Source: Bacteroidales bacterium (GTDB taxonomy: Bacteria > Bacteroidota > Bacteroidia > Bacteroidales > WCHB1-69). Taken from it: a stretch of 64,000 nucleotides of DNA. How positions within the stretch are numbered: position 1 is the stretch's first letter; each line of letters opens with the position of its first letter. Shown one piece after another: positions 1-64,000 of this stretch. The stretch lies in assembly GCA_017554325.1 (NCBI GenBank), contig JAFZIP010000006.1, forward strand, positions 62,001-126,000, in the 5' to 3' direction. The translations under genes and the position numbers were made by a program. Below the pieces are notes generated by a model, which was given only the letters and a program-made list of their open reading frames with translations, was not told the DNA's origin and made no database searches.

Positions 1-929
1 ACCCCAAGTATCTGAAGCGCGGAGCCATTCCGGCGTTTGAGATGATCAAGAACTCCGTCACCATCCACCGCGGGTGCTTCGGCGGGTGCAGTTTCTGCGC
101 CATCGCCGCGCACCAGGGCAAGCAGATTGCCTCGCGGTCAAACGACTCAATCATGGCGGAGGTGCGCGATTTGGTGCACAGAGACTATTTCAAGGGGCAC
201 ATCAGCGATTTGGGCGGCCCGTCGGCCAACATGTTCCGACTGGGCGGCAAGGATTTGGAGAAGTGCAAGCACTGTCCGCGCCCCTCGTGCCTAACTCCGA
301 AAATATGCCCCAATTTGAGACTTGACCACAAACCCATCACGGAGTTGTACCGCCAAGTGGATAGTCTGCCGGAGGTGAAGCATGTCACCATCGGCAGCGG
401 CATCCGTTATGAGATGTTGCTGGCCGAGAACCGTGAGATGGACCTAAAGTACGGGTTGAGTGAATATTTGCATCAGATTGTAAACAAGCATGTTTCAGGA
501 AGACTGAAAGTGGCACCGGAGCACACCGACCCCGAGGTGTTGCGGCTGATGCGCAAGCCGGGCTTCGACCAGTTCCTTATCTTCTTGGAGAAGTTCAACC
601 GTGAGAACCAGAAGTGTGGCAAGAACCAGCAGCTCATCCCCTACTTCATCTCCTCGCATCCAGGCTGCACCATCGAGAAGATGGCGGGGTTGTGCCAGCT
701 CACGCAGAAACATCGTCTGATCACGGACCAGGTGCAGGACTTCACGCCCACGCCGATGACCTTTGCCACGGCCATGTACTATTTGGGGTACAATCCATAC
801 ACGGGCGAGAAGGTGCACAGCGCTCAATCCGTTCAGGAGCGCCACGACCAGCACATCTTCTTCTTCCCCAGAATCCCGGAGAACCGCAAGCGGATCGCGC
901 AGATTACTTCTGGGAGGAAGAGGAGGTAA
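1..929 (+). CDS. YgiQ-family radical SAM protein, C-terminal part
   Basis: The reading frame is open from base 3, so the start lies outside the window; an internal Met at 42 is not the true start. The visible part opens just before the radical SAM cluster motif CxxxCxxC (RGCFGGCSFCAI), which binds the 4Fe-4S cluster that cleaves S-adenosylmethionine. It continues through a conserved VAPEHTDPEVLRLM segment and ends with a basic tail. This arrangement is that of the UPF0313/YgiQ family, whose substrate is not settled. No partner gene is visible; the next gene lies 210 bp downstream and has its own promoter. Confidence 0.9.
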   Translation, partial: PKYLKRGAIPAFEMIKNSVTIHRGCFGGCSFCAIAAHQGKQIASRSNDSIMAEVRDLVHRDYFKGHISDLGGPSANMFRLGGKDLEKCKHCPRPSCLTPKICPNLRLDHKPITELYRQVDSLPEVKHVTIGSGIRYEMLLAENREMDLKYGLSEYLHQIVNKHVSGRLKVAPEHTDPEVLRLMRKPGFDQFLIFLEKFNRENQKCGKNQQLIPYFISSHPGCTIEKMAGLCQLTQKHRLITDQVQDFTPTPMTFATAMYYLGYNPYTGEKVHSAQSVQERHDQHIFFFPRIPENRKRIAQITSGRKRR

Positions 930-1002
930 GAGACACTTATTTAGTATAAACATTAGTTGAATTATTATTATTTATATCATGCTGAATTGAATATGAAAGT
1001 GC

Positions 1003-1030
1003 TTGATATAAAAATGTTTTTGTATTTTTG
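1003..1030 (+). promoter_or_regulatory. Bacteroidetes-type promoter for the Fic gene
   Basis: TTG at 1003-1005 and TATTTTTG at 1023-1030 fit the TTTG / TAnnTTTG consensus with a 17-bp gap. It lies about 110 bp upstream of the Fic start, leaving a leader made of the 24-bp repeats. Confidence 0.65.
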
Positions 1031-1037
1031 CAGCGTC

Positions 1038-1133
1038 AAAAACTAATAACAGCACAACAATAAAAACTAATAGTAATAAAACAACAAAAACTAACAACAG
1101 TAAAACAAAATAAACTAATAGCAGCAAAATAGT
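1038..1133 (+). repeat. Four degenerate 24-bp direct repeats in the fic leader
   Basis: The A-rich leader of the Fic gene consists of about four copies of a 24-bp unit beginning AAAACTAAYA and continuing with CA/AA-rich sequence (units begin near 1038, 1062, 1086 and 1110). Copies differ at several positions. It lies between the promoter and the start codon, so it would be transcribed. It could be a binding array for a regulator or a product of slippage; sequence alone does not decide. Confidence 0.6.
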
Positions 1134-1139
1134 ATAAAG

Positions 1140-2657
1140 ATGGCAACAATACAAGAGAAATTAGCAGAGTCGCTAGCGGTGCTGAAGGAGTATCAGGATA
1201 CCCATGGTGACAATTTGGTGATTCAAGGAGCGGACACATTAGGAAGAACACATACGGAGAGATTGGTGAACAGCGGGTATCTGCAAATGGTCATCAAGGG
1301 GTGGTATATTCCGTCGTCGCCGGGGAGCGAGGGCGATTCCACAGTGTGGTATGTGTCGTACTGGAGTTTCATTACGGCCTATTTAGATAGTAGGTTCGAT
1401 GGAAAATGGTGTCTTTCGCCGGAACTGTCACTCTATTTCCACAGCGGAAAGACGGTGATTCCCAAGCAATTAATAATACGCAGCGAGTCGGGGACGAACA
1501 ACATTCTTCAACTGCCCTTCGGGACCTCCCTTGTGGACATCAAAGCCTCGCTGCCGCCAGAGGTGGTGCGGGAACCTCGCTATGGGGTACGATTATATTC
1601 AATGGAGTATGCTTTGCTGATGGTAGGGCCGGATTATTATCGACGCGATGCGCTGGAGGCGAGAACCTGCCTAGCCAGTCTGCGGGACATATCGCCGATA
1701 GTGTCGGCAGCTATTGACGGAGGGCACACCACCCGGGCTGGGCGCGTGGCAGGAGCGTTGCGCTCCATCGGCCGGGAGGAGATGGCGGACGAGCTGTTGC
1801 GCATGATGCGCCAAGTGGGACATACTGTGACGGAAGAGAACCCGTTTGAGGAAGATGTGCGATTGGAGACATTTGCGGTATCGCCATACGCATCGCGCAT
1901 CCGACTGATGTGGATGCAGATGAGGGAGGTGGTGCTGGCAAAATTAAAAGTGAAGCCTGTGAAACAGGATGCGGCATCGGTATTGGCGATGATGGACGCG
2001 ACGTATGTGAAAGACAGCTACCACTCCTTGTCGATTGAGGGCTATAAAATTACAGAGGGACTGTTGGAGCGTGTCAGAAGCGGCAACTGGGATCCCGAGA
2101 AAGACGAGGCAGACAAGGAACGCAGGAATGCGTTGGCCGCCCGCGGATATTATCAGGCATACGAGCTACTGAAGCAGGGAGTATCAGACTGCTTTTCCGG
2201 GCAGGCACCCGCACAATTGTACATAAAGGGCCATCAAGACTGGCACTTCCAGCTGTTCGAGCCGTGCATCCGTGCGGGCATCGTGAAAGCATCGGATCTG
2301 GTGGGTTACCGTCGGCATCAGGTCTATATCCGCAACTCGATGCACACACCGTTGAACGCCGATGCTGTATTGGATGCGATAGGTGCTTTGTCGGATTTGA
2401 TGATGGAAGAAGAAAATGCTTTGGTTCGTGCCATTTTAGGACATTTCTTCTTCGTCTATATCCACCCCTACATGGACGGCAACGGCCGCACCGCCCGCTT
2501 TGTAATGAACAGCCAATTAGTGACTGCCGGCTACCATTGGGTGGTGATTCCCGTGGAACGCCGTGAAGAGTACATGGCAGCCTTAGAGCAGGCCAGCGTG
2601 GAGGGAAATATTGAGGGGTTTGTTGGGTTTATCGGGAGGTTGATGTTACAACAATAA
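1140..2657 (+). CDS. Fic-family protein with AbiEi-like N-terminal domain
   Basis: A 505-residue protein. The core motif HPYMDGNGR (about residues 442-450) matches the Fic consensus HPFx(D/E)GNGR, whose His is the catalytic base for transferring AMP (or another nucleotide moiety) to target proteins. A segment SLSIEG (about 296-301) matches the (S/T)xxxE(G/N) inhibitory helix, here N-terminal to the core, as in class II autoinhibited Fic enzymes. The first ~200 residues resemble AbiEi-type transcriptional antitoxin domains (winged-helix beginning, then GWYIP), which is a tentative assignment. The gene sits alone with its own promoter and leader, next to the restriction-like genes. Target and physiological role cannot be read from the sequence. 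Confidence 0.85.
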   Translation: MATIQEKLAESLAVLKEYQDTHGDNLVIQGADTLGRTHTERLVNSGYLQMVIKGWYIPSSPGSEGDSTVWYVSYWSFITAYLDSRFDGKWCLSPELSLYFHSGKTVIPKQLIIRSESGTNNILQLPFGTSLVDIKASLPPEVVREPRYGVRLYSMEYALLMVGPDYYRRDALEARTCLASLRDISPIVSAAIDGGHTTRAGRVAGALRSIGREEMADELLRMMRQVGHTVTEENPFEEDVRLETFAVSPYASRIRLMWMQMREVVLAKLKVKPVKQDAASVLAMMDATYVKDSYHSLSIEGYKITEGLLERVRSGNWDPEKDEADKERRNALAARGYYQAYELLKQGVSDCFSGQAPAQLYIKGHQDWHFQLFEPCIRAGIVKASDLVGYRRHQVYIRNSMHTPLNADAVLDAIGALSDLMMEEENALVRAILGHFFFVYIHPYMDGNGRTARFVMNSQLVTAGYHWVVIPVERREEYMAALEQASVEGNIEGFVGFIGRLMLQQ

Positions 2658-2684
2658 AATCCCAACCCCTACCCAAAATTTTCC

Positions 2685-2692
2685 TATCTTTG
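2685..2692 (+). promoter_or_regulatory. -7 box upstream of the structured RNA and helicase
   Basis: TATCTTTG fits TAnnTTTG. No good -33 TTTG is seen at the right distance, so this rests on the -7 box and its place just ahead of the structured RNA region. Confidence 0.5.
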
Positions 2693-2775
2693 CCGCCCAG
2701 ACAATCGGAATCTTAAACTAAAAACGAATAACATATACGAAACAATAGAAGAATAAAAGATAGATAACATATTAT

Positions 2776-2935
2776 AAAGCGTTTTTGCTTTTCAAGTGGA
2801 CCTGAAATCGCCAAATTTCATCATATTAACCACGCAAGAAAGCGGAACGCTCACGGTATATCCGTGGGCTTTCTTGTTTGTGGTTAAGGTTTTGGCGAAC
2901 CGCAGGTCCAGACAGAGGTTCACGGATTCTTTTTT
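2776..2935 (+). ncRNA. Long structured RNA with possible pseudoknot, upstream of helicase gene
   Basis: The spacer between the Fic and helicase genes folds into a nested hairpin with perfect arms: 2797-2804 with 2903-2910 (8 bp), 2809-2815 with 2891-2897 (7 bp), 2826-2833 with 2880-2887 (8 bp), 2835-2843 with 2868-2876 (9 bp), and an apical 5-bp stem 2852-2856 with 2862-2866. The apical 3' strand ATCCGTG (2860-2866) is also perfectly complementary to CACGGAT (2921-2927), just before a T run (2928-2935), so a pseudoknot or an alternative fold is possible. A small stem AAAGC/GCTTT (2776-2791) precedes it. I cannot match it to a named RNA family. It could be an independent small RNA, a 5' leader of the helicase operon, or a palindromic mobile element. 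Confidence 0.6.
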
Positions 2936-2977
2936 GTGATACTTCGAAAGGCGAAGCGCCTAAAACGCCGAGCCATA

Positions 2978-5900
2978 ATGAGTACCAAATTTTTCAATAA
3001 TATCGAGACGAGGCTGATGGACAAGTTCCACGGCATCGCCTCTGCAATGGCTAACTTTGACATCTTCCATGCCGTGGTTGGCTATTTTCGTTCCAGTGGC
3101 TACTTCAAACTACGAAAGGAGTTGGAGAATGTCAGCGAAATCCGAATCCTCGTCGGAATCAACATAGACAACATGTTCCATCGCTCACAAGCATCTGGAC
3201 GCATGTTCTTCGGTGACCGTGAGGAATCGCTTGAAATGTATTGTCATGACTTTCTGCGTGACGTGCGGCAAGCCGATTACAGCAACGAAGTAGATGAAGG
3301 CATCCGCCAGTTCTGTGAAGATATTGCCACTGGCCGCTTGGAGTTGCGCATTCACCCCACCCGCGACCTCCACGCCAAATTCTACCTATGTTTACCTAAA
3401 CAGCATTCCGAACATAGCGACGGCTGGGTTATTATGGGCAGCAGCAATATTAGTGCCCAAGGTCTTGGAATCAGCGAACCGCCACGCTACGAGCTCAATG
3501 TGGCCATGAAAGATTACGACGATGTGGCCTACTGTGAGCAGCAGTTCCAAGAACTTTGGGAAAATGCCATCCCCGTTACGGCAAAGGACATGAGCCACAT
3601 CATGGAAAATACCCATATAGTCTCGGAAGAGCTACGGCCAACGCCTTATATGCTCTACATGAAAATGCTTATCGACCACTTTGGCAATCAAGTTGAAGAT
3701 GACTTTGTACCACTACTGCCTACTGGATATGATAATTTCACATATCAACGAGATGCCGTGGTGCAAGGTTACGACATTATGATGCGACACGGAGGTTGTT
3801 TCATTGCCGATGTTGTAGGTTTAGGCAAGACCGTAGTCGCAGCCATGATAGCACAGAGGTTCATCGCCGCCAACGGCGATAATACCCGCATTCTCGTTAT
3901 CTTCCCTCCTGCTGTACAATCCAACTGGACCGACACATTCGACGACTTCCATATCAAAAACAAATACAGCCGGTTCATAACCAACGGCAGTCTGGATAAG
4001 ATTATAAACGGTGATGGGTATGATGAAAAAGAATTCTACGACCTTGTCATTGTCGATGAGGCACATAACTTCCGCCACGACAGCACCGGCAGCTATGACC
4101 TGTTGCAGCGTATCACCAAAAGTCCTCGTCTTAACAAAGGCAATGTAAATGGCGGCAAAAGAGTGCTGTTACTCTCTGCAACGCCACTCAACAATACGCC
4201 AGAAGATATCAAAAACCAGCTACTGCTATTCCAAGACACAGCCCGTTGTACCATTGACGGTGTGAGCAATATAGCCGACACTTTTGCTCCTTGGATTAAG
4301 GAATACAAAGGGCTTATGTCGCATCGCGAAAGACTATCGCCCGAAGTACTGGCCGCCACCACTGACAAAATCAACAAAGAGTTGCGCCATACTGTATTGG
4401 AAAAGGTAATGGTACGCCGCACCCGCAGCAACATACAGCATGAGCCTAGATACTCGGGTGAAATTCACTTCCCCAAGCTTCTTGACCCTGAAGACCGGAC
4501 ATACCAGATGACGCCCGATGTGATGTTGCTGTTTGTGGAAACTTACAAAAAGTTGGTGGACACACCCACTGCCAACCTCAAAGCCGTATATCCCGACATG
4601 TTTGACGGAAGCGGTTTGCGCTATGCACGCTATCGGGCAGTAGAATATTGCCCTAAGTACGAAATCTCTTCTGGACAGAAGGCAAAACAACTTGCAGACT
4701 CACTTGCCGGCATCTACCGCACACACATGGTCAAGAGGCTGGAAAGCAGCTTCGATGCGTTCAAGCATTCCCTCCACACACTTCTGAATGCCACCAACGG
4801 TATGATCAAGATGTTTGAGGAGGACAAGGTGATTATTGCACCCGACTTGAATGTCAAAAAACTGCAATCCGACGGCATGGAACTGGATCAAATCATTGAG
4901 CTGGCTCTTGGCAAAGGATATGAGCAGGATAAAATTGTGTTCCAAGCAAACGATTTCCTGCCCGAATTCAAACAAATGCTCGACTACGATGCCAAGTTGC
5001 TGGAAACACTTTGCAACAGTTGGGATAAAGTGAAAGCTGACCCCAAACTTGACCTATTTGTCGATATGCTTCAGGGTGAACTGTTTGACCCCAAACGCAA
5101 CCCAAACGGCAAGCTGGTGGTATTCAGCGAAAGTGTGGATACCGTGAACTATCTGACTTCGATGTTGCAGAAGCGCTTGCAACGCAACGACATTCTCTCT
5201 GTCTGTTCAAGCGATCGCAATCGCAAACGCGAGGACATACGGGCGAATTTTGATGCCAACTACAAAGGCCATCAGCGCAACGACTACAACATCATTGTTA
5301 CCAGCGATGTGTTGGCCGAAGGTATCAACCTGCACAGAGCCAATGTCATCGTCAACTATGACTCACCCTGGAACGCCACCCGACTGATGCAGCGTATCGG
5401 CCGTGTGAATCGTATCGGCTCCACCGCTCCAGCCATCTACAACTATATGTTCTACCCTTCCGACCCAGGCGATGCCATCATCAGCTTGAAAAAGAATTCG
5501 CTTATCAAGTTGCAGAGTTTCCATTCCGCATTAGGCGAGGACACCAAGATTTATTCCCATGATGAAATTGTTCAAGAGTTCAAGTTATTCAACTCAGACG
5601 TAACGGACGATACAGACCTCAATCTTGAGCTTTTGCGCGAGGTGCGTGCCCTGCATGACAGTGATGCCGCGCTCTACCGCCGCATCAAGCAGATTCCATC
5701 CAAAAGCAGCTGTGCAAGAAAAGGTGCAAGGCAGGAACCGACAGTAGGAAAAGGCACTGTCACTTATCTCTCCTCCGAGACCAAGAAAGCATTCTATCTT
5801 GTTGGCGAACATGTGAAGGAGCTTTCGTTCCTTGAGGCTGCCACCATCATGAGGTCTTCTCCTGACGAGAAAAGCTATGCCTTTGGGAGCAGCGAGGAAC

Positions 5901-6298
5901 GGCACTACCGACAAGTCGGCATGGCTATGCAGCAATATAGTGCCGACCAGCAGCGACAGCATCAGGAGGAAAGGCCCAAGATAGGCGGACGCGACAACGA
6001 TGCCAAAAAGGCAGCTGCATTTTTACGAGAGATACGCCCCTCATTGCCCGATGAGGATGCCAAAGCCACCGCCAGCCGATTGAAACTGTTGGTGGAACGC
6101 GGCACCTACAACCAGTTGGCCGACAATCTCAACCGCATGTCGCGCAGCCACAAGAAGAACCCGATGAGCATCATGGCTATTATCGAACGACTTGAAGAAC
6201 TCGACAAGACTTATGGTCACAAGGTTTCTGAAGCATCAACTCCTAATCAAACCGTGGTAACACAAGCCGAGATAATCCTATCCGAGACATTCATCTAA
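2978..6298 (+). CDS. PLD-nuclease / SNF2-type helicase, defence-like
   Basis: About 1,106 residues from the ATG at 2978; a GTG at 2936 is in frame but falls at the end of the structured RNA, so 2978 is preferred. The N-terminus has a phospholipase-D-like nuclease module (HAKFYL near residue 131, then GSSNIS). An SF2/SNF2 helicase follows: Walker A GLGKT near 280, DEAH box near 359-362, SATPLNN motif III, and motif VI RLMQRIGRVNRIG near 800. Such PLD-helicase fusions occur in restriction-like systems and resemble DISARM DrmD in the motor part. The methyltransferase gene follows after 11 bp, implying one operon in which this protein translocates on and probably cuts unmodified DNA. The charged C-terminal ~250 residues match no domain I recognise. 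Confidence 0.85.
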   Translation: MSTKFFNNIETRLMDKFHGIASAMANFDIFHAVVGYFRSSGYFKLRKELENVSEIRILVGINIDNMFHRSQASGRMFFGDREESLEMYCHDFLRDVRQADYSNEVDEGIRQFCEDIATGRLELRIHPTRDLHAKFYLCLPKQHSEHSDGWVIMGSSNISAQGLGISEPPRYELNVAMKDYDDVAYCEQQFQELWENAIPVTAKDMSHIMENTHIVSEELRPTPYMLYMKMLIDHFGNQVEDDFVPLLPTGYDNFTYQRDAVVQGYDIMMRHGGCFIADVVGLGKTVVAAMIAQRFIAANGDNTRILVIFPPAVQSNWTDTFDDFHIKNKYSRFITNGSLDKIINGDGYDEKEFYDLVIVDEAHNFRHDSTGSYDLLQRITKSPRLNKGNVNGGKRVLLLSATPLNNTPEDIKNQLLLFQDTARCTIDGVSNIADTFAPWIKEYKGLMSHRERLSPEVLAATTDKINKELRHTVLEKVMVRRTRSNIQHEPRYSGEIHFPKLLDPEDRTYQMTPDVMLLFVETYKKLVDTPTANLKAVYPDMFDGSGLRYARYRAVEYCPKYEISSGQKAKQLADSLAGIYRTHMVKRLESSFDAFKHSLHTLLNATNGMIKMFEEDKVIIAPDLNVKKLQSDGMELDQIIELALGKGYEQDKIVFQANDFLPEFKQMLDYDAKLLETLCNSWDKVKADPKLDLFVDMLQGELFDPKRNPNGKLVVFSESVDTVNYLTSMLQKRLQRNDILSVCSSDRNRKREDIRANFDANYKGHQRNDYNIIVTSDVLAEGINLHRANVIVNYDSPWNATRLMQRIGRVNRIGSTAPAIYNYMFYPSDPGDAIISLKKNSLIKLQSFHSALGEDTKIYSHDEIVQEFKLFNSDVTDDTDLNLELLREVRALHDSDAALYRRIKQIPSKSSCARKGARQEPTVGKGTVTYLSSETKKAFYLVGEHVKELSFLEAATIMRSSPDEKSYAFGSSEERHYRQVGMAMQQYSADQQRQHQEERPKIGGRDNDAKKAAAFLREIRPSLPDEDAKATASRLKLLVERGTYNQLADNLNRMSRSHKKNPMSIMAIIERLEELDKTYGHKVSEASTPNQTVVTQAEIILSETFI

Positions 6299-6309
6299 AC
6301 CGCAACATC

Positions 6310-9300
6310 ATGAATAGCGAAGAACTGAAACAGATTTTCCAACAGAAATTCGACTACCACATCTTCAGCCGTAAAATAGTTCACGATCTCTTCGGCAATA
6401 ATGATGTTGCCAAAGAACCGGAGCTACTCGACACATCAGCCGAAGGCGACCAGAGCTATTACATAGGTCGCATGACGGACGCCGACGAACGGGAGTTGGG
6501 GTTTTTCTACACTCACATGGCACCGGGATGTGATGTGCGGCGCAAGCGTGTCGGTTTGCGCAAGTTGATTTCCCCCTATCTGAAATACGACGTAGATGCC
6601 GCCATTGCGGTTTTTGATGATGGCCAATTTTGGAGGTTGTCTTATATTTGCGACCTTCAAGGCAGCACCACTTCCGCCAAGCGATACTCGTACGTCATGG
6701 GCTATGTGCATGGCCAATACAAGACTCCCGTGGAACGGCTTACCAAACTGCAACAAAGAGACATTACCCTGTCTTCAATTTTCGAAGCATTCTCTGTTGA
6801 TGCGCTCAGCGATGATTTCTTCAAAGAATATCACCAACATTACGATATGATTGTGGGAAGCTTAGCAGGGCATAGTTTTTCTGCTACCATGCACGATTAT
6901 GTCAAAAAAATGATGGGACGTATTGTGTTCTTGCATTTTTTGCAGAAAAAGGGCTGGCTGTGTGGCGATTCCAATTTCATGCAGAACACTTTCCTGCAAA
7001 GCAAAAGGAAAGACGACTATCTTGAAAGCGTCTTGGAACCGCTCTTCTTCGGAATGCTGAACACCCCACCTGAAGACCGAGAGCAAGCATTTCGCGACAA
7101 TGGCTGGGACATAAAGTTACTCCACCAATGGCAACCTGCCAACCACAATTCCACATCACCTATTTCCCATTACCAATCGAAAGGCATTCCCTACCTCAAT
7201 GGAGGTCTGTTCGAACGGGACGAAATTGACCAGTTGACCATCAAATTGCCCTCGTGGGTTTTTGAGAGCTTGTTCAATTTCCTCGCCTCCTATAATTTCA
7301 CCGTGGATGAGAACGACCCCGACGATGCTGAAATCGGTGTCGATCCAGAGATGTTAGGTAAAATATTCGAAAGCTTGTTGGAAGACAACAAAGCCAAAGG
7401 TGCGTTTTACACTCCGAAGGAGATTGTGTGGTACATGTGCCGGGAGGCGCTAATTGCGTATCTGGACAGCAAAATAACTGACCTCGACGATTCCTTGAAT
7501 GTCTCGGAGAGACATCATCCCAATAACCCCGCACAAGAAAATCGCAGATTTTCGCAGTGTGGGGTACAGGACAACGGGGACGACAGCGTGTCGGAGACAC
7601 GCCACATCCATACAGACATCCGATCCTTCGTGGAACACCACGAATTTCCCGACACTCTGGAACCTTACCGGAAGGACCTTGACCGTGCCCTTCGCGAAGT
7701 AAAGATATGCGACCCGGCTATTGGCTCCGGTGCATTTCCGATGGGATTGCTAAATGAATTGTGGCGATGCAGAGAGGCATTATCAATAAGGAATGGGGAA
7801 GGTGAAATGGGGAATGGAAAGAAAGATGGTTCCATTAGCCGGTTGCAATTGAAGCGTGAAATCATTGAGAACAATGTCTATGGTGTTGATATTGAGAAAG
7901 GAGCCATTGACATTGCGCGGTTGCGATTCTGGTTGAGCATTGTGGTTGATAGCGAGGAGCCCGAGCCGCTGCCCAACTTCGACTACAAGTTCATGCAAGG
8001 CAACAGTTTGATTGAGAGTTTTGAGGGTGTGGATTTGAGCAAGATTTTCAACACGCCGAAAGAGGGCGACCAATTTGCATTGGTTTTTGACGGCGAAAAT
8101 GAGGCATTGGAGTTATTGAAATCCAGTATCCAGAAGTACTTCCGCAACTCCGATCACAAGCAGAAAGCTGCGATGCGCGCCACCATCAACGAGGCGGTCA
8201 AGACATTTATTCATTGCAAAAGCATGGACAATCAAGAGTTGCACCGTCGTTTGGAGGAAATAGACTGCAGCGCCAACCAGGAGTTCTTCCTTTGGCATAT
8301 CTGGTTCAAAGACATTTTCGACAAAGGTGGTTTTGACATTGTGATCGGGAATCCGCCGTATATTCAATTACAAGCTAATGAAGGATTATTAGCCAACTTG
8401 TATTTTCCGCTTAAATTCTCATCATTTGACAGAAGAGGTGATATTTATGAACTATTTTATGAAAAAGGAAACAACATCCTAAATACTGGCGGCATACTGT
8501 GCTACATTACATCAAATGGATGGATGAAATCTCAATACGGAGATAAATTAAGAGCATACCTTGCTAACAACACGAATCCTATCTTATTGGTTGATTTCAA
8601 TCAAATGAGGCTGTTTGAAAATGCCATTGTTGAGACCAACATATTGATATTCAAAAAGGAACAGAATCAATACCAATGCAAAGCCTGTAGTTTCCTAAAT
8701 CAGGACAAAAAAGAAGTACTTAATAATCTTACTCATTCTGTGGAGAAAGAAAGTAGTATTTGTAATTTTTCAGCAACAGGCAGTTGGACCATTGGAGAGC
8801 AGAATGAGCAGTTGGTAAAAAACAAGATAGAATTCAGGGGAATATTAATAGCTAAATGGCCAACAACTATATATAGGGGAATTACAACTGGTTGTAATGC
8901 TGGTTTTATTATTGATGAAAATGTCAAGGAAACAATTTATGAATCTGCTAGTGCTGAGGAGAGGATCTTGCTTGACAACACCATATTCCCAATTCTTCAA
9001 GGTAGAAATTTGAAGAAATACTCATACACATACAACAACAAATATATGATTGTAACACCCAAAGGGTATAATATCAATCGGACACCTGCGCTTAAAGCAT
9101 ATATGATGACTCATTACTATGAGCTTATCTGCAAATCCGGTTCAAACGAATGGTACGAATTGCAAGCAAGCCCAAGTGAGAAAATGCTCGAAAACATGCA
9201 TAAAGAGAAAATATTATGGGGTGAGATTTCTGATAAAGCCAAATTCACATTTGATGATGGGCAATACTTTGCCGAAGCAACAACTTTTATGATGACGACA

Positions 9301-9621
9301 GATGACGAGAGCGTTTCGCTTAAATACCTATTGGCCATACTGAACAGCAACTTATCTGAATGGTATTTTCACAAAATTGCCACGACAACAGGCATGGGGA
9401 CAAACCGTTGGAAGAAATATAAATTGGAACAATTACCTGTTGTTAAACCAAATGCAGAACAATCTCAACAAATAGTGGCAATCGTTGACCAAATCCTCTC
9501 TGCAAAGAAATCCAATCCTAATGCGGACACTTCGTCTTTGGAGCGTGAGATTGATAGTTTGGTGTATGAGTTGTATGGGTTGACGGAGGAGGAGATTGCA
9601 ATAATTGAAAAAGGTGTGTGA
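6310..9621 (+). CDS. Eco57I-type adenine DNA methyltransferase / type IIG-like protein
   Basis: A 1,103-residue protein. Motif I DPAIGSGAFPMG (about residues 467-478) binds S-adenosylmethionine and motif IV NPPY (about 681-684) is the catalytic signature of N6-adenine methylases; order and spacing fit Eco57I/type IIG enzymes. The region after NPPY should hold the target-recognition part. An N-terminal PD-(D/E)xK nuclease could not be confirmed, so cutting may rest with the helicase partner. Two oddities: codons for roughly residues 397-432 coincide with a palindromic repeat element (7499-7602), and base composition turns AT-rich shortly after NPPY, at about 8,360, as if the specificity half had been exchanged. 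It likely protects host DNA at the sites the helicase-nuclease attacks. Confidence 0.85.
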   Translation: MNSEELKQIFQQKFDYHIFSRKIVHDLFGNNDVAKEPELLDTSAEGDQSYYIGRMTDADERELGFFYTHMAPGCDVRRKRVGLRKLISPYLKYDVDAAIAVFDDGQFWRLSYICDLQGSTTSAKRYSYVMGYVHGQYKTPVERLTKLQQRDITLSSIFEAFSVDALSDDFFKEYHQHYDMIVGSLAGHSFSATMHDYVKKMMGRIVFLHFLQKKGWLCGDSNFMQNTFLQSKRKDDYLESVLEPLFFGMLNTPPEDREQAFRDNGWDIKLLHQWQPANHNSTSPISHYQSKGIPYLNGGLFERDEIDQLTIKLPSWVFESLFNFLASYNFTVDENDPDDAEIGVDPEMLGKIFESLLEDNKAKGAFYTPKEIVWYMCREALIAYLDSKITDLDDSLNVSERHHPNNPAQENRRFSQCGVQDNGDDSVSETRHIHTDIRSFVEHHEFPDTLEPYRKDLDRALREVKICDPAIGSGAFPMGLLNELWRCREALSIRNGEGEMGNGKKDGSISRLQLKREIIENNVYGVDIEKGAIDIARLRFWLSIVVDSEEPEPLPNFDYKFMQGNSLIESFEGVDLSKIFNTPKEGDQFALVFDGENEALELLKSSIQKYFRNSDHKQKAAMRATINEAVKTFIHCKSMDNQELHRRLEEIDCSANQEFFLWHIWFKDIFDKGGFDIVIGNPPYIQLQANEGLLANLYFPLKFSSFDRRGDIYELFYEKGNNILNTGGILCYITSNGWMKSQYGDKLRAYLANNTNPILLVDFNQMRLFENAIVETNILIFKKEQNQYQCKACSFLNQDKKEVLNNLTHSVEKESSICNFSATGSWTIGEQNEQLVKNKIEFRGILIAKWPTTIYRGITTGCNAGFIIDENVKETIYESASAEERILLDNTIFPILQGRNLKKYSYTYNNKYMIVTPKGYNINRTPALKAYMMTHYYELICKSGSNEWYELQASPSEKMLENMHKEKILWGEISDKAKFTFDDGQYFAEATTFMMTTDDESVSLKYLLAILNSNLSEWYFHKIATTTGMGTNRWKKYKLEQLPVVKPNAEQSQQIVAIVDQILSAKKSNPNADTSSLEREIDSLVYELYGLTEEEIAIIEKGV
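7499..7602 (-). repeat. Palindromic repeat element inserted in frame in the methyltransferase gene
   Basis: Three consecutive hairpins lie inside the open frame: ATGTCTC-gga-GAGACAT (7499-7515); a composite stem with CCCC (7527-7530) pairing GGGG (7561-7564) around GAAAATC-gca-GATTTTC (7537-7553); and GCGTGTC-gga-GACACGC (7586-7602). Read on the minus strand the central arms are CCCCACACTGCG and CTTGTGCGGGG, followed by TTATTGGGATG. The same arms occur at 12,646-12,676 with a different core. The insert keeps the frame and adds about 35-50 residues before motif I. Confidence 0.75.
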
Positions 9622-9637
9622 TTTTTCCTTTGAGTCA

Positions 9638-9664
9638 TTGAAGTTTGGAAATTTTGTATTTTTG
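9638..9664 (+). promoter_or_regulatory. Promoter of the DUF4062-HEPN pair
   Basis: TATTTTTG at 9657-9664 with TTG at 9638-9640 (16-bp gap), ending 17 bp before the DUF4062 start. It suggests this pair can be transcribed apart from the methyltransferase gene. Confidence 0.6.
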
Positions 9665-9681
9665 CATGAAATAATAGTGTT

Positions 9682-10641
9682 ATGGCAAAACCAAGAATAT
9701 TTATTAGTTCAACATTTTACGATCTTCGTCAAACGCGTGTGGATCTTGATCAGTTCATCGAGAGTCTCGGATATGAACCCGTCCGAAATGAAGAAGGGGA
9801 TATACCCTATGGAAAAGATAAGGAATTGCAGGAGTATTGTTACAAAGAGATATCAAATATTGATATCCTAGTCTCGATTGTTGGCAGTCGATATGGCAGC
9901 GCAGCTACTGGTGATGATAATTACTCTGTGTCCCAGAAAGAGGTGAGAACTGCTATAGAAAACCATAAACAAGTTTTTATTTTTATAGACAAACGTGTTT
10001 TGACTGAATTCGAAACATACCTGTTAAACAAAAGCAAACCCGACGTGCAATACCATTATGTTGACAATATTAATATTTATAAATTCATTGAAGAAATCAA
10101 GAATTTAACACGTAATAACAACATAAAGGAGTTTGAATCAGTCCAAGACATCACGCATTATTTGCGAGAGCAGTTTGCGGGTTTATTTAAACAATACATT
10201 ATTGAACAGGAAAGGGCAGAGGAGAATCTTGTAATACGAGACATTAGAGATACGGCGAAAACTTTGCATAATTTGGTGGAATATCTAAAAGAGGATAATT
10301 CAGATAAACAAGACGAAATCAATAAAATTATACGAGTTAATCACCCTTTGGTCACAAAGTTGAAAACACAATTAGGGGTAAAATACAATTTCTTTGTAGA
10401 AGGTGTGAGCGATCTCTCTGAGTTTTTAAAAGCACGAGGTTTTCAACGTATTGATGACAGTTATCTTAATTGGGTTCGTAACAGTAACAAAATATCAACA
10501 ACGATAACGATTTCAGGTGATTTATTTGATAATGGCAAACTTGTTTACTTGAATCCAAGTGAGTGGGATGAATCTATGTTAATAATAAGCCATGAGGAAA
10601 TCATCCAAAAGCCAATGGATGACGATGATTTACCCTTTTAA
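9682..10641 (+). CDS. DUF4062 protein with SSB-like C-terminal tip
   Basis: A 319-residue protein. The first ~100 residues carry the DUF4062 signature (PRIFISSTFYDLRQTR, then a VSIVGSRYGS segment), an alpha/beta domain often fused to STAND-type NTPases and found in defence contexts. No NTPase follows here; the rest is mostly helical and charged. The final residues are MDDDDLPF, which resembles the conserved C-terminal tip of single-stranded-DNA-binding protein (DDDI/LPF) used to dock repair and replication proteins. The gene is AT-rich compared with the window. The HEPN-like gene follows, and its frame stays open back across this stop codon, so the authenticity of the end deserves a check. 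Role inferred only: sensor or effector of phage infection. Confidence 0.75.
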   Translation: MAKPRIFISSTFYDLRQTRVDLDQFIESLGYEPVRNEEGDIPYGKDKELQEYCYKEISNIDILVSIVGSRYGSAATGDDNYSVSQKEVRTAIENHKQVFIFIDKRVLTEFETYLLNKSKPDVQYHYVDNINIYKFIEEIKNLTRNNNIKEFESVQDITHYLREQFAGLFKQYIIEQERAEENLVIRDIRDTAKTLHNLVEYLKEDNSDKQDEINKIIRVNHPLVTKLKTQLGVKYNFFVEGVSDLSEFLKARGFQRIDDSYLNWVRNSNKISTTITISGDLFDNGKLVYLNPSEWDESMLIISHEEIIQKPMDDDDLPF

Positions 10642-10730
10642 TATATCTGGGTGACATTCCATATCAAGGTGCAAATGTTGTATCGTATTGGCTTAAACGA
10701 GGTGGATTTGGTTTTAGAAATAGTATTACT

Positions 10731-11858
10731 ATGAATGGACGAGAACATCTTATAGGTGAAAATACATTAATGGCCTTTGAAATTTGTGGTAAGCTCTACA
10801 AACTTTCAGATTATGATACTGCATTGGAAGAAAACAAAGAAATTTTAATGGAATACTATCCTATTTTAGTAGAATTTCCATATACTGTCAGGCGGTTAAG
10901 CGGAAATGCCGTTGAAACAATCAAAAATGCCCCAGTGTACATAAAATGCAGTGGAAAAAAAATTAGTTTATACGAATTAATCAAAGATAATCGAACATTT
11001 GAAGCCCAGCTTCCAATAGTAAGTGAGATCAACAGCCTTGAATGTATTCATGAATTGGATATCGTTTTCAAACAATTAGAAAAGGGAGACCAATACCACG
11101 CTGTTATCATTGAAACATTTAGAGTTCTTCATGATCTAAGTTTTACTCTCAACACTGCCAGATATGCCTTGATGCAAGCTCATCGAATACTTCATTTTTC
11201 GAGTGAGTTGAAATGGTCAACAGGATGGGAACAATTATGGAGTCGTGCAGTATGGCTGAACAATGCAATTGTAATGTATAATTCATGTTTTGATAAATTG
11301 ATTCAAGCAGTTTGGATTGGTTTTGAATCTTATATAGGTTATCGAGAAAAGGATAAAAATGGGAAACTCAAAGAGACTCCGCTCAGTAGACAAGATCTAT
11401 ATTCTAAAAGCGGGCTAAATCGTATCTATAAATCGTGCGACTATAATACGATTAAGAAACGTTTGCCCCAAAATATAAAATCAATTCTTTCCAATAATAC
11501 CATAAAAAAATTATCTAAAGTAAGAATATATGCCAATAAAGTAAAGCACCGTGGAGGCATGAGGTATAAAGGTTTATTCCCTTACGGAACAATCGGTGAG
11601 TTGACCAATGCTTTTTGCTATTCATCTGCTCGAACACAAATTGAGGATGACATGGACAAAATTATAAATGAGGTTAAAGAATATCATAATATATTTTGTG
11701 AATTAGTCAAGACGGTTTTTAAATACTTAATAGAAGAATTTCAAAAGCATGACTATTTAACAGAAAACACAAATAAAGTTGTACTTACCGTTCAAAAAGG
11801 TAAAACAAAATTCGGAGTGTATAAGTTGGGGCCAAATGGGAAAAAACTAAAGATATGA
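10731..11858 (+). CDS. HEPN-like protein, possible RNase effector
   Basis: A 375-residue, AT-rich, mostly helical protein. Near residue 270 is VRIYANKVKHRGG, which resembles the conserved C-terminal helix of HEPN domains of the Cthe_2314 type; the Arg-to-His spacing (R-x7-H) is longer than the usual RX4-6H, so catalytic activity is uncertain. The same frame is open upstream to 10,629 (34 codons, without ATG/GTG/TTG), overlapping the end of the DUF4062 gene in the -1 frame. The real protein could therefore be longer, start at a rare codon, or be fused to the upstream protein. HEPN proteins paired with a sensor gene are common toxins; here this is an inference from context. Confidence 0.6.
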   Translation: MNGREHLIGENTLMAFEICGKLYKLSDYDTALEENKEILMEYYPILVEFPYTVRRLSGNAVETIKNAPVYIKCSGKKISLYELIKDNRTFEAQLPIVSEINSLECIHELDIVFKQLEKGDQYHAVIIETFRVLHDLSFTLNTARYALMQAHRILHFSSELKWSTGWEQLWSRAVWLNNAIVMYNSCFDKLIQAVWIGFESYIGYREKDKNGKLKETPLSRQDLYSKSGLNRIYKSCDYNTIKKRLPQNIKSILSNNTIKKLSKVRIYANKVKHRGGMRYKGLFPYGTIGELTNAFCYSSARTQIEDDMDKIINEVKEYHNIFCELVKTVFKYLIEEFQKHDYLTENTNKVVLTVQKGKTKFGVYKLGPNGKKLKI

Positions 11859-12085
11859 TGCTTATTTTTCCATTTGCTGCGAGAACAGTATCTTATAATA
11901 CCATCAATACAGTGGCATATATTTCTGCAAAGCCCTGATAAAACTGAACGAATTCACCGATGCCTATCATTTTGACGAGGAAATCGCCTCAGACACCCGC
12001 ATCGGCTTAATGGAATCATAAAAACACTAACAGAACGTTCTTTGATATTTGGGAGAAAAACTTGCGGAGTTTAAAAGAAGATTTG
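11859..12085. pseudogene. Spacer with a short remnant of a lost gene
   Basis: No complete gene. On the plus strand about 11,905-12,021 encodes a coding-like stretch ending EEIASDTRIGLMES followed by TAA, with a stop and no start upstream. It looks like the 3' end of a decayed gene of unknown family. The rest is AT-rich with nothing recognisable. Confidence 0.35.
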
Positions 12086-12093
12086 TATCTTTG
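12086..12093 (+). promoter_or_regulatory. -7 box of the small orphan gene
   Basis: TATCTTTG, 22 bp before the ATG at 12,115; TTG at 12,062-12,064 may serve as the -33 element (21-bp gap). The position rules out the earlier in-frame start at 12,049. Confidence 0.6.
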
Positions 12094-12114
12094 CAAAAAA
12101 ATAAATCAACAGTC

Positions 12115-12465
12115 ATGAAATACAAACATTCACAAGAAGAATCTGAAACACAAAAAGTTAGCGAGCCTGAAATCCAATATGGTACAATTGGAGCCAACAC
12201 AGCAAAGTTAATGTATCCCTCATCTCGCCCTCGCACAATAAGCGATGAAGAAATAGCCCAGAGTTATACGCTGGAGGAATTCGAGCAACACATGAATGAT
12301 TTGGTTGAAAGCACCCACAACCACGATACCGGTTGCGTAGAGCACACCCCAATTGTTCCTCGTGTGTGTTCCATCAAAGAGGCACAGCGCAGAAGTATGA
12401 CTCTTGATCAATTTACGGGCAAATTATTTGCTATGGTGGATGCATTTTACAAAGCAAAGGCATGA
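12115..12465 (+). CDS. Small protein of unknown function (116 aa)
   Basis: Start chosen at 12,115 because a TATCTTTG promoter lies just ahead of it. I do not recognise the family. The protein is acidic and soluble, without signal or membrane segment. It contains two related stretches, YTLEEFEQHMNDLVE near the middle and MTLDQFTGKLFAMVDAF at the end, which may be an internal duplication. It stands between the HEPN-like gene and a hairpin-rich spacer and could be accessory to the defence island. Confidence 0.55.
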   Translation: MKYKHSQEESETQKVSEPEIQYGTIGANTAKLMYPSSRPRTISDEEIAQSYTLEEFEQHMNDLVESTHNHDTGCVEHTPIVPRVCSIKEAQRRSMTLDQFTGKLFAMVDAFYKAKA

Positions 12466-12466
12466 G

Positions 12467-12550
12467 AGTACCGGCCTGATGGACAGCACCGTGCCTATTG
12501 AGGCGTTGGTGAATAGGAAGACTTATCCCCGTAAGTTCGATTTCTCATAG
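12467..12550 (+). pseudogene. 3' remnant of an unknown gene
   Basis: Directly after the small gene, in another frame, 27 codons ending VNRKTYPRKFDFS then TAG read like the end of a real protein but have no start. Probably a leftover from an earlier rearrangement. Confidence 0.3.
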
Positions 12551-12945
12551 CTTTTATCCAGAGTCTCCCTTTCGCGGCGGGGAAAAGGTCGCGTTTCAAA
12601 GCACTGGTCTCACGCGCCGCGAGTGGTTTTTCGGGCGCATCATGGCCCCACACTGCGGCCTTCGGCCTTGTGCGGGGTTACTGAGATGGCATCCCTACCG
12701 GGATGCATCCCACAATGGACACAATTAGGTTATCTGCATTAGCCTCTAAGAGGCTGTATCCCAGTAACCCCAGACCAAACGCAGTGCGGTCTGGGGCTGG
12801 AGAGCGCGCCCGCCCCCCCCATCGCACCGCGGAAGCACCTTGCCTCGAAGCTCGGCCTCGGCTCGGTGCGAAAGGGAGTAACTTAATGAGTTGCAATGAG
12901 AGATAACAACAAAGTGCCATTATGTATATAAATACCCAAAATTCT
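12551..12945. repeat. Non-coding hairpin array with a palindromic repeat element
   Basis: No gene. The spacer carries a chain of stems: CCCCACACTGCG...CTTGTGCGGGG (12,646-12,676, sibling of the copy inside the methyltransferase gene), GATGgCATCCC/GGGATGCATC (12,685-12,709), AGCCTC-taa-GAGGCT (12,741-12,755), CCCCAGACC/GGTCTGGGG (12,768-12,796) and CGCACCG/CGGTGCG (12,823-12,870), plus a run of eight C at 12,813-12,820. GC content is well above the flanking DNA. It looks like a hot spot for palindromic repeats rather than a single RNA gene. Confidence 0.65.
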
Positions 12946-12953
12946 TATTTTTG
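12946..12953 (+). promoter_or_regulatory. -7 box of the aspartyl protease gene
   Basis: TATTTTTG ending 19 bp before the ATG at 12,972. This excludes a TTG start at 12,951, which would lie within the promoter. Confidence 0.65.
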
Positions 12954-12971
12954 CGACCTAAAATCATCCTC

Positions 12972-14186
12972 ATGAAAAATCAAAGCAAAGCAATTGTACT
13001 TGGCCTGTTACTGGGAATTGTGACTTTTGGGCAAGCGTCGGCACAGAGACTGAGTGACCGGTATTTTGGCGTCTCCAAACAGGTTTTCACCGATACCATC
13101 AAAATCAAAATGTGGAACGGGGCCATCATCGTCCCGGTGGAAATTGAGGGCGAAACCAAAAACCTCATGTTCGACACTGGTGCCGGAAGCGGATTCTGGA
13201 TTGGGAAAAAAGAGGCATGGATGAGATCTACGGACGACAGCACTTATACCACCGATGCCCAAAACAGACATAAAATGATGGAGATGGTAGAAATCCCCTC
13301 CATCAAGATGGGCAATATTATTATCAAAGGTTATCGGATGGTTGTTGACGATGCACTTAGCAACTTCACCTGTGGCATCATTGACGGCGCTTTCGGTTTC
13401 GACCTCGCCGCCAAAGGCATCTCGTTCAAGTTTGACACCAAAGATAGTCTGCTGATCATGACATCCCACAAAGGGTTCTTCGCCAAGGAGGAGAAGGGAC
13501 ACGCCCGTGTGAAATACAAAGATTATGGTATCCGGCCCAAAGTGTGGGCAAAATTACCTTTTGCCCGCCCTAAAATGCTTTTCGACATGGGCGCCATTGG
13601 CGGGTGGTTTGGTCTCCCGCAGGATTTATTGGATCTGTGGTCTAAAAACGATCCCAAAATCAAGCAGCAACTGGATGCCATGACGGTGAATGTGGACACC
13701 ACCGTCATGACCTACGCAGGGCTTTTCGGCGCCTCGTACGATACGGTTATAAACGGAGAACTTTGCATTCCCGAAATCGAAGTGGGCGACATTGTCCTCA
13801 AAGATGTGTGGGTGAACACAGCCACACACAACAGGGCCATTGGCTCGTCCATTCTGGAACATGTTTCACTGATTATTGACGCGCCGAAGAAAAGTTTTTA
13901 CTTTCTCCCAAATGATGGAAATCCGGAAATCACGGTGAACAACAAGCCCCGGGGGTTGGATTTGGTCGCTGCCGAAGAGGGCGACCCTCTCGGTGCCATG
14001 AAAGCACTCGTGCGCAAAGGCTCTAAAGCGTACGAAAAAGGGATTCGCACCGGTGACTATCTGGTCAGCGCCAACGGAACGCCCATCTCATGCCAATGCG
14101 ATTTAATGTTGCTGACGCGCCAAGAGAGCATGAAACGCTATGTATTCCGCACTCCAGAGGGTGAAATCAAAGAGATTGAGTGGTAA
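12972..14186 (+). CDS. Secreted retropepsin-like aspartyl protease with PDZ domain
   Basis: About 404 residues. An N-terminal signal peptide ends near ASAQ (residue ~25), so the product acts in the periplasm or outside. The first lobe has the active-site motif FDTGA (about residues 67-71); the second lobe has FDMGA, a deviation from DTG that may still supply the second Asp. The last ~90 residues form a PDZ-like domain (KGIRTGDYLVSANGTPI). This layout is common in Bacteroidetes. The substrate is unknown. The gene stands alone and converges on the RNase H gene. Confidence 0.8.
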   Translation: MKNQSKAIVLGLLLGIVTFGQASAQRLSDRYFGVSKQVFTDTIKIKMWNGAIIVPVEIEGETKNLMFDTGAGSGFWIGKKEAWMRSTDDSTYTTDAQNRHKMMEMVEIPSIKMGNIIIKGYRMVVDDALSNFTCGIIDGAFGFDLAAKGISFKFDTKDSLLIMTSHKGFFAKEEKGHARVKYKDYGIRPKVWAKLPFARPKMLFDMGAIGGWFGLPQDLLDLWSKNDPKIKQQLDAMTVNVDTTVMTYAGLFGASYDTVINGELCIPEIEVGDIVLKDVWVNTATHNRAIGSSILEHVSLIIDAPKKSFYFLPNDGNPEITVNNKPRGLDLVAAEEGDPLGAMKALVRKGSKAYEKGIRTGDYLVSANGTPISCQCDLMLLTRQESMKRYVFRTPEGEIKEIEW

Positions 14187-14217
14187 TTATCCTCTTCAGA
14201 GGGGAAAAGTGCACATT

Positions 14218-14859
14218 TCACTTCCTCCCGAAGTCGGCGGGGATCTCGCCCCAGAGGGGGGTGTTCCACTTATAGATAGGATTGGGATAGGTGTTGTTCT
14301 GCAGCCACTTCTCCGCGCGCGCCATCATCTCGAACAGCACAGCATTCTCCTCCGTTGGCAAAACAATGGATTTGTGCTTCTTTTGCCGCACCCACGACAA
14401 TGCGGTGATGCTGTCGGTGTAGATGGGGATGTCCAGATTTTTCTGCTTCAGCAGGGCCAGGCCGTGCACCAGGGCCAAAAACTCGCCGATGTTGTTGGAG
14501 GCGTTCGGGAACGGTCCCTTGTGGAACCAAACCTCGCCCGTGGCGGCATACACACCCCGGTACTCCATCACTTTGGTGACCATGTTGCAGGCCGCATCCA
14601 CACACAGACTGTCGAGAATAGGCTTCTGCACACTTGCATCCTGAAGCTGCAACGCCACGCCGCTGGCCGTTGCCGGATGGTTGCGGTAATAAGCGGCATA
14701 ACCCTCATTGAGCGCACTTTTTGCCGCTTCTAACGTGTCAAACGACTTGTACTTTGCGCCCTCAAACTGATAAACTTGCTCCTTGCACTCCGGCCAGTTA
14801 TCGTAAACTCCGGGTTTCACGCCGTTCCATACCACATAAAACTTCTTCTTTGTTGACAT
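14218..14859 (-). CDS. rnhA: Ribonuclease H with viroplasmin-type N-terminal domain
   Basis: A 213-residue protein. The first ~50 residues (FYVVWNGVKPGVYDNWPECK) form the caulimovirus viroplasmin/RNase HI N-terminal domain that binds RNA-DNA hybrids. The catalytic acids are visible in VDAAC, NNIGEFLAL and YTDSITALSWV. It should remove RNA from RNA-DNA hybrids such as R-loops and primers. The substrate-grasping handle is partly different from E. coli RNase HI, as is usual for this two-domain bacterial type. Confidence 0.88.
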   Translation of the reverse strand: MSTKKKFYVVWNGVKPGVYDNWPECKEQVYQFEGAKYKSFDTLEAAKSALNEGYAAYYRNHPATASGVALQLQDASVQKPILDSLCVDAACNMVTKVMEYRGVYAATGEVWFHKGPFPNASNNIGEFLALVHGLALLKQKNLDIPIYTDSITALSWVRQKKHKSIVLPTEENAVLFEMMARAEKWLQNNTYPNPIYKWNTPLWGEIPADFGRK

Positions 14860-14904
14860 AGTTCTTCATTTAATCAATAAAACAACTTGTATCATGTATA
14901 ATTT

Positions 14905-15297
14905 CTATAAAAGATAGATGGATTCTAGTTCCTTGGTCAAAGACCGAATGCCATTTTGAATTTTTTCGGACTGAACTTTTCGAGGCTTGTGCACACCAGC
15001 AGCATAATGCCACAATTGACGCTCGTTAATGCCAGTAATGCGACTCAAAGCAGCTTTTGTAAAGATATTGCTATAATAGTTGATGAAAGTAGAAGGATCT
15101 ATCTTGAACCGCAATACATAATCTCCGGCCAGCAATTCACAAGGATGGTTATTGTCCTGTAAATACAAATCAATGGCCTCGCGAATGTTACTGTCTATCT
15201 CCTTCAGATCCTTGCCCACCGTAATAATCGGAACACCTTCAATATATGCACTGAGGTTTTTACCCGCATATTCAACAATCACTTCAATAGTATTCAT
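14905..15297 (-). CDS. hicB: HicB-type antitoxin
   Basis: A 130-residue protein downstream of the HicA-like gene (8 bp apart). The N-terminal half is a HicB-like fold with the IEG/GKDLKEIDSNIREAI pattern; the C-terminal half carries an HTH-like segment (SRITGINERQLWHYAAG), typical of HicB antitoxins that repress their own operon. It should neutralise the HicA RNase and bind the promoter at about 15,520. Confidence 0.8.
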   Translation of the reverse strand: MNTIEVIVEYAGKNLSAYIEGVPIITVGKDLKEIDSNIREAIDLYLQDNNHPCELLAGDYVLRFKIDPSTFINYYSNIFTKAALSRITGINERQLWHYAAGVHKPRKVQSEKIQNGIRSLTKELESIYLL

Positions 15298-15305
15298 AAT
15301 ATTCT

Positions 15306-15494
15306 CTATTTTAGACCTGCTTGTTTCAAAATACTGTAATAGGTTCCTTTTTCAACACCTTTGCTTCCATGATTGGGAACAATTACTATTCTCCCTTCTT
15401 TCTCGAATTTAAGATGACTTCCTTTCTGTCCTTTAAGGACAAAGCCATTCTTTTGCAGCAACAATATCACGTTTTTCACAGTTTTGAAACTCAT
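15306..15494 (-). CDS. hicA: HicA-type mRNA interferase toxin
   Basis: A 62-residue protein with the HicA signature: a GSHLKF segment with the catalytic His, then a VPNHGSKGVEKGTYYSILKQ ending. HicA is a double-stranded-RNA-binding-like ribonuclease that degrades mRNA when free of HicB. The toxin-first order is the usual one for hicAB. Confidence 0.85.
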   Translation of the reverse strand: MSFKTVKNVILLLQKNGFVLKGQKGSHLKFEKEGRIVIVPNHGSKGVEKGTYYSILKQAGLK

Positions 15495-15519
15495 AAGAAC
15501 GTTTGTTTTTCAGTCGCTG

Positions 15520-15527
15520 CAAATATA
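15520..15527 (-). promoter_or_regulatory. -7 box of hicAB
   Basis: Minus-strand TATATTTG, 25 bp before the hicA start; fits TAnnTTTG. The region between here and gldH is AT-rich and shared by both divergent genes. Confidence 0.6.
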
Positions 15528-15598
15528 GTAAAAATATGAATATTTCACTTGTTGTTTTTTTTTCTATTTTCGCGGGCCTTAAAATCAATCATCAAAGT

Positions 15599-16120
15599 AT
15601 GAAAAGCAACGGATTTATACACCTTCTTTCATGTGCGGCAATTGCACTCGTTTTCAGCCTTATAGCTATTGGCTGCCACAACTCCGACAAAAACATGGAG
15701 GCCATCAGCGTGACGCGCAATTTCGCCAACTCCAACTGGACCTTTGAGGAGCAGGTGATGGACATGCCCTTCACCATTACGGACACCACCAAGGACTACA
15801 GCATCGAGTTTGTGTTGAACTACGACACGGCCAGAATCGAGATAGAACAACTTCCTGTTACCGTCACCCTCAGATTTCCAGATGGACAGGAGACTTACGT
15901 AACTAGCCTTTTCGATTTCAAACAGAGTGCCAACAAAAGCTTTGTCGCCTCTGGTAGCGGCAACACTTGTAATATGAACCTGGTGGCCTTTCCCAGAAAA
16001 AGTTTGAGCCAGTCGGGCGAATACCACGTCATCTTTTACCGCAAGGCTGAAAAATACGACAATTACGGATTCCACAGCCTCACCATGAAGGTGATTCCTC
16101 TAAAAAAAGATAAAAATTAA
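15599..16120 (+). CDS. gldH: Gliding motility / T9SS lipoprotein GldH
   Basis: From ATG 15,599 the product is 173 residues; an earlier in-frame ATG at 15,503 would put the signal peptide 32 residues inside, so it is rejected. A lipoprotein signal peptide ends at LIAIGC. The body (NFANSNWTFEEQ, FPDGQ, YRKAEKYDNYGFHSLTMKVIP) matches GldH, a lipoprotein linked to gliding and type IX secretion in Bacteroidetes. Its stop overlaps that of the convergent next gene by 4 bp. Confidence 0.82.
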   Translation: MKSNGFIHLLSCAAIALVFSLIAIGCHNSDKNMEAISVTRNFANSNWTFEEQVMDMPFTITDTTKDYSIEFVLNYDTARIEIEQLPVTVTLRFPDGQETYVTSLFDFKQSANKSFVASGSGNTCNMNLVAFPRKSLSQSGEYHVIFYRKAEKYDNYGFHSLTMKVIPLKKDKN

Positions 16121-16827
16121 ATATCTTCCCGGCACAGCAATGGGCTGGTGATTACCTGGTCGATCTGAAAACGCCGATGGGCGTGATTCGACATGGGGAT
16201 TGCCTTTTCCCGCAAACGCGCGCGTATGCGTTCTTCCAGGATGTTGTTCATCAACACGCCGAAATACTCGATCAGGTTCTGCAAGGTGGAAATACGCCTG
16301 TTTGATTCTTTTTTCGCAATCTCCTTTTGAAAAAAATCCGTTACATTTACTGTTTCAAACCGTTGCTCGGACGATAGCAATTTTGAGATTTCATCAATGG
16401 AAGTGTCCTTGTCGCTGTACAATATGACAAAGAAGTCGTAATTGTGATGCGGGCATGTGAACAGTCTGTCTTTCTTGTCATTAAAGAAGAAATAGACAAT
16501 GTTTTCCTCAAACATGGAGAGTCCCAACAGCGGGTTCTTCGGCTGCGTATCCTCTGGCTGTGGCAAGCTTGTGTGGTTAGCCATGACCACCATATTGATG
16601 TCCTTGGACGAATCCAGCACAGCAAAGTAGGTCGGGAACTGGATATGCGGCTGAGTTCGGTCGGGCGCGTAATCGGTGATGAATGAAAATTCCCTGCCGA
16701 ACAGCTTGGACAGCAACAATGCCAAACGCATCGGCTCGCGCTGTGATTTCAACAGGAAGAGCGTGTATTGTCTGGAGTGTCCGAAACAATCCTTCCAATC
16801 CAACTTATTTTCAGACGGCTTCATCAT
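16117..16827 (-). CDS. Unknown conserved-looking protein (236 aa)
   Basis: Start taken at ATG 16,827 (or 16,824); an ATG at 16,854 lies upstream of the -7 box and is rejected. I do not recognise the family. The protein is soluble, with no signal peptide. An alpha/beta N-terminal part is followed by a C-terminal helical segment rich in Arg/Lys (NNILEERIRARLREKAIP). Codon use resembles its neighbours, so it is likely a real gene. It lies head to head with korA. Confidence 0.6.
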   Translation of the reverse strand: MMKPSENKLDWKDCFGHSRQYTLFLLKSQREPMRLALLLSKLFGREFSFITDYAPDRTQPHIQFPTYFAVLDSSKDINMVVMANHTSLPQPEDTQPKNPLLGLSMFEENIVYFFFNDKKDRLFTCPHHNYDFFVILYSDKDTSIDEISKLLSSEQRFETVNVTDFFQKEIAKKESNRRISTLQNLIEYFGVLMNNILEERIRARLREKAIPMSNHAHRRFQIDQVITSPLLCREDI

Positions 16828-16843
16828 CTTAAAAAATGAAGCG

Positions 16844-16851
16844 CAAAAATA
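16844..16851 (-). promoter_or_regulatory. -7 box of the unknown minus-strand gene
   Basis: Minus-strand TATTTTTG, 16 bp upstream of ATG 16,827; decides the start of that gene. Confidence 0.6.
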
Positions 16852-16907
16852 CAAAAAAAGCCTTGAAAAACAGTTTGCAAAAACTTACGAAAAGGCGATT
16901 TTAACAA

Positions 16908-16938
16908 TTGATTTTCTTACTTAAAATATTTACCTTTG
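16908..16938 (+). promoter_or_regulatory. Promoter of korAB
   Basis: TTG at 16,908-16,910 and TACCTTTG at 16,931-16,938 (20-bp gap), about 90 bp ahead of korA. The long A-rich leader is typical of highly expressed Bacteroidetes genes. Confidence 0.68.
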
Positions 16939-17029
16939 CCGCCGTTTTCATGTGGGTGGAACATTATCTGCATAAAAATCATAAATTGCTGATACAAAAA
17001 TAAATAATCAAATACTAATCAACTGAAAC

Positions 17030-18880
17030 ATGTCAACAGAAAATCAAATCAAACACATTGACGACATCGTCGTGCGTTTTGCAGGCGACAGTGGCGACGG
17101 CATGCAGCTGTCAGGAACGCTGTTCTCCGACGCATCCGCACTCACGGGCAACGACATTGCCACTTTCCCTGACTATCCTGCCGAAATCCGCGCCCCGCAC
17201 AACACCATCGCGGGCGTGTCCGGTTATCAGGTGCATGTGGGCAACCACATCTACAGCTCCGGCGACAAGTGCGACATTCTCGTGGCCATGAACCCCGCCT
17301 CTCTGAAGTCGAACATGAAGTGGGCCAAGAAAGGCGCCACCATCATCGTGGATATCGACACATTCACCGATGAGGCTCTGACGAAAGCCGGTTATACCGA
17401 GAACGACAATCCTTTCACCGATGAGATGGAGCGCGCCTACACCATCATCAAGGCGCCGGTGACTTCCTTCACCCAACGCATCGGCAACGAGCAGGGTGCT
17501 GACAAGAAAACGGCCGACAGATGCCGCAACATGTTTGCCTTAGGCATCATTTTCTATGCCACGCACAAGAAACTCGACCAGACCTTCGCTTACTTGGAGC
17601 GCAAGTTCGCCAAGAAGCCCGATGTGGTGAAGTTGAACAAGGCTGTGCTCACCGAGGGCTATGAATATGCCGACAAATTGGAGGTGATGCACTCCCATAT
17701 TTTCGAGATTGCCCAGGCTGACAAGATGCCGAAGGGCCGCTACCGCAACATCACGGGCAACGTGGCCACCGCATGGGGTCTGTTGGCCGCTTCCGAGCGT
17801 TCCGGCCGTCAGCTCTTCTTAGGCTCCTACCCTATCACGCCCGCCACGGATGTGATGGTGGAACTGGCCAAGCACAAATCCCTTGGCGCACGCGTGTTCC
17901 AAGCTGAAGACGAAATCGCAGGCGTTTGCTCCGCTATCGGCGCTTCCTACGCCGGCGCACTGGCCTGCACCTCTACCTCTGGTCCCGGTCTCTCCCTCAA
18001 GAGCGAGGCTCTCGGTCTGGCCGTGATGGTGGAGCTTCCCTTGGTGGTTGTCGATGTGCAGCGTGGCGGTCCTTCTACCGGACTTCCCACCAAGACGGAG
18101 CAATCCGACCTCAATCAGGCACTGTACGGCCGTAACGGCGAGGCTCCCCTCGTGGTGGTGGCCGCTTCTTCCAGTGCAAACTGCTTCTACTGGGCTTACA
18201 ACGCCGCCAAGATCGCCTTGGAGCACATGACTCCCGTCATCCTGCTCACCGACGGCTATCTCGGCAACGGTTCCCAGCTGTTCCGTATCCCCAAGGTGGC
18301 CGACCTGCCGAGCATCACGCCGCGCTTGGCCACTCCGAACGATCCCGACTACCGTCCGTTCCGCAGAGATCCCGAGAAGTTCGCCCGCTGGTGGGCACTC
18401 CCCGGCATGGAAGGTCTGCGTCACCGCGTCGGCGGTCTGGAGAAATGTCCCGACGGCCCGTTGAGCACCGATCCTGAAAACCACGCCTTGATGGTACATG
18501 ACCGCCAGGAGAAAGTGAACCGCGTGGCCAATTACATCCCCGAGCAGGAAGTGACCGGCGATCCTGATGCCGAGCTCCTCGTTGTGGGCTGGGGCGGCAC
18601 CTCCGGAGCACTCACCCTCGCTGTGGAAGAGATGAACAAAGAAGGCAAGAAGGTGGCTTATACCCACTTCAACTATATTTGCCCGCTGCCGAAGAACACC
18701 GGCGACATCCTCCGCAAGTACAAGAAGATTGTCGTGTGCGAGCTCAACAACGGTCAGTTTGCCGGCTATCTGCGCACCCAGTTCCCCGAATGCACGATGA
18801 CCCAATACAACAAAATCATGGGTCTTCCCTTCGAGGTGGGCGAGCTGAAAGCCGAGTTCGAAAGACTCCTTGCCAAATAA
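17030..18880 (+). CDS. korA: 2-oxoacid:ferredoxin oxidoreductase, fused gamma-alpha subunit
   Basis: A 616-residue protein. Residues ~10-200 are the gamma domain (RFAGDSGDGMQLSG); ~220-600 are the alpha domain with TSTSGPGLSLKSEALGLA and GGPSTGLPTKTEQSDL, which form the substrate and CoA-side of the enzyme. With KorB it oxidises a 2-oxoacid (most likely 2-oxoglutarate) and CoA to the acyl-CoA and CO2, reducing ferredoxin, or runs in reverse in reductive metabolism. No separate ferredoxin-like delta subunit is encoded beside it, as is normal for this two-gene type. korB follows after 31 bp. Confidence 0.92.
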   Translation: MSTENQIKHIDDIVVRFAGDSGDGMQLSGTLFSDASALTGNDIATFPDYPAEIRAPHNTIAGVSGYQVHVGNHIYSSGDKCDILVAMNPASLKSNMKWAKKGATIIVDIDTFTDEALTKAGYTENDNPFTDEMERAYTIIKAPVTSFTQRIGNEQGADKKTADRCRNMFALGIIFYATHKKLDQTFAYLERKFAKKPDVVKLNKAVLTEGYEYADKLEVMHSHIFEIAQADKMPKGRYRNITGNVATAWGLLAASERSGRQLFLGSYPITPATDVMVELAKHKSLGARVFQAEDEIAGVCSAIGASYAGALACTSTSGPGLSLKSEALGLAVMVELPLVVVDVQRGGPSTGLPTKTEQSDLNQALYGRNGEAPLVVVAASSSANCFYWAYNAAKIALEHMTPVILLTDGYLGNGSQLFRIPKVADLPSITPRLATPNDPDYRPFRRDPEKFARWWALPGMEGLRHRVGGLEKCPDGPLSTDPENHALMVHDRQEKVNRVANYIPEQEVTGDPDAELLVVGWGGTSGALTLAVEEMNKEGKKVAYTHFNYICPLPKNTGDILRKYKKIVVCELNNGQFAGYLRTQFPECTMTQYNKIMGLPFEVGELKAEFERLLAK

Positions 18881-18911
18881 TTCAATTACGAACCATTAAA
18901 TCACAATAAAT

Positions 18912-19946
18912 ATGGCAGAAAGACATTTTGTTCCCAGAGCGGACCGCGAATATACAAAAGCTGACTTTACCAGCGACCAGATGGTGAAATGGTGTCCCGG
19001 CTGCGGCGACCACGCAATCCTCGCCTCACTGTTGAACACCTTCCCCAAGACCAACCACAAGAAGGAGAACATCTGCATGGTGTCCGGTATCGGATGCTCA
19101 TCGCGTATTCCTTATTATGTGGACACTTACGGCTTCCACAGCATCCACGGACGCGCGTGCGCCATCGCCACGGGCGTGAAGCTGGCCAACCCTGCCCTCT
19201 CCGTGTGGGTGAGCATGGGCGACGGCGACTCCATGGCTATCGGCGGCAACCACCTGATCCACGCTGTGCGTCGTAATCAGGACTTGAACATCACCATTTT
19301 CAACAACGAGATCTATGGTTTGACCAAAGGCCAGTACAGCCCGACCACCAAGTTCGGACAGGTCACGAAGACCTCTCCTTACGGCACCATCGACTACCCG
19401 TTCAACCCGGGCGAGTTGGTGATGGGCGCACAGGGCACGTTCTATGCCCGCGCATTGGACTGCCTGCCGCCACTGACCACTGAAATCATGACGCGCGCCG
19501 CGCAGCATGACGGCACCAGCGTGGTGGAAGTGCTGCAAAACTGTATGATCTTCAACGACAAGGCACACGCCGCCATCACCGACCGCGCCGTGCGCGACGA
19601 CCGCACCATCATTTTGGAACACGGCAAGCCCATGATTTTTGGCAAGGACAAGAACAAGGGACTTCGTTTCAACGGCCGTTGTTTGGAGACTGTCACCATC
19701 GGCGAGAATGGCATCACTATTGACGATATTATGATCCACGACGAGACCACCGAGGACACCGGTATCCACATGATGCTGGCCCGCATGAAAGGCGACCTGC
19801 CCGTGGCCATCGGCGTGATCCGCAACGTCAAGAAGACCTCTTACACCCAGTTGTACGAAGACCAGATGGACGAGCAAAAGGCCATCGGCAAGTACAAATG
19901 TGTCGATGACCTGCTCAACAGCGGCGACACGTGGGAAGTGGAGTAA
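18912..19946 (+). CDS. korB: 2-oxoacid:ferredoxin oxidoreductase, beta subunit
   Basis: A 344-residue protein. It opens with WCPGCGDHAIL, whose cysteines help bind a 4Fe-4S cluster, and carries the thiamine-diphosphate/Mg site GDGDSMAIGGNH followed by NNEIYGLTKGQ. It is the catalytic partner of KorA. Strong cytosolic enzyme codon use; a hairpin terminator follows 25 bp after the stop. Confidence 0.93.
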   Translation: MAERHFVPRADREYTKADFTSDQMVKWCPGCGDHAILASLLNTFPKTNHKKENICMVSGIGCSSRIPYYVDTYGFHSIHGRACAIATGVKLANPALSVWVSMGDGDSMAIGGNHLIHAVRRNQDLNITIFNNEIYGLTKGQYSPTTKFGQVTKTSPYGTIDYPFNPGELVMGAQGTFYARALDCLPPLTTEIMTRAAQHDGTSVVEVLQNCMIFNDKAHAAITDRAVRDDRTIILEHGKPMIFGKDKNKGLRFNGRCLETVTIGENGITIDDIMIHDETTEDTGIHMMLARMKGDLPVAIGVIRNVKKTSYTQLYEDQMDEQKAIGKYKCVDDLLNSGDTWEVE

Positions 19947-19971
19947 AAGAGAGTTGAGAGATTATTAGTGT

Positions 19972-20006
19972 AAAAAAAAACGCCCTGCTCACAGGGCGTT
20001 TTTTTT
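19972..20006. terminator. Bidirectional intrinsic terminator
   Basis: Nine A, stem CGCCCTG (19,981-19,987), loop CTCA, stem CAGGGCG (19,992-19,998), eight T. It works for korAB on the plus strand and for the convergent lipoprotein gene on the minus strand. Confidence 0.93.
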
Positions 20007-20030
20007 ATAGGTGAAATACTGAAAACGTGT

Positions 20031-20678
20031 TTAGAATTTCGTCTCGTCTGTTTGCTCTTGCAAATCTTCCAACCATTTCATCATGGGCACCACACGGCTC
20101 TTGAAAGATCCGCTAATGTCCACAAGAGTCTCTGACAACACCGGGGTAGCTTCGGTATTAATGAAGTATGCTGTGCCTTCAAAGGAACCGACAACTTTGC
20201 TTTTGTTCACTTTGGTGAGATGGATGCTACCCGTTTTCATCACATAGAATTCGGAAGGGCTGATAGCATAACAGACCACCTGGTTGTTGGCGAACTGGCC
20301 GTTCAGCAGACTTCTGTAGTCGAAATTGTCCAAATCCTCATTCGTCAACACATTGTCAACTGAAAGCGTGGCGCGGGATTCAATATTATCACCCACCATA
20401 CGGTAGCACATGAACGGATACTCAACATCCTCAACGCTTCCTGAACTAATCAACTTATTCACATCAATTTCCATTGACATGCCCAACACATACGGGGTTG
20501 ATGTATTTTCTCCAAACATGGCAATACTTGAAGGAAAATCATCAATATTGCCATCAGACGTGTTCACACTACCCTTTCCGGAAATAAGATCAAACATTTC
20601 CTGCAATGGGTCATCCCCACATGAGCTGAAAAAGACTGCACCTGCAAAAACAGCAATAATCAAAAAAAGTTTTTTCAT
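20031..20678 (-). CDS. Hypothetical lipoprotein
   Basis: A 215-residue product with a lipoprotein signal peptide (AVFFSSC, Cys near residue 20), so it is probably lipid-anchored in the envelope. The rest is polar and beta-rich with no domain I recognise. It follows the dehydratase-activase gene by about 54 bp in the same direction, and ends at the shared terminator. Confidence 0.65.
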   Translation of the reverse strand: MKKLFLIIAVFAGAVFFSSCGDDPLQEMFDLISGKGSVNTSDGNIDDFPSSIAMFGENTSTPYVLGMSMEIDVNKLISSGSVEDVEYPFMCYRMVGDNIESRATLSVDNVLTNEDLDNFDYRSLLNGQFANNQVVCYAISPSEFYVMKTGSIHLTKVNKSKVVGSFEGTAYFINTEATPVLSETLVDISGSFKSRVVPMMKWLEDLQEQTDETKF

Positions 20679-20732
20679 AATCAGTTGTATTTTGATGAAT
20701 TAAATAATATTTTCGACCGATAAAGCTAAACA

Positions 20733-23700
20733 TCACCCGTTCTCGATCATGAAATGCAACCTGTTGAAGACGTTGGCCTCGCTGGTGCCTCCGTCGAAAT
20801 CGAGAAAGAGCATATTGAGGTCGGGATAGTACTTGCGAATCTTCTTCTCTATACCTTTGGCGATTATATGGTTGGAAATACAGGCAAAAGGCTGCAAACT
20901 GATGATGTTCTTCACGCCATTCTCCGCCAACGCCGACATTTCCGCCGGAATCAACCAGCCTTCGCCGAAGTTGGCCGCCATGTTTATAATCCTGGATGCC
21001 AACTCCGCATCGTGGAACATGTCGGCAAAGGGACGGTAATACGGGAACGGAGCACAAATCTTGTCATATACCTTGGCATAATGATAGATGAGCTTGTAGA
21101 TGGCATCCGACGCGAACAACGGCATGTTCACCGGCTTGATGTTGAGTTTCTTGTTGATGTGCCGGTTTACGAAACTGTTCATGAAGAAGTTGTAGATGGA
21201 CGGGGCAATGACCTCCACGCCCTGGTCGGCGAGCCAGTCCAACACATTCAGATGCCCGAACTCGTTGTACTTGATGTAGATCTCCCCTACTACCCCAATC
21301 TGCGGCAGCGGCTTGTTGCAATCAATATTGGCCTTGTACTCCTGCACCGCATCGGCCAGCAGTTTACGCAGGCCTCTGTAGTCCTTCTTCTCAATAATAG
21401 GCAACGACAAATCAATGTATTTATGGTGGATCTCTTTCGCTTTTCCACGCTGCAGCTCACGCGGGCGCGAGGCGTAGTACATACGCGAGAGGCAGTCGGC
21501 GTATAGCAACGCAAACAACGCGGGCAGGGCCAGTTTCCTGGCATCCACCACAAAACCGGGCTGCTCGTTGGCCAGCGTGTTACCCAGCGCAAGCGACAGC
21601 ACGGGCACATTCTCGAACCCCGCGGCCACCAGCGCCTTCTTGATCAACATGATGTAGTTAGTGGCGCGGCACTGTCCGCCGGTCTGCGTGATGATGACCG
21701 CCACATCGTCCAGATTGTACTTGCCACTTCGTAACGCCTTGAGCAAACTGCCCACGACGATGGTAGCAGGATAGCAGACTTCATTGTTGGCATATTGCAA
21801 CCCCAGTTCCACACACTCCTTGTCGCCCATGGGCAATATTTCGAGATTGTATCCCGCCATTTTGAAAAAGGTAGGAAGGAACTCTGTATATCCGGAAGCA
21901 AAGGTCGGGCCGAGGATGGTGCGCCGTTTGTCCGGAAGCCCGAACGGCGGCGTGGTGACAAAGGGCTTGTTGACCTCCACCTTGCGACTGAACTTCAAAC
22001 TCTCCACCATGGAGCGCACACGCAGGCGCAAGGAGCCGATATTGTTCACATCGTCCACCTTCAAAAGCGTGAAACTCTTGTCCTTGCGGTCAAGGATGTC
22101 ATGGGTTTCATCAATGATGAAAGCATCCGGGCCACAGCCGAAGGAGGTGATCATCATGAAGTGGATGTTGTCTTGGCTGTTGGCAACATAATGGGCCGCC
22201 TTGAAAATACGGTTGGGATATGTCCACTGCGTTACGGCCACCAGTTCCTGATAGACATCCGTATCCTGATCATCAGCCACGAACTCCGTCACCACATCAA
22301 TGCCCATATCCGCGAGCACATCGGAGATCTTATGCTGGATAAGCGGGTCGGCATGATAGGGACGACCCGCCAGCACCACGACCATGCGGTTGTTTTCTTT
22401 GGCCAATTGCACAATCTCATGCGCACGCTGGTGTTGTTGTGCGATGAACTGTTTCTGCGCCTTCACGGCCGCAGCAATGGCACGGTCGGCGGTCTTTCGG
22501 TCCACGCCAAGTGTGGCCAAGTACTTGCGACAACCGGCATAGAGAAGTTCCTCGTCATTAAGTGATATCACCGGTGCGTCAAACGGAATGTTGAACCGTT
22601 CCTCCGTATCGATGGAGTTCTTCATCACATCGGAATAGCCGGCCACAATGGGACAGTTGTAGCTGTTGCGCACCTTGTCGTCCGACTTCTGCTCCATCAC
22701 CACGTATGGATAGAATATGCGATCCACGCCTTTTTTCGCCAAATCATAGACATGTCCGTGCATCAACTTGGCAGGGAAGCAGATATTCTCCGACATCACC
22801 GTATGGATGCCTTGCTCATAAAGCGGGTTAGTGGATTTGCCGGACAATTGCACGCGGAAACCGCATTCGGAGAGCAGTGCATTCCAGAAAGGATAAAGTT
22901 CATAAACGCCCAACGCGCGGGGGATGCCAATGGTGAGCTTGGCCTGTTGTTTGGGCACAATCGGACGATGGAAGAGCATCTTCAGCCGTTCATGGTGCTG
23001 GTTGGTGCCCTTGCGCATCACCTCCGACTCGTTGGCATAAATCTTCTCGCAGTTGTTGCCTGAGTAATAACACCGATTATTGGAAAATTTGTATTGGATG
23101 ACCGTACATCGGTTGGCGCAGCCCGGACAGGTCTGCTGTTCGGTCTCATACTGCTGGATGGAGAGCAGGTCATCAAGGGTGAGCACATTAGCAGCGGGCT
23201 GTTCTTTTGCAAAGAGTGCGCAGCCGTATGCGCCCATCAGTTCAGGAATGTCGGAGAAACGCACATCCTGGCCCGTGAGCAGTTCCAGCGCACGCACCAC
23301 AGCCAAATTCTTGAACGTGCCGCCTTGCACGACTATATGACCGCCCAACTCCTCGATTTTACGGAGCTTCAGCACTTTGAACAGGCAGTTCTTGATGACG
23401 GAATAGGCAAAGCCGGCGGATATATCCTCGGGCGTGGTGCCCTCGCGCATGGCCTGCTTCACCTTGGAGTTCATGAACACGGTGCAACGCGTACCCAGAT
23501 CGTAAGGATGCCGGGCTTCGCAGGCAATCTTGGCAAAGTCGGCCACCTTGTAGCCCAACATCTTCGCAAAAGTCTCAATGAAAGAGCCGCAACCAGAGGA
23601 ACAAGCCTCATTGATTTCCAAGCGACGAATAGCTTGGTTTTCGACAAAAATGGCTTTCATGTCCTGACCGCCAATGTCTAGGATGAACGAAACCTCCGGC

Positions 23701-24962
23701 GAGACGCTTTTCGCTCCAAGGTAATGGGCCATGGTCTCGACCACGCCGTAGTGCAATCCGAAGGCAGTCTTGAGCAAATTCTCGCCGTAGCCGGTCACAG
23801 CACTGCCGGCGATGCGCGGCGCGAAGTGGTACTCGTCACAAATCTTCTTGAAATCCTGCAAAGCATTCAGGAACGCGCCGAAGCTGTTGCCGTTGTTGTT
23901 ACGATAGTCACTGTGGAGCAGTCTGCCCTCCGCGTCCAGAATCACCAGCTTGGTGGTGGTGGATCCGGAATCCACGCCCATGAAGACGCGATTATCCTGT
24001 GTTTTCCCCCACTCCACGCGAGGCACAAAGAAGTTCTGTTTCTGCTGACGCCAAGTTTCAAATTCGCTTTCAGACTTGAACAAGGGATCGAGGCGGTTTT
24101 GCAGCAGCGTATCGGTATCGATAGCCAGATGTTGGATGTTGTGAACAAACTGCGCCATGGGGATGGTTTCGCGACACTCGGTCGCGGCCATGAGGGCTGT
24201 GCCAAATGCAGGCACCACGCGCGCGTCGGGCACGGCCACGCAGTCGGCCTCGGTGATATGGAGATTGTCGAGAAAAGTTTTCTTCAGCATGGGCAGGAAG
24301 GCGAAGGGGCCGCCGCAGAAGAACACCGGCGGTTTCACATCAAGCCCGCGCGAGAGCGTGCCGATGACCTGCAGGGCCACGGCGTGGAACACGGACAGGG
24401 CCACGTCTTCCTTGATCACGTGACGCGCCAGGAGGTTCTGAATGTCCGTCTTGGAAAACACACCACAGCGCGACGCGATGGGATAGACAGTCTTGGCATT
24501 TTCGGCCAGCGTGTTGAGTTCGGAGGGCTCCACGTTGAGCAGGCTGGCGGTCTGGTCGAAGAACGCGCCCGTGCCGCCGGCGCAGTTGCCGTTCATGCGG
24601 ATGTCGGGCACCCTGCCCTCTTCGAAGAAAATCATCTTGCTGTCCTCACCGCCGATGTCGATGAAGGTACGGGTTTGCGGGAACTGCCGTTTCACGAGCG
24701 TGGCGGCGGCAATCACCTCCTGTACGAAGGGCAGGTGCCAGCATTCGGCGTATCCCATGCCCACGGAGCCCGTAACGGCCACGCGAAGCAAAGCTTCCGG
24801 GTACTGGTCGGCCACCGGAGCCAGGGCCTCCATCAAGGTAGCCCTGATGTTCATGTTGTGCCGGCGGTAATCCACATAGCAACTATTATTTTGTCCGTCA
24901 AGCACCACCACCTTGACTGTGGTGGAACCAATATCTATGCCTACTTTAAGTTCATTTTCCAT
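20733..24962 (-). CDS. Fused 2-hydroxyacyl-CoA dehydratase activase (BadF/DUF2229)
   Basis: About 1,409 residues from the preferred Met (MENELKVGID); an ATG at 24,989 would add nine residues that overlap the promoter. Two ASKHA ATPase modules of the BadF/HgdC type lie in tandem: GIDIGSTTVKVV with NCAGGTGAFF, then GVDSGSTTTKLV with ACSSGCGSFIE; each Cys could ligate the bridging 4Fe-4S cluster. A Cys-rich segment (CPGCANRC) links them to a DUF2229 region (GIPRALGVYELYPFW) and a dehydratase-subunit-like C-terminus. Archerase-type activases inject an electron into 2-hydroxyacyl-CoA dehydratases at the cost of ATP. Large four-part fusions of this kind are known in anaerobes but their substrate is unproven; no separate dehydratase genes are visible here. 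Confidence 0.85.
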   Translation of the reverse strand: MENELKVGIDIGSTTVKVVVLDGQNNSCYVDYRRHNMNIRATLMEALAPVADQYPEALLRVAVTGSVGMGYAECWHLPFVQEVIAAATLVKRQFPQTRTFIDIGGEDSKMIFFEEGRVPDIRMNGNCAGGTGAFFDQTASLLNVEPSELNTLAENAKTVYPIASRCGVFSKTDIQNLLARHVIKEDVALSVFHAVALQVIGTLSRGLDVKPPVFFCGGPFAFLPMLKKTFLDNLHITEADCVAVPDARVVPAFGTALMAATECRETIPMAQFVHNIQHLAIDTDTLLQNRLDPLFKSESEFETWRQQKQNFFVPRVEWGKTQDNRVFMGVDSGSTTTKLVILDAEGRLLHSDYRNNNGNSFGAFLNALQDFKKICDEYHFAPRIAGSAVTGYGENLLKTAFGLHYGVVETMAHYLGAKSVSPEVSFILDIGGQDMKAIFVENQAIRRLEINEACSSGCGSFIETFAKMLGYKVADFAKIACEARHPYDLGTRCTVFMNSKVKQAMREGTTPEDISAGFAYSVIKNCLFKVLKLRKIEELGGHIVVQGGTFKNLAVVRALELLTGQDVRFSDIPELMGAYGCALFAKEQPAANVLTLDDLLSIQQYETEQQTCPGCANRCTVIQYKFSNNRCYYSGNNCEKIYANESEVMRKGTNQHHERLKMLFHRPIVPKQQAKLTIGIPRALGVYELYPFWNALLSECGFRVQLSGKSTNPLYEQGIHTVMSENICFPAKLMHGHVYDLAKKGVDRIFYPYVVMEQKSDDKVRNSYNCPIVAGYSDVMKNSIDTEERFNIPFDAPVISLNDEELLYAGCRKYLATLGVDRKTADRAIAAAVKAQKQFIAQQHQRAHEIVQLAKENNRMVVVLAGRPYHADPLIQHKISDVLADMGIDVVTEFVADDQDTDVYQELVAVTQWTYPNRIFKAAHYVANSQDNIHFMMITSFGCGPDAFIIDETHDILDRKDKSFTLLKVDDVNNIGSLRLRVRSMVESLKFSRKVEVNKPFVTTPPFGLPDKRRTILGPTFASGYTEFLPTFFKMAGYNLEILPMGDKECVELGLQYANNEVCYPATIVVGSLLKALRSGKYNLDDVAVIITQTGGQCRATNYIMLIKKALVAAGFENVPVLSLALGNTLANEQPGFVVDARKLALPALFALLYADCLSRMYYASRPRELQRGKAKEIHHKYIDLSLPIIEKKDYRGLRKLLADAVQEYKANIDCNKPLPQIGVVGEIYIKYNEFGHLNVLDWLADQGVEVIAPSIYNFFMNSFVNRHINKKLNIKPVNMPLFASDAIYKLIYHYAKVYDKICAPFPYYRPFADMFHDAELASRIINMAANFGEGWLIPAEMSALAENGVKNIISLQPFACISNHIIAKGIEKKIRKYYPDLNMLFLDFDGGTSEANVFNRLHFMIENG

Positions 24963-24978
24963 ATTCAAAATCAGTGCG

Positions 24979-24986
24979 CGAAAGTA
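24979..24986 (-). promoter_or_regulatory. -7 box of the activase gene
   Basis: Minus-strand TACTTTCG, one base off TAnnTTTG, ending 16 bp before ATG 24,962. Confidence 0.45.
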
Positions 24987-25065
24987 CAAAAAACTTCTTC
25001 AACAATTAATCATTCTCCGAAATTCGCCGCAAACAAAGGCTCCAAGATGCATTGTAACATAAAAA

Positions 25066-25093
25066 CAAGAGCCCGGATTGCTCCGAGCTCTTG
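25066..25093 (-). terminator. Intrinsic terminator of the giant repeat gene
   Basis: Stem CAAGAGC (25,066-25,072) with GCTCTTG (25,087-25,093), inner CGGA/TCCG; on the minus strand it is followed by GTTTTT. It lies 29 bp after the stop at 25,123. Confidence 0.85.
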
Positions 25094-25122
25094 ACAAAAA
25101 CACAATAAATTATAAAAAAACA

Positions 25123-28100
25123 CTACATCTGTTTTTTGATAATTTTTCTACTGATTATCACGCCATCCATCAGTCGGATACGGATGATATAATTACCTGC
25201 GGCCATGTTCTCGAGTGTCAGACGCGTGTATTCAGGGCTGTCCACCTCCTGCACCTGCACCAGACGACCATACATGTCATAAACATAGATGGTCTGCATG
25301 CGTTCACCTTCCACAATGACGTAGGTCGTGGCAGGATTAGGATAGACACGCAGTTGCGGAGCCACATAGTCGTTCACGCCAATGTTGCCTTGGACAACGA
25401 GGGTGAGATAGATGATACTGTCGCAGCCGCTTTGCGTGAATCCGTTGATGGTATAGGTATAGACACCCGTGTCGGACGGAGTTACCGTGATGCCATAGTT
25501 GTCATAGGTCTCATGTACATGGATACTGTCTGTGACATACTCTTCGTAGGTCGGGTTCACCGTGAGATAGAGCACATAGACACTGTCGCAGCCGGCAGTC
25601 GTCTGATAGCTGTCGTAATAGGTGCCTTCCACCACGTATTCACCACCGCGCCACACGTATGGTGTGCCGTCGCAAGTGGAGGCCACTGTTTCATAGAGAT
25701 AGCTGCTGTTCACCGTTAACACAAGGCTCACGATGCTGTCGCAACCGTATTGGTTGGTCAAAACAAGCTGGTCATAAATCGTGCCGGAATACGTCGGAGT
25801 CACGTTAAAGCCGTTCTCATTGTACGTGTCGCCCAAGCAGATGGTAGCGCGGACGGTGTCATAGTTCTTAGGTGTCACCGTCAGGAAGAGAGTGTAGATA
25901 TCCTCACATCCATAGGTATTCGCCACTGAATCGACATAGAATCCACTGGTTTGCAATGAGCGGCCACGCCATACGTACGGTGTGCCTTGACAAGTCTCCG
26001 CTGTGTCATTCTGACGGATGGCCGGATTTACGGTGAGCGTCAGCATGTAAATACTGTCGCAGCCGGCAACTGTCTGCAAAGAGTCATAGAACACTCCACT
26101 CACATAGAGGCTGTTGCCATGCCAAATGTACGGGGCCTCATTGGAGCATATCGTCACCGTCTCCGTATATGCGTAGGAAGAATCCACAAACAAGGTGAGG
26201 GTGTAGATACTGTCGCAACCGTTCACCGTCTGCTTGGAGTCGTAGTACACGCCTGCCTGAGTGCGGTTCACGCCATGCCAATAGAACGGAAGCTCGCTTT
26301 GGCATTTGGTCACCGTGTCGGCAAAATAATACGACTGGTTCATGGTAACCACAACCGTGTAAACATAGTGGACACCTCCGTTCACCACTGTATCCTGATA
26401 GGTGCCACCTTCATAGATAGCCTTGCCAAGCCAGAATGCGGAATCGCCCGGGCAGAGCGAGATCGGGTTGCTTTGGATATACTGGTACTGGTGTTCGGTT
26501 GCCACGAGGCTGTAAACGCTGTCGCAGCCGACAACCGTCTGCAGAGAATCGAAGTAGATACCGGCTTGGGTAATCTGACGGCCACGCCACTCATACGCCT
26601 GGTTGCCGGAAAGCACCACAGAATCTGCATGGAAGAACGGTATGCCTTTCACGAAGTTGATCGTATAGACAATGCTGTCACAACCGTTGCCGTTGCGCAA
26701 CGTGTCGCGATAGACACCCGTCTCGGACAAGGTCATGCTATGCCATGCATACGTTGCATTCTCGCCGCACACCGTCATGGAGTCTTCTTGCGAGGTGACA
26801 TACGTGACATTCACCGTCAGCGTATGGATGCTGTCACAGCCGAAAGCAGTGCTCAAAGAATCTGTGTAGTTGCCCGGTCCTGAAACCGTCTTGCCATGCC
26901 AAATGAACGGAATGTCATTTCCGCAGACCGCCGTATCCACATGGATGTTATAAGTCGGATGGACAATAAAGGTCAGCGTATAGATACTGTCGCAGTATGT
27001 GGCGGTCTGGTAGTTCTTCTCAATTGTAGTGTCGTTTGTGAAGCGGATGCCGTGCCAAATGTAAGGCAGTTCAATCTCATTCGCACATACCTCCATGGTA
27101 TCATACAAATGATATGAAGGATTCACCGTCACATCAACCGTGTAGATGGTATTGAGAGCCACCACCGTATCAGCGTAAGAGCCGGAAGCGGACAGCTCCA
27201 TACCTCTCCAAGTCTGAGAAGTGCCCTGACACAGCACAATAGGATTGTCGTGTACGATGTTGAACTCTGTCACTGTCAGGGTAAGATAATACACACTGTC
27301 GCAACCGGCACCCGTGGTCAGGGAGTCGTAAGCCGTCGTGCTCTCCATGAACTCATGGCCATGCCACGTATATGGCAGTGTGGTGCTGTGCACCGTAACA
27401 TTCTCCGGAATGAAGTAGTTGGGGTTCACTGTAAGGACAAGGTTCACCGTGCTGTCACAATCCAGAGAGGAGGTGAGGTTGCGGGTGTATGTGTGCGTAC
27501 CCACGGTGTCGGACTTAATGTTGAAACCGTTTCCAATGTATGATTCTCCCTGGCAGACGGAAGCCGTGATGATTGTATCATATACCGGTTTCACCGTGAA
27601 GGTCAGCGTTTCAATGCTGTCGCAGCCTGCTGCCGTGTGGAAGTTGTAGGTATAGACACCGGACGTCATCAACAGCGTATCACCAAAGCTGTACGGCAGC
27701 TGCTCGCTATTGGCGCACAGCGTCACTGAACGGGAAGTGCTGTAGGAAGGTTTCACCGTCAGGTTCACCGTCACTGTGCTGTCGCAAGTGGTGGGCAGCA
27801 CGTAGGTACGGGTCAGCGTATGGTTGCCGGCCTGGGCCACCAATGTATCGAAGCCATGCTCGGTATAGCGTTCACCCTGGCACACCTCTCCGTCAAAATG
27901 GAAGTCATACTCGGGATTCACCACCAACGTAACCGTCACCGCACTGTCACAGCTATGCGCTGTGCGGAAGTGGACGGTCTTGGTGCCGGCCGCTGTGAAG
28001 ATGGAATCACCCACAGGGAACGGCAACTGGCTTTCGCAAATAGTCATCGTGGCAGTATGATTATAGGTAGGATAAACATTAAGGGTAAGATATGTCACCT

Positions 28101-31100
28101 CATTGCAACCGTCTGCACGGGAGGTCACCACCGCATACTGGCCGGCTCTGTTGAACACGGAGTCACCATATTGGAACGGTAGTTCATTATCGCAAATATT
28201 CTGTGTAACAGTATGCGTGATGGTCGGGGTGACAATCAAGTTGACATGGTAGATACTGTCGCAGCCAAAGGAGGAAACCAATTCAGCGGTATAATTACCC
28301 TGAGACGGGAAAATATTATTATTGTCGAATACGTATGGCAAAGCGCCTTCGCAAATCTGGATAGTCGTATCCTTCTCAAAGCTTGTATGAACAATCAGAT
28401 GCAAATGGATAATGCTATCGCAACCGGTAGCCAGCTGATAGGTGATGGTCTTGTCACCACCGGTATGATAAGTGAATCTCGCTTCATTGTTCCATATATA
28501 GGGCAGGTCCGCATCGCAGACAGAGACTGTGGTGTCTTTGCTGTATGACGGATTGACGGTCAACACCACCGTAACGGTACTGTCGCAGTTTGCTGCGGTG
28601 CGCAACTCTTTGGTCAACGTGTAAGTACCCGCTGTGTTGAAGGTAGTGTCAAAGCCGTAGTTCGTGTAGTTAGTGCCCTGACATACCGCACCCGTATAAT
28701 GCAGATCATATTCCGGATTAATAGTCAGATTCAGTCTCACCACACTGTCGCAGTTATTGGCGGCGGTAAATGTTTTGGTATAGACACCTGTGGTTCTGTA
28801 GGTGCTGTCGTTCCAAACGTATGAGTCGCACGCAACAACATTAATAGTCGTGTCTTTGGAATGATTCACCGTCAGGTTCAGGCGGACGATGCTGTCGCAA
28901 TCGTTGGCTGCTGTCAATGTCACCGGATAGACACCGCTGGTTCTGTAGGTGGTGTTATACCCTCTGACGGAATCGCACACGGTCATGTAGATGGTCGTAT
29001 CATACACAGGTTTCACCGTGAAGGTCAGTGTCTCTATACTGTCGCAACCGGCAGCGGTGCCGAAATTGTGAGTATAGACACCCGTAGTGCTCAGCGTGGT
29101 GTCACCGAAAGTATAAGGTATCTGGTCGCTGTTGGCGCACAACGTCACCGAACGGGAAGTGCTGTAGGACGGTTTCACCGTCAGGTTCACCGTCACCGTG
29201 CTGTCGCAAGTGGTCGGAAGCTTGTAGGTGCGGGTCAGCGTATGGTTGCCAACCTGGGCCACCAATGTATCGAAGCCGTGCTCGGTATAGCGTTCTCCCT
29301 GGCAAACCTCTCCATTGAAATGGAAGTCATAGACGGGGTTGACGGTCAAATGCAACACCACAGTGCTGTCGCAGTTGTATTGCGTTTTCACAATTCGAGT
29401 CACGGTTGTGTCACCAACGTTAGCCGGAGTCACGTTAAAGCCGTTCAGCGTATAACTTTCACCTTGACAAATGGAGCCGTTCAGGTTCGTCGTGTTCAAG
29501 TCATGCACAAACAAGTGCAAGACCGTGATGCTGTCGCAACCGGTAGATGAAGTGTCAGTGTTCGTATAGAAACTGGTCGAAACGGCATTGTCAATGTGGA
29601 AATTGTTCTGGTGATAAGAGCCTCCGTAGCACACGTGTGCGTCAATGGTATCGCGGTGCTCGGAGCCGACGGTGAGATTCAGCGTCACAATACTGTCGCA
29701 ACCGCTCACGGTATGCAGATTGGCCACATACGTGCCCGCCGTGCTCAGATCCCGGCCATTGAACCGATACGTTGAACCAGCACAAATCATGGTATTGATG
29801 GCGTAATTGTATTTTTGATTCACCGTCAAAGTCAGCGTCGTCGTACTGTCGCAACCATAGCGGGTAGTATCGTAGTTGGTGAGTGTGTAGGTATCAGGCT
29901 GCACAAAGAGCGTGTCAAAACCATTCTCCTGATAACGGGTACCTGCACAAACTGAACCAGTCAGGTTAACCTGATCACTATAATTTATCGTAAGGTTCAT
30001 CGTCACGACACTGTCGCAACCATGAACAGTTGACAAAGTATCCTTATATGTACCACTCTGTGTATAGGTCTTGTTGTTCCACACATAGCTGTTACATTCC
30101 TCCACCGTAATCGTATTGGTCACGCTCTGGTGGAGCGTCAGTGTCAGTGTCACTACGCTGTCACAACCGTTGGCGGCGGTGAATGTCTGCTGATATACAC
30201 CACTGTTGGTGTAAGTGGAATCATTCCAAGTATAACTGTCGCAGTTTTCATCAGAAAATGCGAAAGTCTTGGAATTGTTGATAGTCAGGTTCAAGGTCAC
30301 CACACTGTCGCAGCCGTTGGCAGCGGTGAAGGTCTGCTGATACACACCGCTGGTGGTATAAATGCTGTCATTCCAAGTGTATTGGTTACATGCCGTAGCC
30401 GGGAATGAGTGGTATTTCAGCGGCAACACGTTGAGATGCAGGGTCACCACGCTGTCACAGCCATGGGAAGAAACCGTAGCCAGCGTGATATCCTTCACAC
30501 CTGCTTCCGCATAGCTGACATTCAAGCCATGACCTGTGTAGGTTGTTCCTTGACAAACATCAGCATAAAGGTCAACGGGGGCATAAACATCATAAATGGT
30601 CACCGGGAATTCGGTCTTTCCACTTTCACAACCGGTTTCAGCATTGATATTGGAAACGTAGAATGAAGTGTTTTCGGAAATCTGTCCCGTCACAAACGGG
30701 GTGGTTTCGGTATAGGTTGTAGCCGTTGCCGTCTCATACCAGCGGCAGGAATTCGTGTTGTTCGGGGTCAAGCTGAACGTGTTAGGACCGCAGTTCGTGA
30801 CAGCCGTGACGGTCGGCACTGGAGGAATGGCATTCACCGTGGCTTTAACCATCACCTTGCTGCTCGGGCAATGCTCGTCCGCACTGCGCACATAGTACTG
30901 ATAGGGATTCTCGGACACAACCAGATTCGTGCTGTACTGCAATCCGGTATGCATCACAGTGGAAATCGTAGCATTGGCAAACCACTGTACATTCCAAGTC
31001 GGATCAGCGACGGTGACTTCCAAGGTCACAGGGCCATCGCCGCAGCGGGCGGTATCCTTGACCACCGGAGCCGCAGGCACGCTGTAGATAATGGCCGTGT

Positions 31101-34100
31101 CTGCCACGCGGGCACTCGCGCAACCCGTAATAGCATTCACAGAGGCCACATAGAATGTCGTCGTCTCTGACAATGAAAGCGTATAGGTATTGCCCGAATG
31201 AGCCGTGTCGGTGGCGTTCTGACTGTCATACCAATAGCAGGTGGTTCCGTTGGTGCCGACACCAGCCTGAAGCGTGATATTGCCCTCGCCGCAACGGGTC
31301 TGTTTGCTGACGGTAGGCAAGCCCGGTGTCGTATTCACCGTCACCGCGAGCGTGATTGTACTGTCGCAACCGACAGCGTTGGGGATTACAACCGTATAGT
31401 TACCTGCTCCAGTGATTTCAGTACCATTATAATCATAAGGCAACTGCGCACTGCACAACGTCAAAGTGGCGTCAGCCACAGAGGAACGTTTCACCGTCAG
31501 GTTCAGGGTCACGATACTGTCGCAGTTGCATGCGGCCAGCAGCGTATCCACGTAGGTGCCGCTTTGCGTATAGGTTTTTCCGTTCCATGCAATGGTGTTA
31601 CAAACGGTGGAATCGACAGTGGTGCGCTTCGTGTTGTTGATGGTCAGTTGCAAGGTCACCACACTATCGCAATTGTGGATAGTATGCAACGTTTGGGTGT
31701 AATCGCCACTCGTATAGTAAGGTTGGCCATTCCACACAAAGCTGTCGCAAGCCACTTGAGGATCATTCAGCGTATAGGATTCATAAACGTATGCGGTCAC
31801 AGGCACGCGTGTGCTGCTGTAGCAGCCCGTGTTGCCATCGTAAGCTTCTGCATAGCGCACGTTCGTGCTCGGCGCTTGCATATCCGTCAGGGTCAGCGCG
31901 CTGCCCGTGAAGATGGACTCGCCTCCGGTGGCAGTCTCGTACCAACGCACCTGGGCGTCCGTGCTGGCCGTTGCTTCTATGGTGACATTTCCTACGCCGC
32001 AACGGTTGTTATCGGTCACATTCTCGATGGTCGGATTGGCATACACATTCACCGTAACAGCGGCCAACGGGCCGGAGCAGTTGGGGTTATATGCGCCCAC
32101 ATAGCAGGTGTAGTTCTGGCCAACCGTCAGGGCAGGCGTGGTGTAGCTGCCGTTGGCGTTGGCGGTCAGCTCGGTCTCCCCTTGCGCATCCGCGTACCAG
32201 CGCAAGCTGTTGCCCTGCGCGGTGGTGGCGGTCAGCGTGGTGGTTCCCGCACCGCAAAGGGTCTGCGGCGTGGTCACCTCCGGCGCAACCACTGCGGGAT
32301 GCACCGTGGCCGTAACGGTCACTTTCTGGCTCTCACAACCTGTTTCCGTGTTAACGGTGGACACCAGATAATTCGCATTCGCTTCCAATGCATCCGTCGT
32401 ATAGGAACCGCCCTCAAACAACTGGTCATTATCAGCGGAGTACCATCTGAACGTATTGGGAGCTGACACCGTGCCGGTGAAGGTCACCGTGCCGGCACCA
32501 CAACGTGACTGTCCGCTGACCACCGGAGTGGCAGGCACGGGGTTGATAACCACAGCCATGAGTTTGTAGTCGCTCTCGCATCCCGTAGTGGTGTTATAAG
32601 TGGTCACATAATAATTGGTGGAGGCGGAAAGGTTCTGTCCATAGCTGTTTTGTTGGATATTCAGATATGTTTGATCGGCATTGTACCAGCGGCATGCATC
32701 GCCATTCGCGCCAGGCACGGCATTCAGTGTCACCGGCAAAGGGGTATTGCTGCAATACGGTGCCGGAGCAGTAGCGGTCGGCATCTCCGGAATCGGATTG
32801 ATGGTCACAGCAAGAGAAGCTAATGCACTGCGGCAGTTCAATTGGTCAACCCAAGCCACATAGTAGGTATTGCTGGTTGTCATCTCCACAGAGCTTTGAA
32901 TCTCCTGTGTACCTTCAGCATCGGAATACCAGTGGAAACCGCCTTGCGTATTGCCGTTGGCTCCGGCGGTCAGTGTATAGGTACCGGCACCGCAATGGGC
33001 GACATTGGAAACCGTGGGGGTAAACGGCAATGTGTTCATCACCGCCTGCACAGGCGTGCGCGTGGCAGAAACACACTGCGTGCTGGCATTGATAGCCTCC
33101 ACATAATAGGTGGTAGTACCGGAAATGTTCGGTGTGTAGGTAGTATTTTCTGAACGCACCTCCGTAGAGGTTTCGCTGTCATACCAGCGGCATTCCAGGC
33201 CATCTCCCACAGTGGCGGTCAGGGTAATCAAACCGGCACCGCAACGGCTGTTGCCGTCGGAAGTGGGGGCGGCAGGTACCACGGCAGGTTCCACTGTCAT
33301 GGAGACCATGTCGCTCTCGCAGTTGCCCACCACCGCAGCCACCTTGTAAACGGTGGGGACAGTTATGTTATTTACAGCATAGGTAGCTCCCATGGACAAT
33401 GAATCGCCGGAAGCACTATACCATTTGAGCGTTGCGCTGGAGCTGGCAGTCAGTTCCGCGGAACCGCCGCAGGCATAAACCGTGGCAGCGGCCGTCGGAG
33501 CAGGAATAGAGGGGCTCACCGTGACGGTGATCTCCACTTTGTCGCCCTCACATCCAGTGGTAGCGTTGTAAGAAGCCACTTTGAATGTGGTCGAAGTGGC
33601 CGTAATCTGAGTTGTATAGGAATCGGCAGTGGCCTTCAGCTCGTTGTCCGCATTGTACCAGCGCAAGGTGGTTCCGTTGGTGCCGGTAGTACCAGTCAGC
33701 GTGATGTCACCCATGGCGCATAAGGAAGCGTTCGGCACGGTAGGCAGGCCTGGTTTGGGATACACGTTCACCATGACAGAGTCCACCTCACTCATACATC
33801 CCGTAGTCGTGTTCTTGGAGATCACGTAGTATTTGCGGGACGCATAGAGTTGCGGAGTGGTGTAGGTTTCATTCCCAGGAAGCGGGGTTCCTGTGACATT
33901 GCTCGTTTCAAACCAGTTCAGCTCACAGCCCGCAGCAAGTGTGGCGGTCAATTGGGAGGTACCATGGTCGCAAATCGTAGTGGCGCTGATAGCCGTGGGC
34001 TTGGCCGGAATTTCGTTGATTGTGATGGTCATCGGAACAGTATCACTATTACAATGACCATCTGAAACATATATATAATATTGTGTAGTGCTGTTCACCA

Positions 34101-36630
34101 ACACATTAGGATCATTTACGGGTTGGTTAGCCGCTGCGTCGGAGAACCAATGCGCGGTAGTGCCTTGGGCCGTGGTGGCCGACAGGGTGAAGTCCCCGGC
34201 ACCGCAATGGGCGATGTTGGAAACCGTGGGGGTGGCGGGCAGCGCGTAAGCGGTGGCCGTCACGGGCTGGCGGGAGGACTCGCAACCCGCTTCGGAGCGT
34301 ACGCTCACAAAGTAGGTCATCGTCCCTATCACGTTGAGTGTGGGGGAATAGCTGTTGCCTGTTTTCAGGGTGTCGTGAGTGGTGGTGTTGGCGTACCAGT
34401 AGCACGTGCCACCCGTGCCGGATGCGGAGAGTGCCACACTGCCGGTGCCGCAGATGGTGTTCGACGTGGTGGTCGGCGGAGCGGGCGTTGTGGCTCCCGT
34501 GACGACCTGCGTGGCCGTTCCCGAGCAGCCGTCGAGCGTACCCGTCACCGTATAAGTGCCGGCAGCGGTAATCGGCAGGGCACTACCGGAGTAAGTGTGA
34601 CTACCATCAGACCACTGGAAGCTCGTACCTGTAAGGGTGCTTTGTGCTATAAGGGTGTCGGTGCTACCGGAGCAGAGGACAGGTTTTCCTGAAATGGTGA
34701 CCTCCGGAGTGGGTTTCACGGTAATCTGTTGCGAAGCCGAGGCGGTACATCCGTTCGTAGCGGTACCTGTCACGGTATAAGTACCGGAAGTGGTAGGATG
34801 GATGGTGGCCGTGGTGCTGTCGTTGCTCCAGAGATAGGTGGCAGCGCCCGAGGCGGTCAGTTCGCCACGGGTACAAGCGGGATTATCACCGGTGTTTACC
34901 ACCACCGTAGGTGACTGTTTTACCGTAACGGTAGTGCTGGCGGTGTTGGGACAGTCATCCAGATAGCCCGTCACGGTAACGTTATAAGTTCCAACCGCGG
35001 AAACGGTGGCTGTATTACCGCTACCTGACACGCCAGACCAATTGTAGCTGGTAGAGTTTCCGCTCGCGGTAAGCGTAATGGCATTGGGTGTACACACGCT
35101 GGTCGCGCTGGAGTTAAGGTTAACGGTCGGCAGCGGTTTCACAGTAACCGTTACCGTAGCCGTGTTGGTACAACCGTTGGATGCCGTGCCCGTTACCGTA
35201 TAAGTGGTGGAGCCAGCATTTGCTGTAGAAGGCGTAGCGGTAGCCGAACTGCCCAAGCCATTGCTCCAAGAATAGTTGGCAGCACCAGAAGCCGTCAAAG
35301 TAACACTTGCATTCTGGCAGGGAGAGGCATTAGAAGCTGATGCCGTCACGGTAGGTTTAGCCTTGGCATTTGTAAAATATATCGTATCAACAAAGGTAGA
35401 ATTGTCATTATGAGTAACACTAATCGTAGCATAATGGTTTTCTGTTGTTGCCTGCGTTATAGTGAAATTACTTACATACTTGGATTTCGGCTTAGCCATA
35501 ACCTGTGGAAAATCACCATCAGTTGCATAGCAGAACGATTCTGTATAGACAAAAGAGGCCGTACCGCTATTATTGAAAGTCGGGTTACCACTATTTGATG
35601 CATACGTACGCGTAGGTTCGTGCTTAAGGAATTCCTGAGCATTAAAATGATTTAGAGCTGCACTATTCTCAATGCCATTTATGGTCAACATTTTCAAGCC
35701 TTTGTCATAGATACACCACAACTCATCAATGTATAACACATCGCCATCTGATTGACTTTCGTTTCCTGCTTTTTTGTCTGTTGAAAAAGAGGCCAATATA
35801 TAGGTTGGCCTATTAAGTGCAGTATAATATCCGTATGTTGGATCCAAACTATTATTAGTCTGCCCCAGAAATGAATAATTATTACCATAGCTCGTGGGCG
35901 GTTGAGAATATGTAAACGGATATGTTTCCCTTTTCCATGAAGATGATTGAGCAAATGTATCCACAGAACATCCTATTAACCTCACGGCAGAATTTCCAGA
36001 TGTATTTCCATATAATGTACCATCTGCCCTATCTCTAAATTCTCCATTGCCGTGTAAGAAAACTTTAAACAATGGTCGTACTGCCGCATTCGACATACTT
36101 GTTTTATAATAAAACGACATGGAATCCGGACAACCCACAAATGGCCAAGAAAATTTACCAGAAGTACTATATGATGAGTTACTGGAAACATCAGTATAGT
36201 TATAATTATTACTATTTGCAGGCGTAGTACTCCCCACACTTGTTCTACCAGTGGACAATGCACCATTTGCCATCGCATCAATAACCAAATAATTTACATA
36301 TTTGCATGCTATACCAATATACCTTGAATTATTAGTTGTTCCACCAGTATATTGACTCATCGCAGCGTTGTTATAATTCATACTATGGTGGTGATTCTTT
36401 TTTGCAGCAGCAAGGGCATAAGTTCCCGTTGACTCATCAAACGTATGCCAATTATATGGTACTTGCCTTGCATTTGTACCAGGAGTCGTAGCAGAATTAC
36501 TACCATGATCTTTCCAGTACTCAAACCCCGGGTTCGGGAATTGGGTATTGGTTTGGGTAATGGTTTGTGCCATCAGGCTGCTTGTCATCAACAAGAGGAA
36601 GGCACTTAAAAGTGTTAGTGTTTTTTTCAT
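25123..36630 (-). CDS. Giant type IX-secreted repeat protein (3,835 aa)
   Basis: The signal peptide ends near SLMAQ (residue ~21). A ~300-residue N-terminal part (NPGFEYWKDHG ... YIDELWCIYD) resembles the PCMD/jelly-roll carbohydrate-binding modules of Bacteroidetes surface proteins. Then come Ig-like repeats: a few SprB-like copies (SASGAANYSWSN type), about 14 copies around RCGAG...CRWY (Ig_7/CHU_C-associated type) and about 36 copies of a ~50-residue unit ending GCDSxxTLxLTV. The last ~80 residues (LRVYPNPATTYV ... YVYDMYGRLV) are a type A sorting domain, which directs export by the type IX system and attachment to the cell surface. Cysteines recur once or twice per repeat. A ~330-bp segment is duplicated inside. 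Likely a long adhesin or matrix protein; ligand unknown. Confidence 0.88.
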   Translation of the reverse strand: MKKTLTLLSAFLLLMTSSLMAQTITQTNTQFPNPGFEYWKDHGSNSATTPGTNARQVPYNWHTFDESTGTYALAAAKKNHHHSMNYNNAAMSQYTGGTTNNSRYIGIACKYVNYLVIDAMANGALSTGRTSVGSTTPANSNNYNYTDVSSNSSYSTSGKFSWPFVGCPDSMSFYYKTSMSNAAVRPLFKVFLHGNGEFRDRADGTLYGNTSGNSAVRLIGCSVDTFAQSSSWKRETYPFTYSQPPTSYGNNYSFLGQTNNSLDPTYGYYTALNRPTYILASFSTDKKAGNESQSDGDVLYIDELWCIYDKGLKMLTINGIENSAALNHFNAQEFLKHEPTRTYASNSGNPTFNNSGTASFVYTESFCYATDGDFPQVMAKPKSKYVSNFTITQATTENHYATISVTHNDNSTFVDTIYFTNAKAKPTVTASASNASPCQNASVTLTASGAANYSWSNGLGSSATATPSTANAGSTTYTVTGTASNGCTNTATVTVTVKPLPTVNLNSSATSVCTPNAITLTASGNSTSYNWSGVSGSGNTATVSAVGTYNVTVTGYLDDCPNTASTTVTVKQSPTVVVNTGDNPACTRGELTASGAATYLWSNDSTTATIHPTTSGTYTVTGTATNGCTASASQQITVKPTPEVTISGKPVLCSGSTDTLIAQSTLTGTSFQWSDGSHTYSGSALPITAAGTYTVTGTLDGCSGTATQVVTGATTPAPPTTTSNTICGTGSVALSASGTGGTCYWYANTTTHDTLKTGNSYSPTLNVIGTMTYFVSVRSEAGCESSRQPVTATAYALPATPTVSNIAHCGAGDFTLSATTAQGTTAHWFSDAAANQPVNDPNVLVNSTTQYYIYVSDGHCNSDTVPMTITINEIPAKPTAISATTICDHGTSQLTATLAAGCELNWFETSNVTGTPLPGNETYTTPQLYASRKYYVISKNTTTGCMSEVDSVMVNVYPKPGLPTVPNASLCAMGDITLTGTTGTNGTTLRWYNADNELKATADSYTTQITATSTTFKVASYNATTGCEGDKVEITVTVSPSIPAPTAAATVYACGGSAELTASSSATLKWYSASGDSLSMGATYAVNNITVPTVYKVAAVVGNCESDMVSMTVEPAVVPAAPTSDGNSRCGAGLITLTATVGDGLECRWYDSETSTEVRSENTTYTPNISGTTTYYVEAINASTQCVSATRTPVQAVMNTLPFTPTVSNVAHCGAGTYTLTAGANGNTQGGFHWYSDAEGTQEIQSSVEMTTSNTYYVAWVDQLNCRSALASLAVTINPIPEMPTATAPAPYCSNTPLPVTLNAVPGANGDACRWYNADQTYLNIQQNSYGQNLSASTNYYVTTYNTTTGCESDYKLMAVVINPVPATPVVSGQSRCGAGTVTFTGTVSAPNTFRWYSADNDQLFEGGSYTTDALEANANYLVSTVNTETGCESQKVTVTATVHPAVVAPEVTTPQTLCGAGTTTLTATTAQGNSLRWYADAQGETELTANANGSYTTPALTVGQNYTCYVGAYNPNCSGPLAAVTVNVYANPTIENVTDNNRCGVGNVTIEATASTDAQVRWYETATGGESIFTGSALTLTDMQAPSTNVRYAEAYDGNTGCYSSTRVPVTAYVYESYTLNDPQVACDSFVWNGQPYYTSGDYTQTLHTIHNCDSVVTLQLTINNTKRTTVDSTVCNTIAWNGKTYTQSGTYVDTLLAACNCDSIVTLNLTVKRSSVADATLTLCSAQLPYDYNGTEITGAGNYTVVIPNAVGCDSTITLAVTVNTTPGLPTVSKQTRCGEGNITLQAGVGTNGTTCYWYDSQNATDTAHSGNTYTLSLSETTTFYVASVNAITGCASARVADTAIIYSVPAAPVVKDTARCGDGPVTLEVTVADPTWNVQWFANATISTVMHTGLQYSTNLVVSENPYQYYVRSADEHCPSSKVMVKATVNAIPPVPTVTAVTNCGPNTFSLTPNNTNSCRWYETATATTYTETTPFVTGQISENTSFYVSNINAETGCESGKTEFPVTIYDVYAPVDLYADVCQGTTYTGHGLNVSYAEAGVKDITLATVSSHGCDSVVTLHLNVLPLKYHSFPATACNQYTWNDSIYTTSGVYQQTFTAANGCDSVVTLNLTINNSKTFAFSDENCDSYTWNDSTYTNSGVYQQTFTAANGCDSVVTLTLTLHQSVTNTITVEECNSYVWNNKTYTQSGTYKDTLSTVHGCDSVVTMNLTINYSDQVNLTGSVCAGTRYQENGFDTLFVQPDTYTLTNYDTTRYGCDSTTTLTLTVNQKYNYAINTMICAGSTYRFNGRDLSTAGTYVANLHTVSGCDSIVTLNLTVGSEHRDTIDAHVCYGGSYHQNNFHIDNAVSTSFYTNTDTSSTGCDSITVLHLFVHDLNTTNLNGSICQGESYTLNGFNVTPANVGDTTVTRIVKTQYNCDSTVVLHLTVNPVYDFHFNGEVCQGERYTEHGFDTLVAQVGNHTLTRTYKLPTTCDSTVTVNLTVKPSYSTSRSVTLCANSDQIPYTFGDTTLSTTGVYTHNFGTAAGCDSIETLTFTVKPVYDTTIYMTVCDSVRGYNTTYRTSGVYPVTLTAANDCDSIVRLNLTVNHSKDTTINVVACDSYVWNDSTYRTTGVYTKTFTAANNCDSVVRLNLTINPEYDLHYTGAVCQGTNYTNYGFDTTFNTAGTYTLTKELRTAANCDSTVTVVLTVNPSYSKDTTVSVCDADLPYIWNNEARFTYHTGGDKTITYQLATGCDSIIHLHLIVHTSFEKDTTIQICEGALPYVFDNNNIFPSQGNYTAELVSSFGCDSIYHVNLIVTPTITHTVTQNICDNELPFQYGDSVFNRAGQYAVVTSRADGCNEVTYLTLNVYPTYNHTATMTICESQLPFPVGDSIFTAAGTKTVHFRTAHSCDSAVTVTLVVNPEYDFHFDGEVCQGERYTEHGFDTLVAQAGNHTLTRTYVLPTTCDSTVTVNLTVKPSYSTSRSVTLCANSEQLPYSFGDTLLMTSGVYTYNFHTAAGCDSIETLTFTVKPVYDTIITASVCQGESYIGNGFNIKSDTVGTHTYTRNLTSSLDCDSTVNLVLTVNPNYFIPENVTVHSTTLPYTWHGHEFMESTTAYDSLTTGAGCDSVYYLTLTVTEFNIVHDNPIVLCQGTSQTWRGMELSASGSYADTVVALNTIYTVDVTVNPSYHLYDTMEVCANEIELPYIWHGIRFTNDTTIEKNYQTATYCDSIYTLTFIVHPTYNIHVDTAVCGNDIPFIWHGKTVSGPGNYTDSLSTAFGCDSIHTLTVNVTYVTSQEDSMTVCGENATYAWHSMTLSETGVYRDTLRNGNGCDSIVYTINFVKGIPFFHADSVVLSGNQAYEWRGRQITQAGIYFDSLQTVVGCDSVYSLVATEHQYQYIQSNPISLCPGDSAFWLGKAIYEGGTYQDTVVNGGVHYVYTVVVTMNQSYYFADTVTKCQSELPFYWHGVNRTQAGVYYDSKQTVNGCDSIYTLTLFVDSSYAYTETVTICSNEAPYIWHGNSLYVSGVFYDSLQTVAGCDSIYMLTLTVNPAIRQNDTAETCQGTPYVWRGRSLQTSGFYVDSVANTYGCEDIYTLFLTVTPKNYDTVRATICLGDTYNENGFNVTPTYSGTIYDQLVLTNQYGCDSIVSLVLTVNSSYLYETVASTCDGTPYVWRGGEYVVEGTYYDSYQTTAGCDSVYVLYLTVNPTYEEYVTDSIHVHETYDNYGITVTPSDTGVYTYTINGFTQSGCDSIIYLTLVVQGNIGVNDYVAPQLRVYPNPATTYVIVEGERMQTIYVYDMYGRLVQVQEVDSPEYTRLTLENMAAGNYIIRIRLMDGVIISRKIIKKQM
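27587..27920 (-). repeat. Internal duplication, copy 1 (within giant gene)
   Basis: About 110 codons nearly identical to 29,009-29,342 at a constant offset of 1,422 bp (474 codons) and with no gaps. It covers two repeat units containing GERYTEHGFDTLVAQ and TLCANSEQLPYSFGD. Confidence 0.85.
29009..29342 (-). repeat. Internal duplication, copy 2 (within giant gene)
   Basis: Partner of 27,587-27,920. Differences are mainly at the centre (TLCANSDQIPYTFGD here). The in-frame offset shows recent recombination between repeat arrays. Confidence 0.85.
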
Positions 36631-36743
36631 ATTTGTGTGTTTAAAATTATTCTAATTATTGGACTATGAACTTTGAACCTTGACGATGAACTATTTCTAA
36701 GTCATCGTTCATTGTTCATTGTACACTTTTCCAAATTCGGCGG

Positions 36744-36772
36744 CAAAAGTACACTTATCCCCTATATGGCAA
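36744..36772 (-). promoter_or_regulatory. Promoter of the giant repeat gene
   Basis: Minus-strand TACTTTTG (36,744-36,751) with TTG (complement of CAA at 36,770-36,772), 18-bp gap. It leaves a leader of about 105 nt before the ATG. Confidence 0.7.
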
Positions 36773-36861
36773 TCCTATGTTGATAACTTTTTTTGTTAAC
36801 ATACTTATTTTCAATATTTTGAATTTGTTAAAAAAAGTTAATCAACAGAAATTGTGGGTAA

Positions 36862-36951
36862 CGTTGGGGATCCTGCAACAAGTTGCAGGATGGGTTACGC
36901 CGCGGGCAATCAAACGGATAACGTTGGGGGTTCCGCCGCTTCGCGGCGGAA
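36862..36951 (+). repeat. Two palindromic cassettes with common TAACGTTGGGG lead
   Basis: Copy 1: ATCCTGCAAC/GTTGCAGGAT (36,870-36,891, 10-bp perfect stem). Copy 2: TTCCGCCGC/GCGGCGGAA (36,931-36,951, 9-bp perfect stem). Both follow TAACGTTGGGG, while the stems are unrelated in sequence: same frame, different core. Confidence 0.75.
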
Positions 36952-36954
36952 TGG

Positions 36955-37055
36955 TGGTGAAAGGGGAACAAGGGGTGAATGGGGTAAATGGGGAAGAAGG
37001 AGGTAAAATGGGAGCAAGGGGTGAATGGGGTTAAAGAGGTTAAAGAGGTTAAAGG
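36955..37055 (+). repeat. G-rich degenerate minisatellite
   Basis: Imperfect repeats of GGGGTGAATGGGGTTAAA and shorter variants, including three AGAGGTTAA-like steps. A related stretch lies at 51,889-51,945 upstream of lepB. Confidence 0.6.
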
Positions 37056-37153
37056 GGGAATCGCACTTATACCCCACGTCCCCCATTCACCTCCTGTACC
37101 TCATGTACCTTCCACACTAACTTTGCACATTCACGCGTCCTTAATATCTCCCG

Positions 37154-37555
37154 TCACGCGCACACCGGTTTCGGACGCAACCTCGCGCAAATGTTGATGA
37201 TGACCTTGGCATAGTCAAACCCAGAATCACAGGTCTTCTTATTCTTGGTGCCGTCATAGCCCATATACAAATGCATAGTATCATAACCAGCCACGATGGC
37301 AGCCAGAAGCTTGCGGTCGCGTTTGCCGGCAGCCTCCTTGTATTTCTCGATTGCAGGACGACCTTTGCCCTCACGCACACCAAGTACGGCGTCCAGTGCA
37401 ATGAGACAGCCGTTCCACAACGTGTTGCCGGCCATCTTGATGTACTTACCATCCGTATAGATTTTCAATTCACGGTCATAATTCGCCTTCTTGATGACCT
37501 CTTCTGCGTTGGCCACATACCTACGGGCCTCTTCGATAGGATCTCTTTTCTCCAT
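37154..37555 (-). CDS. DUF5618 family protein
   Basis: A 133-residue protein. The pattern RRYVANAEE, then KMAGNTLWNGCLIALDAV, GRPAIEKYKEAAGKRD and YDTMHLYMGYDG matches the DUF5618 family of Bacteroidetes, small helical proteins related in look to HEPN folds but without a known role. No signal or membrane segment. Often such genes are scattered singly, sometimes next to toxin-antitoxin loci; here it stands alone with its own promoter. Confidence 0.75.
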   Translation of the reverse strand: MEKRDPIEEARRYVANAEEVIKKANYDRELKIYTDGKYIKMAGNTLWNGCLIALDAVLGVREGKGRPAIEKYKEAAGKRDRKLLAAIVAGYDTMHLYMGYDGTKNKKTCDSGFDYAKVIINICARLRPKPVCA

Positions 37556-37581
37556 AATATCTTGTTTTTATAATTAGGCCA

Positions 37582-37589
37582 CAAAGATA
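37582..37589 (-). promoter_or_regulatory. -7 box of the DUF5618 gene
   Basis: Minus-strand TATCTTTG, 26 bp before the ATG at 37,555. No clear -33 element. Confidence 0.55.
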
Positions 37590-37813
37590 CAATAAAATCA
37601 AGAGATTGACTAGAATTATCAAAATAATATCTTACATTGATAATCAATTATTTGCAATTTTCGCAAACTCTCATTTAATAATTAATTGTTAAAATTAAAT
37701 GCGTCGTTTTGCAAAAACAGAATCAGTGTATTGCAATTTGAAAATCACTACAAACAATAAACCGCGGCCATCTTACGTTGGCATGGTAGTTTTTCCCATT
37801 TGCACCGTCCGCC

Positions 37814-38683
37814 ATGAAGAAAACACTGACCCTAATTCTCGTCATATTGGCCCTGACTGCCGCCGCCCAGGAGGATTCGGTGTGGACACGCAGGGCCGCT
37901 GAAATCACCGCTGGATGCAAAACCGACTACAGCAAAGCCCAGGCCATCTATCGGTGGGAATGCATCAACATCCAATATGACTGGGATATGAAAATCTATT
38001 CTGCCAAAAACTGCTGGAGACTCCGCAAGGGGATTTGTCAGGCATACAGCGAACTTTTCTGCGTATTGGCTGAACATTGCGGTTTAAAGGCCAACTTGAT
38101 TCGAGGAGTGGCCAAAGGCGGCGTTAACGGGGAATCGCATGCTTGGGTCATAGCCAATACAGAAAAGGGGTGGATATTTATTGATCCCACGTGGGGAGCC
38201 GGGAGCACATACGATTCCACGGAAGTATCCATGGCTTGGTTTGATGTAAAACCTGAAGTAATGATATTTTCCCACTTCCCAAACGATGCTAAAGACCAGC
38301 ACTTGGCCAAACCCATCACGCTTGAACAGTACCGCAGCCTTCCTAATCTGCCAGCAGGGGTCACCCAGGCGGGGTGGAACGGATCTGTCCTGTTAAACCA
38401 TTTCCTGAGCCACCCGCAATGCAAACCACCGAAATTCTACGGAAACTTCACTTCCGACGCAGGCAAGTTCCGACTTATATCCGCTCCATACGATGGAACA
38501 CTTCAGGCAGGCAAGACTTACACATTCAAAGTCCAGATTCTCAATCCAAAATACGAGGCGCGAGGCACAGGCAACTGGGTCAAGAACGGCAACATATACA
38601 CCTGCACATACAAAGTCAAACAAGGCGAAGATTTTTATATCCGCCTATCCGGCATGGCATTAATGCGTTACGCTGTTGAATAG
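37814..38683 (+). CDS. Secreted transglutaminase-like protein
   Basis: A 289-residue protein with a signal peptide (cleavage near TAAAQ). The papain-like transglutaminase triad is visible: Cys in KGICQAYSEL (~residue 74), His in ESHAWV (~109) and Asp in IDPTWG (~123). Bacterial members mostly act as proteases or protein cross-linkers outside the cytoplasm. The ~120 C-terminal residues form a beta-rich region without a recognised domain. It converges on the SUMF1-like gene with a hairpin between them. Confidence 0.82.
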   Translation: MKKTLTLILVILALTAAAQEDSVWTRRAAEITAGCKTDYSKAQAIYRWECINIQYDWDMKIYSAKNCWRLRKGICQAYSELFCVLAEHCGLKANLIRGVAKGGVNGESHAWVIANTEKGWIFIDPTWGAGSTYDSTEVSMAWFDVKPEVMIFSHFPNDAKDQHLAKPITLEQYRSLPNLPAGVTQAGWNGSVLLNHFLSHPQCKPPKFYGNFTSDAGKFRLISAPYDGTLQAGKTYTFKVQILNPKYEARGTGNWVKNGNIYTCTYKVKQGEDFYIRLSGMALMRYAVE

Positions 38684-38691
38684 CCAAAAGT

Positions 38692-38716
38692 AGGGCTGTC
38701 GCATTGCGGCAGCCCT
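38692..38716. terminator. Hairpin between convergent genes
   Basis: Stem AGGGCTGTCGC with GCGGCAGCCCT (one G-T pair), loop ATT. No T run follows on either strand, so termination is plausible but not certain. Confidence 0.5.
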
Positions 38717-38756
38717 GCAATCTCCTGCTTCTCCTGCTTAGCATTCCGATGGTAAA

Positions 38757-39692
38757 CTAAGGGAGAAGGACCAGACGCAAACCAAGGGTGCCGTTCCGAT
38801 AGTCGGGACTGTAGCCGTGCCGACAGGAGGAACGGCAGAACCTGGCGGTGCTGGCCCAGCCGTGGCCACGGTACACGCGGTAGGAGCCCGAAGAGGGGCC
38901 TGCGGGGTTGGTTTGTGCGGAACTATTGTAGTCTCCGTCCCAGTCAGAGCACCACTCCCACACGTTGCCGCTCATGTCATATATGCCCAATTCGTTCGGT
39001 TTCTTGGTCTTTACAACATGCGTGCCATAGTCCGGGCTGCTTTTGCCTTTGTCGTAATCATTCACTTTGTACCAAGCCACTGCGCCGATGTCGTTGCTGC
39101 CGCTGTACTTATAGCCTGCGCTTTTCGTGCCGCCGCGGGCGGCAAATTCCCACTCGGCCTCCGTGGGCAGACGGAACTTCTTGCCCGTGAGCTCGTTCAG
39201 CTTGCGGATGAACGTCTGGCAGTCGTTCCAGCTCACATTCTCCACAGGACGCTTCAACGAACCGCTCGTGGTCACCATGGCGGCATCCCATTCCTGTCGG
39301 GTGGGCACACGCATCGAACCCGGCTTCTTGGCATTGAGCTTGTTGATATCAGCCACAAAAGCATCATAGCTGCACCGCGCTGAATTCGTCTCTTTGGGAG
39401 CGAACTCCGACGGATTGCTGCCCATCACAGCTTTCCAAAGTTCCTGCGTCACCTCGGTCTCGCCGATGTAGTAGGTGGAGAGCGTCACCTTGTGGGCAGG
39501 CTTCTCGTTATCGTAGCAATCGCTTCCTTGTTCCGAGGTGCAGCCCATGGTGAAGGTGCCGCCCTGTACGCGGATCATCTTGAAGCTCACTCCTTTCACA
39601 GTAACGGTGATGGAGTTCTGGGGTTGCTGGGCAAGGACAAGGGCTGGTGCCGCCATCAGCAGCACCAGCGCAATAAAGAGTCGTTTAGTCAT
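38757..39692 (-). CDS. Secreted SUMF1/FGE-sulfatase-domain protein
   Basis: A 311-residue protein with a signal peptide ending near LVLAQ. The body shows the formylglycine-generating-enzyme fold signatures: GGTFTMGCTSEQG, ETEVTQELWKAVMG, RLPTEAEWEFAARGG, NVWEWCSDW and GLRLVLLP at the end. In Bacteroidetes most such proteins are not sulfatase activators, and no sulfatase is nearby; some belong to the gliding or secretion apparatus, others have unknown roles. Its start overlaps the upstream gene's stop by 8 bp, so the two are translated as a pair. Confidence 0.82.
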   Translation of the reverse strand: MTKRLFIALVLLMAAPALVLAQQPQNSITVTVKGVSFKMIRVQGGTFTMGCTSEQGSDCYDNEKPAHKVTLSTYYIGETEVTQELWKAVMGSNPSEFAPKETNSARCSYDAFVADINKLNAKKPGSMRVPTRQEWDAAMVTTSGSLKRPVENVSWNDCQTFIRKLNELTGKKFRLPTEAEWEFAARGGTKSAGYKYSGSNDIGAVAWYKVNDYDKGKSSPDYGTHVVKTKKPNELGIYDMSGNVWEWCSDWDGDYNSSAQTNPAGPSSGSYRVYRGHGWASTARFCRSSCRHGYSPDYRNGTLGLRLVLLP

Positions 39693-40032
39693 ATTTGTGT
39701 TTCTTTTTGAGGGTCAATGTATAGCTCTTGCCGTCGCTGTAGTCCACCTCGTACTTGTCGCCCTTGACATAAAGATATTCTATGTCGTGGGCGTCCCACG
39801 TCAACGTAACCACACCATTATCATTTGTTTTAAAATCGTGGTAGCCGCCACCGAATCCCTTATAATAGGCTGAAACCGTGACATTGTCTGCCAAGTCGCC
39901 GTTAGCATACTTGACTGTTACCCTGCAGGATTTCTCCGACTGGGTGTCATTCACTGGGGTGAACGCGCTGAAGGCGAACACCGCCGTCAGCACAAGAGCC
40001 ACTAAGCTCGTAACTTTAAGGATTTTTTTCAT
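39685..40032 (-). CDS. Small secreted protein of unknown function
   Basis: A 115-residue product with a signal peptide (cleavage near FSAFT). The mature part (CRVTVKYANGDLADNVTVSAYYKG ... KYEVDYSDG) has the look of a carboxypeptidase-regulatory-like beta-sandwich. It is the first gene of a two-gene operon with the SUMF1-like protein. Confidence 0.65.
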   Translation of the reverse strand: MKKILKVTSLVALVLTAVFAFSAFTPVNDTQSEKSCRVTVKYANGDLADNVTVSAYYKGFGGGYHDFKTNDNGVVTLTWDAHDIEYLYVKGDKYEVDYSDGKSYTLTLKKKHKYD

Positions 40033-40100
40033 CAGATTTGTTGCCGTGTTATATCACATCCGGCGCCGTCGTGTTTTGTTAATAAAAGTGTTAGAGGTTG

Positions 40101-40108
40101 CAAATATA
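40101..40108 (-). promoter_or_regulatory. -7 box of the small protein/SUMF1 operon
   Basis: Minus-strand TATATTTG, about 68 bp before the ATG at 40,032. Confidence 0.55.
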
Positions 40109-40128
40109 TATTTTTTTTGATAAACTTA

Positions 40129-40215
40129 CTATTGCTGTTTCTTGAACCTGTCAATCGCCACCTTGAGGGAGATGACGTGGGAATACTGCGCGATGGAGAG
40201 GTCGCCGAGGTCGGT
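40129..40215 (-). pseudogene. Orphan 3' end of a PorV/PorQ-family gene
   Basis: On the minus strand this stretch encodes TDLGDLSIAQYSHVISLKV... ending RFKKQQ and TAG. It matches the last 27 codons of the intact gene at 41,231-42,313 with about ten mismatches in 84 bp, mostly synonymous, and one extra codon. It has no start and no upstream part. Confidence 0.85.
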
Positions 40216-40247
40216 TATTTCATAATTAATTGTTAAAATTCAACATA

Positions 40248-40293
40248 TATTTTTGCAAATATTTTTGTTTTACAAAAGAAAATACTATTTTTG
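40248..40293 (+). promoter_or_regulatory. Tandem promoters of the coiled-coil gene
   Basis: TATTTTTG at 40,286-40,293 with TTTG at 40,264-40,267 (18-bp gap), a close match to consensus; a second TATTTTTG lies at 40,248-40,255. Confidence 0.72.
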
Positions 40294-40338
40294 CATCCGA
40301 AAATAATATTGTTCATTAACGATTAAAAATCGTCAACT

Positions 40339-41202
40339 ATGCTAGACATGATTACATCAGAAAAAGACATGCCCACATGGGCGGAACTGAAAGAAATGAT
40401 TCTGGAAACCTCACGCCAAATGCGCGAAAACGAGCGACAACGCAAAGAAGAGCTAAAGCGTCTGAAAATGAAATGGGAGGAGGATTGGAAACGCGAAGAA
40501 GAGAAGCAGAAGCGCAAAGAGGAGGAAGAGCAGAAACGCAGAGAGGAGGAGGAAAAGCGCAGAGAGGAGGAGGAAAAGCGCAGAGAGGAGGAGCAGAAAC
40601 GCAGAGAGGAGGAGGATCTGAAACGTAGGGAGGAGGAAGAAAAACGCAGAGAGGAGGAGGAAAAGCGCAGAAAAGAGGAACAGAAACGCGAAGAAGAGGA
40701 ATGGAGACGCCAAAAAGAGGAATGGGCCCAGGAAAGGAAAGCGTTCCACAAGGAGACGGTGGATTTGAGAAACCAATTCTTTTCGCAGTCGGGCCACATC
40801 TTGGAGGGTTTGATGGAGTATCCATCCCTGAAGATGTTCCAAGAGCGCGGCTACAACATCCACCACTGCTGGAAGAATTACAAACGGCACAGAAAGAGCA
40901 CTGGGCTGAAAGCCGAATACGATCTTGTGTTAGTGGACGACACCATCGCCATTGTGGTGGAGGTGAAAATCAACTGCACCAAGGGCGACATCGACCATTT
41001 CATCCAACAAATGGGCTATTTCAAGGAACTGAGCCCAGAGTATGCACACAAAGAGATACTTGCGGCTGTGGCTGCCATAAACTATGATCGCGAATCGGAC
41101 AAGTATGCACACGAAAAAGGCCTCTTCGTCATCCGCGTGGATGAATACGAAGACTTGTTCACCCTTGACCCGTCCGACAACGATACACTACTGAGGTTTT
41201 GA
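40339..41202 (+). CDS. Heptad-repeat coiled-coil protein with PD-(D/E)XK-like C-terminus
   Basis: A 287-residue protein. Residues ~35-130 are a highly charged coiled coil built from a seven-residue unit KRREEEE, encoded by 21-bp tandem repeats. The C-terminal ~130 residues contain EYDLVLVD-x-(n)-VVEVKINC, the D...ExK pattern of restriction-like nuclease folds, as in DUF3782-type proteins of Bacteroidetes; catalysis is unproven. It sits between two copies of a PorV/PorQ-family 3' end, so it probably arrived as an insertion. Confidence 0.72.
   Translation: MLDMITSEKDMPTWAELKEMILETSRQMRENERQRKEELKRLKMKWEEDWKREEEKQKRKEEEEQKRREEEEKRREEEEKRREEEQKRREEEDLKRREEEEKRREEEEKRRKEEQKREEEEWRRQKEEWAQERKAFHKETVDLRNQFFSQSGHILEGLMEYPSLKMFQERGYNIHHCWKNYKRHRKSTGLKAEYDLVLVDDTIAIVVEVKINCTKGDIDHFIQQMGYFKELSPEYAHKEILAAVAAINYDRESDKYAHEKGLFVIRVDEYEDLFTLDPSDNDTLLRF
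40507..40703 (+). repeat. 21-bp tandem repeats encoding coiled-coil heptads
   Basis: About eight to nine units of the type CGCAGAGAGGAGGAGgaaaag, each exactly one heptad, some changed to gaa/cag or with one extra codon. Copy number could change by slippage without breaking the frame. Confidence 0.82.
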
Positions 41203-41230
41203 GGTTGGGAGGAATGGGGAATAAGACATT

Positions 41231-42313
41231 CTATTGTTTCTTGAACCTGTCAATCGCCACCTTAAGGGAGATAATGTGCGAATATTGGGCAATAGAGATG
41301 TCGCCAAGGTCGGTGAAGGCGTAGTCGATGGAGACGATGTTCTTGATGCACACCCCTACCCCAAGGTTGATTTGCAGGGTGGTTTTCTTCTTGCCATCAA
41401 AGTCAGGCTCCTGCTGGAAGTTGCCGATGCCGGCACGCAGGGCCACAATCTTCTTGTAGCCGAACTCCATACCAAAATGCGGGTCCATGCTCAGCACATT
41501 GCTTTTTATCAATGTGTTACGTTTCCCATCAAACGTGCAATCCAAACCCAAGGCAAACGTGGCGTTGAAACCCTTGCCCAACTCCACATACTTACCCGCA
41601 CCCAACATCAGCGAAGGCATAGTCAGTTCCAGCTCATTCTCGGGAATCTCGTTGCCTGTCTGCTGGAACACGTCGATAATCTGGTCGGTCAGCTGATAGC
41701 TCCACGCATTGAAGGTGGAGGTACCGTCGCGCAGCATGGCACCGGCCTGCCAGCCTTTGTGGTTGTACTGCAGGCCGAAGTCCAGCCCGAAGCCCCACGC
41801 GTGCGCAAACTTGCCGATATTGCGGTATATGATTTTCGCGTTGGCACCGAGCGCCAAGCCCGGCACCTTCTCGAAATTGTAAGCGTAGCTTAGCAACAGT
41901 GCATTATCCGAGGCGGAGAAGTAGGAGATCCGGTCATAATCCACATTGCCTTGCGCGTCGATCAGCTCCGTGGTGTTCATGATGTTATCGACACCAAAGC
42001 GGATATAGGAAAGCGCTACGTTGGAGCGGTCGTCAATCTTGAAGCCGATGCCGGCGTAGTCGTACTTGGCCACGCCCGCGAAGTACTCGGCGTGCATGAG
42101 CGAGAGCTGGTATTTCTTGTCCATGCGGCTCAATCCGGCGGGATTCCAGTAGGCAGCGGTAACATCGTCGGAGATGGCGCACATGGTGTTTGCCATAGCC
42201 AACCCGCGCGCCCCGATGCCCAGCGAGAGAAACTCGTTGCTGTACTTGCTCTGGGCGTTGGCACCGAGCACTGCCATCAGCAGAACTATGGATATGAGCA
42301 GGTGTTTTTTCAT
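41231..42313 (-). CDS. PorV/PorQ-family outer-membrane barrel (T9SS-linked)
   Basis: 360 residues from ATG 42,313; the frame is open 57 codons further up inside rlmL, but a clean signal peptide (MKKHLLISIVLL ... GANAQ) sets the start. The segment SLGIGARGLAMANTMCAISDDVTAAYWNPAGLS is typical of the PorV/PorQ family of 14-strand barrels (quoted here only in part as GARGLAMANT and YWNPAGLS). PorV shuttles type IX cargo; PorQ and others have less clear roles, and I cannot separate them here. Its ATG overlaps the rlmL stop (ATGA), implying coupled translation. Its last 27 codons are duplicated at 40,129-40,215. Confidence 0.82.
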   Translation of the reverse strand: MKKHLLISIVLLMAVLGANAQSKYSNEFLSLGIGARGLAMANTMCAISDDVTAAYWNPAGLSRMDKKYQLSLMHAEYFAGVAKYDYAGIGFKIDDRSNVALSYIRFGVDNIMNTTELIDAQGNVDYDRISYFSASDNALLLSYAYNFEKVPGLALGANAKIIYRNIGKFAHAWGFGLDFGLQYNHKGWQAGAMLRDGTSTFNAWSYQLTDQIIDVFQQTGNEIPENELELTMPSLMLGAGKYVELGKGFNATFALGLDCTFDGKRNTLIKSNVLSMDPHFGMEFGYKKIVALRAGIGNFQQEPDFDGKKKTTLQINLGVGVCIKNIVSIDYAFTDLGDISIAQYSHIISLKVAIDRFKKQ

Positions 42314-43482
42314 TCGTCCGCGTTTTTCTTGTTTTTCACGAAGCTCTTGTGGTCGCCGGCAAACAGGTCGTAACCCAAGAACCTGCACTCCAAAGGGCCG
42401 TTGAAGAGCTTGGCTTTCATGCTCGGCTTCAGCCCCACATGTTTCAGGGCATCCATATCCGAACTTATGACAAACGCACGACATCCCGAAAAATTGTTTT
42501 TCAGCGAATCCCCGATCTCGGAATAGAACTCATTCAGATCGTCCACGGCCAATCGTTCGCCGTAGGGCGGGTTCATCATCACGAGCGCGGGCTTGCGCGC
42601 GGGCGTGACCTGGCGCATGTCCTTCTGCCGCAAGCTGATGAAATCCTCCAAGCGTGCCTTGCGGATGTTGGTCTCGGCAATCTCCAAGAATCTCGGATTG
42701 ATGTCGGAACCGTAGAAATCGACCTGCACATCATCTTTGATCCTGGCCTCGCGGCGGATCTGTTTCCAGCGTTCTTCATCAAACGTCTTCCAATAGCAGA
42801 AGCCATAATTGCGTCTATAGAAGCCAGCCGGAATGTTCAGCGCTTGCATGGCGGCCTCAATCAGGATGGTACCGCCGCCGCACATGGGGTCAATGAGATC
42901 GCAATCGGCCTTCCAGCCGCTGAGTTTGAGCATGGCCGCGGCCACCACCTCGTTGATGGGCGCAGGATGGTTCTGCACCTTGTAGCCGCGCTTGTGCAGC
43001 GATTCGCCGGAGCTATCCAGAAACAGCTGCGCCTCGTTTTTATAGACATGCAAATGCAGTTGCAGGTCGGGGGCTTCCTTGTCCACCGAAGGACGACGCC
43101 CGCACCTATCGCGAAAGCGGTCGCACACCGCATCTTTGGCTAACACGGAAGCGTACAAGGGAGTTTTGAATATCGTGTCTGCAATAGTGGCGTGCACGGC
43201 CAGTGTGTTGTCGGGGCCCATGAACTTTTCCGCCGGGAAATCAAAAACCTGCTCGTAAAACTGGCGGTTGTTGGTGAATGTGAACTTCTTTTGGAGCCAG
43301 AGGATACGCAGCGCCAATCGAGAATAGTAGTTGGCACGGTACAACATATCCCGGTCGCCCTCGAAAGAGACCGACCGGCTCAGCACCTTGCAGTTGCGCG
43401 CGCCCAGAGCGGCCAGTTCCTCGGCCAAAAGCGGCTCAATTCCCGCAAATGTCTTGGCCACATAATATTGCGTGTTTTCCAT
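42310..43482 (-). CDS. rlmL: 23S rRNA (guanine-N2)-methyltransferase, RlmL-like
   Basis: About 390 residues from MENTQYY (ATG 43,482; a Met two codons earlier is also possible). The N-terminal THUMP domain (residues ~5-160) binds RNA; the methylase part has MCGGGTILIEAAM (SAM site) and MNPPYGERL (catalytic motif IV). The C-terminal RlmK half of the E. coli enzyme is absent, as in most Bacteroidetes. It should modify a guanine of 23S rRNA. Confidence 0.85.
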   Translation of the reverse strand: MENTQYYVAKTFAGIEPLLAEELAALGARNCKVLSRSVSFEGDRDMLYRANYYSRLALRILWLQKKFTFTNNRQFYEQVFDFPAEKFMGPDNTLAVHATIADTIFKTPLYASVLAKDAVCDRFRDRCGRRPSVDKEAPDLQLHLHVYKNEAQLFLDSSGESLHKRGYKVQNHPAPINEVVAAAMLKLSGWKADCDLIDPMCGGGTILIEAAMQALNIPAGFYRRNYGFCYWKTFDEERWKQIRREARIKDDVQVDFYGSDINPRFLEIAETNIRKARLEDFISLRQKDMRQVTPARKPALVMMNPPYGERLAVDDLNEFYSEIGDSLKNNFSGCRAFVISSDMDALKHVGLKPSMKAKLFNGPLECRFLGYDLFAGDHKSFVKNKKNADE

Positions 43483-43499
43483 AATCATATTTTCGGCTG

Positions 43500-43515
43500 C
43501 AAAAATACAAAAATA
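43500..43515 (-). promoter_or_regulatory. Overlapping -7 boxes upstream of rlmL
   Basis: Two minus-strand TATTTTTG boxes in tandem (43,500-43,507 and 43,508-43,515), 17 and 25 bp before ATG 43,482. Confidence 0.6.
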
Positions 43516-43677
43516 GTCTCCATAAACATAAAAAGCAGCAAACACGAAAAAAAAGTAACAAGGCTTGCAATTTTTTTAGAATTCATACGTTAATATTTTA
43601 ATTTGGCATTCTATGTAATCAATGCATAAAAAAAATAATAATAGTGTAAAAATATAAAAATCAAATAATTATATATT

Positions 43678-44454
43678 ATGAATAAAAGTATGAACAAGAT
43701 TATTTTAGTGGATGACAGTGAGAATCTTCGTAATGTCATCAAAGATTATTTGGAAATCAAAGGGTATTCCGTATGGGATTTCAAGGACATGGATGCGGCT
43801 GCAAAGTCGCTCAACACACTCCCCTTCGATCTGTGTGTCATTGATCTGAACATGCGCAGCAGTGACAGTTTCGCATTGTTGCAATACATCCGCAAATACG
43901 ACAAACGGCTCCCAGTCGTCATCTTGTCCGACAATGACAGCAAAGACGAACGCATCAAGGGTTTCAAGTTGGGTTGTGACGACTTCCTCACCAAGCCGTT
44001 CAGCATTGAAGAGTTGGAACTGCGTATCAGGGCCATCCTGAACCGGAGTCTCATGGGCGGCGCACCCAACAACAACATTTACGAAGAGAAGGTCTATAAA
44101 TTGGGCAATTTCATATTCAATTTCAGCGACATGCAGCTGATTCACCCCAAGGCCACGCGCACGCTCACGCGCAAGGAAGCCGAATTGCTTAAGCTGCTCT
44201 GCGACCATAAAAACAAGCTCATCCCGAGAGAAATCATTTTGAAGGAAGTCTGGGGTGACGAGGATCACGCCGTGGGCAGAAGCATGGATGTCTTCCTCAC
44301 CAAACTTCGTTCCTATCTGCTCATCGACGATGAGGGACATTTGGCACCCAAGGAGAAAGGCAAACGTAAAGTGACTTACATCGGCAACTACGAGCCGCTT
44401 GTAGAGATTGTCAACGTTCACGGCACAGGCTTCATGCTCAAAATCAAAGAATAA
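43678..44454 (+). CDS. OmpR/PhoB-family response regulator
   Basis: A 258-residue protein. The receiver domain has the acid pair LVDDS, phospho-acceptor Asp in CVIDLNMR and the Lys in TKPFS; a winged-helix DNA-binding domain follows (TLTRKEAELLKLLCDH, then RSMDVFLTKLRSYL). No histidine kinase gene is adjacent. The gene ends 17 bp before pyrF and may be co-transcribed with it. Such RprY-like orphan regulators are common in Bacteroidetes; target genes unknown. Confidence 0.9.
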   Translation: MNKSMNKIILVDDSENLRNVIKDYLEIKGYSVWDFKDMDAAAKSLNTLPFDLCVIDLNMRSSDSFALLQYIRKYDKRLPVVILSDNDSKDERIKGFKLGCDDFLTKPFSIEELELRIRAILNRSLMGGAPNNNIYEEKVYKLGNFIFNFSDMQLIHPKATRTLTRKEAELLKLLCDHKNKLIPREIILKEVWGDEDHAVGRSMDVFLTKLRSYLLIDDEGHLAPKEKGKRKVTYIGNYEPLVEIVNVHGTGFMLKIKE

Positions 44455-44471
44455 TTTTACTACATTATAAT

Positions 44472-45332
44472 ATGATTATTGACAAACTCTTTGAAAAAGT
44501 AGCCCTCAACGGACACGTGTGTGTAGGGCTAGATACTGACTATTCTTATCTGCCGGCTGCTATGGCCGCTCAACATCCCGACATTGAGGATGGTCTTTTT
44601 GCCTTCAACAAGGGCATCATCGACGCCACTTTGGACGTAGCGGCCTGCTACAAAGTACAGATTGCCTATTATGAATCCTACGGCATTGCGGGCCTGCGTG
44701 CGTATCAGAAAACGCTGGCCTACCTGCGTGAAAAGAAGGCGGTCATCATCGCCGACATCAAGCGCGGCGACATTGCCAAAACCGCAGAAATGTATGCCAA
44801 GGCACACTTCACAGGCGATTTCGAAGCCGACTTCATCACTTTGAGCCCATACATGGGACTGGACAGTCTGTCTCCCTATCTTCCCTACTTCGAGAAAAAT
44901 GAGAAAGGTGCGTTTGTGCTCATCCGCACTTCCAACGAGGGAGCCAAAGACATTGAGTACCTGCCCACGGAGAATAATCAACGCGTATATCATGTTGTGG
45001 GAAAGAAGATCAATGAGATGGGCAAGCCTTATATCGGCCAGTGCGGATTTTCCAGCATCGGCGGCGTAATGGGCTGCACCCACGCGGATGAGGCTTCGGA
45101 AATCCGTGCCATGCTGGACAGCACCTTCTTCCTGATCCCGGGTTACGGCGCTCAGGGCGGCAAGGCTGAAGATATCGCCAAGTACCTGCGCGACGGCAAC
45201 GGCGGCGTGGTCAACTCCTCCAGAGGCATCCTGCTGGCCTATCGCAAACAGGAGCACGGCGAAGAGGACTTTGCCGGCTGTGCCAGAAACGAAGCCATCC
45301 GCATGCGCGACGACATCAGACGTTTTTGCTGA
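44472..45332 (+). CDS. pyrF: Orotidine 5'-phosphate decarboxylase
   Basis: A 286-residue protein of the type 2 subfamily. The catalytic loop IIADIKRGDIAKTAEMY contains the D-x-K-x-x-D residues. It converts OMP to UMP, the last step of de novo pyrimidine synthesis. First of three pyr genes in a row. Confidence 0.93.
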   Translation: MIIDKLFEKVALNGHVCVGLDTDYSYLPAAMAAQHPDIEDGLFAFNKGIIDATLDVAACYKVQIAYYESYGIAGLRAYQKTLAYLREKKAVIIADIKRGDIAKTAEMYAKAHFTGDFEADFITLSPYMGLDSLSPYLPYFEKNEKGAFVLIRTSNEGAKDIEYLPTENNQRVYHVVGKKINEMGKPYIGQCGFSSIGGVMGCTHADEASEIRAMLDSTFFLIPGYGAQGGKAEDIAKYLRDGNGGVVNSSRGILLAYRKQEHGEEDFAGCARNEAIRMRDDIRRFC

Positions 45333-45365
45333 TCTCTAATCTCTAATCTCTCATCTCTAATCTTT
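45333..45365 (+). repeat. TCTCTAA short tandem repeats between pyrF and pyrK
   Basis: Four near-identical steps of TCTCTAATC between the pyrF stop and the pyrK start. Related steps occur at 58,745-58,820. Confidence 0.6.
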
Positions 45366-45371
45366 TATCGC

Positions 45372-46106
45372 ATGGAATACTTCGACAGTATCGTATTAGC
45401 TCAGTTCCAGCTTACGGAAGATATCTTCGTCCTGACCGTGGAACGCAAGGGTGCTCCAGCGGCGGCTGGACAATTTTTCATGCTCAAGTGCTGGGACAGG
45501 GAGCTGACATTGATGCGCCCCATCAGCATTTTCGAGGCGGAAGAGGACACGTTGAGTTTCATGTACCGTGTGGTGGGCGAAGGCACGCGCAAGCTGGCGG
45601 AGCTGAAAGCCGGCGACACCATCAGTCTGCTGGGCGCGTTGGGCACTGGCTATCCGATTGGAGAGATGCACGGCAAGGTGGCCCTCGTGGGCGGCGGGCT
45701 CGGAATTCCGCCCCTGTGCCAAACCGCCAAGGAACTGACCCAACATGGCGTGCAGGTAGATGCCTACATCGGGTTCCGCGACCAATTGTTCGCCGTGGAA
45801 GATTTCGAGCCCCACTGCCAGAGCATCTTCATTTCCACGGAAACCGGTTCGGAAGGATACAAAGGCTTCATCACCGACCTGCTGAAACCGGAGCAATACG
45901 ATGCCGTGTTCACCTGCGGCCCGGAAGTGATGATGCGCAAGGTGGCGGCTCTATGTGCAGAGAAGCAGACCGCATGCTGGTGTTCCATGGAGCATCGTAT
46001 GGCCTGTGGCATCGGCGCCTGCTTGGGCTGCAGTATCCGCACCACCGAAGGCATGAAGCGCGTCTGCAAGGACGGACCAGTGTTCCCATCCAAAATCATT
46101 TTCTAA
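45372..46106 (+). CDS. pyrK: Dihydroorotate dehydrogenase electron-transfer subunit
   Basis: A 244-residue protein. An FAD-binding part (GQFFMLKCWD, MRPISIF) precedes an NAD-binding part (VALVGGGLGIPPL), and the C-terminus has the 2Fe-2S cysteines in CSMEHRMACGIGACLGC and RVCKDGPVF. It passes electrons from the PyrD subunit to NAD+. pyrD follows after 24 bp. Confidence 0.93.
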   Translation: MEYFDSIVLAQFQLTEDIFVLTVERKGAPAAAGQFFMLKCWDRELTLMRPISIFEAEEDTLSFMYRVVGEGTRKLAELKAGDTISLLGALGTGYPIGEMHGKVALVGGGLGIPPLCQTAKELTQHGVQVDAYIGFRDQLFAVEDFEPHCQSIFISTETGSEGYKGFITDLLKPEQYDAVFTCGPEVMMRKVAALCAEKQTACWCSMEHRMACGIGACLGCSIRTTEGMKRVCKDGPVFPSKIIF

Positions 46107-46130
46107 CCTCATAATTTTTCACAGCGCGAT

Positions 46131-47030
46131 ATGACTCTCAGCACCACCATCCACGGCATAACCTTCAAGAACCCCATCATCGCGGCGTCCGGGACGTTCG
46201 GATTCGGGGAGGAATACAACGAACTGTACGACGTGAGCTGCCTGGGCGGCATCAGTTCCAAAGGACTGACCCTGCACCCCAAAGACGGCAACGAGGGCAT
46301 TCGCGTGTATGAAACGCCCGCCGGCATGATGAACAGCGTGGGACTCCAGAACCCCGGCATCGAGGCGTTCATCCGCGACGGCATCGCCAATATGCGGAAG
46401 TTCGACACCGTGCTCATCGCCAACATGGGCGGACACAGCATGGACGACTACGTTACAGGAGCCACTATGCTGTCGGAGGCTGACATTGACATGCTGGAGC
46501 TCAACATTTCCTGCCCCAACGTGAAAAGCGGCGGCATGGCCTTCGGCATCAAGGCCGAAGTTGCCCGCGAGGTGGTATCTGCCGTGCGCAAAGTGTGCAA
46601 AAAACCGCTCATCGTGAAACTGTCGCCCAACGCGGAGAACATCGTGGAGATGGCCCTCGCCTGCGAGGAAGCCGGCGCAGATGCCCTGTCACTGGTCAAC
46701 ACCTTCCAAGCCATGGCCATCGACATTCATCGTCGGAAACCCATCTTCAACAACGTGTATGCTGGGCTCTCCGGCGCCGCCATCCGTCCCATCGCGCTCC
46801 GAATGGTACATTCTGTATGCAAGCAAGTACACGTGCCCGTCATCGGCATCGGCGGCATCTACACGGCCGAAGACATCCTCGCCTTCATGATGGCCGGCGC
46901 TACCGCCGTGCAAATCGGCACCGTCAATTTCAACAACCCGCTCGCGGGCAAAGAATTGGTGGATAATCTGGTAAAACTCTGTATGCAGGAGGGTATTCAG
47001 GACATCAACGAGATTATCGGCATCATCTAA
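46131..47030 (+). CDS. pyrD: Dihydroorotate dehydrogenase, class 1B catalytic subunit
   Basis: A 299-residue flavoprotein with [26 protein letters not shown] and the active-site Cys segment [12 protein letters not shown]. Works with PyrK to oxidise dihydroorotate to orotate. Its stop overlaps by 4 bp the stop of the convergent O-antigen-ligase-like gene. Confidence 0.94.
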
Positions 47031-48571
47031 GCGTTCGCCGCCTCATTTCTTTCCTCATTGAACAGCAACATCGGCATGACGATGGAGAAGAGCATTCTGC
47101 CCGTCTGAGTGTCAATGGTGTCTTCTACTAGCAAGGAACAAAAAACAATAATGAAGAGTGCCACGTAGATAAAGGTTATCCGTTTCCGCATCCCGAAGAA
47201 GGGATACACGAAAACAAAAATCAAAAAGGCTGCCAATAGCACGCCGCTAATCAGCCAATACGTGAGTATCTGATTGTGACAGCCACGATTGTGTCTATGC
47301 GCAATTGGAGAATCCATTCGCTCCAGTTGCCTGTCAAGTGCCGCTTTCTGGTCGCCTACCCCAACTCCCAATACCCAATTTTCAGAAATAGCACCCCATG
47401 ACGCCTTCCACAACTCCACGCGTTCCAGCAAAGAGGAACCGTTGATGGAATGGTTGAGTTTGTAGTTGGAAAAACTGAAATAGGTCTGATACAAGGCCCG
47501 GCGCAGTCCCAATGGCCGGGTATATTCCACATTGGCAATCCGCTGTTCGATGTTGTGGATATCCTTTGTGGACAAGGACATCACAGCAGCAGAATCCTTG
47601 TGCAGGCCCTTGGAGTTGAGATAGCGTATCAGCGTGGCTTCCGTCATATAATCATACGCCGTGTCGGAGCGCAAAGCCCAGGCCCGTTCCAGTTCGGGGC
47701 GGCAGACGTAGTAGTTGACCCTGTGTCCGCACTCCACCAGGCCATCGTCCACAAACGTATAGTCATGCCCCAAAGCCGTAGTTGTGGCCGTTATCGTCTT
47801 GTCGTTATCGTGATAGTAAATGTAAGTGATCCAAGTGCAATACAAAGAAAACAGACCCAGTACCAACACCAAACCGACCAGCATCAGCCATTTCTCGCGG
47901 ACATTCTTGGAGCGTACCAGCACATAAAACAGGAAAGCCACGGTGAGGATGAAGAAGAGGAGTATTCCTGTCAGGGTTTGTGCGATGAAGAGATAGACAA
48001 CCATCAGCAGCGCGTTCAGCGCATAGAGCACGCGGGCGGTGGCTCCGGTGGAAGACTTCTGGAGCATCATGCGAACACTGAGCACCAGCGCCAGCACCAC
48101 GCAGAGACTGAACCGGATGTGGTCGATGAAGAGCGAGATGGTGCGCAGGTCGCGAACCTCGTGCGTGAGCCAATAGCCTACTGAGCACACGCACGCAACG
48201 GTGGTGGCCACAATGAAGGCATGGAAGAACCAAGTCATCTCCCGACGGGAAAACGGCCTGGAACTGATAATGATAATCGGGGCGAAGAGAATCGAGAGAT
48301 TACCCAACATATACTGTCCGGCATTGTGCCAGTTGTCGGTCTTGAACAGGCCAAGACACATTACGACAAAAAGAGCGGAAAAGACCAGTCCTTGCGGATT
48401 GTGGAGCAGTCGTTCCCACTTCTCACGCCAGTTCCACTCCGCCACCCAATTGAGCAGCAACAGGAACGTGACCAGCCCCATCGCAAAATGAGACAACGGC
48501 AGAGAGGCCATGAGCACGCCCGTCGCCAACACGTAAAAACCGTGGTGTATATCCGCCCGCGAGAATACCAT
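47027..48571 (-). CDS. O-antigen-ligase-like polytopic membrane protein
   Basis: A 514-residue protein with about ten membrane segments, grouped before residue ~260 and after ~430. A large soluble loop of ~180 residues lies between, followed by GVGVGDQK and a His-rich stretch ([11 protein letters not shown]) as in the Wzy_C/WaaL family, which joins or polymerises surface polysaccharide at the periplasmic face. The start codon overlaps the protease stop (TAATG), so the two are coupled. No glycan cluster surrounds it. Confidence 0.72.
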
Positions 48572-50208
48572 TACTTCTTCGGTGACAAGATGGAATTATA
48601 GCGTTGGGAATCCAGCAAGATGGACTTGGCCGTAGCAATATCGGGGTCTTCGCTCAACAGGTTCATGATTCTGCCTTTCTGAAAATAGTAACGCACAACA
48701 ATCTCGGAGGAAAGATAGTTGCATATTTCAGCTTTGAATTTCTGCAAATCGTTTTTCTTTTCCTCCTGCAACTCGTTCAGCAGCTGGGTATAATAGGGTT
48801 CGATGGAAGCAAACACCTTTTCCTCTTCGGCTTTTTTCTTCAGTCTCTCCAATTCCTCTTCGGTTTCTGACTTATAGGAAATATCTTTGTCCTTCAAAAA
48901 ATCCACAAATTCCGCATATAACTGGTCATCAATCTTGAACTGATCCGCTGGCAGAATGCTCTCGTGCTTAGCACGGTAATCGTTCGCAAAATCGAATATC
49001 AGGTTCTTGGATACCAGCGTAAAGAGGATATTGCTCAGCAGACTGTCTTCAGTCAGCACGTCGGGTTCCACCCCACCCTTGTCATAGACCGTTCTGCCAT
49101 TCTTGGTCTTGAACGCCACGGCCAACGAATCCGGAATCTTATAGGCTTTGGTGGTGTCGTGGTTGAAATAGTCGATATTCTGCACACAACGGCCCGAAGG
49201 GATGTAGTATTTGGAAACCGTAATCTTGAGACTGGTGTTGTAATCCAAGGGCAGCACATTCTGCACGAGACCCTTCCCGAAGGACTTTTTTCCCACAATC
49301 ACGCCCCGATCCAGATCTTGAATTGCGCCCGAAACAATCTCAGATGCGGATGCGCTATGCTCATTGACGAGCACCACGATCGGAATATTCTTGTCCGTAG
49401 CACCTGTCGGGGTTTTGAACACACGCTGTTGCTCTGGAATCTTACCCTTGGTTTCCACGATGGTCACGCCTTTATCGACAAAGAGGTTCACGATGTTGAC
49501 CGCTTCGTTCAGCAAACCACCACCATTGTTGCGAAGATCAAGAATCAGGTATTTCATGCCCTCTTCCTTGAGTTTGAGGAAGGCCTCACGCACTTCGGAT
49601 CCTGCTTTGTCAGTAAACTGGTCGAGTTTAATGTAGCCGATCTGGGCATCCAACATGCCGGAATACGGGATATTCGGTAGTTTTATCTCCTCCCGGACGA
49701 TATTGAAGGTTATGTTTTTGTTTTCTGAAGGCCGGTAAACCTCCAACACCAACGTTGAGCCGGGTTGCCCTTTCATGGCGGTGCTCACATCGGAAGACTT
49801 CTTGCCCTCCACCGTCTGACCGTTCACCTTGCGTATGATGTCGCCAGCCCGCACACCCGCCTTGGCGGAAGGGGAATTATCGTAAGGCTCCGAAATGACC
49901 ACATCCGTGCCACGTTGCATGATGAGCGCCCCGACCCCGCCGTATTGGCCGGTGGTCATCATCCGGTAATCCTCGATTTCGGATTCAGGATAGAAGACTG
50001 TATAGGGATCCAGACTCTCCAGCATGGCATCGATAGCCGTCTTGGTTAGCTGGCCCGGCGAAATCTCATCAGCATATTTCTCGTTCAACTCTTTCAGAAT
50101 CGAGACGAATATGTCCACATTCTTGGCTATCTCAAAATCATTCTGCGCCATCAAAGGGGAGAACATCAGCGTCAACCCCGTTAAAACTACAAATAATCTC
50201 TTCTTCAT
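48571..50208 (-). CDS. S41 family C-terminal processing peptidase
   Basis: 545 residues from MKKRLF (ATG 50,208), which starts a clear signal peptide (ending SPLMAQ); a Met eight codons earlier is less likely. A PDZ domain (residues ~85-165) is followed by the S41 fold with Ser in SASASEIVSGA (~287) and Lys in GKKSFGKGLVQ (~306) as the catalytic pair. Periplasmic protease of the Prc/CtpA type. Located between lepB and the O-antigen-ligase-like gene. Confidence 0.9.
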   Translation of the reverse strand: MKKRLFVVLTGLTLMFSPLMAQNDFEIAKNVDIFVSILKELNEKYADEISPGQLTKTAIDAMLESLDPYTVFYPESEIEDYRMMTTGQYGGVGALIMQRGTDVVISEPYDNSPSAKAGVRAGDIIRKVNGQTVEGKKSSDVSTAMKGQPGSTLVLEVYRPSENKNITFNIVREEIKLPNIPYSGMLDAQIGYIKLDQFTDKAGSEVREAFLKLKEEGMKYLILDLRNNGGGLLNEAVNIVNLFVDKGVTIVETKGKIPEQQRVFKTPTGATDKNIPIVVLVNEHSASASEIVSGAIQDLDRGVIVGKKSFGKGLVQNVLPLDYNTSLKITVSKYYIPSGRCVQNIDYFNHDTTKAYKIPDSLAVAFKTKNGRTVYDKGGVEPDVLTEDSLLSNILFTLVSKNLIFDFANDYRAKHESILPADQFKIDDQLYAEFVDFLKDKDISYKSETEEELERLKKKAEEEKVFASIEPYYTQLLNELQEEKKNDLQKFKAEICNYLSSEIVVRYYFQKGRIMNLLSEDPDIATAKSILLDSQRYNSILSPKK

Positions 50209-50239
50209 ATCTTGCAGTGAATATAGTTGCAATTAGAAT

Positions 50240-51880
50240 TTACATCTTTATTTTCTTGAACATTCTGTTCCAGCGGATTTTGCCCTTGTCGCTGAAATCT
50301 TTGAACTTGTCAACGGACAACCAGACCAGGGAAGCCTTGCCCACCACATGATCTTCCGGCACAAAGCCCCAGAAACGGGAGTCGGCGGAATTGTGACGAT
50401 TGTCGCCCATCATGAAGTAATAGTCCATCTTGAACGTGTACTCGGTAGCAATCTTGCCGTTGATGAATATTTTGCCATCCTTCACAGCCAGATCGTTGCC
50501 TTCATACTGATGGATAATCTTGTCGTAGAGCACAATGTTGTGCGTGTCAATCTGTACGGTCATGCCCTTGGCCGGAATCACGAGCGGACCGAAGTTGTCC
50601 TTGTTCCATTTGTAGTTGGGAGAATGCGGGAAGATGGCGGGATCATACGTACCGGCTTTGTCTTCCATGATCTCAACATTGAAGCCCATCTTCTCCAACT
50701 TGGATTTCTGATCGGCATTCAAGCGGAACACGTATGCGTAAGCATCTACCTTTTGCGCATCCTCCTCGTTGATATTCAATTCTTTGCGTTTCCTCAATGA
50801 AAGTTGAACTCCAGAAGGATTCATCACATAGTAGGCATATTGCAGGCGAGCGGGATTCTCTACAGGTTTGCCGTTGATATAGACTTGTCTGTTCTTGATT
50901 TGCAATTCATCTCCGGCTACTGCAATACAGCGTTTCACATAATTCTCGCGTTTATCTACCGGGCGATCTACCACCTTGTATTCTTTGCGAACCACTTCCC
51001 TGCCCTTGCCAGGATAATAAGGTCCAGGGTATTTCTGTTGCAGCATGGCGATAGTTTCAGGACTGTATCGATAATAGTTGTTCTCCTTCTCCTCGGGCAG
51101 CGCATTGGGATTGAACATAGCCTCGTACTCGCGCACGATGGCGTAGTAGCTCTCCGACATACGTTCGAGCGCAACTGTGTCGCCGTCTGGATAATTGAAC
51201 ACCACCACATCATTGTTTCTCACGGGTTTCAGGGCCGCGATGCGGATATAAGGCAAATGGATGATTTCAGAGTAAGACTTCATGCTCTTGGTCAGCGGCA
51301 TCTTGTTGTGTACAAAAGGTACGGCCACCGGTGTGTTGGGCACGCGCACACCGTACGCCAGCTTGCTGACTGACAGAAAATCGCCCACCATTAACGAGCT
51401 CTCCATGGAGGAAGTCGGGATTTTGTACAGCTCAAACCAGCAGGTGCGGATGACGTAAGCTGCCGCTGCTGCGAAAATCAGGGCATCCACCCACGACTGC
51501 GCGCTGGTCTTCTTGATTTTGGGCAAATCCGCACGTTTCACATAAACTTCTCTTTTGGCAAATCCCAGATAAGGCATGTAGAACATGAAGAAAAACGTGC
51601 CCAGAATCAAGGTCACGTAGCCATATTTCTTGAACTGGTGCAATGTTTCCCAAACCATGTAGTAGAACATGAAGATGCCCAAATACGGAATCAGGAAGAG
51701 CAGAAACCACCACCACGGGCGTTCGATGACCTCTCGGACCCACAGCCAAATATTGTAGAATGGGATGAGGGATTTCCAGGGGGCCAGGCCCGCCTTTTTG
51801 AAAATGCCCCACAGGCCGATTTGCCAGCCGATGAAGACGATAATAAGGATTACGATGAGGGCGGTGATGGAAAGCGTCAT
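50240..51880 (-). CDS. lepB: Signal peptidase I
   Basis: A 546-residue protein, about twice the minimal length because of an N-terminal multi-span region (residues ~1-115) typical of Bacteroidetes. Catalytic Ser lies in IPTSSMESSL (~157) and Lys in YVKRCIAVAGDE (~315); the MMGDNRHNSADSRFWGFV box closes the site. It removes signal peptides of exported proteins. Confidence 0.92.
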   Translation of the reverse strand: MTLSITALIVILIIVFIGWQIGLWGIFKKAGLAPWKSLIPFYNIWLWVREVIERPWWWFLLFLIPYLGIFMFYYMVWETLHQFKKYGYVTLILGTFFFMFYMPYLGFAKREVYVKRADLPKIKKTSAQSWVDALIFAAAAAYVIRTCWFELYKIPTSSMESSLMVGDFLSVSKLAYGVRVPNTPVAVPFVHNKMPLTKSMKSYSEIIHLPYIRIAALKPVRNNDVVVFNYPDGDTVALERMSESYYAIVREYEAMFNPNALPEEKENNYYRYSPETIAMLQQKYPGPYYPGKGREVVRKEYKVVDRPVDKRENYVKRCIAVAGDELQIKNRQVYINGKPVENPARLQYAYYVMNPSGVQLSLRKRKELNINEEDAQKVDAYAYVFRLNADQKSKLEKMGFNVEIMEDKAGTYDPAIFPHSPNYKWNKDNFGPLVIPAKGMTVQIDTHNIVLYDKIIHQYEGNDLAVKDGKIFINGKIATEYTFKMDYYFMMGDNRHNSADSRFWGFVPEDHVVGKASLVWLSVDKFKDFSDKGKIRWNRMFKKIKM

Positions 51881-51888
51881 AGGAATAT

Positions 51889-51945
51889 GGGGTTAAAGGG
51901 GTTAATGTGGTAAAAGGGGTGAATGGGGAATTTGGAATGGAAAAT
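51889..51945 (+). repeat. G-rich degenerate repeat upstream of lepB
   Basis: GGGGTTAAAGGGG, GGGGTGAATGGGG and similar steps; same type as 36,955-37,055. Confidence 0.55.
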
Positions 51946-51957
51946 GGGTAATTAATT

Positions 51958-52689
51958 TTACATTTTCAATTCCAACGCAATGCGTTGAAAATCATAAATG
52001 CCCGGGTGTTGGGTGAGCCAGAGGGCGGCTTTGACCGCGCCAAGGGCGAAGCCTTTGCGACTGTGGGCAGTATGTGTGATGGTAATGTCGTCCTCCTCGG
52101 AGTGCCACTGGATGGTGTGCGTACCCGGCACATTGCCCACACGGTTGGCTTTGACCGGCAGCACATCGTCAGCAGGTGCAGTGCCATCCGTCAGCTGCCA
52201 GCTGCTCAATCGCCTCACAATCTGCAGCACATCCTCGGCCAAACGAATGGCCGTACCGCTGGGCGCGTCCTTTTTCGCCGTATGGTGGGTTTCCTCCAAA
52301 GCGATGCTGTATTGGGGTTGCAATTCCATCATCTGGGCTAAATCCTTATTGAGATGCATGAAGAGATTGGCTCCGATGCTGAAGTTTGAACCATATACCA
52401 ATGAGCCGTTATGCTCCTCGCACACGCGACGCACCTCTTCAAAGCGGTCCAGCCAACCGGTAGTACCCACCACAATGGGCACATGATGTTCAAAGGCGTT
52501 CAACATGTTTTGCACCGCCACGGAAGGCATGGAAAAATCAATGGCCACATCGGCGGTCTCAAAATCCGCCATCTTTTGCATCCAGTCATCTTCATTATCG
52601 ATGACGGCGACGATCTCATGCCCTTCGCGAAGCAAGATTTCCTCCACCTGATGTCCCATCTTACCGTATCCTAATATTGCAAATTTCAT
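51958..52689 (-). CDS. dapB: 4-hydroxy-tetrahydrodipicolinate reductase
   Basis: 243 residues from ATG 52,689 (MKFAILGYGKMG, the NAD(P)-binding Gly motif). The ETHHTAKKDAPSGTA segment contains the catalytic His and Lys. Enzyme of the lysine/diaminopimelate pathway. Confidence 0.92.
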   Translation of the reverse strand: MKFAILGYGKMGHQVEEILLREGHEIVAVIDNEDDWMQKMADFETADVAIDFSMPSVAVQNMLNAFEHHVPIVVGTTGWLDRFEEVRRVCEEHNGSLVYGSNFSIGANLFMHLNKDLAQMMELQPQYSIALEETHHTAKKDAPSGTAIRLAEDVLQIVRRLSSWQLTDGTAPADDVLPVKANRVGNVPGTHTIQWHSEEDDITITHTAHSRKGFALGAVKAALWLTQHPGIYDFQRIALELKM

Positions 52690-52694
52690 TGTAG

Positions 52695-53276
52695 TCACCA
52701 TTTAAAGTTCAATGTTATGCCGTATGACGGCTTATTGTGCGCCATATTGGGATATATCACCTCCGGAGCAACACGTAGTGACAAATCATCGGAGATGTCA
52801 AAATCATAGAAATGGGCATCCACCATGGCATCTATAAGATTCAGCGCATACAGGATTGCTGTCACACCAATGGCGATTTCCATGTTGCGCTGACTCGTAT
52901 TTTTAAGTTGCAGAATATTCTCATCATTCTTGTTCGCAAGGCTTTCCAGCAGCAATTCATCGTGTCCGTCACGGCGGTTGATGTACTCGTTGCGGTACAT
53001 CACCATCTCGCTGGCATAGCGGTAGATGAAATAGCTCGAAGTGCCTATGCAACCATATACAATCGGAAGTTTCCAGTATTTCTTGTTGTAGATCTGGCCG
53101 CCACCGGGGATGATGGAGAGCAACATGGCCGTAGTAGGGCTGTGCTTGGACTTCACGGTGTCCTTTTTCATCACCTTATCGGGTGCCTTCAAAACTACAG
53201 AATCCTGTTGGGCAGTTGCGGCATGCCCGAACAGGATAAAAATCATCAACAGGAAAAAGGTACTCCTCAGATTCAT
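52695..53276 (-). CDS. DUF5683 secreted or membrane protein
   Basis: A 193-residue protein with a signal peptide (HAATAQ). The segment SIIPGGGQIYNKKYWKLPIVYG is the hallmark of DUF5683, usually found just downstream of parB in Bacteroidetes, as here. A hydrophobic span lies in the middle. Function unknown. Confidence 0.85.
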   Translation of the reverse strand: MNLRSTFFLLMIFILFGHAATAQQDSVVLKAPDKVMKKDTVKSKHSPTTAMLLSIIPGGGQIYNKKYWKLPIVYGCIGTSSYFIYRYASEMVMYRNEYINRRDGHDELLLESLANKNDENILQLKNTSQRNMEIAIGVTAILYALNLIDAMVDAHFYDFDISDDLSLRVAPEVIYPNMAHNKPSYGITLNFKW

Positions 53277-53319
53277 ACTTTCTTGCTCAAAACATATAGC
53301 TAACGTATGGCTTTACAAT

Positions 53320-54201
53320 TTATTGCAAGAGAGAAATAATCCTTTTCAGCTCCGCATCAGACGCAAACGGGATGGTCAGGGAGCCTTTGCCGGAGATGTC
53401 TTTTTTGATATTGACTTTGGTCTTCAGTTTCTTGGAGAGTTCCGACTGGAAGTTTCGAACCTCGTCAGAGAGGGTGATTTTCACCTTCGTCTTCGGGGCA
53501 CCACTATCGGCCAGCATCTTCTTCACCAACGCTTCTGTCTGGCGTACAGACAGGGCCTCGTTCACAATCTGGCTGACGAGTTTGCGCTGGAGTTGTTCAT
53601 CCTCCACGGGCACCATTGCACGGGCGTGCGCCATGGAGATTTGGTTGTCACGGACGGCGATCTGGGCGTCCGTGGACAACTTGAGCAGACGCAGGTAATT
53701 GGAAACCGTGCTGAGGGTCTTGCCCACCTTCTCGGCAATCTCAGTCTGGCTGAGATGGCACTCATCGATCAGCATCTGGTAGCTGAGCGCGATTTCGATA
53801 GCGTTCAGGTCTGTGCGTTGGATGTTCTCCACCAGCGCCATTTGGACAGTCTGCACATCGTCAGCGGTGCGCACAAAAGCGGGAATCTCGGTCAGTCCGG
53901 CCAGCTTGGCAGCACGGAAACGGCGCTCGCCGGAGATCAGCTGGTACTTGCCGTTCTCCACAGGGCGCACCGTCACCGGCTGAATCAGCCCGTAGGTCTT
54001 GATCGACTGCGCCAGCTCTTGCAACGCTTCTTCGTCAAACTTGGTACGGGGCTGATAAGGATTCACCTCGATGGACTCCAATTTGATGAAGCTGTTGCTG
54101 CCGACTGTATGCTGGGACTGTGGTTTTGCAGGGGGCATGTCCACGCTGCCCAAAATGGCACCTAAGCCACGTCCTAGTGGTTTATCGTTTTTGCTGCTCA
54201 T
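53320..54201 (-). CDS. parB: Chromosome partitioning protein ParB
   Basis: A 293-residue protein with the ParB/Srx CTP-binding part (NPYQPRTKFD, then SGERRFRAAKLAG), the HTH parS-binding region (LSQTEIAEKVGKTLSTVSNYLRL) and a C-terminal dimerisation part. Works with ParA in origin segregation. Gap to parA is 12 bp. Confidence 0.94.
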   Translation of the reverse strand: MSSKNDKPLGRGLGAILGSVDMPPAKPQSQHTVGSNSFIKLESIEVNPYQPRTKFDEEALQELAQSIKTYGLIQPVTVRPVENGKYQLISGERRFRAAKLAGLTEIPAFVRTADDVQTVQMALVENIQRTDLNAIEIALSYQMLIDECHLSQTEIAEKVGKTLSTVSNYLRLLKLSTDAQIAVRDNQISMAHARAMVPVEDEQLQRKLVSQIVNEALSVRQTEALVKKMLADSGAPKTKVKITLSDEVRNFQSELSKKLKTKVNIKKDISGKGSLTIPFASDAELKRIISLLQ

Positions 54202-54213
54202 TGTTTTCTTGTA

Positions 54214-54987
54214 TTAAATGGTGTAACCGTTTTTCAGGAGAAACTCCTTGGCCAGATTCAGATAGTTGGTGTTGCCGCGCGACTGCACATCGTACAGTAC
54301 AATAGGCTTGCCGAAGCTGGGAGCCTCGCTCAGGCGCACGTTGCGGGAAATGACCGTGTTGAAGACGATGTCCTTGCAGTGCAACTTCACGTCTTCCACC
54401 ACAGCGTTGGATGATTTGTAGCGCGAGGTGTACATGGTCAGCAGGATGCCCTCGATGGCCAGCTCGGGGTTCATGTTGGACTGCACCAGGCGGACGGTGT
54501 TGAGCAGTTTGCCCAGACCTTCCAGCGCGAAATACTCGCACTGCACTGGGATGAGCACCGAGTCGGCCGCCACCAGCGAGTTGAGGGTGATCAGGCCGAG
54601 AGAAGGCGCACAATCGATGAAGATGAAGTCATAATCATGCTTCAGGGCATAGATGGCGTCCTTCATGCGATACTCGCGACGGTCGAAAGCAATCATTTCA
54701 ATCTCAGCGCCAACCAGATCGATGGTGGCAGGGAGCAGGTCCATGTGCGGGATCTTGGTCGGCACGATAGCCTCTGCGGCCATGCAGTTCCCGATCATGC
54801 AGTCGTAGATGCTGCTGGCATACTCCTGCTGTTCGTAGCCCACACCGCTGGAGGCGTTGGCCTGCGGGTCGGCGTCGATCAGCAGCACCTTGAAGTCGAG
54901 CACCGCCAACGACGCAGCCAGGTTGACCGCCGTGGTGGTCTTCCCCACTCCGCCCTTTTGGTTGACAATTGCGACTATCTTGCCCAT
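54214..54987 (-). CDS. parA: Chromosome partitioning ATPase ParA/Soj
   Basis: A 257-residue protein with the deviant Walker A motif KGGVGKTTTAVNLA, a Walker B-like FIDCAPSLGL and typical ParA spacing. Drives ParB-origin complexes apart. Confidence 0.95.
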   Translation of the reverse strand: MGKIVAIVNQKGGVGKTTTAVNLAASLAVLDFKVLLIDADPQANASSGVGYEQQEYASSIYDCMIGNCMAAEAIVPTKIPHMDLLPATIDLVGAEIEMIAFDRREYRMKDAIYALKHDYDFIFIDCAPSLGLITLNSLVAADSVLIPVQCEYFALEGLGKLLNTVRLVQSNMNPELAIEGILLTMYTSRYKSSNAVVEDVKLHCKDIVFNTVISRNVRLSEAPSFGKPIVLYDVQSRGNTNYLNLAKEFLLKNGYTI

Positions 54988-54989
54988 TA

Positions 54990-55328
54990 TTATGCGCGGT
55001 CTAAGTCCTCGAAACTGACATCAATCTTGCCTTCGCCACCGAAGCCAGACTCCTGTTCGAACATGGTCTCCTCAGGGACCTTGCCCGTTCTGATAAAGTC
55101 AATCACGCCACTGAGTGCGTTCTGGAATTTGTCAAAATCTTCCTTGTACAGAAATATTTTATGCTTCTCATAAAAGAAGTTTCCAGTTTCAGCGTCAAAC
55201 TTGCGTTTGCTTTCGGTGATGGTCAGATACAACTCTTCCGTCTTCGTACTTTTCACATCGAAAAAGTAAGTTCTTTTACCGGCTTTCACAGCTCTCGATA
55301 AAACTTCATTCTTGTCTTGATTTTCCAT
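54990..55328 (-). CDS. DUF3276 / PUR-family nucleic-acid-binding protein
   Basis: A 112-residue protein with the PUR-repeat-like pattern GKRTYFFDVKSTK ... YLTITESKRK ... FYEKHKIFLYKEDFDKF. Members from Bacteroides and Borrelia bind single-stranded or duplex nucleic acid through a PUR-alpha-like dimer. Placed directly before parA, 2 bp apart. Confidence 0.85.
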   Translation of the reverse strand: MENQDKNEVLSRAVKAGKRTYFFDVKSTKTEELYLTITESKRKFDAETGNFFYEKHKIFLYKEDFDKFQNALSGVIDFIRTGKVPEETMFEQESGFGGEGKIDVSFEDLDRA

Positions 55329-55349
55329 ATTCTTTTATTTTTGGGTTGA

Positions 55350-55405
55350 GACGTACGGCCGTACGTCTTTACGTTGTTTACTGTTGTGGCGCACGGCCGT
55401 GCGTC
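55350..55405. repeat. Pair of ACGGCCGT palindromes
   Basis: GACGTACGGCCGTACGTC (55,350-55,367) is an 18-bp perfect palindrome; CGCACGGCCGTGCG (55,390-55,403) is 14 bp perfect. Both are followed by TCTTTACG, so they are copies of one unit. They fill the space between yidC and the DUF3276 gene. Confidence 0.85.
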
Positions 55406-55413
55406 TTTACGGA

Positions 55414-57330
55414 TTATTTGCGGTTCTTCATCATCTGGGCCTGCTGTTTCTGCATCTCTTCCATCTTCAGCTGCCATTTGGACTTCTTCACCGGTTTCTT
55501 CATGTTCTCCTGCAGTTTTGCACGGAGTTTGTCTTCATTCACCGCAAGTCGGAAGATGAACATCTGCAGGAAGGTGGCCAGGTTGAACAACAGATAGTAG
55601 TAGGTCAAAGCGGAAGCGAAGTTGTTGAACATGAACAGGAACATGATCGGCATCATGTACATCATGATGTTCATCATGCGCTGCTGGTCCTTGTTGCCTT
55701 GCGCAGGGCTCATCAACTTGTTGTTCAGCCAAGTATAGACGATAGTGGCGATGGTCATCAGGATAGTGAACAAGCTCATGTGATCGCCATAAAGCGGAAT
55801 GTTGTGTCCGAAATCCCAGATGGAATCATACGTGGAAAGGTCTTCCGCCCACAGGAAAGACTGCTGACGCAATTCGTACGCTGCAGGGAAGAAGCGGTAC
55901 ATGGCGATGAGGATCGGCATCTGGAGCAACATGGGCACACAACCGCCTGCGGGACTCACACCCGCACTACGGTACAGACTCATCGTGGCCTGCTGTTTCT
56001 TCATCATGTCTTCCTCTTTAGGATAACGGGCGTTGATAACCTCAATCTCAGGCTTCAAAGCGCGCATCTTGGCAGATGACATGTACGTCTTATAACTCAC
56101 GGGCAGCACCACAATCTTGATGAAAATGGTCAAAATCAGAATGATGAGACCATAGGTCATGCCGTAAGATTCCAGCCAGTTGAAAATCGGGATGATGATG
56201 AAACGGTTGATCCAGTGCAACAGGAAAAAGCCCCATCCCAGCGGAACCTGACGTTCCAACTTCAGACCGTAAGTCTTTAACAACTTGTATTGGTTAGGGC
56301 CGACATACATCGACATGCCAAAGTCGCCCTTGTTGAGATCGGCGATTTCGAAGTCCAGGTTGGCCTCACAATCCTTCAGCACCACATTCTCCTCTTTGTC
56401 CATGGCAGTCACGGCCAACGACCCTGACTGGAACGGTTCATCGTCCACAATCAGGCAGGTGGTAAAGAACTGCTGCTTGAAGGAGACCCACTTCAAGGGG
56501 GAAGTGAAGTCCTTCTTGTCTGTCTTACGCTCGTCAAGATTATTGACATCATTCACATTATCCATGTAATAGATAGAGGTGATGTTCTTCTCGTAGTCGT
56601 AATTTTTCTCCACGCTCTTCGGCTGCGCCGCCCAGGTCAATGTATAGTCGTGCTTGTTGGCGTACAGGTATTGCTCCATGTTCACAAAACGCACCTTGAA
56701 GCCGAATTTGTAATCGTCGTTTTTGAAGGTGTAGATATACTCGATATAGGAGGTGTTGTCCAGCATGTCGCACTGTACGCTATCACCTTTCTGGTTTGGA
56801 TAAAGCCGGAGAATAAGTGTGGTGTTTTTGCCATTCACCACCAACGTATCGTCCTTGTCGGACACAAAATAGCAGTCCTTCGTGGAAATCTCGGTCTGGT
56901 CGCGGAGCATCAGGTTGATGCCCATCTCATTGGAGCCGCCCTCAAAGAGTTCCAGCTGTTTCTTGGCCGAATCTTTCGGGGTGTATCGATAGACATCCTT
57001 GAGGATGGCACTTTTCAGATAACCGCCTTTCTTGCTGAATTTGTAGATTGCCTTCTCCGTTTCCACCACATAGTCGTCATCATTGGCAACCTGGGGGTTG
57101 GAGAAAGCCTTCACAAAGTCATTTTCCGTTGTCACGGGTTCCGCGGCGAGGGTATCTTCCGCCAGCGAAAGGGTTCCGGTTTCCTGTTCTTGTTTTTGTT
57201 TGGCGGCTTCCTGCGCCATCATCTCCTCTTGCTCTTCTCTAATCTTCTTGTTCCTGTTACTCTGGTAAAAACTGAAACCCAAAAACAGTCCAAAAATCAA
57301 AAGCAATCCAATTACCGTATTCTTATCCAT
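55414..57330 (-). CDS. yidC: Membrane protein insertase YidC
   Basis: A 638-residue protein. One N-terminal membrane span (VIGLLLIFGLFLGF), a periplasmic beta domain (~60-350) and the five-span 60KD_IMP core with PILIAMYRFFP and the basic cytosolic end. Inserts inner-membrane proteins with or without SecYEG. Starts 22 bp from a -7 box. Confidence 0.93.
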   Translation of the reverse strand: MDKNTVIGLLLIFGLFLGFSFYQSNRNKKIREEQEEMMAQEAAKQKQEQETGTLSLAEDTLAAEPVTTENDFVKAFSNPQVANDDDYVVETEKAIYKFSKKGGYLKSAILKDVYRYTPKDSAKKQLELFEGGSNEMGINLMLRDQTEISTKDCYFVSDKDDTLVVNGKNTTLILRLYPNQKGDSVQCDMLDNTSYIEYIYTFKNDDYKFGFKVRFVNMEQYLYANKHDYTLTWAAQPKSVEKNYDYEKNITSIYYMDNVNDVNNLDERKTDKKDFTSPLKWVSFKQQFFTTCLIVDDEPFQSGSLAVTAMDKEENVVLKDCEANLDFEIADLNKGDFGMSMYVGPNQYKLLKTYGLKLERQVPLGWGFFLLHWINRFIIIPIFNWLESYGMTYGLIILILTIFIKIVVLPVSYKTYMSSAKMRALKPEIEVINARYPKEEDMMKKQQATMSLYRSAGVSPAGGCVPMLLQMPILIAMYRFFPAAYELRQQSFLWAEDLSTYDSIWDFGHNIPLYGDHMSLFTILMTIATIVYTWLNNKLMSPAQGNKDQQRMMNIMMYMMPIMFLFMFNNFASALTYYYLLFNLATFLQMFIFRLAVNEDKLRAKLQENMKKPVKKSKWQLKMEEMQKQQAQMMKNRK

Positions 57331-57351
57331 CTTTGATTTTTAAATTGGCTG

Positions 57352-57359
57352 CAAAAATA
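57352..57359 (-). promoter_or_regulatory. -7 box of yidC
   Basis: Minus-strand TATTTTTG, 21 bp before ATG 57,330; leader would be very short. Confidence 0.6.
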
Positions 57360-57380
57360 CAAAAAAAATGAAAAATGATA

Positions 57381-58742
57381 TTACCGTTGTTTTCCTTTTT
57401 TCCAATACGCTTCGGCAGTGGTCTCGTCGCCTTTCAGATGATACGCATCGCCCAATGCTTTGTTTACCAACACTTTCTTTTCGGATTCAAAGGTCATTGT
57501 CAGCGATTCTTTCAGGTACTGAATGGCTTTGTCGGCATTTCCGTCCTGTAGGTAAGCCAACCCCAACTCATACAGTATGGCAGCGTTCTGCGGGAAAAGG
57601 CTCAACACATCCTTCTCATATTTAAGGAACTCCTTGTGGCGGTCGAGTCTGCCAAGCACATAGCAGTAATCCTCCCAAAGCGAGTATGAGGTATTGTCGT
57701 AATAGAGAGCTTTGTCGTAATAGGGCAAAGCCTGCTCATACTGTTGGGTGACGACGCACAGGCGCGCCTTGCACACGTAGCCTTCCGCCTCGTTGGGGTT
57801 GCCCTTGATAAGTGCTTCGGCCATCTCACCGGCCCGCACCAAGTCGGCCTGGCTCTTGGTACGCAACGCCGTGGCCATGAAGCTGCGCATGTAGGGTTGC
57901 TTCTCACTTATTGGCACATCCGGGTTGCTGAACACTTTGGTCACGCACTCCGACACCTTGTCCGGACGCTTCTTTCCTTCCCAATAGGCGGCCAACGCGA
58001 GGTTCAGTTGCGGATCATCGGGATTGATGACCAGGGCTTTGCCGTAGTACTCATACGCTTTGTCGGGCATGTTGTTGCTCTGGCAGATGATCCCTGCCTG
58101 GATGTAGTAGTCGGCATTGTGCGGATATTTGGCAATAAGCGCGTCATACTCCCCTACCGCGGATTTCACGTCGTTCATGTAGAGCCAGAGAGATGCTTTC
58201 ACCCGCGTGATCTCATCGTTGGTGCCCATCACCTTCTCCATCCGGTTGTAGGTTTCAATCACTTTCTTGGGATTCTCCATGTTCAGATAGCACTCTGCCA
58301 AAGAGTAGAGGTAGTATTCGTTGTTGTCTTTTTCCTTGCACACCTGCTCCCACATTTTGGCAGCTGCGGCGTCATTGCCCATGAGCGAATACAGTTTGGC
58401 CATATCCACCTTGTACCAGATGTTTTTCTTGTCGATTTTCATGGCCTGCTGCAAGGCATCCTTGGCATCGGCATAGTTTTTCTGGCTGACATAGATCTTC
58501 GCCAGCATGAAATATGAGGGATCGTGCTTGGGATTATCGAGGACAATGCCGTTGAAAATTTTGAGCGCCTCGCTGTTGTGACCCGAATAGTAAGCCTTGA
58601 GGCCGCTAGTGAAATCCACCGACACCTTGCGCGCGCTCACAGCCGTAGCGTCGGTCTTGGCCACGTTACGGGTCTTCTGAGTTTGCCCGAATGCCATCAC
58701 GGCAACGGCGAGGAATATGATTAAGGGGGTGATTCTTTTCAT
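57381..58742 (-). CDS. Secreted tetratricopeptide-repeat protein
   Basis: A 453-residue product with a signal peptide (MAFGQ). About nine TPR units follow (for example AKIYVSQKNYADAKDALQQA, YYGKALVINPDDPQLNLALA). TPR arrays mediate protein contacts; partner unknown. It lies between dut and yidC in the minus-strand run. Confidence 0.8.
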   Translation of the reverse strand: MKRITPLIIFLAVAVMAFGQTQKTRNVAKTDATAVSARKVSVDFTSGLKAYYSGHNSEALKIFNGIVLDNPKHDPSYFMLAKIYVSQKNYADAKDALQQAMKIDKKNIWYKVDMAKLYSLMGNDAAAAKMWEQVCKEKDNNEYYLYSLAECYLNMENPKKVIETYNRMEKVMGTNDEITRVKASLWLYMNDVKSAVGEYDALIAKYPHNADYYIQAGIICQSNNMPDKAYEYYGKALVINPDDPQLNLALAAYWEGKKRPDKVSECVTKVFSNPDVPISEKQPYMRSFMATALRTKSQADLVRAGEMAEALIKGNPNEAEGYVCKARLCVVTQQYEQALPYYDKALYYDNTSYSLWEDYCYVLGRLDRHKEFLKYEKDVLSLFPQNAAILYELGLAYLQDGNADKAIQYLKESLTMTFESEKKVLVNKALGDAYHLKGDETTAEAYWKKGKQR

Positions 58743-58836
58743 AGAAGTTTAGAGTTTAGGGTTTAGAGTTTAGAGTTTAAGGTTCAGAGTATAGAGATTA
58801 TGGAAATTCTCTAATCTCTAAACTATTAACTCTCAA
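58743..58836 (+). repeat. TTTAGAG tandem repeats between dut and the TPR gene
   Basis: Repeated (G)TTTAGAG steps (58,745-58,785) and TCTCTAA steps (58,808-58,822), which are each other's complement and could pair. Confidence 0.65.
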
Positions 58837-59289
58837 CTATTTCGTTCCGCTGTGACCGAAGCCGCCGGCGCCGCGCTCGGTTTCTGTGAGATCTTCCAAG
58901 GTGGGCACTTCCTCCCATTGTATCTGCTGGAAGCGGGACACCACCATCTGGGCAATGCGCTCGCCATGCTGAATTATGAAAGGTTCTTGTGACAGGTTTA
59001 TCAGCAAAACCTTGACCTCGCCACGATAGTCGGCGTCGATGGTGCCGGGGCTGTTGAGGACGGTGATGCCGTGTTTCATGGCCAGTCCGCTGCGCGGGCG
59101 GATCTGCGCCTCGCAGTCGGTGGGAAGTTCTATGAAGAGGCCCGTCGGCACGAGCATCCGCTCACCGGGTTGCAGCACCACATTTTCTGCCAGATTGGCA
59201 CGGAGATCCATACCTGCGGCGCACTCGGACGCATACGCGGGAAGGGCATTATCAGAGGCATTGTAAACTTTGCATTGTCTATTTTCCAT
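58837..59289 (-). CDS. dut: dUTP diphosphatase
   Basis: A 150-residue protein with the five dUTPase motifs: [44 protein letters not shown] and [10 protein letters not shown] at the end. Hydrolyses dUTP to dUMP. First gene of the minus-strand run. Confidence 0.95.
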
Positions 59290-59310
59290 ATTCGTGATTT
59301 TCTAGGGCGG

Positions 59311-59335
59311 CAAAAGTACAAAAAATGTATCTTTG
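59311..59335. promoter_or_regulatory. Divergent promoters of dut and the TonB-receptor-like gene
   Basis: Minus-strand TACTTTTG (59,311-59,318) for dut and plus-strand TATCTTTG (59,328-59,335) for the receptor gene lie 9 bp apart, so polymerases would compete. Confidence 0.6.
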
Positions 59336-59371
59336 CACACTTTTTCATTTTAATATTAAAATCCCCTAAAT

Positions 59372-61933
59372 ATGAAGAAACCTCTACTATTGATTTTAGT
59401 TGTTCTGCTGGCCTGCGGCGTAGGATTCGCCCAGGAGGCCGGCTCCGGCAAAGGCAAGAACAAGAAGCAGAAAGCCTCCGTTACCGACACCACGACGACG
59501 AGCAGAGGAGATGCACAAAGCGAAGACAACTCCTCCTCCACGATCGGTGAGGGACAGGACGACGACACCGAGAACGGCAGCGGAAACTACGTGCCCAGTC
59601 TGCTGCACTCCTCCCAGGACGTGTACGTCAACAACACCTCCTACACATTTAGCATCGCCTATTTCCGTCCGCGTGGATACGACAACAAGTATCAGGATGT
59701 CTGCATGAACGGCTTCAGCATGAACAGCCGTGTCACGCAACGCGCCTCCTACTCGCAATGGGGCGGTCTGAACCACATCTTCCGTTATCCTGAGAACATC
59801 GTAAACCTCAATCCGGTGAGTTTCACTTTCGGTAACGTGAACGGCGCTTCCAACTACAACCTTCGTGCCAGCAATTTCCGCCGCCAGCTCCGTGCAACCT
59901 ATTCTCTTTCCAACCGCACCTATAACAACCGCTTCATTGTATCCGGTGGTACGGGCGTCATGAAAAACGGATGGTCGGTGGCCGGCTCGCTCAGCGCCCG
60001 TTTCGGCAACGCCATGTCATACGTCAAGGGAACTTCCTACAACAGCTTCGCCGGTTTTATCGCAGCAGAGAAGAAAATCAACGCCGAGAACTGGCTCAAC
60101 CTGGCCGCCTTCACCTCCTACACTTCCCGTGGCATGCAGTCCAACTCGGTGCAAGAGGTTTACGACCTGTTAGGCGACAACTACTACAACGCCAACTGGG
60201 GTTGGTATCAGGGCAAGCAGCGCAACGCGCGCATACGCACCGTGTGCGAGCCGGTGATCCTGCTCACGCACACCTACTTATCCTCCGACAACAAGCTCCA
60301 GATCAACACCACATTAGGAACCACTTTCGGTCGCAGCAATACCACCTCCCTCAACTGGTACGATGTGGCCGACCCGCGCCCCGACTACTACCGCTATCTG
60401 CCTTCTTACCAAATCAACAACGGGGACACCAACCAATACTATCAAAACATATTCAACTACTGGTCCACCAACGACGAATCATACACCCAGATCAACTGGG
60501 ACAAGATGTACGAGGTGAACCAATTGGCTGCCGAGCAAGGCAAACGCGCCCAGTACATGATCGAGAACCGCATCTTCGATCACTTCCAATTGGGCGGCAG
60601 CACCAACCTCACCTACTCTTTCAACGATCACATCAAGCTGCACGCCGGTCTGGATATCCGCGGCATGAAGCAGAAAAACTACAAGACCATCAACGACCTG
60701 TTGGGCGGTGCCTACTGGCTGGATGTCGATAAATTCTCCGAAGGCGAATTTCCTGATGATTACAACATCCAATACAACGACCTTCTGCACAAGGATGACA
60801 CCCTGTACGAAGGCGACGTCTTCGGCTACAGCTACGACTACCACATCTATACCGAACGTGCATGGGCCACGGCAGTGTTCACCTACCCGCATCTCGACTT
60901 CCACATCGGCGGTCAGATCGGTGGCACCGAGTTCTGGCGTGTCGGCAACATGCAGAACGGCCGCTTCCAGGATGAGTCCTTGGGCAAATCCGAGACCAAA
61001 GAGTTCCTCGAAGGCGGTGCAAAGGCCGGCATCACATACAAGATCAACGGTCGTAACTACCTCGTGCTGAACGGCCAGGTGCAATCCACGGCACCCAGCG
61101 TGCTCAACGCCTTCCTGGCTCCCCGTATCCGCAACAAACTGGTGGACAACCTGAAATGCGAGAAGGTCTATTCCACCGATCTCTCCTACATCCTCTCCTA
61201 CCCTGTCATCAAGTTGCGCGCCACGGCTTATTTCACGCAGATCAACGACGCCACGCGCCTCATCAGCTTCTATCATGACGATTACGCCAGCATGGTCAAC
61301 TACTCCATCTCCAACATTGCCCAACGCCACATCGGCATCGAGCTGGGCACTGAGATCAAGTTGGGCAGCATGTTCTCCCTCATCCTGGCTGGCAACTACG
61401 GCGACTACCGCTACTCCGACCGCGCCCAGGTGACCATGAACGCCGAGAACGGCACCGATTTCGAAGGCGAGGTGCAGCGTACCGTCTATTGGAAGAACTA
61501 CCACGTGGCCGGCACTCCGCAAGTGGCCGCCACCGCAGGTCTCAAGTTCAACTACAACTACTGGTGGGTGAACATCAACGCCAACTATTTCGACAAGATT
61601 TACTGTGACCTGAACCCCGAGAGAAGAACCAGCACCGCCCGCGGCGCCCTGGATGAAAATTCAGAGCTATATCACCAAGTGGCCGACCAGACCCGCATGA
61701 AAGGTCAGTTCACCATGGACGTTTCCGTCAGCAAATCCTGGCGTATCAAACACAAATACAACATCGGTTTCAATGCCAGCGTCACCAACCTGCTGAACAA
61801 CAAGAACCTGGTGACCACCGCCTGGGAGCAGTACCGTTTCGACTACTCCAACTACAATGTGAACAAATTTGGCAACAAATATTATTACGCATTCGGAACC
61901 ACGTTCTATTTGGGTATCAATTTTTCAATGTAA
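59372..61933 (+). CDS. TonB-dependent-receptor-like outer-membrane protein
   Basis: An 853-residue product with a signal peptide (GVGFAQ). After a low-complexity Ser/Asp/Gly-rich stretch (residues ~25-75) comes a partial plug (SSQDVYVNNTSYTF then RGYDNKYQDVCMNG), and then a long barrel rich in alternating aromatic strands, ending TTFYLGINFSM. The usual N-terminal carboxypeptidase-like domain is missing. Likely binds or imports a ligand; the DUF5689 lipoproteins behind it may be surface partners. Confidence 0.75.
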   Translation: MKKPLLLILVVLLACGVGFAQEAGSGKGKNKKQKASVTDTTTTSRGDAQSEDNSSSTIGEGQDDDTENGSGNYVPSLLHSSQDVYVNNTSYTFSIAYFRPRGYDNKYQDVCMNGFSMNSRVTQRASYSQWGGLNHIFRYPENIVNLNPVSFTFGNVNGASNYNLRASNFRRQLRATYSLSNRTYNNRFIVSGGTGVMKNGWSVAGSLSARFGNAMSYVKGTSYNSFAGFIAAEKKINAENWLNLAAFTSYTSRGMQSNSVQEVYDLLGDNYYNANWGWYQGKQRNARIRTVCEPVILLTHTYLSSDNKLQINTTLGTTFGRSNTTSLNWYDVADPRPDYYRYLPSYQINNGDTNQYYQNIFNYWSTNDESYTQINWDKMYEVNQLAAEQGKRAQYMIENRIFDHFQLGGSTNLTYSFNDHIKLHAGLDIRGMKQKNYKTINDLLGGAYWLDVDKFSEGEFPDDYNIQYNDLLHKDDTLYEGDVFGYSYDYHIYTERAWATAVFTYPHLDFHIGGQIGGTEFWRVGNMQNGRFQDESLGKSETKEFLEGGAKAGITYKINGRNYLVLNGQVQSTAPSVLNAFLAPRIRNKLVDNLKCEKVYSTDLSYILSYPVIKLRATAYFTQINDATRLISFYHDDYASMVNYSISNIAQRHIGIELGTEIKLGSMFSLILAGNYGDYRYSDRAQVTMNAENGTDFEGEVQRTVYWKNYHVAGTPQVAATAGLKFNYNYWWVNINANYFDKIYCDLNPERRTSTARGALDENSELYHQVADQTRMKGQFTMDVSVSKSWRIKHKYNIGFNASVTNLLNNKNLVTTAWEQYRFDYSNYNVNKFGNKYYYAFGTTFYLGINFSM

Positions 61934-61945
61934 AAAATCAAAAAT

Positions 61946-63214
61946 ATGAAACACATATATTCCATTTTAACCGTAATCATTGCAGCCGTGCTGTTTGCGG
62001 GCTGCAACCTGGATCCGGACGTAGCCCCTATCCCCACGTACGACGGCCAGGCCAACACCACCATCGCCGAACTATTGGCCATGCACGATATTGGAGCTAC
62101 CGACTCCTACATTCACATCCCCGAGGACGCTGACGACATCATTATCTGCGGTATCATCACCACCTCCGACAAGCACGGCAACTGTTACAAATACATCAAT
62201 ATCGAGGATGAGACAGGTGCCATCCAAATCAAAATCAATAGTTCAACCCTTTATAACAAATACCGTCTCGGACAGCGCGTATTTGTGAAATGCAACGGCC
62301 TTGACTTGGGCGACTACCGCAAACTGCCGCAACTCGGCATGTGGGCCAACGACAAGATTGAGCCCATTCCATCTGGCAAAGCCCACCTCTACCTGTTTCC
62401 CGATGGTCCCACCCAACCTGTCATCCCCACTGTTACCATGACCACCATCCCGAATGCGGATGCAATCCCGTTTACCGATTACAACCGGTTGGTCAAACTT
62501 GAGGGTGCCACTTTTGTGGAGGGCGGCATCGCCACCTACTGTGATCCGTACACCGCTACCAGCCACGACATCAAGATGGCGGACGGCACCACCATCACGA
62601 TGAGAACGAGCAACTATGCCGACTTCTACAACGAGACACTGCCCACCGGAACTGGCACTATTTATGGTATTCTTACCCGCTACAACAACTATGTGCAGAT
62701 TGTCATCCGCGACCTGGACGATGTTCAAGGATTCATCAATCCGGCACAAAGCACGGATGTGTTCACGGTGAACGACTACAACAATGCCTTCAACCAAGGC
62801 TGGCTTAAAGTTTCCAACGGCAGCGAATGGACAACGCTTGTCAACTCCAGTTTTGCCGGATTCATAATCAACGCCAACTCGCAGACTGACAGCTGGCTCA
62901 TATCACCGACAATCAACCTTACCGCCACTTCAGAAAACGTCCTGTCCTTCAGCCACCGCGCCCCGAATGCCGGCAGCAACACGATGAAGTGCTATTACAC
63001 TATCAATTACACTGGAGATGTAAACTCTACCACATGGGTTGAGATTCCAATCAGCAACTTCAACAGCAGCATGTTGGATTTCAACTACAACATTCCGGAT
63101 GCAGCGGGAAGCAGCCAATTCAGGATCGCCTTCCGATATAGCGGTAACGGCTCTACCTGGGCTATAAGTAACATCAAGATTACCGGTATGGAAACGACTC
63201 CTGATACGAAATAA
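61946..63214 (+). CDS. DUF5689 surface lipoprotein
   Basis: A 422-residue protein with a lipoprotein signal (VLFAGC). Residues ~35-270 form the DUF5689 region (NCYKYINIEDETGAIQIKI), related to OB-fold nuclease-like domains; residues ~275-420 form a jelly-roll (choice-of-anchor J type). It follows the receptor gene by 12 bp, so one operon. Confidence 0.8.
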   Translation: MKHIYSILTVIIAAVLFAGCNLDPDVAPIPTYDGQANTTIAELLAMHDIGATDSYIHIPEDADDIIICGIITTSDKHGNCYKYINIEDETGAIQIKINSSTLYNKYRLGQRVFVKCNGLDLGDYRKLPQLGMWANDKIEPIPSGKAHLYLFPDGPTQPVIPTVTMTTIPNADAIPFTDYNRLVKLEGATFVEGGIATYCDPYTATSHDIKMADGTTITMRTSNYADFYNETLPTGTGTIYGILTRYNNYVQIVIRDLDDVQGFINPAQSTDVFTVNDYNNAFNQGWLKVSNGSEWTTLVNSSFAGFIINANSQTDSWLISPTINLTATSENVLSFSHRAPNAGSNTMKCYYTINYTGDVNSTTWVEIPISNFNSSMLDFNYNIPDAAGSSQFRIAFRYSGNGSTWAISNIKITGMETTPDTK

Positions 63215-63246
63215 CCATCATCAACAACGATAAGATAATTGCCATT

Positions 63247-64000
63247 ATGAAAAAGCATACAATATATTTATTAAGCATCATCGCCGGCATCGTGCTGCTG
63301 GCTTCCTGCAACCGCTGGGAAGATCCGGAATTTGAGGTTCCCGTTTACACTGGACCCGCAGCCAACCATACCATCCAGGACATCAAGAACATGCACACCT
63401 CGCTGGGCACCGGAGCACAAGATTCCATCTGCAGCTGGGACGAACCTTTCATCGTGAAAGCTGTGGTGGTCAGCTCCGACCAGGGCGGTAACTGCTACAA
63501 GTACATGACCATCCAGGACGAGACCGGCGGCATCGAGATCTCCATCGACCGCACCGGCCTCTACAACGAATATCCCGTCGGACAGACCATCTATCTGGAC
63601 TGCCGCGGACTTATCGTTGGCGACTATCACAACAAATACCAGATTGGTTGGGGAAACAGAACTTCCGTCCAACGTATCAACCAGGAAGCACTCGGCAATT
63701 ACATCCACAAGGATGGACTTCCTGACCTGAACAACCCGCTGATCGCCACCCCCATCGAGATCACCGGCAACAGCCAGCTGACCGCTGAGAACACCAACTG
63801 CTTGGTGCGCATCAACGGCTGCAAGTTCGATAGCAAATACATTGGCCAGCCGCTGGCTACGAATGACCAGACCATGGATCGCGAAGTGTATATCAACGGT
63901 GCTACCGTCATCGTGCGCACGTCCAACTACGCCAACTTCCGCTCCACCACCATCGAGAACAAGGAGTATTGTCTCTACGGTATCCTCTCCGTTTACAATT
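63247..64000 (+). CDS. DUF5689 lipoprotein, second copy (cut by window end)
   Basis: Open from ATG 63,247 to the window end (251 codons). Lipoprotein signal ends LLASC. The body (NCYKYMTIQDETGGIEISI) is a clear paralog of the previous gene, 32 bp away, and points to tandem duplication. The C-terminus lies outside. Confidence 0.82.
   Translation, partial: MKKHTIYLLSIIAGIVLLASCNRWEDPEFEVPVYTGPAANHTIQDIKNMHTSLGTGAQDSICSWDEPFIVKAVVVSSDQGGNCYKYMTIQDETGGIEISIDRTGLYNEYPVGQTIYLDCRGLIVGDYHNKYQIGWGNRTSVQRINQEALGNYIHKDGLPDLNNPLIATPIEITGNSQLTAENTNCLVRINGCKFDSKYIGQPLATNDQTMDREVYINGATVIVRTSNYANFRSTTIENKEYCLYGILSVYN

Follow-up and report, generated by a model that had tools for sequence, protein, structure and literature searches.

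Few regulatory RNAs are known in Bacteroidota. The Rfam motifs described from this phylum (Bacteroidales-1, Flavo-1, Bacteroides-1, Bacteroid-trp and rteR) lie partly in intergenic or leader positions, and in Flavobacterium psychrophilum 64 structured 5' transcribed regions have been mapped, some of which have no Rfam match (PMC9723704). Two described systems are closest in anatomy to the RNA reported here. In attenuators of the trp type, four strands of a 5' leader form alternative pairings (1:2, 2:3 and 3:4) and the last helix abuts a U-tract. In terminating kissing-hairpin riboswitches, such as the purine riboswitch, a multi-helix core with a loop-loop pairing is joined to an expression platform, the stems being variable and the letters of the junction conserved.

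The window, as the whole stretch of 64,000 nucleotides analysed here is called, comes from a Bacteroidales bacterium and contains a structured RNA directly before a helicase gene and a methyltransferase gene (Table 1). We consider it fairly likely that this RNA is one copy of an uncatalogued, phylum-wide cis-acting leader, which would work as a two-state switch with the logic of a four-strand attenuator. A cis-acting two-state leader is a known kind of element. No description of the family was found in open-access papers and, by that literature, the family, the association of a kissing core with the four-strand logic, the spread over Bacteroidota and the unrelated client genes are undescribed.

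The segment 2760-2950 folds as RNA with an energy of -70 kcal/mol, versus a mean of -41.5 kcal/mol for shuffled sequences (z = -6.8), and none of 200 dinucleotide shuffles was as stable. All the stems that the preliminary description had placed in 2776-2935 were located in the sequence (2797-2804/2903-2910, TCGCCAAA/TTTGGCGA, 2826-2833/2880-2887, 2835-2843/2868-2876 and the apical 2849-2856/2862-2869). Its reading of four of these as nested has to be revised for the second (2808-2815/2891-2898), which is better described as a loop-loop kissing interaction of two flanking hairpins, since each hairpin keeps its own stem and covariation is seen in the loop pairs. The simple nested reading, with P2 as a stem, was replaced by one in which hairpin A (GAAAU..AUUUC), a long P3-P4-P5 stem in the centre and hairpin B (AGGY..RCCU) all lie within P1. 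The segment 2860-2866 (ATCCGTG) is, as had been noted, the exact complement of 2921-2927 (CACGGAT), after which TTCTTTTTT follows, and a further pairing, of 2778-2792 with 2838-2851, had been missed.

Table 1. Elements of the leader RNA and the genes that follow it, in positions of the window.
Feature	Positions	Strand	Evidence or remark
Promoter box, Bacteroidota-type -7, TATCTTTG	2685-2692	+	Sequence
P0 hairpin (2776-2780/2787-2791), contains strand 1 (2778-2792)	2776-2793	+	Near-invariant in F082
P1 outer stem, 5' strand, partner 2903-2910	2797-2804	+	97% paired, 87 copies
Hairpin A, loop 2809-2814 kisses loop B 2892-2897	2805-2818	+	Kissing pairs 99.4% paired
P3 stem, 5' strand, partner 2880-2887	2826-2833	+	Covaries, 69 distinct A1 copies
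P4 stem, 5' strand, partner 2868-2876	2835-2843	+	91% paired, 7 pairs counted
Strand 2 (5' strands of P4/P5)	2838-2852	+	Partner 2862-2876 (state A) or 2778-2792 (state B)
P5 apical hairpin (2849-2856/2862-2869)	2849-2869	+	97% paired; both-side changes at 7 of 8 pairs
Strand 3	2860-2868	+	Partner strand 2 (in P5) or strand 4 (tail)
Hairpin B, loop kisses hairpin A	2888-2901	+	Stem 90.8% paired, including U-A to C-G changes
P1 outer stem, 3' strand	2903-2910	+	Pairs with 2797-2804
Strand 4 (tail), partner strand 3	2919-2927	+	94.6% paired; both-side changes at all 7 core pairs
U-tract abutting the tail helix	2927-2935	+	At least 4 T in 69 of 70 A1 copies
PLD (HKD) + SNF2 helicase, PADLOC C3a139/DrmD-like, downstream gene	2978-6298	+	
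Type IIG-like restriction enzyme-methyltransferase	6310-9621	+	

By blastn, three copies of the element were found in the window's own genome, and copies were present in 46 of 148 relatives. A covariance model (R1) matches 37 of the 40 genomes of the window's genus, as many as 16 times in one genome, and flavobacterial genomes as well. As the element is quasi-palindromic, R1 assigned many of the flavobacterial copies to the wrong strand, and the orientation of copies was settled by a broader, strand-resolving model (R2). In a sample drawn evenly across the phylum, R2 matches 60 of 395 genomes and 31 of 171 genera, and it gives six matches in the window's genome (C4, C9, C20, C3, C1 and C10). 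The carriers belong to Bacteroidales, Flavobacteriales and Chitinophagales from gut, rumen, soil and water; the named ones comprise MAGs of Bacteroidales from rumen and gut ('bacterium F082' is one of these) and of a Capnocytophaga, as well as plasmids carried by Chryseobacterium shandongense and Rhizosphaericola mali. On the C. shandongense plasmid (L349, 2439-4059) the RNA lies 3' of the gene of a LexA-family regulator, with dinB/dnaE adjoining, and is followed by an unannotated ORF of some 120 aa.

The preliminary description knew of no matching family, and Rfam 15 indeed gives no match at E<1 for the window. For the tested copies from many lineages, very divergent ones included, no overlapping match at E<1 was obtained with T-box or any other Rfam 15 model. 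Phages gave no match to the leader RNA: on viral contigs the flavobacterial pattern had no match, and the F082-type pattern had a single one (L152), where R2 found nothing. As far as tested, the leader RNA is not phage-borne. Pattern matches in contigs from outside Bacteroidota were without support from the covariance models, and the sampling, which is non-exhaustive, suggests that the leader RNA is confined to this phylum.

A covariance search for compensatory changes in the stems had been proposed, and such changes were found in 87 divergent copies (alignment A5). In this alignment, 93.3% of the cells of the structure with P5 are paired, versus 32-47% in slid controls, and both-side changes are present in 492 cells, versus 132 in shuffles. 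P1 and P5 are each 97.0% paired and the kissing pairing 99.4%. Both sides have changed at all 7 pairs counted in P1, compensatory changes are found in all 6 base pairs of the kissing loops, and P3 covaries within the Bacteroidales copies of alignment A1 (70 copies). Distant copies keep the same fold with very different letters; in L338-L343, strand 3 reads GGACGC and strand 4 GCGUCC. G-U wobbles greatly outnumber A-C wobbles (115 versus 5 in P5, 86 versus 10 in the tail), which indicates that the molecule under selection is the RNA that is sense to the downstream gene.

The copies are associated with a promoter and with the gene that follows. The motif TAnnTTTG was found for 79 of 117 copies (90 sites versus 10.7 expected), with a peak 80-90 nt before the element. 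Among the 109 copies with enough flank for the placement to be counted, the next gene downstream is on the same strand in 100 and is at most 150 nt away in 93, the commonest distances between RNA and gene being approximately 40-44 and 73-77 nt. Orthologous copies are retained before the same gene in several species, as seen for ClpB and the PLD helicase. As in riboswitches, a phylogenetically conserved structured core is found in a 5' leader. In flavobacteria the usual order is a small divergent HTH-like gene, the promoter, the RNA and a SusC-like TonB receptor. The small divergent HTH-like genes of flavobacterial loci L123-L151 are of different families and lie about 105-175 nt upstream of most copies. 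A second conserved hairpin (GGCCCTCTA...TAGAGGRCC-like) is found between the leader RNA and the SusC start codon in flavobacterial loci L125, L126, L134, L135 and L137.

The preliminary description held that the same palindrome scattered in unrelated places would be a mobile repeat. The copies are dispersed, but they are not placed at random: they stand in front of genes, on the coding strand, and are maintained by compensatory change. A mobile or recombining palindrome without a role as RNA, either REP/MITE-like or an attC-like single-stranded DNA, would account for a multi-copy, dispersed element that often adjoins toxin-antitoxin, ICE or plasmid genes. Nonetheless, we regard it as very improbable, given the promoter, the U-tract, the orthologous retention and the fact that no cassette arrays were seen. 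REP/MITE elements would be placed independently of orientation, whereas the placement here is 92% same-strand (100 of 109 copies sense to the next gene), and an attC-like site would have its structure in the bottom-strand DNA, whereas the wobbles are those of the sense strand (G-U 115 and 86 versus A-C 5 and 10 in P5 and tail). A different palindrome, AGACGCAAAATTTTGCGTCT-like and likewise dispersed, is present in F082 genomes close to several loci (L058, L191 and L206).

It had been recognized before that the pairings of strand 3 with strand 2, the 5' arm of P5, and with strand 4 exclude each other, and both were now found to covary. The 3:4 tail helix, which was not used in building the model of the alignment, is paired in 94.6% of cells in the 87 copies, and at each of its seven core pairs both sides have changed. 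Changes in the shared strand are matched in both of its partners: in A1, columns 93/102/179 read GCG in 42, ATA in 17 and TTA in 5 of the 70 copies. P5 and the tail are near-isoenergetic (-13.0 versus -13.2 kcal/mol in A1, -13.6 versus -14.9 kcal/mol in flavobacteria). In the window copy, a nested fold with 3:4 enforced pairs strand 1 (2778-2792) with strand 2 (2838-2851) over 14 bp with one bulge. Across the 87 copies this 1:2 duplex has a mean energy of -17.4 kcal/mol, versus -12.0 kcal/mol with partners taken from other copies (z = -16.8). By group, z is -12.1 for 18 deep members, -9.4 for flavobacteria and -2.6 for F082, the last value being small because strand 1 hardly varies there. A helper pairing found earlier in flavobacteria is part of the 1:2 helix. 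As in a four-strand attenuator, the 1:2, 2:3 and 3:4 helices are mutually exclusive and each is conserved, and a U-tract lies directly 3' of strand 4 in 69 of the 70 A1 copies. The proposal of a switch- or attenuator-like layout ahead of a T run is borne out by these pairings.

Judged by its sequence, the leader RNA is probably a transcription attenuator, and it is from this anatomy that we infer termination, which way the switch works, and the sensing of a signal. In state A, strand 1 would fold back into the P0 hairpin, the central P4/P5 hairpin would be built from strands 2 and 3, and transcription would continue into the gene. In state B, strand 2 would be taken by strand 1, leaving strand 3 free for strand 4, and the 3:4 helix, running into the U-tract, would stop RNA polymerase. 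The probable sensor core consists of P1 and the two kissing hairpins, which bridge both halves, and a ligand of this core (protein, RNA or small molecule) would set the balance between states A and B. Rough totals are -34.2 kcal/mol for state A (P0 + P3-P5) and -29.6 kcal/mol for state B (1:2 + 3:4). Topologically, either state can accommodate P1 and the kissing loops, which in state B would create a pseudoknot. Several observations count against the attenuator: state B keeps P1 only if pseudoknotted, and a purely nested state B costs approximately 12 kcal/mol in the window copy; the covariation of strand 1 is weak in F082; the distance to the start codon spreads from 0 to more than 200 nt, the latter before SusC genes; and the downstream genes belong to no common pathway, whereas those of a small-molecule riboswitch usually do.

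Control through a leader peptide, as in ribosome-mediated trp-type attenuation, was considered and is unlikely, given that AUG is depleted in the leader (61 ATG versus 208 expected in Bacteroidales copies and 17 versus 66 elsewhere). No ATG overlaps the strand 1 region in 71 of 119 Bacteroidales copies and in 42 of 57 others.

Bacteroidota are Shine-Dalgarno-poor. The same two-state leader could control translation instead, with the 3:4 helix before the start codon blocking the loading of the ribosome. This needs identical pairing, and in some copies (L014, L016, L019, L027 and L056) the ATG lies 0-3 nt past the U-tract. However, the usual distances are about 40-44, 73-77 and, for SusC, more than 200 nt. 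Nearly all copies have nonetheless retained the U-tract, and control of translation fails to explain it in those whose gene starts 40-300 nt further on. We therefore hold it to be unlikely. The terminator-like end, the strong fold, the element's own promoter and the several copies per genome would also fit a mainly free, trans-acting small RNA of about 160-240 nt, ended by the U-tract, with the gene being read through or having its own promoter. Such an RNA is possible but unlikely: its orientation is fixed in the sense of one closely spaced downstream gene, the ATG of which sometimes touches the U-tract, and the 1:2 pairing and the balance of P5 and tail would be needless for a simple terminator.

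Genes of very different kinds follow the cis-acting leader; the classes given here are raw tallies, without comparison with the genomic background. In Bacteroidales, at least 17-18 of 91 encode T9SS-sorted proteins, a lower bound because the proteins were cut at 450 aa, and about nine encode PLD-SNF2 helicases. Other restriction-modification genes, FISUMP proteins, BspA-type LRR proteins, ClpB, HTH regulators and ICE cargo are also found. In the distant lineages the genes are those of SusC, ECF sigma factors, FecR, RibD-like DHFR cargo and secreted proteins. The upstream neighbours of F082 copies, which are often HepT, HEPN, YhcG/DUF1016, DUF4325 and Fic genes, suggest accessory islands. One Bacteroidales copy (L332, 2405-2575, minus strand) lies near an rteR sRNA (945-1027, plus strand; 79.6 bits, above gathering), with a small HTH gene on one side, a RibD-like DHFR gene on the other and a topoisomerase gene nearby, apparently inside a CTnDOT-type ICE. 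At L148, a retron-like reverse transcriptase gene lies about 450 nt downstream of a divergent copy.

The preliminary description had considered that the RNA may be tied to the defence genes, guiding or inhibiting their effector. A dedication to the PLD-helicase/methyltransferase system finds some support in the nine helicase genes of relatives that carry the leader RNA, but roughly nine-tenths of the copies precede genes other than the PLD helicase. Among the 26 matches to helicase homologues in relatives only 9 have the RNA, several of the others being fragments that lack the region upstream, and one homologue with 77% identity (L279) is without it. This distribution contradicts the dedicated role, which we regard as extremely improbable. 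The varied downstream genes and the helicase homologues that often are without the RNA argue for a cis-acting leader; the PLD helicase is one client among many, and the RNA is not dedicated to the defence system. In the window, two genes lie 3' of the methyltransferase (9682-11858), the first being probably DUF4062-like, judged by its N-terminus. The pair has no PADLOC or NCBIfam match and may be part of the defence operon.

Surface antigens, nutrient receptors, restriction systems and ICE cargo are classes often reported as phase-variable in Bacteroides. It is rare for a structured RNA that is so widespread and covaries so deeply to be missing from Rfam. Should the switch function as suggested by its anatomy, these same classes would be under a common RNA control, and its ligand or partner would be directly searchable. 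It is possible, as a tentative extension, that one signal acting through one class of RNA switch coordinates surface proteins (T9SS cargo, SusC/TonB receptors and adhesins), restriction-modification, HTH regulators and ICE or plasmid cargo across Bacteroidota, as a phylum-wide regulon that might sense phage, envelope or mobile-element stress.

With the Rfam motifs of Bacteroidota the leader RNA shares the phylum and, in part, the intergenic or leader position, but no tested copy matched them at E<1, and rteR was met only as the neighbour of L332. The mapped regions of F. psychrophilum (PMC9723704) are likewise flavobacterial structured 5' elements, and the 64 may include members of the family. 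Like the purine riboswitch and other terminating kissing-hairpin riboswitches, the leader RNA has a multi-helix core, loop-loop pairing and an expression platform, with variable stems and conserved junction letters. Unlike purine-type riboswitches, it has a four-way arrangement of P1, hairpin A, central stem and hairpin B, and its kissing loops form six Watson-Crick pairs that vary; its genes do not cohere in a pathway and offer no ligand candidate, and it has no Rfam match. With trp-type attenuators it has in common the four strands with alternative pairings, the last helix abutting the U-tract and the position in a 5' leader, and it differs from them in being without a conserved leader peptide, in preceding unrelated genes and in having an extra outer stem and a kissing-hairpin core.
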